From contig NC_092672.1 in assembly GCF_964355755.1 (NCBI RefSeq), positions 992,001-1,056,000 of the forward strand: a stretch of DNA of 64,000 nt. Direction: 5' to 3'. This document shows positions 1 to 64,000 of this stretch, in pieces; position 1 is the stretch's first letter, and each line of letters begins with the position of its first letter. The notes under the pieces are model-generated. The model was not told where the DNA came from. It ran no database searches and saw nothing but the letters and a program-made list of their open reading frames with translations. The translations under genes were made by a program, and so were the position numbers. Origin of the DNA: Antedon mediterranea. Its lineage: Eukaryota; Echinodermata; Crinoidea; Comatulida; Antedonidae.

Positions 1-3000
1 CTGCAACTGTATCTTGTATTTGCAGTAGTGTTTTTCCTTACTTACAAATTACTGCAATGCTTCCAAGAAAAGAAGCAAGTATCACCACCTCGAGGACCAA
101 GAGAATGGCCTATCGTTGGTATGTTACCGAGTTTAGCAGGCAAAGCTCCATACAAGATTCTCAGTCGCATGGCCAAGAGGTATGGTGGAATATTCGCAGG
201 AAAAATGGGAAATGTTCCTACGATTTTCATCTCAGATTTTGAGTTACTGAAGCAAGCTTTTTGTCAGCCGGGTCATTTGTTTAGTGGCCGACCTTCTGTG
301 ACAATGTTTGAGTTGAGTAAAGGCCGAGGTAAGTTCAGTTTTCATATTATATAGGCCTAATTATGTTGCATCACAGGTCACTGTCACTTTCTCATAATTG
401 ATAATTGGTAGTAGCCTATAGCACGCAGTACGATGTGTTTTGATTAGATACCAATTAGGCCTCCGTATATCTGACACATTCCTCGAGGCTTTTAAACCTC
501 ACTCACATCAGATATTCTTTTAAACTGTGTGGTTATTATTTTAATATTTCAACTTTAAGGCGCATATTCTAAGTTGCTATTTGGATACTCTTATTTATGA
601 CATTAGTCTCAGCCAAAGTCGAAGAGTTCGCACAAAAAAATAGAAAGTATAATTAATGAACTATCGGTGAATGATCTATATAAAAAACTACATGAACATA
701 AACTATACGTATGTATGTAAGCCTATGAACTGCTCCGGTAATGACCTGTTTAAGGCATACTGACGTTGACAAGCTGTCATGGTTAGACCATTGTCTACCG
801 AATTATAATGGATTTCAATGGTACTATAATTATTCATATAACCCGAGTAGGCCTACAGATAGAGACATATGGTAGTTTAATAATAGGCCTATATAGTACA
901 TATAAAACATTGATAGACATGCCTAATGCCTTCAATATTAATCAGACTATCAAAGCATTTATTTAATCAGAGAGATGCAAACTAATACGACATCTCTCTC
1001 AATCAAGCACATCGTCTGGTTTCCAGACGGAGTTTTGTCTTAATATTAGTAAAGAGATTGGCTTCGTGAATCATGCCTACCCTGGATGTTACTAACACAT
1101 AATGTAGCCTATACTATTTGAGTTTGTGTATTTTCACGTCAACTGGCGAACTAACATACAAAAGAGACAATAAACAGACTTGGAGCAGGTAGGTATACCT
1201 CACTGCTTGGAGCGTGTCTATGCAGCACAGTGAGGCGGCCCACGGTTTGTGAAAATAGCCTATGGCACGCACCCGCTATGGCCTCAGCGTAATGCACTAT
1301 ATTATAATATCAGCAGGGGTAATAAATTACACAGTACAATATTTTAGTCTACGTATTCTGTATGGTCTGGCATACCATAATAATGTATGCTTACAAGTAA
1401 ATAATGTATGAAGGTCATCACGGAATTTATTTCCTGAATCTATTATTAGACTTGCAATAGGTCAAGATTCTTCTGTGTGAACGCGAACTTGTGTTTACAA
1501 TTGACAGCTTACAGTTACAATTTAAGTTAATACACAATGGACAATGACACTCACTTTTTGTACAATACTATCCAGGAAGTTGTAAACTGTGGAAGTACGA
1601 CCTTTAAACGCTTTAACTAAAAATCCCAATATTATACACACTATTATTATGCTTGTAACTCGATATTAATGTCAATACAATTGCGACAATGCAATATAAA
1701 ATAGAATATTTAATGAAAGCTATAGTGAAAAGGAAAGTTTGCTGCCCGGTTTGAGGCGAAGGGGAGTGCGGAGATTGAGAAAGAGTGGGGAAGATTGAGA
1801 AAGAGTGTGGGAGATTGAGAAAGAGTGGGGGAAGATTGAGAAAGAGTGGGGAGATTGAGAAAGAGTGGGGGAGATTGAGAAAGAGTTGGGGAGATTGAGA
1901 AAAGAGTGGGGAAGATTGGGAGAGGCAAAGTGGGGAAGATTGAAAGAAAACTGGTGAGAGTGGGGGAAGGTTGGTGCAAGAGAATTCCGGGAGATTGAGG
2001 GGTGTATTGTGGAGTACGGTTTAATTTTTGTTAATTTTCGGCGTATTATTGTAATAAAATGATATTCAAAACATTTATTTAATATTAAAAATAATGATGA
2101 AATATTGGTACAATACTGAATATTATTATACTTCTTTTATAGGTATAGGATGTGCATATTACGGACAGTCTTGGAAAGAACATCGCAAATTCACAGTTAA
2201 ACTCCTCCGCCATTTTGGAATGGGTAGACGTAGTATACAGGGACGCATAATGACAGAGGTGGACTTTTACCTATCAGACTTATCGAACATGGTCGATAAA
2301 CCATATTACATGGGTCAGCTGACCAACAATGCAGTCGCCAATATCATCTATTCTATTGCGTTTGGTGAACGGTTTGAATACACTGACGAGAACTTTATAA
2401 ATCTTCAGCGAATTACGAGGTATTGTTTAGACATGATGGGCTCTGCTGGTATCTTCAACTACCTCCCGTACCTCAGGCACCTCCCATTTACGTCTTTCAA
2501 CGCCTTTCATAAACTATATGATGAATTCTGTTTGTTTGTCGACGAACGGTTAGTCCAACCTTCTACGGATAACCCCACCGAAGCTAAGAGTTTTATCGAT
2601 GCGTATTTCATAGAGATGAACAGGAAAAATGATAACGAAGAAGAAACTACAATGTGTAGAGAGACACTGCTATTCACCGTTGTAGACTTAATTGCCGGAG
2701 GTACCGACACGACGACTTCAACGTTGATGTTTTTACTAGCGTACACCGTCGCGTACAAGGATGTGCAGCGTAAGATTCAGGAGGAAATTGACACGGCGGT
2801 CGGTTCTCAACGAAATGTTTTCTTGGACGACATGGATAATTTACCGTACACGTGCGCAACTATTTACGAAGTTATGCGCATGGCTAGTTCGGTTGCTCTT
2901 GGTAGGTTCTATACGTTGTCATAAGTAGGCGCCGGGTTGGCGGGGCTATATAAAATATCACGATAAAGCAACGGAAGCTTTTTGCACAGACTATATATTA

Positions 3001-5075
3001 GGAATTGCCAATTGGCATTTGCGCACTGGATGGACATTATTTTGTTTTTAAATTATATGTGCGTAACGTCCTTAAGTGCCTACACGTCATTATATGCGTA
3101 CACGTCATTATGTGCGTACATGCAATTAAGTGCGCACACGTAATTAAGTGTCTCATTGCGATGTCGTGGTATTTTTTTTAATGCTAACATTTTTATTTTG
3201 TAAATTCAAGGTGTACCTCATTCTACAACGAAAGCAGTCGAATTGAATGGATACCACCTCGATGAGGGCGTTCAAGTGATTGGTAACCTGTACTCAATAA
3301 TGCACGATCCTTCTACCTGGGAAAACCCCGAAGAATTCAAGCCGGAAAGGTTCTTGAATGAAGATCGCAGCAAAGTCATCCTCCCGAAACAATGGATACC
3401 ATTTGGAATAGGTAAGCACGCTATATCTTTTAACATCATGTGTATGCATACCGCCGAAAAAAGCACTACGCGCGCGTTTAAATATTGATGATAATAAATG
3501 TAACGCATGATGTCACTGACGTACGGATAGTTTGCGGGGTTGTGATTGGCGAATTAAAGTTAACACTCTGGGACACACAATGCAGAAATTATCTTGACCA
3601 ATCACGAGCGACGGATCGGATGAGTTGACGTCGCTTATAATGAATCAAGTTGATTGCGTTGTGCGACGTCCTTCATTTGGTTTGCGTGTAACTATGCGAT
3701 ACGTAAAGACAGGGCTTGGTTCACACTTGCACGTAACGCAATGACGTAGTCGCGTCGTGATTGATCAAATTACGGTGGTGCAGTTAATTACGTCATTGCG
3801 TTACGTCCAAAGTGAGAATCAAGCTATCGGATGTCGCGCGTGGTTTTTTTATTTGACTTTTAGAGAAGGCTATACATTTCTTCGGGTTAACAAACGCGGA
3901 CAGTGCCACGTCATATTTTGGCGGTCTAGTGATGTCTCCAATTCCGGTTGTCACCTGGTGCCTTCTCATCCTGGTAAATCGTGAAAGGTATTGTAGGCAT
4001 AGTATTGAGGAAACAGTTTTACAATTCAAGAACGGACATTATTGACATCCACGCGTTGACAGCTAATATCCGTCGAAAACAAGGTCGTACTCGTAGTGTC
4101 GGTAGTTCAAGGAAATAAAAAAAAACAGCTACGGAGAATAAAGGGTTTACCTGTGACCGCGACACGATCTTTTCTGCGCCCTTTAACTGACACTGCGCGC
4201 TGCGGAGAATATTTCCATAGTGTACAGTACTGTTTGTATTTGCAGCCAGTCATAAGATCAAAGGACTGTTACGAGTTCCTATTTTGGCAAGGCAAAACAG
4301 TGTCCTGTTGGTATATCTATTCCCTGGGTCATGGTTATCAAAACCGGGAAGTCAAGTAAAGTTGAGAATGGCGTTCCGTCTTAACTTTAAGCTATTACTA
4401 CTCCAGAAACGCCTAGCCAAGTTCCCAACTATACTTATCTTAAGCTCTCTGTCTACACTATTAAACTTTATATGTGACAAAAAAATGTGATGGGCCCATA
4501 TATGGACATGATGATGTCATATAACTATCATTAGGGGCCTATATTGGCATATCACCACCATATTTGGGTACATCACATTTTTTATGTCACATAAAGTTTG
4601 ATAGTGTAGACAGAGCTTTAGGAGAGAATGTTTCTTTTTTGTTGATCCAATAGATTAAAAAGTATTAAAAGTGGTACTTACAACGACGTTTCGCAAACAT
4701 TCAGTGTGTTTTCTCACAAGTAGACGATGGTACCATTTTTAGTACACATTTCGATCTATTAATCAACAAAAATGAAAAATTCTCTCTGGAACCCAGACTA
4801 GCCGCCTTGCAAACGTACAGCATTGCAACCAAGTTCCTAATAGCATCGTTATTATTTTTTCAGGTAATAGAAGATGTCCTGGTGAGGCTCTTGCTAAAAG
4901 CACGGTGTTCTTATTCTACACGAATCTCATACACACGTTTGACCTGAGTCTACCGGAGAATGAACCAAAAATCAATCTTCAACCTCGAGATGGAATTACT
5001 CTGCAACCAGAATCTCACAAAATATTACTGTCACATCGGACACACAGTAACATTACCACCGAAACCAAACAGTAG
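1..5075 (+). CDS. Cytochrome P450, CYP2 clan (5'-partial, 4 exons)
   Basis: Exons are 1-328, 2143-2901, 3211-3411 and 4864-5075 (stop TAG). All introns are GT-AG phase 1, and the parts join to 1500 nt (499 residues) in one frame. The first exon is open to the window edge, so the initiator Met is probably just outside. The product is a heme-thiolate monooxygenase anchored in the ER membrane. Visible in order: an N-terminal hydrophobic anchor (YLVFAVVFFLTYKLL), the Pro-rich hinge PPRGPREWPIVG, helix C WKEHR, the I-helix oxygen motif AGGTDTTTS, the K-helix ExxR as EVMR, FKPERF, and the heme loop FGIGNRRCPG with its Cys ligand. The hinge and the GVPHSTTK stretch after the K helix fit CYP2-clan enzymes. 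Substrate cannot be read from the sequence; xenobiotic, fatty-acid or steroid oxidation are all possible. No internal stop or missing motif was found. Confidence 0.93.
1765..1930. repeat. Minisatellite GAGATTGAGAAAGAGTGGGG in P450 intron 1
   Basis: About eight imperfect copies of a 19-21-bp purine-rich unit (gagattgagaaagagtggg with G-run length changes) lie in the 1.8-kb first intron of the P450 gene. The strand is almost pure purine. The rest of intron 1 (329-2142) is AT-rich with no coding signal that I recognise. Confidence 0.85.
3530..3830. repeat. ACGCAA-rich inverted-repeat elements in P450 intron 3
   Basis: This stretch carries words such as cttggttcacacttgcacgt and, further on, inverted cgttacgtccaaagtgagaa, plus tgattggtcaaatta-type cores. 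Related inverted-repeat copies sit at 5170-5380, 16300-16430 and 17800-17950. I infer a non-autonomous DNA transposon (MITE-like) family whose ends read aagcttggttcc with internal ACGCAACG/CGTTGCGT words. Exact ends and target duplications were not resolved. Confidence 0.55.
4440..4620. mobile_element. MITE, CTCTGTCTACACTATCAAAC terminal-inverted-repeat family
   Basis: A nearly intact copy of the commonest small element in the window. It starts taagctctctgtctacacta and ends with the inverse agtttgatagtgtagacaga followed by gcttta. The interior is palindromic, with repeated GTGATGTGCCC, ATATGGACATGATGATGTCAT and CATATTTGGGCACATCAC words. It is 181 bp with no coding capacity and lies in the last intron of the P450 gene. 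I infer that it was mobilised in trans by a DNA transposase; the superfamily is not assigned. Confidence 0.8.
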
Positions 5076-7131
5076 ACTTTGAATATAATTCATTGGACCG
5101 AATACAGGGCGGGTGGAGGATAGAGGGCGGTTTAGGGGGTACAAAATTACAGCGACAATTCTGGATTTGTGGATTGAAGCTTGGTTCCAACTAGACCGTA
5201 ACGCAACGTAACATAACGTAACTAGACCGTAACGCAAGTACGTAAAAGGTACAGAAGTACAGTAGGTTGTTTCAATCACAAGCGACGCGTACGATTCTAT
5301 CCTTTCGTTTGTGATTGGTCAAATTACGTGCGTTGCGCGTACGTCGTGTGTTGCGTCATAATGGGAGCCAAGCTTTAGGAATTTACAGGAATTATTATTA
5401 TATTATTATAGGAAGTATTCTTCAAAAACGTAGCCTATAGACAAAATAAAAATGTAGATATAAACAGTCACTGCCAAACAGGAGCTAAAAACAAAATCTA
5501 ATTAATTCTACAATTATCAAAGACCCAGTACTACAATAAAATAATTACCCAGATATGTCCAAATTTAAACAACGCAGTTGAAATGTAGAATGTGTTTTCA
5601 GTATTTCAGTAGTGATGTTTTGTGCTCTTATACTTCAATCTGGGAGAATTCTAGTCAAGCTAGCCATATTTGTACAAAGATTTATGTTACGTCACTGTAA
5701 TATAGTTTATATAATTATTTTATATATCAAGAACTACTTTAGATAACTTCTCTAACTATTTGTCAAAGTACATGTAGATTCATCCGCATTTGAACGCGCG
5801 CGCGTATCTAAATTTGTTTCATCGCATTGACGTGACACGTACTAAAAACGCGTACAAATACAAAAACTTATGTCAGTAGATACGTAACACTGACGTCATA
5901 AGTAAATAAGCACTAAAGTTTTGTTGTAAAATATTCAATATTCATTGTTTCCATTAATGTTGATATCTATGTTATGCATTAATGTTGATATCTATGTTAT
6001 GCATTGCGCAGCTAATACATTATTTTTAATGAATTATTTAAAAATGCATACAAATAGGCTATAGATATTGAAACAAGAATTCTTATCTAAAGGCTAAATT
6101 AATGCACTTTTCCTGTTATAATAATTGTCATTAAAGATAACATGCCTACGATAGCGAGTCACTAACAATATCAACAAAAAATCACAGTAATACAATAAGT
6201 GATGTACGCATATCGTCGTGTTGTTACGTCATAGTGCAATGTATAAATGTATTATAATCTCTATGCACAAACACAGTAAAGAATGACGTCAGCGAACATG
6301 TTTGCAAAGAATAAACTGTTATTGTCATTCAAAATCTGTTTTGTTTACATCAGCAATTGTTTGTTTTGTAAAAATAATGTGAATAAATAAAATAAAAGAT
6401 TTATTTTGTTATTTAGTCGTTTTCTTTGTAATTGACGTTGACTTAAATTCAGAATAATTCAGATTAACTAAACTAAACTTAACAAAATAATAAAATAATT
6501 CTGTAGGTGTGAAACCGATGGTATGTTGATGACATTAATATTGTTGTATTATTTATATATTGACGACAGACTGAGGATAATACATACATATTTGCCCAAT
6601 GACACAGGAGGAATGAGTAAATGTTCTCACTGATTTTTTAAAACAACAATGTGGTTCTAGTAACAAAGATAAGCTGTGGCACTGAATATTCATAAGACGA
6701 ATGTACAAAGTAGGATGGTATTCAAATGACGGCCTATACAAAGGAAGTCAACATACGTCCTGTGAATGTTATCGTTGGGCTTATAGACTATAGGAGCTTC
6801 ACCTTTTATTCAACATTTTTAGTCTAAAGCCTATTTCCAACAAGGCGAATTTGTTCGCTCGAATCGAAAGCGCCAGCTTTTACACATGCATATTCATGTT
6901 TCCCATCTTCAAAAGACGCTTTCAATTCGGTGACTACTTCTTCGCATGCAGCTAAAGTAAAATGACGTCACGCGCGAACTAATTCGTATAGTGGAAAATC
7001 GGCTTAAAATCACCGGACATTTAAGAACAAATTGAAAAAATGGAATAAATTCTACAACGTTGAATTATCGCACTTGCTAATTCGCATGAATAACCTCTCA
7101 TACCAAACAGACCGATAAAAAGATATTTTAA

Positions 7132-7333
7132 TATCTATATATAAATTTACGTAAGGGCAAAATTCGGTAAATCGCGCCTTACTTTTAGAATTTTTACTCG
7201 ATGGTATATAAAGTTGGTTCGTACTTTCGGTACTGATTTTAACCACCTGATGTAACCCTGTTTACTAATTAAATTAAGTTAGATAATTAGTTATTGACGA
7301 TTAAAACGAATTTAGGTTCAACGATTTGCCCCA
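7132..7333 (+). repeat. Left copy of inverted repeat bracketing the 14-3-3 locus
   Basis: About 200 bp, including cgatggtatataaagttggt and attgacgattaaaacgaatt, match the reverse complement of 14917-15110 with scattered differences. A partial third copy in direct orientation lies at about 7950-8030 (attgacgattaaatcgaatt). The pair encloses both 14-3-3 copies. It may be ends of an element, or simply a dispersed repeat. Confidence 0.75.
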
Positions 7334-8543
7334 AATAGGGGTGTTTTCCGATCGTGGTATACACTGTCTAATGGATGTCCATCTTGAAAAATACCCGCCA
7401 CAAAAATGCGAGGAGGCTTCGCATTTTCCTATCTCCTCCTACGATAATTGTTTTTAATAGCTGAAAACCGGTTGAACAGCTCGAGTACAGTATCATAATG
7501 TTGAAGACATGCCGATTTTCTTAAAAAAATACTATTTTTACGTTTATGCAAATGTATTGATTTGAAATGAATGGAACATTCCATTCTCTGTTCCACAAGT
7601 GTCTATTCCCTCAGGCGTCGTAAAGGCAAGTACTGTATACTCATAACAGAAATTCGATCCATTTTTTTTTCAATCTGTGCTGCAGAGGTTGGATATAGAT
7701 TTGTTTTTAACGGATAATGAGCTAGCGTTTTCAGTCGCCGTATATTATGTACAAATCTTTATTATTGCAGTTAAACCACCAACGTGACATCATCACCCTT
7801 CCCTCACTGGCATGAGTAGCGTTGTAAAGCCAGTAGAGGATAGGCCTACGGTGCATCACATGCCCTAAACGTAGAACAACTTTGGTGGGTAGGGTTAGGA
7901 ACCAACTTAAGTATGAATTGGCTCTAAGAAACAATTAAAAACCATTAGGCCTACTAATTAAGTTGAGTTAGATAATTTAATATTTATTGACGATTAAATC
8001 GAATTTATGATTTGCCACGAATAGGGGTGGTTTTCACAAATTGTTTTACATTATATAAACTACAGTATTATTATACACGTCGTAGTGATGTATCGTTACA
8101 TGTACTGTACTATTTCAATCGACTAGGACGGTGATAGTTTCAACAAAGTATTACATCGCAATGTTTTACTGTGTTTAGTGGTATATTATTTGTAAAACAT
8201 GAAAACAATTAATATTTCGTTACTACATGGATAAAGAATATATTTAAAAATTGTTCCTCTTTGCACCCATCCTCTTTCCCATCCCTCAACCCTAATGTTA
8301 CATACAAAACACAAATTAAGTTTGTTTAAATTTGACTTAAACAATTGGTCTCATTTTGTGACAAGTTTCTCTTTCGGAAGTAATTCCCAGGGTGCTAATT
8401 TTAGTTCAGTACATAAATCACAGTGTCTATTTATTCGTTCCTGTAAACGACATGTATTATTGTCCTGCGGTACGTACATTTGAAATCGCCAGTTTTTTAA
8501 CGCTGAAATTATTATGTATTCGAGAACCATCTGTGGGCACGAC

Positions 8544-8580
8544 CTAGATGGTACGCGAGCGAAGCGAGCGTACCATCTAG
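8544..8580. repeat. 37-bp foldback hairpin
   Basis: Two perfect 13-bp arms, ctagatggtacgc and gcgtaccatctag, enclose an 11-nt loop gagcgaagcga. It is 219 bp upstream of the first 14-3-3 exon. The loop style resembles the hairpins at 31515 and 56923, suggesting a dispersed foldback family. Confidence 0.85.
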
Positions 8581-8799
8581 TTATGATAATAATATTAAAA
8601 AACACTTTGAAATGTATGAGAATTTATTAAATTATTCATTCCACTTGGTTAGTTCCCATGAAAGGCGAATGGAAATGGCCTCCCGATAACTTTACTATTA
8701 TGATGTTAATATAAATATGTATGTACTGCAGAGGTTCCTATTTTTTAACGAAGGCACCAGAGTTCACATCTCTTATATATATTTTTTTTAAAGTTTTAG

Positions 8800-9335
8800 A
8801 TAAAGCCAGAGAAGATCATTTGTACGCAGCTAAATTGGCCGAAAAAGCAGAACAATATGATGGTATAAGTTTGTATTTAAAATATAAAAATTATTATGAA
8901 ACTTGATTAAAAAATAGTTGTCCTGGCGAGGTGTACCTAATATATAGCTTAATTTACCTAACTAGACACTGAAAAGAAGCAAAGAAAGTATCTCTTTAAA
9001 AGGAAAAATAATTTAGCATATAAAGGTCTTAAGAAAGTAATAATTGTCCTAAAATATGGTTGGTTGTCATTTTTAATCGCCACAATGTATTGATGTTTTT
9101 ATTTTCAATTTCATTGTAATATCTTTAATTATAGTTATTATAGAAATGGTATTCTCTCTGTTTTTTTTATAGACATGGTTAGGGCAATGAAGAATGTAGT
9201 TCAATTGGGCGTAACCTTTACTGTAGAGGAAAGAAATTTACTGTCGGCTGCCTACGAAAATGCAGTAGATGCTAAGAGAGCCTCGTGGAGAACGGTCAAC
9301 GACGAACTCAAACAGAAAGAGTTGATTTATCAATC
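8800..9335 (+). pseudogene. Truncated 14-3-3-like gene copy (two exons only)
   Basis: Exon 8800-8862 encodes AREDHLYAAKLAEKAEQYD. Exon 9173 to about 9330 encodes MVRAMKNV, TVEERNLLSAAYENA and AKRASWR. Together they give helices A to C of the 14-3-3 fold. The first exon is exactly 63 nt and phase 1-1, like exon 2 of the intact neighbour (11253-11315), so the two loci are duplicates. No signal-peptide exon and no exons for helices D-I are found. The third-helix exon has no clear donor and runs into a 16-bp minisatellite near 9336. The position equivalent to zeta K49 is Glu (AYENA instead of AYKNV), while R56 and R60 equivalents are kept. It is either a decayed copy or a source of alternative exons for the downstream gene. 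Confidence 0.75.
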
Positions 9336-10070
9336 TAAGTATGCATCTAAGTATGGATGTAGTATCAATCTAAGTATGGATACTTCTAAGTATGGATCTA
9401 GTATGGATCTCAGTATGGATACTTCTAAGTATGGATACTTCTAAGTATGGATACTTCATGGATCTCAGTATGGATACTTCTAAGTATAGATACTTCTAAG
9501 TATGGATACTTCTAAGTATGGATACTTCTAAGTATGGATCTCAGTATGGATACTTCTAAGTATGGATACTTCTAAGTATGTATATTTCTAAGTATGGATC
9601 TCAGTATGGATACTTCTAAGTATGGATACTTCTAAGTATGGATACTTCTAAGTATGGATATTTATAAGTATGGATACTTCTAAGTATGGATACTTCTAAG
9701 TATGGATATTTCTAAGTATGGATATTTCTAAGTATGGATATTTCTAAGTATGGATACTTCTAAGTATGGATACTTCTAAGTATGGATACTTCTAAGTATG
9801 GATACTTCTAAGTATGGATACTTCTAAGTATGGATACTTCTAAGTATGGATACTTCTAAGTATGGATACTTCTAAGTATGGATACTTCTAAGTATGGATC
9901 TCAGCATGGATACTTCTAAGTATGGATCTAAGCATGAATTTAAGTATGGATACTTCTAAGTATGGATCTAAGTATGAATCTAAGTATGAATCTAAGTATG
10001 AATCTAAGTATGAATCTAAGTATGAATCTAAGTAAGGATCTAAGTAGAATCTAAGTAGGATCTAACTACT
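9336..10070. repeat. Minisatellite TATGGATACTTCTAAG (16 bp)
   Basis: About 45 imperfect copies of a 16-bp unit tatggatacttctaag, with shorter variants (aagtatggatct, aagtatgaatct) at both ends. It begins inside the third-helix exon of the truncated 14-3-3 copy and occupies the place where its remaining exons would lie. Confidence 0.93.
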
Positions 10071-10675
10071 AATGCCTAAACGTTCAATTATACGAAGACG
10101 GATTGCTTCACTGTCAGTGACCACGTGACCACCAATTAGAAGTAAACGATGCAATAAAAGCTATATTATTATTAGATACAAGTAAAACTATATAAAAGAT
10201 AGTTAACTCTTTGAAATACATGATAATATATTAAATCATTCATTCCATGGTTAGTTCTCATGGGATAACCTTTCATCAATACAATCAAACAAAGAATTCC
10301 ATTACCGATAAAAATATACTTTAAATTTTGCTGTTAATATACAGTACAATCGAAGGAAAAAATGGTCTGACCAATAACAAGTTAATTACTATTATAATAA
10401 TAATTATAACAAAAGAAGCATTTTTATGATTTTTTAAACGTGATTTTAAACATTACTATTATGATGGTAATATACAGTACAATCGACGGAAAGTGGCCTG
10501 ACCGATAAAAAGATACTTTACTATTTTAATTAAAATACTATGAATTAATGAGCTATTGTTTAATCTCTCTGAAATATATGAGCACTGACTATTACTCTTA
10601 TTCTACCTGAAGGCAACAGAAGGCAGCAGTCTTTCCATCGTTGTAAACTAACTTAAATAAAATAACACTTTTAAA

Positions 10676-13330
10676 ATGAACGTAACGTCAGTAGTATACC
10701 TTGTATTGCTTTGTTTCTTCGCAAGAGTGACATACTCGCAACACAATGGTAAGATGTATTATCTTGTTTATTTTGTATAATAATAATTAATTAGAATAAC
10801 TTTTGAAATAAGTATGTTCAATATATTTTTCCATCCAGCAGCGAGTAACTTGCCAATTGCAGGATGGATAAACTATTTTATAATTTATCGTGCTTATAAA
10901 CCAAGTCTCTGTTGAGGCTTATAGGGAGTGGAGTTGAAAGAGTCGTGACTTACAACCCTGACACTAGGTCAGGATTGAACCCCGGACCCGGCAAGCACTT
11001 TGACCACAAATCTACAGCTCCACTCCACCAAGCTACAGCTCCACAATATAAAGCCGAAACAAAATATATAGAAACGTGTGTTTTTCTCGGTTTAAGCATT
11101 GTAATTGTTTTCCAGTAGTTTGCCTAATTTAATATATAAAAAACAGCTCCTCTGCAAATAATCTTCTGACTGTTTTACCCTCTTTCGGACTTTCTTTCTG
11201 CCTACGTAAAATAAGCATAGGACATCTCGTGATATTTTGTGTTTATTTGTAGAAAAATCAAGAGAAGATCATGTGTACGAAGCTAAATTGTCCGTACAAG
11301 CAAGAAGATATGATGGTATACGTGGATTGTATTTGTTATAAAAAGTATTGAGATTTGACGGCATACTATAGCTTACCAGACACTGCAAAATAGTTTGTTT
11401 AAAGTGTATTAGGCAATTGACTAAATACCGAGGAGATGTTGACGGTCTCCTTCCTTGATATTCTCTCCCTCCTACATAATTTAGCACAATTTTACTTCTA
11501 CACAAATGTTCACCTTACTTCACTTGGTTACCATTCCTATTTAGATATTACTTAAAACATTTGCATTGATGAAGGGCTAGTGTTGATCGTTTTGATTTAG
11601 CTTTTTGCTGATCTTATTTTGTATTTTGCATATCTCCATTGACATCCAGCCACTGATACCCACAGCTTTATCATTATTTTTAGTAATTTGCCTTTGGATT
11701 AAAAACATTTTAAATGTATTACATAGGTATTGTATAATAGAGGTATGTGCTATGCATAATAGGCCTATAGCTATTACGCTTAATTCCTTGCTAATTCTTT
11801 TAAATTATATTCCATTGCAAGAATAAATGTTGGTAATTATAATTTTATAAAAACAGGTATGTTTGAATCAATGAAAGCTGTAGCTAACCTAGACAAAGTA
11901 GAGTTAACGACAGAGGAGAGAGACTTACTGTCAGTCGCCTTCGAACAAGCAGTGGGAGCTAAAAGAGACTCGTGGGAAATTATCAGCAGCACTGAACAAA
12001 AGGAAACAAATGACAAACATTCTGAATTGGCTAAAACTTACAAAACTAAGGTGTGTAACAAAATAAAATAAACAAAATGGCCGAAATTTAAAAAATAAAT
12101 AAAATTTCGACATCGTAAATATAAATCTAAAAACTACATTTAAATTCATATGTACTGGTATCAAATATGATGAAGACACGTGAAACGTGTCCAAAATTCA
12201 AGGTAAGTTAAATTTGTGCTTTGTTAGTTTGTTTAAAATACTTTCTATATTTACATTCATTTGGCAGTATTAGTCTTTTATTAGTTTATTTATTTATTTA
12301 TTTATTTATTCAATTTCTGCCATATACATAACAAAGAAGACAAAACAATTATAAAAGGAGGCACGGAAAGACCAAATAGGTGCTAAACACCTATGCTAGT
12401 TGGTCAACCCAGAACAGAGAAAAATAAATAAATTACGTTCTACAATAAAAGCATCGACAAGAAAGCGACCAACTACACACATTTTCAATATCAAAATTAT
12501 TTAAAAAATAAATATTGAGATAATTGCTAGTAATTTATTTTTATTGAAACTGATCTACTTTATACAATGATAACTGAATAAAGCGGAACTAAAAATGATT
12601 TATTCATGTTGTAAGAAGTGATGAGCCTCATAGACACATATATATTATTCAACGTGTTATTATTAGACCTATCAGTCTGTTGTAGATTGTTGTTGCTACT
12701 TTTTTGTTAGATGGAAAAAGAAATTCAGGCGATGTGTGAAGATATGTTAGAAGCACTTGATAAACTAATCGCAACTGCTGAAAGCACTAAAAGACAAGAA
12801 GATAAAGTGATTTATCACAGAATGCAAGTATACAGGATTTTTATTATTAATTTAATATTTCTACTCTATCATGAATATTTTTGTGGTCTTCTATAAGAAA
12901 ACTCCGAACGTTTGCAATTTTCGAAATATTTTTAAATAAATAAATTAACTTAAAAGTTAATGTTGTATAATTTTAAATATATATTTTTAGGAAAGGAGAC
13001 GCTTACAGATATCTGGCAGAAATTGCTGTCGGAGCAGAAAGAACAGAGGCAGAAAATGAGAGTTTACAAGCCTATAAAACCGCAAAACAACTTGCGGAGG
13101 AAGAATTACCAACCACTGATCCAATTCGATTGGAAGTAGCTCTGAACTTGTCAGAGTTCTACTATGAAATCTTAAACGATCCAGACAGTGCAATGACGTT
13201 AGCCAAATCTGCCTTCGATGCTGCAATAGCCGAGTTGGATGCGCTAAATGAAGATGATTACAAGGAGTTTACGCGTATTATGCAGTTATTACGTGATAAC
13301 CTGACTCTGTGGACCTCGGACATCCCATAA
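10676..13330 (+). CDS. 14-3-3-like protein with N-terminal signal peptide
   Basis: Exons are 10676-10748, 11253-11315, 11857-12050, 12711-12823 and 12991-13330 (stop TAA). They total 783 nt, 260 residues. The first exon encodes a signal peptide: Met-Asn-Val-Thr, hydrophobic core [12 protein letters not shown], then RVTYS with likely cleavage before QHN. It ends in phase 1 and joins in frame to [14 protein letters not shown], 14-3-3 helix A. The rest covers the whole fold: [10 protein letters not shown] (helix C), [23 protein letters not shown] and [14 protein letters not shown]. The C-terminal tail is only IP. 14-3-3 proteins are normally cytosolic phospho-Ser/Thr adaptors. Here R56, R127 and Y128 equivalents are kept, but K49, R60 and V176 equivalents are all Glu. 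Dimer residues R18, Y82, K85 and E89 are kept; D21 is Gly. Intron 4 needs a GC donor. I infer a secreted or lumenal 14-3-3 derivative. Confidence 0.87.
10900..11046 (-). mobile_element. tRNA-derived SINE-like insertion
   Basis: Read on the minus strand, the segment starts ggagctgtagcttggtggag and carries a B-box-like ggggttcaatcctgacc, with an inverted ctccactcc-type end near 10925. A related copy is at 20980-21282 on the plus strand. It lies in intron 1 of the signal-peptide 14-3-3 gene. Confidence 0.6.
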
Positions 13331-14371
13331 TAATGAGATGGTAGGAAACAATTGTTATAATTTAAAACTCTTTTTATTTTAAAATCTTATTATTTGAATA
13401 AGAAGAATCTGGTTGGTCTAGTTTTCATTGCAACAACAATACTTTTTAATATGTTATGATGCGCATGCTCACAATCACTTGGAGGCGGAGTAAAACTGGG
13501 GTTAAGGTGAGGGGTTTTGGAGTGGGAGAGAATTTCCAAAATATCTGAAAAAAATATCATTATATTATTTGTGTTCTTTTCAGATAACGACAATGGAGAA
13601 GCCTATAGCTTATCCTCATGCCGTGATGACTTCATAGAGCCTATAATTGGGTTAGGCTTTTTTTGTGATTTTTGTTTTATTATCGGTGTGATTGTATACG
13701 TGGTATTTGGTTATGGGTCTATTCAAGTTTTTGCTTTATCAAACGTATTTTTTATGTTTAAATTAAATTAATTAATCATATCAACTATTTTAGTATCTCA
13801 TCCTAATGTTTATACCCGGATGTGTGTATCCATTGGAATTGAAACAAGAATGTATAACGGTTACCAGGATACGAAGTGGATTGTTGCGCATGCGTTTGTT
13901 GTGCTGATGAGCTAATCAAGTATTTTAAAATAAAAATTACGGAGCAGGTGCGTATAGTATGCATTATACAATGTAAACAGCACAATTAACACCCATCATG
14001 CATTGCAATCAACACCCATCATGCATTGCAATTAACACCCATCATGCATTGTAGTATTGCAATTTAGTGAGGACAACAGATTTTGTTGCTTTGTAGTTTT
14101 TTGTTCTTGTTATCTTTTTCTTTGAAATCCTGCATGTGACAAGAAACTTGTTACAGGATCCTCAATAATTGTTTAATTATATTGTCATTTTGCCATTATT
14201 TAAATTAATAAATATTTTTGAAAATGAAATAGGCCTATGTCTTTGTGTTTATTACAGAAAAAAATAATTAGGCTAAGAATAATTGTTCACCATGAAATCG
14301 GCAGAAAAAAATAAAAAAGAACAATGTCAGTATGTTTCTGTTGTCGATTATTAAAATAAATATTAAGATAC

Positions 14372-14655
14372 TTCCAAATACCAGGTACTTCCAGATCCCA
14401 GGTACTTCCAGATCACAGGTACTTTCAAATCTCAGGTACTTCCAAATCCCAGGTACTTCCAAATCCCAGGTACTTCCAAATCACAGGTACTTCCAAATCA
14501 CAGGTACTTCCAAATCCCAGGTACTTCCAAATCCCAGGTACTTCCAGATCCCAGGTACTTCCAGATCCCAGGTACTTCCAGATCCCAGGTACTTCCAGAT
14601 CCCAGGTACTTCCAGATCCCAGGTACTTCCAGATCCCAGGTACTTCCAGATCCCA
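14372..14655. repeat. Minisatellite AGGTACTTCCAGATCCC (17 bp)
   Basis: About 16 copies of a 17-bp unit, aggtacttccagatccc, with variants aaatccc, aaatcac and gatcac. Copies at the right end are nearly identical. It is open in several frames on both strands, which explains spurious long reading frames here. Confidence 0.93.
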
Positions 14656-14916
14656 AATTATGTAAAATATTGAATGACACCGTTGAAGGTTTACATCTTC
14701 TATAAATTAAAGGTGTATTGTCTCCCAAAAATTAAGATTAATTAAATCACACTTTGAAAAGCTTATTTTATAGTTTTAATCAAGTTAATCACTTTCATTG
14801 AAAAAAACCCCCAAAATAATGTTTTCACTTATAAAATAACATAATAAATGGTTAAATTCAACCAAAAATAAATTGGCTGGCAGCCTATTTGACCATTTTT
14901 TCAGTTATTTTAGGTT

Positions 14917-15110
14917 TGGGGCAAATCGTTGAACCTAAATTCGTTTTAATTGTCAATAACTAATTATCTAACTCAATTTAATTAGTAAACAGGGTGGTTA
15001 AAATCAGTACCAAAAGTACGAACCAACTTTATATACCATCGAGTAAACATTCTAGAAGTAATACGCGATTTACCGAATTTTGCCTTTATGTAAATTTATA
15101 TATATAGATA
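14917..15110 (-). repeat. Right copy of inverted repeat bracketing the 14-3-3 locus
   Basis: Reverse complement of 7132-7333, including ttggggcaaatcgttgaacc, taattatctaactcaattta and aaccaactttatataccatc. It lies 1.6 kb beyond the stop of the intact 14-3-3 gene. Confidence 0.75.
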
Positions 15111-17060
15111 ATTTGTTCATGAGATCGGTAAAGATCGCTTGATATTTTGAAGATCACTTGAATAAGAAACTTAAATAAATCTACCCTTCTCTTTAAAAAC
15201 TTAGCATAAAATCCGGGAAGGTAAGTAGTTACAATAAATTAACTTTGTCTTAAATTAAGTTTGGTTGCCCGTCCAGGGTATTTCACAGGTCTGTATCCAG
15301 GAATTATTATTATTATCATTATTAGAAATTAATCCAAGAACAGACTTTATAAACATTTTAAAAAGTTGCACAATTAATGTTATGACTGAATTAGATTGTT
15401 GTTGTAGTCGTGGCAGGTGGTGGTTATATCCATAACATGTTTTGAAAATACTATTATTATTGATTTGATTTATTACACTCTAAAAAAATGACTATATTAC
15501 ATATTTCACCATGTGTTGATAATCTGAACAAAAACTTTAAATTGTGACAAAAACCTACAGCAGATGTGAATGCAATGTAACGTTACTAAATATGTAAATT
15601 ACATGTAAATCACATATGTAAATTTATGCATAAAAAATATAACACGCTACTGAATTGAAGAAAACACATGGCAAATATAATCTAATTAGGTTAACATAAT
15701 TTGCATGATGAAGTTGGTATAAAAAAAAACAAGAAAAGACTATGAAATACCATCAAGGTAAAATATCTGCCCAGGAACATCTTTCAGCTAGGGGGAATCC
15801 TAGAAAGAAGTACTCCATTCCCAATTCAATATATTGCCTCGGTTTTATTTAATTCCTTATTTCTAAATATTCTAAATGGCTCTAAGACTAGGCTTACTTG
15901 TAATCCACATAGACAACACACACAAAATAACAATGAAATAAGGATAACAGTCTGCTGGTATACATGATAGGCCTAGGTCTATATCCATTTTCTACAGCAT
16001 GTGGTATGTCTCTCTAGAATTATTTACCCATTACCGAATTAAAATGTATGAATTAAGATACTGGAGATTAGAAACAATCACGCGTGGACTATTACTGACA
16101 TAAACTTTGCACACGCGCGCGCTTTTAAGTTGATAATCTTAAAATCCATAAGGTCGACATAATGTCAATTTGTTTTCAGAATTCGTCGCATTAGTAAACA
16201 GCACATTACTCTATGTTGTAAAATGTTTATTACTGTTACTATCTATAAGTAGACGAAAGTCGTAAGAAATTGTTGGAATACTTCAAAATCTCGTCCTTTA
16301 GGTTCGGCCCCATGCAATTATTAAGTACGCTCAATTTGACCAATCACAAGCAATGAATCAAGCGACCTTTTTTGTTGCGCGTGCGCGGTACGCCAAGCAT
16401 TGCGTCATATAGCGCCATTTGTGAGGGAAGAAAGCAGAGCAAATACAGTATTTGAAAGTACAGAAAGAAAGGTAATTGGCTAAGCTTGCATAACAATCCT
16501 TTGCGATTTTTGCAAATAGCAATACTAACTCCCAGGCAAGTTAAATGCAGGATACATCAAACTTACAACACATTATTATGTAGACATACATCGACTAAGT
16601 ATATTATGTTAATGTACTTAAAATATCAACTGTCAAAAGTTGGAATCGATCAAACATTTTAATGTCAAATGCGGTGAGAGAGTCGTCAACTGGAAGTGAA
16701 CTTTAATAACTATAAATAGGCCTAAGATTTTCTTGAAGGTAGGTTTTACATTGCTGATACAGTACATGTATTATTCTGCACATTATATTCTTGGCAATCG
16801 GACACACTCTTTCCTGAGAACAAATCGACATGCCCTTTCAAAGCATAACCAGGTACCGTATAATATTAATAAAATAAGCAAACTATAGCCGGCATTTTCA
16901 TTTGATATATATATTTAAAATATTTATACTTTGGTAAATAAAATATAAAAGAAAACATAAGAACTAATATACTCTATGAACACTAATATAATATTCTAAT
17001 TAAAATTCTAAATTTATTTATCGTTGTACATTGATTAATTAAAGGCCTACCTATTATTAT

Positions 17061-17430
17061 TATGTCTATACCGAGTTAAGTAGGCCTACACATAACAATT
17101 CAAAATACTGAATTCTCGTGTTGTTGTCTAATTATTACAAATTTGAATCACGGTTCCTCGAAAAACATTATCTACGTATAAACATATCTATACCGAGTTA
17201 AGTACACAACTTAATATTCAATATTCGTGTTTATGTTGTCTCTTTCAAAATGTCAACATCATTATTTAAAATCTGAATATTCATCGAAAAACATAATCTA
17301 CTTAGTATACATATATCTATACCGAGTTAAGTACACAAGTTAATATTGAATGCGTCGTGTGTTTATGTTTAAAATGTCAACATCATTATTTAAAATCTGA
17401 ATCACGATTCCTCGGAAAACATTACAACTC
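17061..17430. repeat. Three diverged ~125-bp tandem copies
   Basis: The words ctataccgagttaagta, aatgtcaacatcattattta and cgattcctcg(a/g)aaaacat recur at roughly 120-130-bp spacing, three times. No coding potential is seen. This looks like a small local tandem duplication. Confidence 0.65.
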
Positions 17431-19089
17431 AAACTATACATATCCTCGTTAATCTATTAATACTTTCTAAAATTCAAAACATTAATTTTTGCCTTTAAAA
17501 TTCGTGATATCCAATGTATGTCTGGCAGCCAGCAGGGGAGTTAGTAGGAATATGTATAAACAATTAGTCTGATGGTATTTTGTAGCAATGTTCAATGTGT
17601 ATGTGGCCATACACATTGCTTCAGCTTGAAAAACTAAGTATCTATCTATGATCTGGGTTAATGTCAACCTGGGCATGATTAGTCATAACTTCTTTCCTGA
17701 ATTTAAGGGTGAATGGCACGAATTCAAACAATGTGATTTTCATTAAGAGTAAAAAAAAAAAATCGGTATTAGATAGTATAGACCTACATTATAAGCAGTT
17801 TGAAATTACGCTTCCCAGTAGTACGCAATGCAAGAAAATTGACCAATCAACGAAGCCAAAAAATCATAATAATCCGAACTGTTCCTTGTGATTGGTCAAC
17901 TCACTTTCGCTGCGTCTACGTCTTTATGCGTTGCGTCCAAATGGGAATTATTTTGTTTAGATCACAACGCTTTTAAAAACTGAGCATTAAATTGCGTGAA
18001 TACCTAGTATATAGTATATTAGTAGGCCTAATTGCTACGAATACTAATTAGTATTGGTAATACCATTATTTTTACTACCTTCATATAAATACTTGAACAA
18101 AGAGCCATTTACATACTGTATAGAAAAAAAACTATATTACTGTAAGAAGAAGTAGTTCAATTTATAAGGACACTGAACTCGTTTTACTGAAATAATTAAA
18201 ACCACAAAGATTAAATGAGATATATAATAATAGGAATGTTATATAAAAAATTGCAGAAGTTAATTATTATGAGTTCCTGGTAAAGTTGGAAAAAAGAAAA
18301 TTAGGGTTTTTTTCGAAATAGATTCACACAATTATGGAATACAATATCAGTAATCAGGGGAAAATGGCAAAATCAGCACTGTGGTCATTTTACAAAAGTT
18401 GATCAATATAGACATTATGATAAAACAAACAATTGAATAAGGATTGTTCCTCTTACGGAATATTAGATTAAATTTAGCAGAAAATGAGGAACTGAACAAG
18501 AACATTTCAAGTGAGGGCTGCAAGCAGATGACATCATTAGGTGACCATTTAGAATAAAATGATCACCTATTGTTATTTTATGAAATCTTTATTGTTATTA
18601 TTATTATACATACATTACATACATACACTATTTTGTGTAACAATCATCTCGAAAAGTTAAATGTCAATGAATGATCACACAATTTTCACAATATCTTAAC
18701 TTAATCCTAATAAGCTTTCCAGCGTGATCACTCATCCGTGACGTCATTTATACGCCATTGTGTGAAATCACATTATCGATCATATCTCTACAACTTGTAA
18801 TCACATGCCAATAAAATTCACTATACATAAACTTCATGTCAAGGGTAAAAATAATAGCAAATAAAAACCTACACATTCCAAGGTCATGCGCATGAAGAAG
18901 ATGAGGAACCAGAACTTTCCTATTAGTTTCCCTACTTGAACATAAATTTCAGAGTTAGATTAGGACAATCATCTGATCAAGCTCCTTGACTCAAAGCCAT
19001 ACTTTACAGTAAATATTAAATTATCATTCTGCGATTATTAAAGTATTATTTAAAGATTTCAACTTAAAGAAAGCACATGCAACTTTGTT

Positions 19090-19095
19090 TTTATT
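19090..19095 (-). promoter_or_regulatory. Candidate poly(A) signal for CHFR
   Basis: AATAAA on the minus strand (tttatt on the plus), about 110 bp beyond the CHFR stop codon. Position and orientation fit; A/T-rich sequence makes chance occurrence likely. Confidence 0.4.
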
Positions 19096-19203
19096 AAAAT
19101 ATATTTTCTAAACTTCTACAACAAGCATGCATACATTATTCAAATATCTATATTGTAACATCAGGTAAAAAAAGGTCATAGGTCAAATATTGAGTAGGTT
19201 GCG

Positions 19204-22200
19204 TCAATGTCTTGTCTGCTCACAAATATGATTAAAGTTTCTAGAAAAAGAAGAAAAAAGAACATCTTTAAACATTTAACAAATAAAAAGTAGGGAGGAG
19301 ATAGTAAAACAAGATATATGTGACCTCTGACCTTGCATGGTGTGGCTTTTTGGTTTGTGTTTTACAATTTTTCCCCCAATAACAGTTAGGACGACTGGTT
19401 ACATCATCTGCAAATTTAAAAAAAAGATTTGAGATGATTAAATACAATGTTTACATCAGTCAACTTTTAAAGTTTATTGTGAATGTAAACTTTTCAACTC
19501 ATAAAACGGTTTAAAACGATTCAAAATTATGAATGTGTGTTATGAATTATGTTTAAAAAGAAAATTAAAAAAAAACACATGTTTTGAAATTGTATTACAT
19601 GTACATTTGACTTTGAGTGTTGGTAGTGGGTAGTAGATTATATGTAAATCTACTTTTTAAATATGACGTTGAGCGTTGGTGGAGGGCAATATACTTGGCC
19701 CTATGTTGATTTAAAAAATGGAATATGACTTTGCTTTTGATACAAACTACATTGTTTAATTTAATCTCTGAGGAAATGTTTGGTTTTTAAAGAAACAAAT
19801 AGAGGAAGAAGCCAAGTAGGCATTCAAAGGCCACTTGGAAACCCACATATATCCTATAATTGCCAATGTATAGTTGAGAGCATGATCAAAGGGTGGTTTA
19901 GTTCACAAATCCATACTTAACAATTTATATATTGGTCACGTAGATAGATATAGATTAATACATTATACTATTCATTATTATGTAAATATATTAACACCTA
20001 AATAAATTCCTGTCTGTCATTTGATTGGCCAATTGTGGGTCACATGGTGTGCATTAATACGCACTATTGAACAGATAAACTTTGATTGAACTTGAATCTG
20101 GATTGTATTGTTAATTTTTCAGTAGATAACGTTTAAAAAGTAATAGACTTACAGTAAATTGGTGAATTTAGATTTTTAAATTTTTTTTTAAAGATTTAAA
20201 TAGATTTGGTGTAAAAACTGTTTCAATTGGAGAATTGAATTTTTTTTTCTTATTAATTAAAAAATATACTTACTGGGCAAATCACTAATTGGTATATCTT
20301 TCCGATACAAATAAGCTAATTCTTTAAAAAGTTTCAGGCCGCATTGGTAGCAAATCACACTTGCACTAGTGGTTTGGGCCTGTAATTGAGGAGTGTAGCG
20401 GTTCGAATCCAATCGCACCAAACACTCTTGGAAAAGATCAAGGTAAGTCATATTCTTGGATTGGATGTAGTTCTGAAATATAAACAATCCAAAACACACA
20501 TTTAGTGGCAGTGTAAAGAAAGCAAATTAAGTATGTTAAAGAACATACAGTATTGGTGCCAAGTTCAATACTCTTTTCACATCGTCTGGTAAAACTCTAC
20601 ACCAGAGGGCACACCATACAAAACGCTTGTGTTGACGTCGGGTGTGTGCTAGGCGATTGATGTGACAGGTCTATAAGAGTTTAGCCAGATATAGTACTTG
20701 TGATAAACCCTAGCCGGCCCTATTACTATCATATACTATAATGTACTGTTATCAAAAAAATTGTTGCAGAAAGTATTTCAAACTACAGAATGGATTAACA
20801 TGGCAGTTCCACCACACATTCTATCTTGTGGTTTCTGTATTCCAATTTGTTGGTACTCATTATGGAAACTTTAAGCTTCTTCTACACTGCTATCAAACTA
20901 GTTTAACAAAAAAAGTGTGATGTGCCCAAATAAGGTAGTGATATGCCCACATATGGTAGTGATATGACATCATCATATTGGAGTGGAGCTGTGGCTTGGT
21001 GGTTATGATGCTTGGCTACCAATCTAAGGGTCCTGGGTTCAAGTCCTGTCATATGTCAGGGTTTTTTTCTCATGACAATTTACAACTCCACTCCCAAAGA
21101 CTTAATATTAAGTCTTTGTTTATGTAGAGCATCTTGTGTATATGTTTGTCTTATATGTTCTAGTGCAGTATATGGAGAGCCATCTCGATAGTGCTTTGCA
21201 CTCATGGCAATCCTCAGGGTGCTGCACCGCTGTATTGGCATGTATTGTTGTGCCTGAAAATTGAATAAAACATAAAACATAGTCCATATATGGGCACATC
21301 ACATCTTGTTGTCACATAAAGTTTGATAGTGTAGCCAGAGCTTTAATATATTAAATAAAATGTTTACAGTAATTCACTTTCTGCTGCAGTAAATCATAGA
21401 CCCATATTTCAATATTGTGTGTATATAATAGTGTTAGCTCTATACTTCAATGATTAAGCATGGGTGGTACAACCTTGTGGAAAAACACAAGTTTCTTTGT
21501 AAAATACAGAGTATGTAGGCAGGCTAGGTCATGGCATCCCTTCAATGTCATATTTAATCATTTTTCTTTCAATGAACAATTGTTTACAATAATATATGTG
21601 TATAAAGATTAATGGCAACAAAGCATAACCTATAAAGGAAACAAACAAGATAATGTTAAATCTTAATTTAATACCAGGGGCGGATCAAGCATTGTGTATC
21701 AGAGGGTGCCGCATTTTATGTCAAATAGTTTGAAGAATAGAATTTATGACAGTTGTTAATAGTCAGATTCAAACCATAGTCAATGTACTTCCACAATCCA
21801 ACCAACATCAGCGTGGGTTCAAATTGATATTTTAGGTTGGTTTTGTGAAAGTTGCTATTGTTAATTTCCTGGTGAAATCTTTTTGTTTTGTATGATTTGT
21901 ATTTGGATGTAAAATAAGAAAATGAATGAATGAAATAAGAGTTTTCATTTCCATTTGTAAACATAATTAATGACCTTTCATAATTAAACTAAAGATATAA
22001 AACAAATCTGCATCCTGGTTTATAACGGCCAATCAAACTATGACCTATTTAATACAACTTTCAAATCATGTGATTTTACACGCACACAACTAGAAGTGGA
22101 GAAAGATTTATGTAATATAGTTTTAAAAACTATAGTTTATCTAAAGAATCAATTTGAATTACAGTCAACTCTCTCCAATTGGACTACACAAGCCAGCCTA

Positions 22201-25200
22201 AAGGCCCATTTACACTACACTAGGACAATAAGATCAACTGGACTACACAAGCCAGCCTAAAGGCCCATTTACACTAGGACAATAACTATCAACGAGAATA
22301 GATAAACATACATTCTTCTTCTCATTCTTACATACAGTGAACCAAAAGAAAATAGAAAGGCTTTCATTCTAGAACTATTATAGTGTGACAGTGGCTGTGT
22401 TTGTGTGGACTAGTACACCGAGGTAACACCCTACTCGTCTCGAAAGATGTACTCGGTTCTTTAAAGTGCACATGAGCTATGTGTACACTGGACCTACGAG
22501 AAGACTCGTTCTACCATGGAACGAGTGAGCCTCGAACCCTTGCCGATTTTATGGCTACATAATTACGGTTCCATCTTAACCGCTCGGCTACTTACTTGCT
22601 ACTACTCACATCATTATTGAGTCACTTTAAGTCACTACTCAAAATTCACCTTTTCTGATTTTTTTTTTACAGCGCCATGAGCAATGAATGTTGGAATGGC
22701 GCTATATAAATCGAACGATTGATTGATTGATTGCTAAAGTCCTATTATATAATTAAAGGATGAAAAATTTTTCAATTTCTTTTGTTTTATGCATGAAAAA
22801 TACATATTTATCTAATTATTGTGTATTTTTATCTTTCTAGTATAAATGGGCCTTAAAATAGTAAACTTTATTAACTGACTGATGTTAAATGTTTGCTGGC
22901 TGGTATTGCCTGACCGCTTTCGTTTGATGCTATTGATGTGACTTTACTGTCAGAAATTCAACAGGATTTGCAATGTAAAAAAAGTCCTACTAAATAAATA
23001 TTGTAATCTACAGTAGTACTATATTGATTTGACCGGCAATACATTTTATATAGTTCAATAATGAAAGTACAAAAAACAGTTAGACTTAAATGGGGAATAC
23101 CCTTTTGTTGTATAGAGTTGACGTTTTTTGCAAATGAATTTCCTTCACATAATTGACCACAAGCAATCAACTTGAATCAACTCATACACCATTGACCTTT
23201 CTCACTAGTAAGACGACAGATTTTAAACCATTTTCTATAGAGTACCTGAACTGTATTTCCACCATACTTGGCAAAATGCCAAGTATATTGTTTTTCTATT
23301 TATTTTTTGTTTATTGGTTTGTACAAACTATGTCATGAAGTAGTGGACTTAGAAGCCACTCCCTAATTAGATTATTAATGTCCACAATTTTAAGTTTAAT
23401 CTGTAGACCTATATACAACATGGATTGACATATTAAATAGCACGCCCTCTGCCGTTCTATGAATTTTGACAAGTATTGATTAAATGTATTTTATCAATTT
23501 ACAAGAAAATATTTTGATTTACGGACTAGTTAACTTTATAATAGTGTTGCAATAAATCAAACACATAAGTGTACCATATACATAAAGAACTTTACCAAAA
23601 TCAGAGTCATAAATCTAAGGTTCTGTCTACACCATAAAACTAAATGTGATGTGTCCAAATATAGCAGTGATATGCTCAAATATATAGTAGTGATATGCCC
23701 AAATATGGTAGTGATTGACATCATGTCCATAATAGGCACATATCACATAAAGTTTGGTAGTGTAGACAGAGCTTAAGCCTTTTATTTATTGCAACACAAC
23801 CATACATTGGTTTGAAAACTAAAAATGCAAGACGGCATCAAATTAAGCAACAAATAGTGCAACTTACCATAAGTATTCCAGATTCATAGTCATTGTCATT
23901 CACCAATCTGGTGGTACACATTTGATTAAATTTTAAATCTAAAAAATAAGAAAAACAATATTTTCATTTATCGAGGAATTTTGCTATTTCCTGTTTTACT
24001 TCAATATGTAAAATATGTCATTGAATAGCGCTTTGAATAGCGCATTGATAGCATTGAATAGTGTATTGAATATGTACAGAGCATAGAATATGTGCAGCAC
24101 ACATTAAGAGCATGCTTATATCTGCTATATAAGAATACAGAATTATTTTCATCAAACAATCATTAATGTTATACAATAAAACATAATCATTTTCCTGTTT
24201 TTAATGCTATAACACTGACAGTACATGTTGACAACAGAATTTGTTGAAATGAAAAGGCAAATTACTAAAAAAGAAATGACAATGATACATGTGTGCATCA
24301 GTGGAGACACAAATTAAATAAGCATAAAGCGATTAATCAAAACGATAAAGAAAGAAATTGAAGAGATTTCGGGTAACACTAACCCTTTCTCATGAACACA
24401 AATTATATAAATAAATAACAAAAAAAAAGTAAGAGGACAACCTTTTAAGCTCAAAAGCTTGTTTCCACAGAGTTTTGATTATATTGTCACAAAATCTTTA
24501 CAATTTGACTATTCTTACCTTTAAATTTGTTGAGACAGCCTAGGCAGTCAGTTCTTTGACAACCCCAATACATGTGACAAAAATATAGATGACAATTACT
24601 ACCTAAAAATAAATAATAATTAACATTATGAGCTAATAAGCTTTTTGGGCTATCCTGGAAAATCTTAAATTATAAATGTATTTATTTGTAATGTCAGTAT
24701 TTTATGTTTATTTGTATGTATTTTTATGATGATTTTCCTAATAAATTCAAATCAAATCATTTCATGTGTAACAATGTAAAGTTGTCTCAACCAACAATCC
24801 TGCTTGATGAAGTGTCTACAGCTAGATATGATTTAAGCTGTCTACACTATCAAACTGTTTGTCAATGTGATGTGCCCATATACGGACATAGGGAGCCTCC
24901 AATTTTGTAACGATCTAAGACCTTTACGTCACTTTAATTCATTGTGCCTCCTAGATTCCCCCACCCAGTTATGGTGGTTTCTAGGCCTAGGCAATAACCT
25001 AGCATAGGCAATTACTTAGGCAATAACCTAGCGTAGGCAACTGCCTAGGCCTAGGCAATAACCTAGCGTATGCAACTACCTAGGCCTAGGCAATAACCTA
25101 GCGTATGCAACTACCTAGGCCTAGGCAATAACCTAGCGTAGGCAACTACAGGTACCTAGGCAATAACCTTGCGTAGGCAACTACTTAGGCCTAGGCAATA

Positions 25201-28200
25201 GCCTAGCGTAGGCAACTACTTAGGCCTAGGCAATAACCTAGCGTAGGCAACTACTTAGGCCTAGGCAATAGCCTAGCGTAGGCAACTACTTAGGCCTAGG
25301 CAATAGCTTAGCGTAGGTGACAACCTAGGCATATGCCGCAATCAAAACCTCAAATTACAATCTGGTATACAATACTTACAAGATTGCCGTGGCAATGGTA
25401 TATCAACACTAGCCAGTCTACGATCTGGAAAGGGATCTCCACAACAACCACAAACTAGATGGTTAGAGAACGGCGCACAAGAATATGGTGGAGGCGTAGG
25501 CATGGGTACAGCTATTCCATGTGAGGTCATCTTACTCCTCTGAACTAAAGTTGGTACCAATTGCACAGTGCTAAATGAGGATAATTGGCTTAAGTTGTAA
25601 TCCAAACATTGTCTACACGTTGGTCTGCAAATAGAAGAGAATAACAAGTGAGAAAAAATAGTAAAAAGACATAAGATGACCGATTTAGACTTTAACTTTC
25701 TCCAAAAAAAAAACATTAAAGCTACTCACAAAAGGCCTTCGTCAGAGTCGGAATCATCACTACTATTTGTTCCAAAACTGGAATCAAGAAAACTAAAACT
25801 GCTTTGTACTGGTTTCTTGTAAACCTAAAAACACAATAGAACAGTTTAAATTGTTTTTAAATATTTTCAATTTCTATTTTCTTTTTTAAACCGATAAAAA
25901 TGACTTATAATTTAATTTATTTCAGAGATTAGCTCAAAATCCTAATACTTTGAATGTTTATGATATTATTGATATTTTATTAAATAATTTATCAATTTTT
26001 AGATCTGAGATTGTAAAAGTTGTTTAATGCTTATTTTGTTCTTTGTTTTGTTTTATCTCAGCCTGTTAGGTTTTTATCTCTGTTTGTTGTGAATTGAATA
26101 AAATAGAAATTTATATATTATATTGTATCAAGAAAAAAACCTGTTTATACTTGTTTCCTACTGTAGACAACAATTTGAGAGAGAGACATCATCAAAACTG
26201 TTTAATAATTATTCACATGTAAATCATTCGTTGATTGCTAGTGTAAACCAGGCTTAATAGAGGAATGTCACCCTGGCAATATGTTCCTTTATACTGCACT
26301 ACAACCAGCTTCTATTCACTATCTAAATTCCCCCTATTTCATCTTACCATATCGTGAGTTATCAGATTTTTTGCATCCATTTCTTTAATTTCTTCCTCAG
26401 TTCTTTTTTTTTCTGTAAAAAAAAAGAAATTTCATCTGTAGTTGCCGTAATAGTAGAGACCATGAAGGGAACTGTTTACTATGATGTTGGAAAAAGATTG
26501 TTTTGAAAACGTCTCCATGACTGTAATATTAATTTAAAATAATTCACTCCAACTTACCAGGATGATTCTTTAAATAGACTTCTACTAGATTCTTTACAAT
26601 GTGATTGTAACTGATTCTATCTACATTAGTGCGGCACTAACAAAAAGAAACAACAACACATTATATATTTGCAGTAAATAATAAATTAAAAACAATGACA
26701 TTCGTGTTGGAATAGCTTTGGGTTTGTCTAATCTATCATAATTGAAGTTAAGTATAGTTCAGTATACCTGAAAAACAAGTTTTAACTCAATTCAAAATAT
26801 CTGTATTCATCCCTCGAGTAGAAGGAAAGGATTACATCATTTGTTTGAAGTCTTGTTCTTCTCTTGGAGGGAAAAATGCCAATGTCGGTTTATCCAGGTA
26901 AGATAGGCACGTGTACTTACTGTAGGGCATTCCTTGGAATTAGACATCCATGATGAATAACAGGCTGCACAAAATGTATGCATACACGGCTGCAAGCTAA
27001 AGAAGGGAAACAAAAACTAAAATAAAACCTAAGCAAATTACTGAAAACCAACTGGGCTGCGAACGTTTCTATAAAATACATAAACGATACTAAACGACAT
27101 GTAAAGCTCTGTCTACATATATATAGTGATATGCCCAAGTATGGTAGGGATATGATGTCATCATGTCTATATATGGGCACATCACATAAAGTTTGATAGC
27201 CCTGTTTACACTATCAAACTTTATGTGACAACAAAATGTGATGTGCCATATATGGACATGATGATGTCATATAGTTTTAATTTTAATTTTTAAAATACAG
27301 TACAATGCAATTTACCTGACTGCATTGTGTAGAATGTCCTGACAAATACTACAGAGCAGAGTCTCTTCCATGTCATCTCGTTTGTTGTCAGTTGATGGAC
27401 CAGCTTTACTGGTGTCAACAACATCTGGCAAACCAGAGTGTCTTTCATCAGATGTAGAGGGATCACCAGATGGAGCAACCTTTGTGATCTGGATGTTTTT
27501 GGAGGTTGTCTGGACATCAGACAGGCTTTCACAAGATGTTTTTCTGGCCTTACTCAATACAACTCTTGAAGTTGTCTGGTCACGTTTTAGTTCCTCACTT
27601 GTTTCTGGTTCTGCAGCCTCTTCTTTTGAGTCATCCAATTTAACTCTCTTAGCTGCTGGAGGGTCATGTGACTCAATATTTTGGCTAGATGCCAAAATGT
27701 TGTATTCTAATGTACAGTCTGTTAAAAAAAAACAATAATTACAAAAATGTTACGGAATGTGAATGTATGTTTGTTTCATTTATTATGCAAAGTTTGCATG
27801 TAAACTTAGCAATAGATTTAGAAAGAAAACTTAGCTTATACATTTAGTATGAAAACTTAGCATGCAAACATAGTATGAAAACTTAGCATGCAAACATAGT
27901 ATGAAAACTTAGCATGCAAACATAGTATGAAAACTTAGCATGCAAACATAGTATGAAAACTTAGCATGCAAACATAGTATGAAAACTTAGCATGCAAACA
28001 TAGTATGAAAACTTAGCATGCAAACATAGTATGAAAACTTAGCATGCAAACATAGTATGAAAACTAATTTGACGTGATGTACCCACATATAATATGACAT
28101 CATCATGTCTATATATGGGCACATCACATTTTGTTGTCACATAAAGTTTGAAAAACTTAAAATGCAAACTTAGTGTGAAAACTTAGCATGCAAACTTAGC

Positions 28201-31200
28201 ATATGTAATGACCTGTTCTCTGGAGGTCACTACTGTCATTCTCCAGTTCCTTTTGAAGTTCCAAAGAGTCTTGGTAAAGAAAAGCTACATCTGGAAAAAT
28301 AAAAGTTATTGTTCAAAGATTTGCATGGCAAATAAAAACAAGTAAAGTTAGGTTTGCAGACTTACATCATTTTTCTAAAAAGGACAATACAGTAGTTGAG
28401 AATGTCTAAAGTTTTATGTGACATCAAATCAAAACTTTATGTGACAAAAAATTTGATGTGCCTATATATCAAGTCAAGTCAAGTCAAGTATCATTTATTA
28501 TCATTTGTTTTAGGAAAAACATAGAAATTCTGTTTGCTCTGTTGGCGGAGCACAATATCCAACGGACACAACACGTACTCAAAAACAAAAACATTACAAA
28601 AAAGTGTCTAAATTATGTTTAAGGCTCTAATAGCTCCTGGAAAGATACTATTTGTAAATCGTGCCTTATTGGCCTTAATAGAACGCAATCGCCGACCGCT
28701 GCGCATCAACTGGAACATACTAGAGGCCGGATGAAATTGATCATCTTTGATAGCCACTGCCTTTTTCAGAAGACGATCCGAAAATATGTTCTCCAAAGGC
28801 AGTTGTGCAGATCCAATTATACGCGATGCGGTCTTGACTATTCTATTTAGGTCACGCTTTTCATTTTCGGTAGCGCTACCGAACCATACCGTTAAAGAAT
28901 ACGTTATTACACTCTGGACATGATGATGTCATTACCATATTTAAGAATATCATTACTAAATCTGGGCACATCACATTTTTTGTAAAACTAGTTTGATAGT
29001 GTAGAGAGCTTTAGGTTTATATGATTTCATTCAAATATAATCAGTGGTTTTTGGAAAATAATCTGCATTATTTTGAATACTTACTGCATTCAGAGTCAGT
29101 CTTCTTGAAAACAATGTAAACTTCATCACCATGTTTTAACTTGTATTTCTAAATCAATTAAAGAAAAAAACTAATTTTATATTATAAATAGAAATTTCAA
29201 CTAAATTCAATGTCAGACAAATTGATATTATTGCAGTTTTTTCAATACTGTAAATTTTCTCCCCATATTTTAACTTGTATTTCTGAAATTAATTTTTAAA
29301 AAGTAATATTGTATTGGTTTGTATAAACAAAAATGTCAACAAAATTCATCAGATCAATTAATAGATTATATTTGTATTATTGTAGGTAAATAGTTACTGT
29401 TTTAGCAGGTATGACTAAAGACCACTGTACCTGTCCTTTAGTGATTTGTATCTCCTGGTTGATTGTTGTACCATTTGTGCTGTAAATATAAACATGTTTT
29501 ATTAAGTACAACAATTTTTGTTAATTCTGGAAGATATGATGTTTCTGTTAGTTTCTTTGCTGTTTTATAATGTTGTATTTGTTATCGGAGGCACCTTGAA
29601 GCTAAGGTGGTTCCACCTTTTGAGGCACCTGTGTAAAATAGTGACTAAAAAAAATATATTCATATAATATATATTTGGTGGCTTATCCTTGGTTCCCACA
29701 TAACACAAGGATTAACAGTAATTGACGTGAAGGATCACTTTTGATTGTCAAATCACTGGTGTGAACCAAACTTTAAGTTATGTTACGTTGCCGTTTTTTG
29801 TTTAATAAAAAAAAGTGCCGATATTAGTGCTGATACCAATATGTGATAGATATCATCATGTCCATATCAGCATGTACCTCACTTTATTTTTATTGAACAC
29901 AACAGCTCTGTAATGTAACTTAAAGCTTGGTTCCCATGAACTGTGTAAACAGAGCTTAAAGCTCAGGTACAGGCATGAATTTTAAATATAATATTTGGTT
30001 AATTGTACATAAATCAAATATTTGTAACAGAAATCAAGACGAAAAAACATCAATTTCCCGTAATATGGTCAAATACAAAATTTGGCAAAATTCTTCCATA
30101 AAAACCAGGATAATTTTTTTTCAGTAGTTTAGGTAGTTAACCTAATGTAATAACATGTCTGGTGACTCCCTAGACGGTGAAAAAAGGTGGTGGATATACA
30201 GTGGATAATTTTTGCTATAGCATGAAAATAAAAATCTGAAGTTGAATAAAAATATCAGAAATGTAATATTTAAGTTATATTACCTATATTTAGTCATCTG
30301 ATAACATTTTTTACCACACCGTTTATTTTTCATAGCTTTTTAAAACGCCTCTTTATTTACAAAATTTGTGTACAAAAGAATAGAGATTTTACTGTGTAAT
30401 TTGAACTATCCCCCCACTGATTAGAAAGTGCTTATTTTCAACAAGCTCGTGTAACACAAATAAAATCCCAAAAATTATGAAACATAGGGGAAACTATAGA
30501 TCGATAATTATTGGAATGTATGATCAATAGAAATTTTTTGCCCGCACCTGGCCTTTAAATGGGATTGTCTCCCGTTCTGAGTGTAGCATTATCCTGATTG
30601 TCTTTCCAAAATATTCAATGATAAAATTAAACAATGCATAATTTTCACATTTTGTAACTTGTTTTCAGGTGTAATGTTTATTCTGGTACCTGTTATCTTG
30701 TAACCAAACTTCATTGTCAGCACCTTTTGTAATACAACAATGATGGCTGGAAATGTGATGATTACCTCGTATGCACAGATTGCAATCTGGAGAAAAAGAT
30801 TCATTCTTAAGTTATTGATTTAATTTTGATATTAAAATAATAAATAATAGGCCTAGGCCTAATTAAAATAAAATATGCAACAATCAATCCTGTATCATAC
30901 AGTGTATGTATATATATATATATTAACTTATTTATTGAACAATTAGTAATTACCTCTCCTCTCACTCAATACAATACAATGGCCAAAAGTTAGTCAACAT
31001 TGGCATGTGTCCTGGCCTGGGTATACAATGGGCCTAGCCTACTACTAGCTAGGCTCAGACGGACTCGGCCTCTCTACTACTACTACTAGTCCTAGCCTAG
31101 TAGTACTACTACTAGGCGTAGCTACCCTCTCAGCAGGCTCTCTCAGTAGTAGTACTAGCCTAGCCTGGCCCTTCCTTGTTGTAGCCTAGGCCTACCGATA

Positions 31201-31375
31201 CGACCAACTATACTAGCTAGGTTAGGCCTAGCCTAGCTAGCTTTATTGTTAGCTTACGTAATAGTTTACCTTTGGATCGACCGATAGTAAAAGATTCTGT
31301 ACTGATGTATGAAATAGGAGTATCCACGTCAGTAGAACAAACTAATTGGGCCCAGCTAGTTTTATTTTCGTCCAT
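19204..31375 (-). CDS. chfr: E3 ubiquitin-protein ligase CHFR (16 exons, complete)
   Basis: Exons in order: 31375-31270, 30786-30690, 29479-29431, 29148-29085, 28290-28213, 27718-27316, 26996-26921, 26636-26558, 26412-26348, 25824-25730, 25624-25380, 24602-24519, 23938-23868, 20472-20274, 19407-19332 and 19240-19204. All phases agree; 1824 nt, 607 residues (human CHFR is about 664). CHFR delays mitotic entry under microtubule stress by ubiquitylating mitotic kinases. Visible: an N-terminal FHA domain (FTIGRSKDCNL, ISSHHC, NSTNGTTIN), a Ser/acidic linker, a RING finger from about residue 254 (CSICQD, LQPCMHTFCAACY, CPTCRT), a cysteine-rich region (CGCCGDPFPDRR, HMYWGCQRTDCLGC, VICYQCGLKLFKEL) and a C-terminal PAR-binding zinc finger (RPNCYWGKNC, HHARNFNHICEQTRH). 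The last exon encodes only 12 residues plus part of a split codon, but completes the PBZ. It is head-to-head with the WD40 gene. Confidence 0.95.
20871..21346. mobile_element. MITE of the TGTCTACACTATCAAAC family, split by a SINE
   Basis: The left end ttaagcttcttctacactgc and the right end agtttgatagtgtagccaga are the family ends; the interior repeats tggtagtgatatgcccaca. At about 20980 the element is interrupted by a tRNA-like sequence and resumes near 21283 with tccatatatgggcacatcac. It lies in the large CHFR intron 20473-23867. Confidence 0.75.
20980..21282 (+). mobile_element. tRNA-derived SINE inserted in a MITE
   Basis: It starts ggagtggagctgtggcttgg with an A-box-like tggcttggtggtta and a B-box-like gggttcaagtcc about 40 bp later, the spacing of an RNA polymerase III promoter. 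The tail ends in an A-rich aataaaacataaaacat. It is nested in the MITE and therefore younger. Confidence 0.7.
22178..22860. mobile_element. Composite of repeats: AAAGGCCCATTTACACT ends around a tRNA-like SINE
   Basis: A 60-65-bp unit (ggactacacaagccagccta, aaggcccatttacac) is tandemly duplicated at 22178-22290. The inverse agtataaatgggccttaaaa occurs at about 22840-22860. Between them, on the minus strand, is a tRNA-like block near 22590-22500 (gtagccgagcggttaagatg, ggttcgaggctcac). A gcgctatataaatcg plus (attg)n tail is on the plus strand near 22700-22735. I read this as nested non-autonomous elements in a CHFR intron. Confidence 0.55.
23616..23776. mobile_element. MITE, TGTCTACACTATCAAAC family
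   Basis: Ends taaggttctgtctacaccat and aagtttggtagtgtagacag agree with the family termini. The interior has atagtagtgatatgcccaaa repeats. It is 161 bp, inside a CHFR intron. Confidence 0.75.
24832..24900. mobile_element. Partial MITE end, same family
   Basis: Only the left half is present: taagctgtctacactatcaa followed by gtgatgtgcccatatacgga. The opposite end is missing. Confidence 0.6.
24960..25335. repeat. 36-bp minisatellite rich in CCTAGGC (CHFR intron)
   Basis: About ten copies of a 36-bp unit containing gcgtaggcaactacttaggc and ctaggcaataacctag. The unit is itself built from short CCTAGG palindromes. It ends about 45 bp before the downstream end of the CHFR exon at 25380-25624, so it lies just past that exon's donor. 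Confidence 0.9.
27102..27276. mobile_element. Two abutting partial MITEs, same family
   Basis: One family copy (gtaaagctctgtctacatat to cacataaagtttgatag, 27102-27200) runs directly into the start of another (tacactatcaaactttatgt, 27205-27276). It lies in the CHFR intron just after the large linker exon. Confidence 0.65.
27849..28066. repeat. 26-bp minisatellite TATGAAAACTTAGCATGCAAACATAG
   Basis: About eight nearly perfect 26-bp units starting tatgaaaacttagcatgcaa and ending acatag, flanked by degenerate copies on both sides (to about 28200, interrupted by a MITE fragment at 28067-28150). It lies in a CHFR intron. There are no unique spacers, so it is not CRISPR-like. Confidence 0.92.
28405..29013. 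mobile_element. MITE interrupted by a LINE 3' fragment
   Basis: The left half, acatcaaatcaaaactttat to gatgtgcc, breaks near 28465. The right half resumes near 28916 with ggacatgatgatgtcattac and ends agtttgatagtgtagagagc. The 450 bp between are a LINE fragment on the minus strand. Confidence 0.65.
28466..28915 (-). mobile_element. Non-LTR retrotransposon (LINE) 3'-end fragment
   Basis: The minus-strand frame 28796-28608 encodes a terminal reverse-transcriptase-ORF motif: LMRSGRRLRSIKANKARFTN, then SIFPGAIRALN. This resembles the usual LINE ORF2 ending SFFPxAIxLLN. The 3' end carries (CTTGA)n (caagtcaagtcaagtcaagt on the plus strand), a typical microsatellite LINE tail. It is 5'-truncated, as usual for LINE copies, and inserted in a MITE within a CHFR intron. 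Confidence 0.7.
29229..29282 (-). pseudogene. Decayed duplicate of the CHFR FHA-domain exon
   Basis: On the minus strand an acceptor (aatttcag) at 29283 is followed by codons reading KYKLKYGEKIYSIEKT. The true exon at 29148-29085 starts KYKLKHGDEVYIVFKKTD. The similarity continues into the flanking intron, so a short genomic segment was tandemly duplicated. No usable donor is visible in the copy. Confidence 0.6.
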
Positions 31376-31744
31376 CTTCTTTTCACACGTACGTCGTCCA
31401 GTCTTGTCATGTTGTTTTCTTCGTCATGCATGATCAATCTCTCTACTAACTTGAGGTCGCACTGGTGGTAATTGTAAACATTGATTTTTTGGTCGACCAT
31501 CATCGATCGTTGAGCAAAGATTGTATAGCGCCGCTACGCGGCGCTATACAATCTTTGGTTTGAGTGCCCGGAGGTACGTTGGAGCTAGAAAAGTTAGCGT
31601 CCGTTGTCAAGGAAAATAAAGTGACGTTTGTCACGTAGTTATGTCATTCGATCCACTTATACATCACCTGTCGACGTATGCAAAGATTTGGAATTGTGAC
31701 CAACCGGAATTCTATTTACATTTAATCAAATTTACTCAATTAAA
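31376..31744. promoter_or_regulatory. Shared head-to-head promoter region of CHFR and WD40 gene
   Basis: Only 369 bp separate the CHFR start codon (minus strand) and the WD40-protein start codon (plus strand), so both promoters and 5' leaders must lie here. The tract contains a perfect hairpin at 31515-31557 and CGATCGTTGATC-like words. No TATA box stands out in either direction. Confidence 0.6.
31515..31557. repeat. Perfect 20-bp-arm hairpin in the bidirectional promoter
   Basis: Arms caaagattgtatagcgccgc and gcggcgctatacaatctttg are perfect reverse complements separated by only TAC. It is 43 bp in all. Confidence 0.95.
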
Positions 31745-34700
31745 ATGTTTGCACTTGCAGGAGTGACGGGAGCTGGAGTGGCCCGAAACCATCCTCGCTC
31801 CGCCGGCAGTGAGATGTCTTCCACACCTCGGAGCAGCAGTGTACTCAGCATTCCAGCTAGCCTACGAAGTGAAGTTATAAATTCTGAAAGGAGGGGGAAA
31901 AGAAAAGACCCAGTGGCGGAAGGGAACATGCGAATTTTATCAGTGGTGTAAGTATCGATTTTAAATTACGGTTTTACCCTTCCAAGCTGTAGAGGCTTAA
32001 TTTGCATGTTTTGAATGTAACTTGGAACAAGATAGAAATCTAATTAGGCCCAGGCCTATCCGTCTTTAAACTTTAGTGCACAATATTTGTGAACTGTGCT
32101 TTATGGCTAATATTCTATTATTTACAGAGAGTGCCATGAAACCATAATGTGCTGTAAATACAATGAAATGGGGAAGTTGCTGGCCGTAGGATTTGTAGAT
32201 GGATCAATAAAGGTAACAAGTAAAATAAGAAAGTAATATGTCTGAGAAACGACAACAATAATCATTGGTTGAAGATAATAACACTAAAGATTAAATCTCA
32301 GTTGTTGCGAAAGTGTAGTAGCACCAAAAAATCTATATATCTGTCTGTATACAGATTATTTGATTATTAAGAATTAAAAATGTGTTTTTTTTCTGCCTGA
32401 AGCTAATATGAAAATTAGCTATTTTCTTAAATTTAAATTCTACATGTAAAATTAACAGATCGCACAAAATGAATTATAAGCGAGTTTCCCCCACGAAGAA
32501 AGAGAAAAAAAAATTAGTTATTCACATTTTAACTTATTGTTATATTTTGGTTCTCTGAAGGTCGTCTATTGATTCAAAGCAGCTGGGTGAAAACGACGGA
32601 TGAATAGGGGAAACCATAGCACTACAGCATCACACATCCCCACACATCACACATCACACATCCCCACACATTGTTTGTAAATGTCATTCCAACCTTGCAA
32701 GTACTCCGTTAGTAAGGCAACGTTGAATGGGCTGTTAAAACTTAGACATAATTTAGATATCTCTCCTTGTGATTGTAGGAAAGTAAAAATATTCAACCAA
32801 TAAAATACCAATATGTTTGCTAATGAATGTACATGCACAATAATTAATTCAATAGTTAATTTAACCATCAACCAATTTTATTTTAATTTAAAATTTAAAT
32901 TGATATGAGTATTTTTTTCTTTAATCAATTTGTTTTATTAAAATTTTTATTACAGTATATTTTGACTTAAACAAAAATGTTTTTGGGCGGATTAATTTCC
33001 TATCAATGTTTATTAAACTGGAATGCATCCAAATCTACTCCCAGAGTGAGCTGTAGCACATGTGAATCTACTCCCAGAGTGAGCTGTAGCACATGTGAAT
33101 CTACTCCCAGAGTGAGCTGTAGCACATGTGAACTTAAACCTTCCTAAATAAAAAAAAAAAGAGTCCTCACAAAATTCTTTCCTAAAATGCCTATCATATG
33201 TCTTCGGAACAATCATATTGTAGAAAATGATAATTATAACATGAAAACTCTTTCATGTTATAATCAAAATTGTTCTACAATTTGTCAATTCTACCTCGGA
33301 GTAATAATTTAGCCTACTCCATGATCCTACAGTGTGTATACAATAGCCATTGTACTTTAACAAATAATGAAATTTATACCTCCATGTTGAAAATTAAATT
33401 CTACACTAAGTTGGTCTGTAAACACTAACTTGATGATCAAGTTAGTGTTTACAGACCAACTTAGTGATGGGGATCATGCGACGGACTGCAGCCATGTATA
33501 TGGTCTTGTTTTTATACAAGAGCCATTGTACTTTAACATTACAAATAGTGAAATTTATACCTCCATGGTAAAAATTAATTTTCAATCATTATATTGCAAG
33601 ACTTGGGAGGCCTAGAGTTCCTTACACTTTTTAAACCTCAATCACTAAGGTTATATTTTCAAATAGACTATAATAATCTTCATGTTTTCTTTCCACAATT
33701 CCTTTGTACAGGTGTTGTTTATTGTGCATTCTCATCAATCATATTCTGTATTCCTACCCCATGCATGTGGATGGTTTATGGTGTTATTGAAGTAAATACT
33801 TTATAAATAGGTCACTATTGTTGCAGAATGATGTCATCAATATTTAGTGCCTCATCTGAGGACTGAATTCCATCAACAACACAACTTATTAACTTATTAC
33901 TGATGATCATTAATTATCCTCAGCCATAATGTCTAGCCCAACCCCCCCCCCCCCCCCCAACATGAAATGAAGAAGATTCCTGTATTTTATCTCTGCTACT
34001 TCTGAAGGAGACATTGGAAAAAGCACAATAGTGCCTGATAAATAACTCTGTCTACACTATCAAACATTGTGACAAAAAAAATGTGATGATGTGTCCATAT
34101 ATGGACATGATGACGTCATATTACTACCATTATTTTGGCACATCACACTTGTTTTGTCACATAAAGTTTGATAATGTAGACTGAGCTTTAAAGATTTTCA
34201 GCATGGAACACTTCATGTTCATTTATAAAGAAAAGCAATTTTAATTTTTTTGAATAATTTGCACATTTCCAATCATTTCAACTCATTAATAGTGAATACT
34301 TTATGAATCAAATTACCATACATTTTATTTCAAAATGTGCTCTTATACATTGTTCTCAATTGATGTAGTTTTAAGCAGAAAATAAACCAACCAAAAACAG
34401 TCTTGCCACAGACACGATAACCTTTGTACACACTCTTCACTGTCTATCCAACTGACCAATGCTGTTGATTGATAGATAGCCATCAACTACTACAATAATG
34501 ACACTTATTGATTTTATGTCAAATGATTGATTAATTAAATATCAACAAATTCAGAGACCTTTGTGTTTTTTTTGGTTTAAAATTCATAAATTGAGTGTTT
34601 GCAATACGTCTAAAGATAAATGATGTTGTTTGATGCTGTTTGACAGGTATATTCAGGAGAGACAGGATCAATCTTATACAGCCTAGGTGATCACAATACC

Positions 34701-37700
34701 CAGGAGAGCCATTTACCATGCACTAGCATCAACTTTAAACCTCATCTGGAGGGGGATCGCTCAGAAAACCATTTACTTGCTACATGTAAGTATGCAAGCA
34801 GATTATTGTCTTAAAGTGTTTTTAAATTGAGGGATAAGCAAGCAGTACAGTTTCCTTGGTAACTCATTAAAACACCAATATAATAAGTCATTATTACAGC
34901 ATTACAATACATGCTCATAATCCAGGGAAGATACAAAAAATGTTGTGTACAACTACTACCATAAACTCCTCGAAAAGAAGCCCATCTCGAAAAGTTTGCA
35001 AAAGTAATCTGGAAAAGAGGCCTATCTCAAAAAGCCCACCCAAGAGTCCTAAAAAATAAGCCCATGGGCTTATTTTTTATTCTTTACGGTAGCTCACTAA
35101 CGTAGCATAGTAAATGTATAGTTCTTAAAACGTAACTTAAAACATTTGTAGTACAACAGTGCTATGTACAACAGTGCTGCTATGTACAACAGTGCTGCTA
35201 TGTACAACAGTGCTGCTATGTACAACAGTGCTGCTATGTACAACAGTGCTGCTATGTACAACAGTGCTGCTATGTACAACAGTGCTGCTATGTACAACAG
35301 TGCTGCTATGTACAACAGTGCTGCTATGTACAACAGTGCTGCTATGTACAACAGTGCTGCTATGTACAACAGTGCTGCTATGTACAACAGTGCTGCTATG
35401 TACAACAGTGCTGCTATGTACAACAGTGCTGCTATGTACAACAGTGCTGCTATGTACAACAGTGCTGCTATGTACAACAGTGCTGCTATGTACAACAGTG
35501 CTGCTATGTACAACAGTGCTGCTATGTACAACAGTGCTGCTATGTACAACAGTGCTGCTATGTACAACAGTGCTGCTATGTACAACAGTGCTGCTATGTA
35601 CAACAGTGCTGCTATGTACAACAGTGCTGCTATGTACAACAGTGCTGCTATGTACAACAGTGCTGCTATGTACAACAGTGCTGCTATGTACAACAGTGCT
35701 GCTATGTACAACAGTGCTGCTATGTACAACAGTGCTGCTATGTACAACAGTGCTGCTATGTACAACAGTGCTGCTATGTACAACAGTGCTGCTATGTACA
35801 ACAGTGCTGCTATGTACAACAGTGCTGCTATGTACAACAGTGCTGCTATGTACAACAGTGCTGCTATGTACAACAGTGCTGCTATGTACAACAGTGCTGC
35901 TATGTACAACAGTGCTGCTATGTACAACAGTGCTGCTATGTACAACAGTGCTGCTATGTACAACAGTGCTGCTATGTACAACAGTGCTGCTATGTACAAC
36001 AGTGCTGCTATGTACAACAGTGCTGCTATGTACAACAGTGCTGCTATGTACAACAGTGCTGCTATGTACAACAGTGCTGCTATGTACAACAGTGCTGCTA
36101 TGTACAACAGTGCTGCTATGTACAACAGTGCTGCTATGTACAACAGTGCTGCTATGTACAACAGTGCTGCTATGTACAACAGTGCTGCTATGTACAACAG
36201 TGCTGCTATGTACAACAGTGCTGCTATGTACAACAGTGCTGCTATGTACAACAGTGCTGCTATGTACAACAGTGCTGCTATGTACAACAGTGCTGCTATG
36301 TACAACAGTGCTGCTATGTACAACAGTGCTGCTATGTACAACAGTGCTGCTATGTACAACAGTGCTGCTATGTACAACAGTGCTGCTATGTACAACAGTG
36401 CTATGTTCATTTGTAGTACAACAGTGCTATGTTCATTTGTAGTACAACAGTGCTATGTTCCTAATTTTTCCATTCTTAGCAAGGCTTCATGATTTTTCTT
36501 GTTAACATCTTACTGTAAGTTTAACTAATAAAATCTATGTTTACATACAGTAGTTAATGTTTGATTAATGTTTCATTGCTAATTACTGTAGATGCATCTA
36601 TGTTTACATACAGTAGTTAATGTTTAATTGTTAATTACTGTAGATGCATCTGGTATGGTTAAACTGTGGCACATGTCTACTGGTCAGTGCCTGCACACAT
36701 CACATGAAGCAAGACAGACGTTGACAGCAGCATACAACCAAGACGCTACCTTGTATGTCACTGGGGGATCAGATACCAAACTCAATGTATATGATACTAC
36801 CACAGGACAGATTTGTAAGACTTGTGAACCAAGGCAAGAAATTACAATTACAATTATTACTCAAAAGAATATAAAGCTCTGTCTACACTATCAAACTAGT
36901 TTGACAAAAATGCCTAAATATGGTAGTGATATGCCCAAATATGGTAGTGTATGATATCATTTGTCTCCCAATATGGGCATTTCACATTTTGATAGTATAG
37001 ACAGAGCTTTATATTGTTTGAAGATTTGCATAGCAAAATCAAACGTTGATATAAAGTTTGTGGTACACTACATACAGTATATATTCTGGAGTGAGAAATC
37101 CGTTCTCACTCCTGAGGAAAATAAAATTATATTGATCTAAACTTCAAGATAAACTCAATACAACAGATATATGTGGTAAAAGAATATTATAATACAATTG
37201 TTGCTCCATAATATAGCCCCATATTATATTATCTCAGTGAATGTTTGAGAACATGTGTGCTAAACAAATGTCAAATCTTGTTTTTAACATGAAAGACAAC
37301 CTTGTTTCACAGCCCTTCTGTCACCATCATGGATGGCCATCGGTTCCGTGTCTTCTCTATTAAATTCCATCCTCACGACAATGCTTCATTTGTGTCCGGT
37401 GGCTGGGATGACACTGTTCAATTCTGGAACACAACGTCTGAGCACTCAATAAGGTAACATGTTTATTTTTTTTCAAGCATATTGTACTACAAAATTCCAG
37501 GATTCGAAAGTCCTGTCACATGACCTATCACCCTGGGATTATTTATAATTATTACTTTTAAAAAATAATGTACAAATATAATTTAAATAAATAACTTTAG
37601 GAAATTAAATGGACCTCATATATGCGGTGATGCCTTAGACATTGATCCTCATCATAACCATGTTGTAACAGGATCATGGCGTACAGAGTACAACCTACAG

Positions 37701-39025
37701 GTAACATTACATTTGGTTATTTGGAAAAAAATAATGAAAGAACTTGGAAAAACTAGATTTATTCAATAATTAATGTAGATCATGAAAACTGCATGACTCT
37801 ACTGTAGTTTCTTGTTTGTAGTATCACCAGCGGGTATGACACGTTATATGTGCCAAAATGTATTTCTTTTATTTTAAAGAATAGTAAGCAAATTCACTGT
37901 ATAGAACCTAGACTTATACATAGCATATGAAAGGTGATTTCAGCTCATGTATGGTGCGCTATATGTGCAAAAAATGTCCTTTTTATGAATGTAAAGTCAA
38001 ATTTAATACAGGTATAGCATACTGTTAAAGGTTTTATTTTGACTTACAGATCTGGGATTACAGTACTGGCGCCTTAATCAAAAATGTCCCTCAAGATTAC
38101 AATAACTCATTGGTAAATATGTTCATTTGTCACTTTCTACTTGGTGGATTTGGGGCTGGGGAGTGGTTTTGCAGTGTAGGTTGTTCAAGACTATACCACT
38201 GATACATTGTTATGTCTATTAAATCTTTACGCTTTATTGTTTTTTGGCAAAACTATGACAAAAAGAAATGGCCCTTGTGTTATCCATGATACGAGGGAAG
38301 TGCAACTGTGGAAAATGTTGAGATGGACCATTACCACGTACACACACACATTGTGTAAAAATAGTTCATAAACTTCACAAGAAAAGTTTAATTAAATTAT
38401 TTATTGAAAAAAATATAGAAAATATATTGAAAATTAGAATAATCAAATGTTCTCTTTTTCCAGTTATACTGTGCTCAGTGGTTGGGAAAGGACCATATTT
38501 TAGTAGGAGGATGTGAAGCCAACTTGACTCGTATTGTAGACAGAGGAACACTTCAGGTAATACAAATATTGTAGACTTTGTATTAGATTTCATAGGCTAG
38601 CTTCACTACTGGACTTTCAGAATGTAGTTTAAATACCGTTGACTCTCCCAATACCAGACACCTTTGGACTGGCCGAATTCGTTGACGGTTTTGGACCTCA
38701 AGAAAAGTCTGGTTTTGGGGAAGTTTTCGGTTTTCAGAGAGGCTGGTATTGGGGGAGTTAACTGTAGTATGAAATTATGTTGAAACTTTTGGTTGTCAGA
38801 GGTGGTTTCAAGAGACTAATTGCATTTGGTACAAAATAAAAATATTTGTTGATAGTATCATATAAATGATCTTTTTTTGTTGTTTTCTATTTTTAGACGA
38901 CTGGCAGACTTGCAGATCTTCCGAGAGGAGTCTACTGCTTGGATAACAACCGGCAAGGAAATGTTCCCAAATTCGCAGCAGGTTCGGATCGTTCCCTCTT
39001 TTTCCTGGACATGAAGCAAGACTAA
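31745..39025 (+). CDS. Seven-bladed WD40-repeat protein (9 exons)
   Basis: Exons: 31745-31947, 32128-32212, 34647-34785, 36644-36833, 37313-37453, 37601-37700, 38050-38112, 38464-38556 and 38897-39025 (stop TAA). They total 1143 nt, 380 residues. After a Ser/Arg-rich head (MSSTPRSSS; KRKDP) come about seven beta-propeller blades: LLAVGFVDGSIKVY, ATYASGMVKLW, YVTGGSDTKLNVYD, FVSGGWDDTVQFW, VVTGSW then LQIWDYSTG, ILVGGCEANLTRIVD, and FAAGSDRSLFFLD. WD40 propellers are protein-interaction scaffolds; the specific orthologue was not recognised, so no function is assigned. Intron 4 needs a GC donor (AG|GCAAGA at 36834) to keep frame. The start Met at 31745 is uncertain: its codon is followed by an acceptor-like ttgcag, and M at residue 24 is an alternative. 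Confidence 0.9.
33032..33130. repeat. Three identical 33-bp units in WD40 intron 2
   Basis: The unit starts aatctactcccagagtgagc and ends tgtagcacatgtg; three copies are in tandem without visible differences. Being a multiple of three, it stays open on the minus strand. Confidence 0.92.
33337..33583. repeat. Direct repeat flanking a perfect 63-bp palindrome
   Basis: A ~65-bp sequence beginning gccattgtactttaac and containing gaaatttatacctccatg occurs at 33351-33400 and again at 33524-33583. Between them, 33404-33466 is a palindrome with 31-bp arms (cactaagttggtctgtaaac, then actaacttgat) around a single G. It lies in WD40 intron 2. Confidence 0.85.
33942..33958 (+). repeat. Poly-C tract
   Basis: An uninterrupted run of about 17 C residues within a WD40-gene intron, a rare homopolymer in this AT-rich window. 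Confidence 0.85.
34043..34190. mobile_element. MITE, TGTCTACACTATCAAAC family
   Basis: Ends taactctgtctacactatca and agtttgataatgtagactga; the interior has tatatggacatgatgacgtc. It is 148 bp, inside WD40 intron 2. Confidence 0.78.
35154..36406. repeat. Homogeneous 18-bp satellite, 68 perfect units
   Basis: The unit TATGTACAACAGTGCTGC (register from 35164: atgtacaacagtgctgct) repeats 68 times with no visible substitution, plus partial units at each end. Shorter related units with catttgtag follow to 36455. Because 18 is a multiple of three and the unit has no stop in several frames, it produces very long spurious reading frames on both strands. It lies in WD40 intron 3 and ends about 190 bp before exon 4. 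Confidence 0.97.
36871..37011. mobile_element. MITE, TGTCTACACTATCAAAC family
   Basis: Ends ataaagctctgtctacacta and ttttgatagtatagacagag; the interior has tatggtagtgatatgcccaa. It is 141 bp in the WD40 intron with the GC donor, starting 37 bp after that donor. Confidence 0.78.
38635..38765. repeat. Inverted repeat with 23-bp arms
   Basis: Left arm ...gactctcccaataccag and right arm ctggtattgggggagtta... are complementary over about 23 bp with three mismatches, spanning 131 bp in the last WD40 intron. It may be a short foldback element. Confidence 0.65.
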
Positions 39026-40284
39026 AGATGACTTAAGAGTGCCAGGTTAGGTTACAGAGCTTAGACAGCTAGCTAATTTACCAATAATAGCAACACTGTT
39101 ATTAAAGATGTACTTAGCATATGCATGAATCTATCGGAAGTACAGAGTCCAGCACATCGACTGTTTTCTGTGCCTTATACTGTTATCACTACAGTAATAC
39201 TACTACAGTGTATGAACCTAAAACTAAAAAAATAATTATAGATCAATGGCAAAAGGATGTGTTTATACCAGTTTTATTTGTTACAAAAAACATTTAAATA
39301 AGTCATGGGCCAAAAGTGAACACAGTTTCAGAGTTTAAAAGCTAATTTAGTGTTCATAAAATATTATAACACATGGACTGATTGCCTCCCTGGACTGATG
39401 AGCTTTAACATGGTATTCTCATAATTATAGGTCGATGTGTTGTAAAGATGTGTTTATAAATGTATTAATAATAAAACATAAATATGTTATGGTCTGCTCA
39501 GATACAGTAACTTTGCTAAATAAATATTTAAAAGAAAGGTATAACAGTAGTCATATAAGAACATCTTCATAAAGAAGACTAACACCTTTCTCAATTTAGT
39601 ATACTGTAATTGTTATTTTTAAAACAAGCTTTTATCAAAATATCACAATTGCACTAGATAAATTAATACAAGTGCGCATTATTTAATGTACAGAAACTTG
39701 ATTAATAGTCAACTTGTTTAAGTTTATGAATCAACAGATAAAGTACACAATAGTAGGCTTATTAATAATTTGTAAGCAAGGGCTAGTGTAAGAGGCATAT
39801 ACCAGGTTACTTATTAAACAAGGGCTAGTGTAAGAGGCATATACCAGGTTACTTAAAACCACAAGGTACTTTGTCCTTGCAAGCTGGTTTCAGTTGTGCC
39901 TACTAGTATCGCACTGTTATAAACACACACTGGTTCCGCTGTTGGACTTCATTATCATAATTTAAAATGTATATACAGTACAAGTTTAAACAAATGTAAT
40001 AAATACTCCTAAGGAATCAACTTCAGTAATCCTTTTTTTTTAAACAGTAGTTTATTTATTAGTAGATAGGCAGTTGCACTACTGTATGAAATCGTCGATT
40101 AAAGTTACAAAGCTGCAACTGTTGAATACCAACACATGATCGCATACATTAAATTTTGTTTCTCTCATTGTAGAAGTATTTTTTATTTGTCCCAATTTAA
40201 AAAACAAACCATTACCAACTTCCCATCACTGGCAACTTTCCCACCCACTCATTTCGCATTCATTTTAACTATACCAGGCCTACG
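39026..40284. other. WD40 3' flank and spacer
   Basis: No further gene is seen. A candidate poly(A) signal AATAAA lies at 39470-39475. A 44-bp tandem duplication (gggctagtgtaagaggcata) spans about 39781-39856. The tract tgcgcattatttaatgtaca near 39675 recurs downstream of the other TSP1-family copies (near 43700 and 48788), so the duplication unit of that family probably starts here. Confidence 0.55.
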
Positions 40285-41453
40285 TTATCCAAAAACATAT
40301 GACAGTTGGTCAGAATTGTCATCGTCATCAGCATGTTCATCAGCATATTCATAAGCTTTCTTCTTCTTGTAGGTTCTGTAAAAGAACAATTCATTTTATT
40401 TAAACAGAGAACAATATATCCTGCTTTCTGTACCAAAACGTTTTCTTTCAGAATGTTTTCCTTTTATTACCTCATCATCCATGTAAACGCAATTAGGCCT
40501 AATTAATGAAAATAGTCAATATAAACAATTAATTTCTATTATCATCATTACTGTAAATAATCATTGTATATATTTTATAATTAATATTTATATTGTTTTT
40601 TGTTTGTGTAAAAATCTACTGTAATATTATACCTCATTATGGTTACCATTATAAAAAAAAGGACGATTGAATGAATAAAGTTCATTTATATATTAAAAAA
40701 AAAAAAAATCATAATTTGCAGTAGGCCTTATAAATACCGATTATAATAGACGTACTGTAGTGGACTACGACGTTGACAATATAACAAATTAATTATTTAC
40801 TATTACTATTAGTATATTTAGTAAATAAATATATTAATTATTATTATTTAGTTTGATTTCCAATTGGTTATAATCTTACCTGTAACAAGTACATAGAATA
40901 ATGAATACTGCTTTCGGTACCAACACTTTTCCTTTCAGAATCAACGCGATATCGCAATCCTGTTCTTCCATTTATGGTCCTTCACACCTTGCAACTGCAC
41001 ATTCGGCCTTTCGTACCTCATCACGTGACCTTACGCGAGTTGTTGCGTTTTCACACGACGACCATTCAGTCCACGTACTTAGTTCACAATCTATGTTTTT
41101 GCTATCACAACACGAACCGCTATATTTCGTTTTTTGACAATCGCAACCGTGTTTTGTGAGTTCCCCATCATTGTAACAAACACGATTACATGATTGTTTT
41201 TCAGTGGTTGGTTCTTCACATACCACAGGTCCGCATCCAGTCACTTCAAGCACGTTCCTAAGCCTGAATTGGGTTCCGTTTGCACCACATTTCTGCGAAC
41301 ATTCAGACCACTGACTCCTATCGCTGTACTTACAAGCAATAACAACACAATTGCATATCCCCTTCTAGCCTGGTGTCCTCCGATCAAGATTCCACCAACA
41401 AAAATTACTCCGACTATTATTAAAATACAGAGTATTTTACCTTTGTCTCCCAT
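40285..41453 (-). pseudogene. TSP1-EGF-TSP1 two-TM family, copy A (broken)
   Basis: Exon 1 is 41453-40880 and exon 2 is 40375-40285 (stop TAA). The start encodes a membrane segment (CILIIVGVIFVGGILIGG). The frame is lost near 41330-41360, where about 8 nt extra are present relative to copy B. The first TSP1 module resumes in another frame (WSECSQKCGANGTQFRLR), followed by an EGF-like module (CNRVCYNDGELTKHGCDCQK) and the second TSP1 (STWTEWSSCENATTRVRSRD). There TAA replaces the conserved Tyr codon right after RCEGP, ahead of the second membrane segment. Beyond the stop, reading continues to a donor and to the tail exon (YKKKKAYEYADEHADDDDN). The first TSP1 also has Arg for its first Trp. Two independent lesions make it a likely pseudogene. 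Confidence 0.75.
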
Positions 41454-44409
41454 GATAGGTTTAAATAATTGGCGGATGGTAATACAAATGTAATGGTATC
41501 AGGAATATCAGACGATCAAAGTCTAGCATTATAGCTGTGAGCATTAATAAATAGATATCTTGGAATTTCCAGATCCGAAGCCTACTTCCTACCAGGGAAG
41601 AGTTCTCTTCCCTGTTCCTACTTATCATCACGTCGAGGGTCCTATTATTCAATCAAAATACATTTTCGTTCTTTTAATTCTTGGCGGGCGGATTTTAATT
41701 GCGGAAGAATTTTGCGCAATGTTTTTCATTTCATTTCATAAACATTTATTTATATTAATGGTACATATAAAATGGCAATAACAAAATGAATACAGAAGAC
41801 ACATACCATAAATAATAATTAACACGTCAGATCAAGTAAATGTTCGGTATGTTATAACAGTCATGATAAGATCACGGACGAGCTATAATTCGATCCGTGA
41901 TATTTTTATTATTATTCCGGCGCTCTCAACGAGTGAGAATGAGATAGCATTCCGGGTTTAGAATACAGGAGTAAACCAAATGAGTAGAACTGGTCAGCTG
42001 CTGTTAAGGGACATTATCATTTAAAATTATAATAATATCCGTTCTTATATAGCGCTTATTGCACAATGTTTCTAAGCGCTTCACATCATTACCCTGGTCA
42101 TTTTGTTGGAACAATAATGTATGGAAACATACTCCCAAATGCGGCTAGTAATCAGCAATGTTGTGTCTTAACCAGGTACCAATTTTATACACCTGGTGTC
42201 ACGGAGTATCTTGACTAAGATGCGCGGGAGCTCACGATCAGTAATCTAACGTCTAACACACTGCGTCACACGCCCTTCAAGAACCGTTGTGATCGGAACA
42301 ATTATTGGACTTTTCCAGTTATGGTTAATTTCAAAAACAAATAAAGAGATGCACTGACAACAGCAGTTGTCCAAGAAAAAAGTTTTGTAAAGGCTTAGGA
42401 ATTGAGGGCGCTATTGAATATCTCTTGCGGTTTTAACAACCCTGGGAGAATTACTGCAGTACATGTACTGCAGTACATGTACTACATGCATCTATCGAAA
42501 GTACAGAGTTCAGCACATTGTTTTCTTTTCTGCAAGATAACAGGCTATTCTTACACTGTACCGTTATCACTACAGTAGTAGCAGAATATGAATTCAATGG
42601 TTCATAGTACGATCAAAAAGATGTGTTTTTACACCCTAGTACATTAGATCAAGTCTTTGGGAGTGAGTTGTTTTATTTTGTTTTGTCATATTATGAGAAA
42701 TAAATCCTGGCGTCTGACTGGATTTGAACCCAGGATCGTAGGATCGTTAGGAGAGTAAATTTAAATATTTTATGACTTGATGTTATTATATGAAGGGTAA
42801 CAAAGTCTTGATAATTTCACAATGGTGTATTGAAAAATAGCAGGGTTTTGTAGATATGAAAATATAAAAACTACTTTATGTAGCAACAATGTACAGGATA
42901 TAACCGAGGGAAAAGTACTGATCATTAAGTCATTATAGCATACTAAAAGTGTGAGTGAGAACATAGATATATCTGCCTGTTTATTACAAAGAGTAAAATA
43001 AATTTCTAAATTTATATTGGAGATAATACAAAAATAATATAATAATATGGTATATAAAAATAAAAGGGTACATTGAAGATTGAAGAAAATCATTAGACAA
43101 AATACAAGGCTAAATTTTATCATTATTATCAAGTAAAAAATATAATTTCACTCAGATTACAAAGATTTTTTTTAATTTTACATCAAGTAGATAAATTCCG
43201 CTACTTACAACCTTTAACTTAAACTTACAACCTTAATTTTACGTTTAAAACAACTATCATAAAACATATCAATGGAATTATCCATAAATCCAAAGGCAAA
43301 TTACTGAAGAAAAAAAATGACAATGCTGTGCTGTGTGCTGTATCTCAAAGAGATACAAAATAAAATAAGCAAAAAGCAAAACGATAAAGTAAAACAGCCA
43401 GAAAAAGTAAAACAGTCAGAAAAAGTAAAACAGCTAGAAAAAGTAAAACAGCCAGAAAAATTTGCAAACAAATTGAATTTAATTATCTATAGCAAACCTG
43501 GAAAAGAGTGTAATTCTTCTCTGATATAAATAAATGAATTATACAACTTAGGCAATCTACAAAAAAAAAACTATGTTTGGAATTCAATCGAGAAAATTGA
43601 ACAGTGAAAGAAAGACAAGGACGATATGTTTTAACTGATAAACAAAATAAAGATAAATTCGGGTCGTCCATTACCATTGGTGCAATTATAAAAAAGTAAC
43701 ACAAGTGCGCATTATTTTAATGTGGCTACAGTCAGTTTAATGACGTCATAATTTTGGGTTTGGCATGCATACCCAAAAGGTAAAAAATAAACGAATGCAA
43801 TACAAATATGATGGATTTTATTTACAATAGTTATATTACTTATCAATTTTTTAAGTTTATGATTTAACAGAGCATACAATAATTGCAATTGCCAATTACT
43901 GTTTACATTACTTGGGCAGTGTTGGTTTCAGGTTGCTGTTCCTACTCTGTACATTTATCATCTCATTTTTTTCCTTCTGGACGTCTGAGGCAGAAATCAA
44001 CTCTGTATGGCTATATATTATACTTGGTTAGAAACCCATTAAGTCTTTTATTTTTTCTGCTTGGTTAATAATTAATTTTCAGTATTCATGGTTTCTGTCT
44101 GAGACGTCCAGTAACATTCTTTTGTATACACACACGTCACCAGGTTCTTTTATCTTATGCAAGGTTGAGTTTCTTTATTATTATCATTATTTAATATTAA
44201 TTATGTATATACAAGTGTAAACAATTGAATGAATATATGATTAACTTAGTACACACCTAATTAATAACTTCAACATTTGATAAATGTTAAGACACAAGTG
44301 ATCGTGATAACATGGCATGTTGTATCCATTTTGTATCCCAAGCACTCCTGCATCCACAACACAGACAATGCAAATGAGTCACATTGGGCCATAACAAAAT
44401 CAATACAAA
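41454..44409. other. Spacer between TSP1-family copies A and B
   Basis: No gene is supportable. It includes a tRNA-related SINE-like block at 42040-42275, also present at 57950-58232; a gagggcgctatt block near 42400 shared with spacers at 48490 and 50850; a palindromic actgcagtacatgtactgca at about 42453; four 18-bp repeats (aaaagtaaaacagccaga) at 43385-43460; and the tgcgcattattttaatgtgg block near 43706. The tract 42770-43300 is AT-rich; its antisense open frame looks accidental. Confidence 0.55.
42040..42275 (-). mobile_element. Dispersed SINE-like element (copy 1)
   Basis: The sequence from tatatagcgcttattgcaca to acgtctaacacactgcgtca parallels 57950-58232 over its length (shared tatggaaacat, cccat/cccaa, aaccaggtacc, ttatacacctgg, ctcacgatcagtaa/gt). 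The reverse strand begins like a tRNA-derived head. No coding capacity. Confidence 0.65.
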
Positions 44410-45389
44410 TTAGTCTTTCTCTAACTCGTTGTCATTGTCACGTTTATTTGTCTCCTCCTTAATCTTCTTTTTGTCGGCTGCCGGTCTAAAAAGATAAAAA
44501 AAACTTTTATTGTATTACCTATACAGGTAAAATTAAATAGAATAGTGCTAAACAGACACAATTCAACATCCAATTTAGATTTTTAATGAATAAAGATGTG
44601 TTGTCCTCTGAAAATCATGAACAAATGAAGACTTTGAATGCCATTTTGCAATTATACAGTATAATGTTCATTGCGTTTACCGATTGATTTCAACCAATAT
44701 TAATCAATGTAATATATACTGAATGACCTATAGACTTACCGGTAATTGTTAAAAAGAAGAACACCAATAATAGCAAACACACCTGCTATAAGTAAACCTG
44801 CAATAAGTTTAAGTACAAAGTATACTACTGCTTTGGACACCATAAAGTAACTGTCAAGAATCGACGCAACATTGCAACTCTGCACCTCCTTCATATACGG
44901 TCCTTCACACCTTGCACCTGCGCATTCAGCCTTTCGTGCCTCATCACGTGACCTTACGCGAGTTATTGCGTTTTCACCACAAGACGACCATTCAGTCCAC
45001 GTACTTAGTTCACAATCGATGTTTTTGCAATCACAACACGAACCGCTATATGTGGTCTTTCGACAATCACAACCTTGTTCTGTGAGCTCCCCACCGTTGT
45101 AACAAAAACGATTACAGGGTTGTTGTTCAATGGTAGGTTCTTCACATACCACCTCAGGTCCGTCGGATCCAGTTTCAACTTGTAGGCTCCTGAACCTAAA
45201 TCGGGTTCCGGATACACCACATGTATTTGGACAATCAGACCAAGGACTCCAATCGCTGTACTTATAAACAATTACACCACTTTTTTCTGCCGTCAAATAT
45301 CTTTCAGTATAAAATCCACCAAAAAAAATTGCTGACAAGAATGCTATTATAGCAGAACAACCAAGACAAATATCTAAATGTTCTCCCAT
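44410..45389 (-). CDS. TSP1-EGF-TSP1 two-TM protein, copy B (intact)
   Basis: Exon 1 is 45389-44740 and exon 2 is 44485-44410 (stop TAA), joined in phase 2; 726 nt, 241 residues. Order: an N-terminal membrane segment (about 7-27, CLGCSAIIAFLSAIFFGGF), a first thrombospondin type-1 module (about 44-92, WSPWSDCPNTCGVSGTRFRF), an EGF-like Cys-rich module (92-122, CNRFCYNGGELTEQGCDC, SGSCCDC), a second TSP1 (128-172, WTEWSSCGEN, RVRSRDEARKAEC), a second membrane segment (181-213) and a basic-then-acidic tail (DKKKIKEETNKRDNDNELEKD). WSPW and WTEW are tryptophan C-mannosylation type motifs. If both hydrophobic segments span the membrane, both ends are cytosolic and the modules form an extracellular loop; alternatively the first is a cleaved signal. 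TSP1 modules mediate adhesion and matrix or pathogen binding in known proteins. I recognise no named family with this order. Confidence 0.85.
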
Positions 45390-48300
45390 GATAGTCGATC
45401 ACAGACTACTATAAAAATACTGGCGCATCAGATTGTGCTTATTCTGATTTTTTATTCCAACGGTAAACGTTGATTAACGGTAATTGAGCTTGTTCGTTGA
45501 GTACTAAACGGTAAAGTCCCAAACACTTCCTCATTCCTCGTCAGGATCCTGATCATCCTCTACATACATAACCTTATAGCCAAACTGGTAGACTGATCAC
45601 TCTGAATCAAAACACTAAACGCTTCAGACAATAATTCTATTCATGTTTTTAATAGTAAGTTTGAAAGATCACTTTAGATGCTTTATATTATATTGTATTC
45701 ATGTCTATTTTGCATTTAAATTCAACCAATCAAATTTCGTTTTTTACAATTTTGTTTAAATGACAATAAATACTATTGTATCGTATCCATGGTGACTAGA
45801 TTAATAGATAACTTGGAATTTTCAAATAAGTTGCAAACAATAATCAGGATTTAAACCTATTTTGAAAAAAAAAATTCATTGCCATTGAATTCCCAAGCAC
45901 TTTAGTTTATACGGTATAATTGAGAACTATAGTAGGCCTACTCAAAAGATACTTTGAGGTGGAGAAAGCAATTTAAGTTTCGGATCATAATAGAAACCAA
46001 ATGAGAAGAGTACAGACAGTAACTGGCCAGTCGCAAGTGATAATTCATCTGAAAGGAACCGGCTTGATCAGAACAATAATTCGATTTTTCATTTTTTTTC
46101 TCAAATAAATTCAATTAAAACACAAAGGATGCTTGGCTTTTTAAGAGAGGGGGACAGGTGTTACAGGTATGAAGAGCCGATTTTATAATATGAACGCTTA
46201 TTTCAACCAACTTAAAATACATTAGTGTAACTACTCAGGGTATGTAGTAGTAGGCCTAATATAGGCATCGTAAACATATTCCAACCCTGTTGTTGTTGGA
46301 AAGCGGAACTTTGTGTTCTGCCCTGGTATAACAATCTTAACGTTCAACTAATCCCTCACTATTCAACTGTTGTTGTAAAGTAAAGTGGATTGCTTGATGG
46401 AAATGAGTTTATAAAACATAATAACGTTTCAGTCTGATGACACTACCTACCGCCGGAGGGTTTACTTGTGTGCCATACGAATTTCAAAAGAAAACTTTTA
46501 TGTTGTGATGGCGCCGGCATTAAAAAACATTCATATCTGATAATAAAGGAGCGGGAGTATGATGACATGCTTCAATTCCATTGAATCATCAAATGTGTTC
46601 CACTGTCTGCATACGTTATGCAGCCATAATGGCATATCGTGTTGCCAGTCGATTAATATGGTGATCATCTATTTATTGTGAAAATGGTTAAAAAATGCTG
46701 TGCTGAGAATCACTCCTGATAATAATAACAAAGTTCAGTTTTTCGCTATGAAGATTTTTCGGTTTTTAAAATAGGCCTAATACTTATTTAGTTTTTTAAG
46801 CCTATCAAGGCTGGCTATGCGTTAGTAAAGGGATATTGTGTTGTTAAAGAATAAGTAGGGTCAACGTTTTCAAATCATGGCAGCTATTTTAAGTTTATGC
46901 ATTTTATGTAATTATTGATAAGACAAATCAGGGTAGATTTTGGATATTAATAATAATATATAATAGGCCTATATTTTAGAAAAATAAATTTGCAATTTTT
47001 TTGAGTGAAAAGCTATACCACCTTATTACATTACTGTTAGGTGTAATCATTCAAAATAATTTAAAGTGGCAAAGCCAGCTAGGTAGATAACATTTGTATT
47101 AAAGCTAAAAAGAAAATGTTTATGATACGCAAGTTGAGAGAAGCAGGTCTTAATAGTAATGAACTTATTTCTGTTTACGAGGGTTATTTGAGACCGGTGC
47201 TTGAGTATGCAGCCCCTTTGTGGCATGCGGGTCTTACGCAGGGGCAGGTGAATAAGATTCAGAAGCGTGTCTGCAAGATTGTGTTGGGCAACACTCCACT
47301 CCAACTAGAAGATGGCACTCTTGCAAGGTTTTTGCCTCTAAATCACACGCCTCTGGTCAATTCTCCACCTGGTTCCCTGCCCCTCAGTATAGATCCTGCA
47401 TGACTCTTAGGCATAATCGTAAAATGGAAAATTATAGTTATAAAACAAAACGTTTCCAGACTAGTCCAGTTCCTTTTATGGTTTAACTTTTGAACAAATT
47501 TTAATTTATTTATTTTTTTGCTTGTCTTATTTGAGGTAACTGCAGTCTAACTTATTTGTATTCATATATATATATATATATTGTTGATAGTGTTGTCTAT
47601 AGTTTAAATATTTTTATTGTGTAATAGTTTAATAGATATGCAATTCAGCCATGTGCTGCCATGTATGTACTTTTAAATGTGAATTTTGAATAAATATACC
47701 GAGATATATACATGAGAAAATGCAAATTTTAACTATTTATATAGAAACAATACACAGAAATTATATGATTAATCTCACGATAATTATAATGGAAATATCA
47801 AGAGAGTTACCATCGGAGTTATAGCCTTTTGAAAAACATAAAAACCTATGCTTGAAATTCATGAAAACACCCCCAAGAAAAATAATGGTATACGTCAATT
47901 TTTTTTTACATAAGAGCAAGAAAAACGAAAACGAATTCGTAGGTGGCATATTATAATTAAGGGAAAAATTAGCGTCTGTTGGGGAAAACAACAACACACA
48001 CCTGTTACCATAGAAACCAGTACAGTAATTTATTTTTTATTTTTTCCAAAATATGAAATTCTTGCTATTTTACCTAAAGTGTAATTGAGTACCAAAGTAA
48101 GAAGAAATCCCATTTGTTTGCATTTGGTCAATTTTTTATGAAATAGATCGATATTTTTGTCAACCGCTCTTAAATATGTCGTGGTCCAAAAGTGAACACA
48201 GTTTCGACTTAAAGAGTTATTCAACATGGAATTCCTTGAACATAATGGTATTGTCTCATGAATGGGTGAAAATCCTCAACCAATTCCTAAAAGTTCTAAA

Positions 48301-49223
48301 TAGACTTTTGTGATTGAAAATAAAGGTTGTCAGTACAACAGTTTTGATAAATATAATACTTGCATTGTTATATAGTATATAAATAGCAGGGTTTTGTAAA
48401 CATGAATATAATAAATAAAACAGCAAAAAGCAACCATTCAACCAACATGTCTGCACCGTGGTTGAATATTATAATAAATGCAAAAAATTGTACTTGAGGG
48501 CGCTATTACATGTAGGTGTTTTTAACCCTGGGGATCCTATGGGAATGAGAAAAACTGCAGTGCTGCACCCCTGGATCATTCTGAGTGAGAGGAAGACAGG
48601 AGGTGTAGGTTGTAGAGGAAGAACTGCTGCCCTCAGGCGGGTAACTTTGTGAGCTAGTTAAGATAAAAATTGTAATGCAAAAATGGTGTATAAAACATTT
48701 AGTTCACTAGCATTAGACAAAAAGAAGGCTGGGTGTTTTAAATTGAGTAAAACATTTACCAAATATTATATCACAATTCGCTCAGATAGTGTGCATTATT
48801 GAATGCAGGTAACTTTAATTTCTCAGTTTCAGAAATGTAAATACATTATTTGCAACTGCACACTCAAATAAGATACAAAAATAAATATATAAAAATGCAT
48901 ATAACCACAATTGACATGCGCAAAATCACATATTGTGTTCTGCGCATGCGCATGTTATCTCAACATATTAAAAGAAAGTCACTAGTTTGGTTTATAATAA
49001 TTTGGTTATAGCTAAAGAATACAATAATTCTACAATTTGCTATACTAATTTGATTACTTTTTGAAGTTTAATTTAACAGAGCATTACAGCAATAGTATTA
49101 GTAATTTGTCAGCAATTGCTACAGACGTACAGTGTTAGTTATTACTTAGGCCTTGCTGGTTTCAGGTGGTGTGAAAGTCTCATCAAATTGTAAAAAAATG
49201 CCACCATCTTCAACACTCCTACA
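45390..49223. other. Spacer between TSP1-family copies B and C
   Basis: It contains a LINE relic at 47036-47490, an (AT)n run near 47565, and the shared duplication-unit blocks: ataacttggaattttcaaat near 45808 (5' flank) and ttgagggcgctattacatgt near 48495 with the tgtgcattattgaatgcagg block near 48788 (3' flank of copy C). No other coding signal was recognised; 45900-47000 and 47700-48450 are AT-rich. Confidence 0.55.
47036..47490 (+). mobile_element. LINE reverse-transcriptase C-terminal relic
   Basis: Fragments in two frames read VIIQNNLKWQSQ, then VDNICIKAKKKMFMIRKLRE, AGLNSNELISVYEGYLRPVL, EYAAPLWHAGLTQGQVNKIQ and KRVCKIVLG. This is the conserved block after the RT domain of non-LTR retrotransposons (LRPVLEYAxPxWHxGLT). 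A frameshift separates the first piece, and the end near 47485 keeps TKRFQTSPVPF. It is a dead 3' fragment. Confidence 0.8.
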
Positions 49224-50305
49224 TTATCCCATATCAAACGAGTCTTTTTCACACTCGTCATTGTCATTGGCGCGTGTATAACCTTTCTTCTTCTTCTTGT
49301 AGGCTGCTGCTGCTCTGAAAATATAAAGAACACTTAATTAATTGTAAACTAGTGGTGGTATAGAACAGCAGACACAATTCAACATCCAATTGAGATTTTC
49401 TATACAAGAAAAAGTAAATCCTGATATCAAATATACAATACAACACTGTATTAGAGAGAGCAAGAACCATGGTTGGTTCAAGATATATCTAGATATTTGA
49501 CCAGTTCTGTAAAAAGACCTGAATAATCTAGAATCTGGTAAAGATAATTACCAAAATGTTTATAATTTATACATTTTTCATTTGATTATTGAACCATATG
49601 CGCTATATTATTATCACTTGTTTTATACTATATTACCGATTTATTATCAGTCAAATTAACCTACTTACCTGCGACAAACAAAAACACAAATAATAACAAG
49701 GATTGATGTAGATAAAACTGCAATAAGAATAAATACAAGGCATTCTTCTTCCGACTTCAGAACTTTCCTCACGGTATCGCAATTCTGTTCTTCCATATAA
49801 GGTCCTTCACACCTTGCACCTGCGCATTCAGCCTTTCGTACCTCATCACGTGACCTTACGCGAGTTGTTGCGTTTTCACACGACGACCATTCAGTCCAGG
49901 TACATAGTTCACAATCGATATTTTTGCAATCACAACACGAACCGCTATATTTTGTTTTTTGACAGTCGCAACCTTGTTTTGTGAGCTCTCCACCGTTGTA
50001 ACAAACACGATTACAAGGTTGCTCATCAGTGGTGTAGGGTTCGCCAGGACCTTCGATCCTCAGCCGAATTTGGGTTCCATATATGCACCACATTCCCGGG
50101 AACAGTCAGACCAACCGCTGATGTACTTCCACTCATCTCCTTTTTGGTAATCTCCTTTTTGGTAATCTCCTTTCTGATAATCTCCTTCCTGGAAATCTCC
50201 TTTCTGATCATCTCCTTTGATATAACTGTAGTAGTAGATTCCGCAAACACAAGATACTACTACAAATAGTATTATAACACAACAACATCCTCCACAGTCT
50301 TCCAT
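49224..50305 (-). pseudogene. TSP1-EGF-TSP1 two-TM family, copy C (one frameshift)
   Basis: Exon 1 is 50305-49669 and exon 2 is 49314-49224 (stop TAA). The N-terminus has a membrane segment (CCCVIILFVVVSCVCGIYYY) followed by a charged repeat stretch (GDYQKGDYQKGDYQKGD) absent from copies A and B. The first TSP1 starts (GWSDCSRECGAY) but loses frame near 50080, where copy C has two extra bases (gcatatatgg against gcaaacgg in copy A). The remainder is open: GTQIRLRIE, EGF-like CNRVCYNGGELTKQGCDC, second TSP1 WTEWSSCENATTRVRSRD, a membrane segment (FILIAVLSTSILVIICVFV) and a tail (YKKKKKGYTRANDNDECEKD). A single indel in otherwise conserved sequence may be a recent lesion or a sequencing error. 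Confidence 0.75.
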
Positions 50306-52486
50306 GACAGTCAATAGTCCAAATACTAGACTACTTCGAAACCTAAAGAGACAGTTTCTATTCGAATGGTAAACGTAAACTAATGGGTACGTTCGTCGCC
50401 GTCAGTATTAACTCAACGAAAAGTCCCAAATACCTCATCATAGGAGTATTAATAGATAACTTGGAATTTCCAACCAATGAGCACAAATGTTTTGAAAATC
50501 AAAATAACTAGATCTTTATTTATCTTGCCATTCAATTTATAGCCTTTTAATAGTGCCGGATGTTATTTGCGAATTATCGAAAAGAATATGATTTCCTATT
50601 CTACTACAGTAGGCCTACTACTCAAATATCTACAAAATAATATTAGGTGGCGTAGCAATTTAAGTTTCGGAACTAGACTACTAAAAAACAAACGGGAAGA
50701 GTACAGGAGGAGGAATTAAATAACCAGCCAACCACAAGTGACAGATCATCTATAAAAAAAACGGCGTTATCAGAACAATTATTGATTTGTTTCCATTTAT
50801 GTTTTGTTAATCAAAAAACAAAGAGAAAATTGTGTAAAGGCCTTGTACTTGAGGGCGCTATTACATGTAGGTGGTTTTTTTTTTTTTAACCCTGGGAATC
50901 CTATGGTGGGATTGAGAAAAACTGCAGTGCTGCACACTGTACTCCTGGACCATTCTGAGTGAGAGGAAGACAGTGTGTAGGTATGCGCAGGCTTATACTG
51001 TATTGCATTTTAATAAATGCTCATCACGAAACGTTTGTATTGTAGTTAATTCATCAATATAGCTACCTAACATAATAGAGCTATTATTATTAGGCCTAGC
51101 CTAGGCCTAGTAGTAGTACTAGGCCTAGTACTAAGTAGTGTATACCTCCATGTGTAGAGTATGCTACACTGCATGCTGCTGCACTGTAATAAGTGTAGGC
51201 TAGGGCCTACTACTCTAGTCTAGGCCTAGCCTAGTCTAGTTATCAAGAGAAAGGCCAGGCCCCTACTACACTAGCATCAGCTAGGTTAGCTAGATATTAG
51301 GCCTACTACTACTAGATTATAGGCTCAGTCTAGATATACTAAAATGTATTTTAGAAATATTCATTCAATATCATAATAATATGGCTAGATTCCTAGGCTA
51401 GGAGGCCTTGGTAGTTAGGGTAGCCGATCACTCCGGCCGCGCTTCACTCCGGCCGCCGTATCAGTTTAGCACAATGTTATGCACTCCGGCCGCTATTCAA
51501 TTCGACTTCCTGTGCAAAGGGGCCGTTAGTATGGAGCGCCCATATCTACGTTTTCTATACTGTTCAGTGTTATAACAAATTCTTGGTGAATTTAAATGGA
51601 ACTAGTTGAATATTTATTAGCAACAATTTTACTTGTTTCATTAACAATAACATTCAAAGAAGTTGGAACTGCTTTTTCTTTCAAACTAAACTTAACTTCA
51701 TTAAATTCAATAATAAAATAATAATCAAATACCCGTCTAATTAATGCTTGAATAACAATATTTAATTTCTTTGTACATGTACATTTATTTTATAGCTTTA
51801 CATTTATTAACATTAAAAATTAGTTCAAACCCTTATTTTTATAACACTTTATCTTGCCAGTACCCATACTTACTAATTATAGTTAATAACAATATTTACA
51901 ATATTAATTAATTTATTTCAAATAATCCAATATCCGTCTAATTAATGTTACCTGGAATTGTATCAAGAATTAATATATCATTTTTGTACAGTCCAATTTA
52001 CAATGATTTTATATTTTAATTTATATATGATAAAAATAATGACATATAGGGTACATTGCAATAAATTACATTAATTAATCACATTACAATTAATATACTA
52101 GCCTATTACATTGGATAAAACACATAAATTATTTTGTTCTAGCATTAGACCTAATTTAAAACACTTGCGATGTTGTTGTGATCCTGAAAGAGAAAAAATA
52201 TACTGTATTATTACAAATGTTTATTTTGATTCTCTACAAAAAACGTGTCTCGGTTGTAAAAGACTCATTGGGCGCTCCATAGCTGCGGCCGGAATGAATC
52301 GCGGCCGGATTGAAGCGCGGCCGGATTGAAGCGCGGCCGGAGTGAAGCGCGGCCGGAGTGATCTGTATTCGTAGTTAGTAGTAATTTAATTTGAATACAC
52401 AATTTTTCTTTTCACAATTATTCATTGTATAATAAATGTTTTTGTTAAAGGACGCTTTTTGCAACTAAATCATTGGTGGGCAGACC
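50306..52486. other. Spacer between TSP1 family and ACAD10
   Basis: It holds a third gagggcgctattacatgtag / aaaaactgcagtgctgcac block (about 50850-50985), CCTAGGCC-rich simple sequence at 51085-51310, and a TIR element at 51426-52363. ACAD10's promoter must lie in the last ~120 bp of this spacer, within the element, or further upstream; no TATA or initiator was identified. Confidence 0.55.
51426..52363. mobile_element. Non-autonomous DNA transposon with CACTCCGGCCGC terminal inverted repeats
   Basis: The left end gatcactccggccgcgcttc is the exact reverse complement of the right end gaagcgcggccggagtgatc. The matched ends extend 30 bp (to cactccggccg). Further in, tatggagcgccca on the left pairs with tgggcgctccata on the right. 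The right subterminal part holds five GCGGCCGGA(A/T/G)TGAA(T/G)C units. The core (51540-52260) is AT-rich with no transposase frame. The 938-bp element ends about 120 bp before the ACAD10 start codon, so its GC-rich end sits in the likely promoter area. Confidence 0.82.
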
Positions 52487-55400
52487 ATGACAATGTTGCA
52501 GCTGTCTCGGATATCTCAACCACTCCGTTGCCTAACAACCAAGTGGCATCATAGAGGCAGCTTAACATGTGCCAGCAGTCTTCACAACAAACAACAAAGA
52601 CGATGGTTCCACAACACTCAACCTCACCAGAAGACAAAGGCGGTGATCTTTGATATGGGCGGAGTCCTCATCTCAAAGCCTTTTAAAGTGTTTGAAGGTA
52701 TAAAGCCTTGTAATTTGATCCAGGATTTTAAAATAGTGGACCCATGATGGCCTAAAAATGGTGAAATTAAGTGCTGGGCTTAATTTGATATCATCTTAAG
52801 GTCTTTTTACACTATCAAACTTTACAGTATGTGACAAAAAAATGCGATGTGCCCAAATACTGTATGGACACGATGGTCACATTACTACAATATTTGGGCA
52901 AATCATTTTTGTTTCAAACTAGTTTGGTAGTGTAGACAGAGCTTTATACATTACACAACATTCAAAATTCAGGGCAGCCCAGGTATCCACCCCTGAGGGA
53001 GGGCAGCCCAGGTATCCACCCCTGAGGGAGGGCAGCCCAGGTATCCACCCCTGAGGGAGGGCAGCCCAGGTATCCACCCCTGAGGGAGGGCAGCCCAGGT
53101 ATCCACCCCTGAGGGAGGGCAGCCCAGGTATCCACCCCTGAGGGAGGGCAGCCCAGGTATCCACCCCTGAGGGAGGGCAGCCCAGGTATCCACTCCTGAG
53201 GGAGGGCAGCCCAGGTATCCACCCCTGAGGGAGGGCAGCCCAGGTATCCACCCCTGAGGGTGAGGACATCCACTTTAAAAGTCTTCCACCATAATAATTT
53301 AAACACAGCATCTACCCAAGAAGCAAAGTTATTATTATTATTAATAATACACATTACTGTTTTTAGATCTACATTCATGTATCTCTGTATAATTATTTTA
53401 TGTACTTTTTTTCAGCATTTGAAAAAGATAATGGGCTACCAAACGGACTAATTCGGCAAGTGATTGTTGAAAGGGGCGAGGATGGGAGCTTTGCAAGAAT
53501 GGAGAGGGGCGAACTGACTACTGAAGAATTTGGACAAATATTTAGTACAGAATGCTCTGAAAAGGTAAATTACAAACTTTAAATTGTACATTATATTTGT
53601 GTAATTACAATTATTACTTATAATTGTTGATAACTCAATTTGTATTTACCTTTTTTATTCTGATTTTTACTATTTATTTTATACTGTAGTAGTTTTCATA
53701 TTTGTAAATTTTTTGATCTGTATTTTATATATTTTATAGTTGTTGTGTGTTTTCAATTTATATGTGATTTATGTATGTGGTTTGGAGTATTGGAGAGCCA
53801 CTTTGATAGTTACCTCCAAGTTATCAATTATATAATTTAAAACAAAATTGATTCACTTCTTAATTTATTACTTTTTCCAATAAATAATCTTAAATTTTGA
53901 TTTTCAGCTTGGTAAAAATGTTGACATGACTGAGTTTTTAAAAGTGTTTGAGCGAGACGTGTATGCATTGCCAGAAATGTTAGACGCTGTGCGTTGCATT
54001 CAGGCCGAGGGTGTATCAGTTGCTTTACTAACTAACAACTGGAAACATGAATCGGGCAGAAGTCTACAACCTCTGGATCCATCACTGTTTGATGTGGTAG
54101 GAACTGTTACAATACGGAGAATCCCTCCTTTGCGACACCCCTATAAGGAGACACCCGTATACAGTGGAAACCTCTATTAAGGAGACACTGATATACTGTA
54201 GAGGGGACACCTCTATCAAGGGAACACCCACATTCAGGGGACCCCTCTATTAAGGGGACACTGATATACTGTAGAGGGGACACCTCTATCAAGGGAACAC
54301 CCACATTCAGGGGACCCCTCTATTAAGGGGACACTGATATACTGTACAGGAGACACCTCTATCAAGGGAACACCCACATTCAGGGGACCCCTCTATTAAG
54401 GAGACACTGATATACTGTACAGGAGACACCTCTATCAAGGGAACACCCACATTCAGGGGACCCCTCCATTAAGGGGACACTGATATACTGTACAGGAGAC
54501 ACCTCTATCAAGGGGACCCCTCTATTAAGGAGACACTGATATACTGTACAGGAGACACCTCTATCAAGGGAACACCCACATTCAGGGGACCCCTCTATTA
54601 AGGGGACACGCATATACAGGGGACACCCAAATTCAGGGGACCCCTATCAAGGTGACACCTCTATTACAGTATGTATTACTGTGAAATGATGATTATATAT
54701 TTTAACATTATGAACAATTATTATTCAGTTCTGGGGCACCTCTAATTAAGGGAGACTTTTCTGTGAAATGAATACAATCAAGTACAGTATATATTTAACA
54801 TTATCAGCCCTATGCAGTAGACACCCTTATTAAGGGACACTTTGCTATGTCTTCTGTATAGGAGTTCTACTGCAGTTATGGATTTATTCAAAATAACTGT
54901 ACACCTCTGTACACGCCTTAATAACCTAACAATAAGTTAGCTGAAATGAGCTTTAGAAAACCACTCATCTTCGCTTGACCAGGGAGAGATGTAAATTAGA
55001 CAACACAACGTACCTGACGTCGCAAGTTTGGAATCGACTGATGACATGATTTTGTGAAAATCTCACAATAATGTACTCTATTTAATACATAGATAGTTGA
55101 ATCATGTTTAGTTGGAATGCGTAAACCAGATGCCAGGATCTACCAGTTGTGTCTTGAGAAATTGAAAGTGAAACCGGAGGAAAGCGTGTTCCTGGATGAT
55201 ATTGGTCGCAATGTAAAGGCTGCAAAGAGTCTAGGAATACAAACCATTAAGGTACTGCTGACTCTTGTTGTTAGAGTATCGTATTACTTTAGCAGTCCCT
55301 GACCAATTGACTACTGCTGACTCTTGTAGTTACAGTAATCATATTACTTTAGCAGTCCCTGACCAATTCATCTTTGTACATTGTATTGTATATTATGTTT

Positions 55401-58400
55401 GTTGGTCAAATAAATGAAATGAAAGGTCTGCTTAACTCTTATAATATCTCTCATAATATCTCTCTGTCTTATCTTTTTAATACTGGAGTGTTACATGTAT
55501 ATTTTACGTTTTTCAATAATGACCGCATTTATCTTGGATATACTTATCTTTTTAGATATTTAAACATTATTTTAATAAATTTAATTTTATGCCAAGTCGA
55601 TTATTTTTATTCAAAGGTTGATGAGCCGATCGATGCCTTAACAGAACTGCAAACTCTGTTAAATTTCCCGCTCAATGGATTTGTCCCTGGAACATCGTCT
55701 GTTAGGAAAGGCCTGGAAATTACCAAAGAACCGCTTATTGAGTATCTAGATAATCTTGGTATCAAATCCAAAGATGGTAATATTAATATCAGGCAATTTA
55801 AGCACGGACAATCTAACCCAACATACTTTGTAGGCTATGGAGGGAGAGACATGGTGCTAAGGAAGAAGCCACCTGGTAAGCTACTGCCCTCAGCCCATGC
55901 AGTAGAGAGAGAATACAGAGTGATGCATGCTGTAGGGCAGGCTGGCGTACCAGTGCCTAATCTCATCGGTCTTTGTGAAGATTCAAGGTAAAATTACATT
56001 GAATGCGCAGGCAACAGTTTTTTCCTTTTGTCTTATGTGGGTTCACACAATAATTAAATAGTTGTAAGAAAAAGTTTGCATAATAAGATATGACAAACAT
56101 GGAGAGAAAATTTTTTTAATTATTATACAAATAAAATTACTGAAACAAAATGACAATGCTATGGGTATCATTAGCTGGATATCAATGGAGATACAAAGAA
56201 AATAAGCAAAAAGCTAAATCAAAATGATAAAATAAAACAGCCAGAAATAAATTGCAGAGCTTTCAGGCAACACTACCTTCCCCACTGTAGGCGCAAGTTT
56301 GCATAATAAGATAATGTATGACCAACATTAGTGGAGAAACAAAAACATGTTTTAATAAAGAAACTATTTTTATTTGTTAGCATTATAGGTACACCTTTCT
56401 ATGTAATGGACTACATAGAGGGCAGGGTGTTCAAAGACCCATCATGCCCTAGTCTCTCACCAGGTGAACGAACTCAAGTCTATGATGCCATGTGCAATGT
56501 ATTGTCACAGATTCACTCAGTTGATGTAACTGCAGCTGGTCTTAAAGATTTTGGAAAGTTTGGTAAGTTTTTGTTCAGTCTGACTTTCAAATTCATTTTA
56601 AAACATTTATACAGATGTTATTAGCATTTAATTTCTAAATTTCTAAAAGCCTGTATAATTAGTCGTACAGTACAAAAGGAATGATATTTTGATTCAATAA
56701 TTACTTTTGTTACTCTTTCAGGCAATTATATAGAGAGGCAAGTAAAGACCTGGTCTAAACAGTATCTAGCAAGTCAAACACATGAAATAGAAGAAATGAC
56801 ACGATTGATGCAATGGCTACCAGAGAACACACCAACCACTGACCACACAACAGTAGTGCATGGAGATTTCAGGTACACACCTGTATTATTATTATTATTA
56901 TACAGATATTGACTGCTTAGAGGTTAAATATAAGATTTGACATCCCCGAGCGAGGGAATGATATTAAGTTCGAGGGAATATATATTTCCCGAAGCGCCAG
57001 CTGAGGGAAATATATATTCCCCGAGAACTTAATATCATTCCCGAGGGGATGTCAAATCTTATATTTAACCAATATAAAAGGCAATATCTGTTATATTATA
57101 TAGCCAAGAACAAGTCTGCTGGGTTGGGTGAAGCTAGGCTAGCTAGGCTAGGCCTCCTTTATAGTATTTGTATTGTATTTAAAACAAGCCTGCCTAGACA
57201 CCTTACCTTGCGAAGAATAATATACAGATAATTACTAATTAATGATTCCTTGGCAATAAAATATTCACTTAGGCCTAGGTCGTTTAAATTAACAGAAGAA
57301 TTTCCATCAATAAGCCTATTAATAATAATATTATAATCAGGTAGGCCGAATAAACAATTCGTCGTCTTCTCGATCTTCGAGGAGCCGAATCACCGGATGT
57401 TCAGCGCGTACTAGTTACTAGGTTACTACCGTGAGTATTGACCAATCATAAACGGTGTTTCATCACATTTAGGGTGGACTTATAACAAATGAGGGCGCTA
57501 TGTATGCATAATTTAAATAGTTTAGAAGATTAATTTCTTCAAGCAAATTCCGTGGCCCAGCGGATGAAACGTTGTCTTGCGATGGAGTGACAATTCCACC
57601 CGAGTTCAAGATCGAGTAAATGACTTTTGTTTATTTATCGGCAAACTCGAGTGTTGCACACGAAAATTACACAGTCAATATCATCGTACTCGAGAATTTA
57701 TATGATTAATGACAGGGGACACGATTATTACGCGAAAATTACACAGTCAATATCATTGTTCTCGAGGATATATACGATTTACGATCCTTGCAGCGGTAGT
57801 CATGTGATGCAGTTTCAACCAATCACGTTCGCGTATTTACATAGGCTATGTAATATATATATTATATTGTATTTATGATATCTTAGATAATACATAGGAT
57901 TATGACCAAGCAAATTGTGTGTCAAAATGCACATAAAAATTGGATTGGATTATATAGCGTCTAATGTTGTGAAACCTGTAAGCGGTGAACATTATTACCC
58001 CAGTCATTTTTTTGCATCAAACATATATGGAAACATAATCCCATAATGCAGCTATTAATCAGCACAAAGTTGTCTTGATCTAACCGGGTACCCATTTATA
58101 CACCTGGATGGAGAGAGGCAAACGTAAGTAAAGTATCTTGCCTACGGATACAAGCAATGTGGCGAGAGTTAGATTCAAACCTCAGTCTCACGATCAGTAG
58201 TCCAACGTCTAACACACAGCACCACACGCCCTCACAAAATAAATGTATAATATATTAAACACACCTACAGTACACTGGACTGAAAATGGTATGCACAGTA
58301 CATTGAACACACTACAGTAGTTTAAAATTATAATATGATAGTACAATATTTTCCCATAAATATTTATCTGTATACAGTTAGGTAGGAAATTATTGACATA

Positions 58401-61400
58401 ACATTGCTAAATACAGCAAGTATAGCAAGTACTACAATCTAACATTGACTTGTCATATTTGTAGGCTTGACAATTTAATATTCCACCCAACCAAACCTGA
58501 GGTTCTGGCTGTACTGGACTGGGAGCTGTCCACTCTAGGTGACCCCATATCAGATCTTGCGTACAGCTGTTTGCCATACTATTTGAAACCGGAATTCCCA
58601 CTTTTGAAAGGTAAATTTTTAACTAATTGTTTTAGCAATTGATTTGGAGTATTTCAGTACTAATAATGCAAGTTAAAAATAATGACAAATTAAAATGCAC
58701 ATGGAATGCCTTGCATGATGTCACCAACAAAACAAGACATATGTTTCAAAGTAAATTTCCCATTTTCTATCCAGGGTCTGGATGAATGAGTTTGTAAATA
58801 TTGAAGTTCTTTCTAATGTGAACACACATTGAAAGAATGCTACCAAGTTCTAATAATGTGAACACACATTGAAAGAATGCTACCAAGTTCTAATTAATGT
58901 GAACACACATTGAAAGAATGCTACCAAGTTATAATAATGTGAACACACATTAAACAAATGTTACTAATGATAACTTTTATGCATATATGTAAAAAAATGT
59001 CTACAAAATCTTTTAAAAAACAAACAAAATTATTTTCAAATACAATTTCTCATTTTCTATCCAGGGTTTGCTGGTAAAGATTTGTCTGGCAGTGGTATAC
59101 CAGCTTCTAGTGATTACATAGAGCAATACTGCAAGGCTAGAGGGATACCACATGTGCAGGATATGTCAGTGTATATGGCTTTCTCTTTCTTTAGAGTGGC
59201 GGCCATTTTACAAGGGGTTTATAAACGATCTATGCAAGGTAAATGATCTCATATCAATTAATATAATTCAGTACATTAATTATGATAATCTAAATATATA
59301 ATATATGCTAAAAAATTACAGCCAGTTGTAACTAGTTTTGTTGACAAAAATAAAGTACCTACGCCCTGCTCTTAAACAATAATAAGTAAAAGATACATAC
59401 GGTAATCAACAGGCATTTGAAAGCAGTATATCCACAGAACAATAATAAATCCATAAGAAAGCAATAAGCATCCACGGTAGGTAAAGTAATAAATCCACAG
59501 AAAAATAATAAATCCACAAGAGTTAGAGGAAAGCAATATGCATCCACAGGTAAATAGAATATCCAAATGCCCAGTAAGTAAAGCGCAAGTGCAATACATA
59601 CATGTACAGTATATCTAGGCAAGTAAAGTACAACATATCAACAAAGTAAAATATATAACCACAGTAAGTATCATACATCCATATGTAAATAAAGTAAATA
59701 TCCACATGTAAGTAGGCCCTACATTCTAACCACAGTAAGTTAAGTATAATGCATCCATACAGTAGGTAAGTACAGTACAGTATATCCACATTATAATCAC
59801 AATTAAGAAAATTACAACATCCACATGTACAGTAAGTAATCCATGAATAAGTAAAATAGCCTGTCTTCACTGACTGCTGAACTGCTACTAAGCAGAACAA
59901 AAGAAACTAACTGCACAGTGTAACAAACACCATCTGCATTCAAATAACATGCAAATGAGCTCATTTGAATAAAAGATAAAGTACACAACAATACAAACTT
60001 ATTCTAAGCTACTTCATGGTAGAATTTAAATCTAAAGTTACATAAAAATGTTTTTGTTTATATTTTTGCAATAAGTAATAATGGTTAAACTAGACCAAAA
60101 ATTAATATATTTTTAAACCTCATATTGACATTTTTTTTTTATATTCAACAATAAAGTAAACTACAACAAAACATACTAACTATTAGTAATTCTGTATCAT
60201 TACATTTTTTAAATCCCATAAAATTGTCATTATGCAAATTTATTAACAATACAATAAAAGACAAATTCAATAACAATGGTAATAAGTATGATAAAACTAA
60301 AATATAACAACCATACACATTTAAAATATATTATTTGTCATCTTGTTCAGGTCAAGCCAGTTCAGACTCTGCTAAATCTGTTGGTATGCTAGCAGAGCAC
60401 ATGGCTAGCATCGGATGGTCATTTGCTGAGAAGGGCAATAAGTCCACTGGAACCACTGGGTCACCTCCCAAACCACTTGGAGCCAGCCGTTCTTATTCAA
60501 CCTTCTTCCAGCCTAGAAGATCATTTAGTACACACACTGAATCAAATCCTGGTAATTATTATTAAATATTAATAATTATTATTTAAACAGCATAGTCTAT
60601 ACTATTATTTTATGTAATAATAATAATAATAATAATAATTTATTAGGAAATGACACCTTTGCATCGGTGGCACACACAGAAGTGGTGCATCCAATTTAAC
60701 ATAATACATCAAAACAATACATTATATGACGGATACAGGTTCTTAAACTATTTGCAAAAATATAAAAGAAAAATCATTACCAACATGGTAATATAGGTAC
60801 TGTATTAAATTGTCCTACAGTATCATAGGTTTGAGTTGATAAAGAGGTATATCAAAATAAACATAAAATATAGTAAAGAGTTTACATTACAAACCATTGT
60901 GTTTCAACATCAGGTACTGAGGACCTATAGTTGTTATCACAGGTGTATACTATTTACAAATCTAAATACAAATATATAAAAGCAACAATACAAAAGAAAA
61001 ACAATCTATATATTGGGAGATTTAAGTTCTGACCGTTTCTCCCATGCAGCTCTTGTGTATTGTTTACAAAACAAATCAAAAAAGGTCTCAGATTCTTTAC
61101 AAAATGTGTTTTAATTATATTTTTCGCTTTTAGGTATTTTGCCTGTCTCAATTGATGGCTTACCAAAGAATGTTCAGAACTTGCACAAGAAGGTGAAAGA
61201 ATTCATTGACCTCAACATCCTGCCAATTGAACAAGAGCTGATTGCTCACCAGATGTCGGATCAACGTTGGACTCCGCACCCTCTGATAGAGCAACTAAAG
61301 GTTTGTTGATTGCTTGTTGATTTTGTTAGTATATATAATAAAAAGTAAACTAATTTATAGCATTTATAATATACATTTGGTATATAAATATTTCTTGTGT

Positions 61401-63992
61401 TTGTCCTTTGAACAGATTGTCACCTCTCTATAGGACAGTGATTTCATTTTGGCGATCCTTGGCTGTGTGCCAAAGAATTAATGAATATACATATATTGTA
61501 TCACCTTGTTTAAATTGTTCGTAAATGATTAAATTATATAATGTAAGTGGCCCAGTGCCTATATATAGAGGGCGCTAGAAAAATCACATTTAAAACGAGA
61601 TTAGTTTGAAAGTTGTACAGTACAAGTTGTCTATTATTTTTTCAAACTTGTTTTATAGGATAAAGCTAAAAATGAAGACCTATGGAACCTATTTCTACCA
61701 ATCGAGACAGATCCTAATGTAGAGTATGGTGTTGGGCTAACTAATGTACAATATGCATTCCTATGTGAGCAGATGGGCAAGTCTGTGTTTGCCTCAGAGG
61801 TGGATAAATTAGTTTTTAAATACATTTAAATCCTACAAAAATATATAATAGGCAATGGAGATACACACCTAAAAGGTGACAGTGGCTTAGGCTGCTGATT
61901 TTATATTTTCTCCTTGCGTCATCTTTGTTTAATTTGTTGATTTGTATTATATTGTGTAAAATGTATCTTTTTCCTGAATAAATAATACTGTAATAATTTA
62001 AATAAAAATGAATGATATGAACATGGTGAAATCATTAATTTACAATACTCTATAAAATACAGTTAAAACTTATACTATAATAATAATCTACATTATAACA
62101 TAATAATTTATGTTAAAAAAGTAATTTAATCTTTCTTAGGTGTTCAACTGTTCAGCTCCAGACACAGGTAACATGGAGGTACTGGTGAAATATGGAACAC
62201 CGGAACAAAAAGATAAATGGCTTACACCACTCCTAGAGGGCAGTATACGATCATGCTTCGCAATGACAGAACCTAAGGTTTGCTTTGAATAAAATTATTA
62301 CTTTATATATATCTATTATTTGAAGTGACAAATAGTTTAAAATAAATAGTAAATCTGTCCTCTCACTACAAAAGTGACTACTTGGTTCTTTCTAGGTGGC
62401 ATCGTCAGACGCAACTAACATTGAAGCCGAGATAAAATCAGATGGTAGTGAGTACGTCCTCAACGGTCATAAATGGTGGACGTCCGGTGCAATGGACCCC
62501 AGGTGTAAAATATGCATATTCATGGGCAAGACAGACAAATCAGCCAGTAAACACCAACAGCAATCAATGATCCTCGTTCCAATGGACACCCCAGGTGTAC
62601 AAGTTGTCCGACCTCTGACTGTGTTTGGCTTTGAGGATGCACCGTCAGGTCATGGTGAGGTCATCTTTGAAGATGTCAGAGTTCCGACTGAGAATTTGCT
62701 TCTTGGACCCGGTAGAGGTTTTGAGATTGCTCAGGTATGTTGGAATATAAGTAGCTTTGTTAAAATAAAATGTTAATAATTGCTGTATGTATAAGTATGA
62801 TAATGAATTGTAATAAATATAGGGCTAGTAAGAGTAACATATTTTTCCTACAATTTCACATCACTAATAAAACAAGAACTATTATGAATATCATCATTTG
62901 TTGATGTTTTCATGAATGCCATTTTAGGGCCGGTTAGGACCAGGTCGTATACATCACTGTATGAGATTGATTGGCAGTGCTGAAAGGGCGCTAGCATTAA
63001 TGGTTGACCGTGTAAGTACTTAACATAATATTAATTACAGTAGGTTCTAAAAAATATGGATACTAACTTACCTAATACAGTACCAAATTCTACGCTATAA
63101 GTTACTTTTCTAACCATAAATAATGCTTATTTTTCATTTAAAGGTACATAATAGAGTTGCTTTTGGTAAGCCATTAGCTACACAAGGCACAATACAGGCT
63201 GACATTGCTGAGTCCAGAATGGAGATAGAACAAGCAAGGTTGCTAACATTGAAGGCTGCTAATATGATGGACACTGTTGGCAATAAAGTAAGTTAGACAC
63301 AATCATAGTTAAAGAAATATAATAGCCGTAGTTAGACTCTTAGTAACAAGCAATAAAATTATACTAAAAAAACAGAATGCATATAATGAAATATTACTTA
63401 TGGACCATGTGACCACTGACGAGATTCATGGAAATATGCAATGTCTACGAAAAACGAAAGTTAGAAGGTGATGAGATCATAAAATCGTAATAGCATATTT
63501 TAGTAAGACCCAATCATAACACTGAACATAGTAAATACATTACATTTTATTTTGTTAATCTTTATAAATTCTATTTATTTTAATTTAATTTTAATTGTTG
63601 CGTGTTTATCTTGTCATTGTATTTTTGTGTTGGTTCCTAATGATCAGCTTTGGCTGGATGCACCACCCTCATAAAATATTGTTGAAATAAATAAACAAAT
63701 TATTAAGTTAGACCCTATCATAGGAGCCATATAATTAAATGTTTTCTATACTGTTATTTTCCAGGCTGCATCAGCTGAAATTGCAATGATCAAAGTGATC
63801 GCACCCAACATGGCTCAGCGCGTCATAGACCGTGCAATGCAGGCATTTGGCGCTGCTGGGCTAAGCTCAGACTTCCCACTAGCCCAACTGTACACCTGGG
63901 CTAGGGTGCTGAGGCTAGCAGATGGACCAGATGAAGTACATCGTAGAGCTATAGCTAAAATAGAAAGCATGAAACATGTTGATAACCGATAA
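52487..63992 (+). CDS. acad10: Acyl-CoA dehydrogenase family member 10 (17 exons, complete)
   Basis: Exons: 52487-52697, 53416-53564, 53908-54096, 55093-55251, 55617-55987, 56381-56562, 56722-56872, 58465-58610, 59065-59238, 60351-60551, 61134-61300, 61659-61799, 62140-62277, 62396-62734, 62928-63011, 63144-63287 and 63765-63992. They total 3174 nt, 1057 residues, nearly the human length, with consistent phases and canonical GT-AG borders. The Arg-rich, acid-free N-terminus (about 45 residues) looks like a mitochondrial presequence. An HAD-like domain follows ([25 protein letters not shown]), then an APH-kinase-like domain ([37 protein letters not shown]), then an acyl-CoA dehydrogenase domain ([45 protein letters not shown]). 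ACAD10/11 proteins are linked to 4-hydroxy-acid and branched-acid breakdown in mitochondria. Where typical ACADs have the catalytic Glu in YEG, this reads [12 protein letters not shown] motif I has Gly for its second Asp, as I recall for the human protein. Confidence 0.95.
52796..52946. mobile_element. MITE, TGTCTACACTATCAAAC family
   Basis: Ends ttaaggtctttttacactat and agtttggtagtgtagacaga plus gcttta; the interior has gatgtgcccaaatactgtat. It is 151 bp in ACAD10 intron 1, immediately before the 29-bp minisatellite. Confidence 0.78.
52970..53264. repeat. 29-bp minisatellite in ACAD10 intron 1
   Basis: About ten almost identical 29-bp units (gggcagcccaggtatccacc, then cctgaggga) with a single noted C-to-T variant (ccactcctga). 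G+C-rich, unlike its surroundings. It yields overlapping spurious frames on the minus strand. Confidence 0.95.
54105..54665. repeat. Higher-order repeat of GGGACAC(CTCTATTAA) units, ACAD10 intron 3
   Basis: Subunits of about 20-27 bp (cctctattaaggggacactg, atatactgtacaggagacac, tcaagggaacacccacattc) combine into a larger repeat of roughly 80 bp in several copies. Degenerate copies continue to about 54850. It starts within 10 bp of the exon 3 donor at 54097. Confidence 0.9.
55252..55371. repeat. Tandem ~59-bp duplication after ACAD10 exon 4
   Basis: Two copies of a unit running from tactgctgactcttgt to ttagcagtccctgaccaatt follow the exon 4 donor directly. Confidence 0.8.
56923..57070. repeat. 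Long imperfect palindrome (about 67-bp arms), ACAD10 intron 7
   Basis: The left arm ggttaaatataagatttgac ... gggaatatatatttccc pairs with the right arm gagggaaatatatattccc ... gtcaaatcttatatttaacc, with a few mismatches and a ~13-nt loop (gaagcgccagctg). It looks like a foldback element. Confidence 0.9.
57546..57625 (+). mobile_element. tRNA-derived SINE head
   Basis: A-box-like gtggcccagcggatgaaacg and, about 40 bp later, B-box-like cgagttcaagatcgag have tRNA-like spacing. No tail is delimited. It is in ACAD10 intron 7. Confidence 0.5.
57950..58232 (-). mobile_element. Dispersed SINE-like element (copy 2)
   Basis: Homologous to 42040-42275 over its length, with shared tatatagcg, tatggaaacata, tatacacctgg and ctcacgatcagta blocks. 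It sits in ACAD10 intron 7. Confidence 0.65.
58818..58965. repeat. Four ~40-bp tandem units, ACAD10 intron 8
   Basis: The unit aatgtgaacacacattgaaa gaatgctaccaagttctaat repeats about four times; the last copy is diverged (acattaaacaaatgttac). Confidence 0.85.
59239..60350. other. ACAD10 intron 9
   Basis: A 1.1-kb intron. From about 59390 to 59850 there are irregular short repeats built on aagtaaag, atccaca and (gta)nnn words (for example aataaatccacag, several times), probably a decayed minisatellite. The remainder is AT-rich with no coding signal. Confidence 0.5.
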
Positions 63993-64000
63993 TACAAATG

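Follow-up and report, generated by a model that had tools for sequence, protein, structure and literature searches.

14-3-3 proteins are regarded as strictly cytosolic phospho-readers, and those found outside the cell are thought to have leaked or to have been released without a signal peptide. Outside the cell, 14-3-3 isoforms (eta, epsilon, sigma and others) bind aminopeptidase N/CD13 and act as inducers of matrix metalloproteinases (PMC7939381; see also PMC4582189, PMC7017620). Their action on aminopeptidase N depends on phosphorylation (PMC7939381), and the routes by which cytosolic isoforms are released include necroptosis (PMC7017620) and 'unconventional secretion' (PMC11140979). In the laboratory, the K49E charge reversal has been reported to abolish most 14-3-3 interactions (PMC2956685). 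A precedent for converting a housekeeping protein into an exported one comes from nematodes, where glutathione synthetase was re-used as a secreted effector by gaining a signal peptide (PMC5919673). Our literature search, with subscription journals mostly outside its reach, returned no paper on a 14-3-3 protein with a classical signal peptide.

Here we describe a five-exon gene of 14-3-3 epsilon type at 10676-13330 (+) of a 64,000-nucleotide window (positions 992,001-1,056,000 of contig C3) from Antedon mediterranea, analysed against this one genome (354 Mb, 18 contigs). Coordinates below are those of the window.

10676-10748, + strand: exon 1, 24 residues with the predicted signal peptide, followed by the opening base of a split codon; donor ATG/GTAAGA, phase 1
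10890-11060, + strand: interspersed repeat of SINE-like length with genome-wide matches, inside intron 1, downstream of the signal exon and ahead of the 14-3-3 exons
11253-11315, + strand: exon 2, completes GAA (E), then 20 residues that open 14-3-3 helix A; lacks an ATG; both boundaries in phase 1
11857-12050, + strand: exon 3, helices B-D; bears K49E and R60E
12711-12823, + strand: exon 4, ends AGAAT/GCAAGT, a GC donor where three paralogs have GT
12991-13330 (TAA included), + strand: exon 5, the remaining 14-3-3 fold; bears V176E, G169E and L216R; ends LTLWTSDIP

Joined, these exons give a stop-free frame of 783 nt and 260 aa that matches the Pfam 14-3-3 profile (PF00244) over its full length (3.2e-77; 259.5 bits against a cut-off of 33.2; profile positions 2-223 of 223). 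The best match among solved structures in the PDB, on which assignment to the 14-3-3 fold rests, is human 14-3-3 epsilon (7e-76), and identity to that protein (YWHAE) is 58% over aligned residues. The exon junctions lie at the same places as those of the epsilon-type paralogs in the same genome, with matching splice phases. The initial annotation had the four exons after the signal exon completing the fold to LTLWTSD, which stands as regards the open frame and the full Pfam match, and needs correcting at intron 4. There, the sole nearby GT (CAA/GTATAC) is in the wrong phase and would imply a frameshift. We rule this out: AGAAT/GCAAGT, together with the acceptor TAG/GAAAGG in matching phase, restores the phase-2 site found as AAAAT/GTAAGT in the three epsilon-type paralogs, so that intron 4 is a GC-AG intron. 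GC-AG introns are a normal, functional minority class of U2 introns. No disabling stop or frameshift is present in the 783 nt, the one splice-site change being from GT to GC at this donor. The repeat in intron 1 is abundant: the 40 copies scored, out of 1356 candidates, are 81-84% identical and spread over many contigs.

Other features of the window, named by eye, include exons resembling CYP2-type cytochrome P450 (1-2921, +) and several related ORFs (40975-41364, 44739-45398 and 49668-50401, all -) that carry a hydrophobic segment and thrombospondin type-1-like modules (WSxWSxC); these are apparently membrane proteins that form a tandem family at this locus. A long, low-complexity tandem array at 35100-36450 is open in several frames on both strands (LLYIAA and CTTVLL repeats, for example). 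Genome-wide, the sialyltransferase family is very large, with 150 exon-level PF00777 matches, many of them with long open frames; this hints at a deuterostome but does not identify one. Searches for COX1, GFP, GH6 and a molluscan hemocyanin domain came up empty and were uninformative, except that the COX1 search did respond in controls.

What sets the window gene apart from YWHAE, with which it has the whole fold in common, is a signal exon in place of the start codon, an altered pocket and groove, and the lack of an acidic C-terminal tail. Consider the start of the gene. Read upstream from exon 2, the frame runs into a stop, the one preceding 11210, without passing an ATG, and a further upstream exon is therefore required. 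The frame of the ATG at 10676 is closed by a stop immediately ahead of nt 10661, and the intervening 15 nt hold no AG, so that exon 1 must be the first coding exon. Its donor reads G/GTAAG at 10748/10749, and exon 2 begins at TTGTAG/AA (11253) with the two bases that complete GAA before it runs into helix A, as the initial annotation had described. That annotation had also read the ATG as opening a 24-codon signal-peptide exon cleaved at TYS-Q, and the von Heijne eukaryotic matrix agrees, scoring 10.1 at precisely TYS/Q, with a core hydropathy of 3.1. The matrix follows the published table and was checked on proteins of known signal status: human insulin scores 6.9, hen lysozyme 10.4 and human 14-3-3 epsilon -8.3. 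On this prediction, the initiating exon carries the N-terminal signal peptide of classical secretion, and the protein has neither an ER-retention ending nor a later membrane or hydrophobic segment; the family trait of being cytosolic and free of a signal peptide would not hold for it.

Could such an exon have turned up by chance? Among 52 candidates running from an ATG to a phase-1 GT within 2.4 kb upstream of the acceptor, the signal exon has both the top donor (4.1 bits) and by far the highest signal score. When acceptors were drawn at random, none of the 3000 draws made for a given search distance reached a score of 8 or more. An exhaustive scan of both strands of 240,812 bases returned exon 1 as the sole match, even with criteria far weaker than its own score, and we found no second copy of the exon in the genome that might have revealed its own conservation, a point against the reading that we prefer. 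The signal exon is in frame, correctly phased and not explained by chance.

Searching the genome with the PF00244 profile gave 19 exon-level matches, which resolve into three epsilon-type genes, one zeta-like gene (C1), four genes on contig C6, the window gene and an adjoining fragment. The epsilon-type genes are:

C3B, C3:38.77 Mb: own ATG in the homologous exon (MVEGRED), no signal peptide
C3A, C3:38.76 Mb: own ATG in the homologous exon (MTDRQD), no signal peptide
C10, C10:22.42 Mb: own ATG in the homologous exon (MDENEK), no signal peptide

C3B is the nearest paralog of the window gene, with 59% identity, common exon DNA and some common intron edges. Relative to these three paralogs, comparison of the sequences indicates that the signal-exon state is derived. 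The four C6 genes have their 14-3-3 domain within a single exon, and three of them, in tandem at C6:22.595-22.603 Mb, carry an acceptor (CTTGCAG/AT) at the position of the start codon, so that the window gene is not the only family member with an intron beside this position. We rejected the idea that the C6 cluster has the signal exon in common with the window gene, no signal-like exon being found upstream of these three genes. A tiny first exon, ATGG/GT, lies 75 nt before one of the tandem C6 genes.

The adjoining fragment is a broken tandem sibling upstream of the window gene which, like the GC donor of intron 4, the initial annotation had passed over:

8800-8862, + strand: exon-2 equivalent, (D)KAREDHLYAAKLAEKAEQYD; same acceptor position, no ATG
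9173-9330, + strand: exon-3 equivalent, bears K49E; runs into the minisatellite, no later exons
9369-9967 (and on to 10065): 16-bp minisatellite TCTAAGTATGGATACT, ~39 copies, cutting the fragment off after its exon-3 equivalent

Fragment and window gene have a common origin: both have an acceptor replacing the start codon, the residues REDH, and K49E with the A and V that follow it. Loss of the ATG and K49E, being common to both copies, must predate the tandem duplication. Similarity in the flank before the signal exon is likewise present in both copies, while the signal-exon stretch and most of intron 1 are absent from the fragment, which has thus either lost the signal exon or never had one.

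The groove, where the initial annotation had noted nothing unusual, was compared across C3B, C3A, C10, C1, human epsilon and human zeta, with zeta residue numbering. Of 100 positions invariant in these six proteins, 22 are changed in the window protein. In a stricter set of invariant positions, 9 of the 25 in the groove have changed and 8 of the 54 elsewhere (p = 0.04), groove positions being those of known 14-3-3 structures. The conserved phosphate-binding set of K49, R56, R127 and Y128 is no longer intact: K49E and R60E alter the basic pocket, with R56, R127 and Y128 kept. The hydrophobic wall of the groove bears V176E and L216R (L172 and L220 are kept), and V176D and L216D are also known loss-of-binding mutants. 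Other invariant positions have changed too (N42D, G169E, F117I, K120R, D213E); N173 and N224 are retained. Since pocket and groove wall have been rebuilt with opposite charges, phosphopeptide binding is not expected: judging from sequence, the protein belongs to the same fold family but should not bind phosphopeptides. With K49E, R60E, V176E and L216R destroying the groove, it is probably a groove-dead derivative rather than a canonical 14-3-3 working extracellularly.

Elsewhere on the protein, the dimer interface is a mixture of kept (L12, A16, R18, S58, V61/62 as I, Y82, K85, E89) and changed residues (I65T, D21G), and the acidic C-terminal tail has been lost. One of the two cysteines conserved in the comparison set is gone (C189M), and one surface-type sequon, NES, has been gained, both of which might be expected of an exported protein. 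The ancestral sequons NLS at N173 and NLT at N224 are retained; these might be glycosylated in the ER, which counts against a secreted protein.

How does this compare with the described systems? The window protein and the known extracellular 14-3-3s would be alike in acting outside the cell. The latter are, however, ordinary isoforms that bind aminopeptidase N through the groove, whereas the window protein has a predicted classical signal peptide and a broken groove. Given K49E, the aminopeptidase N route is unlikely for the window protein, and another surface would have to be used. In the laboratory K49E mutant of 14-3-3 zeta (PMC2956685), K49 is reversed in charge just as it is in the window protein; the mutant is artificial, dominant-negative and cytosolic, whereas K49E in the window gene is natural, inherited and accompanied by further groove changes. 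Nematode glutathione synthetase took the same evolutionary route from housekeeping duplicate to secreted protein (PMC5919673), in an unrelated family, and we know of no parasitic context for the window gene.

The branch leading to the window gene is strongly accelerated: the best estimate of dN/dS is ~0.5, with values of 0.35-2 (1 included) tolerated in the profile, and on the C3A and C10 branches dN/dS is at most ~0.05. On the window branch, dN/dS does not separate relaxed constraint from adaptation. We had considered positive selection but do not uphold it: the omegas from the first branch models were unstable (14.4, 1.3), and the profile tolerates the range just given. With regard to where the changes fall, 24 of 46 family-variable sites have changed versus 26 of 129 conserved sites (p = 1e-4; logistic p = 2e-4). 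Changes therefore avoid conserved sites, implying that fold constraints still act. In neutral simulations of 100-178 substitutions, the probability that no stop appeared was 0.0001-0.004, and all three internal indels relative to C3B comprise whole codons. The kept frame and the sparing of conserved sites argue against free drift.

These results bear on the possibility that we are looking at a young pseudogene, an epsilon copy drifting without function below an accidental signal-like ORF. A branch dN/dS indistinguishable from 1, the GC donor, the loss of groove residues and the broken sibling alongside are all in keeping with such a fate, and the sibling, as a sign of decay at the locus, also counts against the explanation that we prefer. 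Yet after ~100-180 substitutions neither stop nor frameshift has appeared, variable sites have changed 2.6 times as often as conserved sites, and the chance of finding such a signal exon is low. We therefore regard a pseudogene as unlikely.

The remaining alternatives accept the 14-3-3 exons and question what lies in front of them. First exons can sit far upstream, so that translation might begin in another, unseen exon lacking a signal peptide and yield a cytosolic product, or it might begin at the in-frame ATG just past the first split codon of exon 3 (11859) and yield a truncated one; two retained groove sequons would indeed be odd in a protein routed through the ER. Within 2.4 kb, however, no candidate equals the donor quality of the signal exon, and a start in exon 3 would drop helix A, part of the dimer interface, making a different start a rather improbable account. 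Alternatively, since exon placement is by prediction only, the signal exon might belong to a different secreted gene that happens to lie upstream of the 14-3-3 exons. Reading through the + strand ORFs of 48 aa or more from 13.3 to 36 kb, however, turned up no secreted-type coding stretch, and the exon, unique in the scanned DNA, fits in phase and position a 14-3-3 exon that needs exactly these. We consider such a coincidence very improbable indeed.

It is thus probable that an epsilon-type duplicate has turned into a secreted pseudo-14-3-3 with a rebuilt groove, which best explains the observations overall. The initial annotation had proposed a secreted 14-3-3 that arose by gain of a signal exon; the open gene, the phased signal exon and its derived state relative to ATG-starting paralogs bear this out, while the loss of the groove through K49E, R60E, V176E and L216R had been missed. 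Under the model that we propose, an epsilon-type gene was duplicated, the closest living paralog being the one near 38.77 Mb on the same contig. The duplicate would have acquired an upstream exon whose product is a cleavable signal peptide, and its original start codon would have given way to the present splice acceptor. Its predicted product would enter the ER, lose a signal peptide of 21 residues and leave the cell as a soluble 14-3-3 fold of ~239 aa. Because few phosphopeptide partners would be met outside the cell, the groove could have evolved freely and been rebuilt with K49E, R60E, V176E, L216R and G169E. The fold would have been retained, possibly along with the dimer. The protein would have to rely on a different surface, its most likely role being that of a dimeric ligand or scaffold outside the cell.

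We infer, then, that the window protein is expressed, secreted and dimeric, and that it has an extracellular role. On balance we lean towards a dedicated, classically secreted and phosphopeptide-blind animal 14-3-3, whose dimeric cup would present a new binding surface and serve outside the cell as a ligand or scaffold. Most likely, the window gene is a signal-peptide 14-3-3 gene that is functional but groove-dead, known from one genome. If this is true, a 14-3-3 has been sent through the classical secretory route and has discarded phosphopeptide binding; the fold would then be uncoupled from its textbook function, and the gene would be a natural model in which to study what the 14-3-3 cup is capable of extracellularly.
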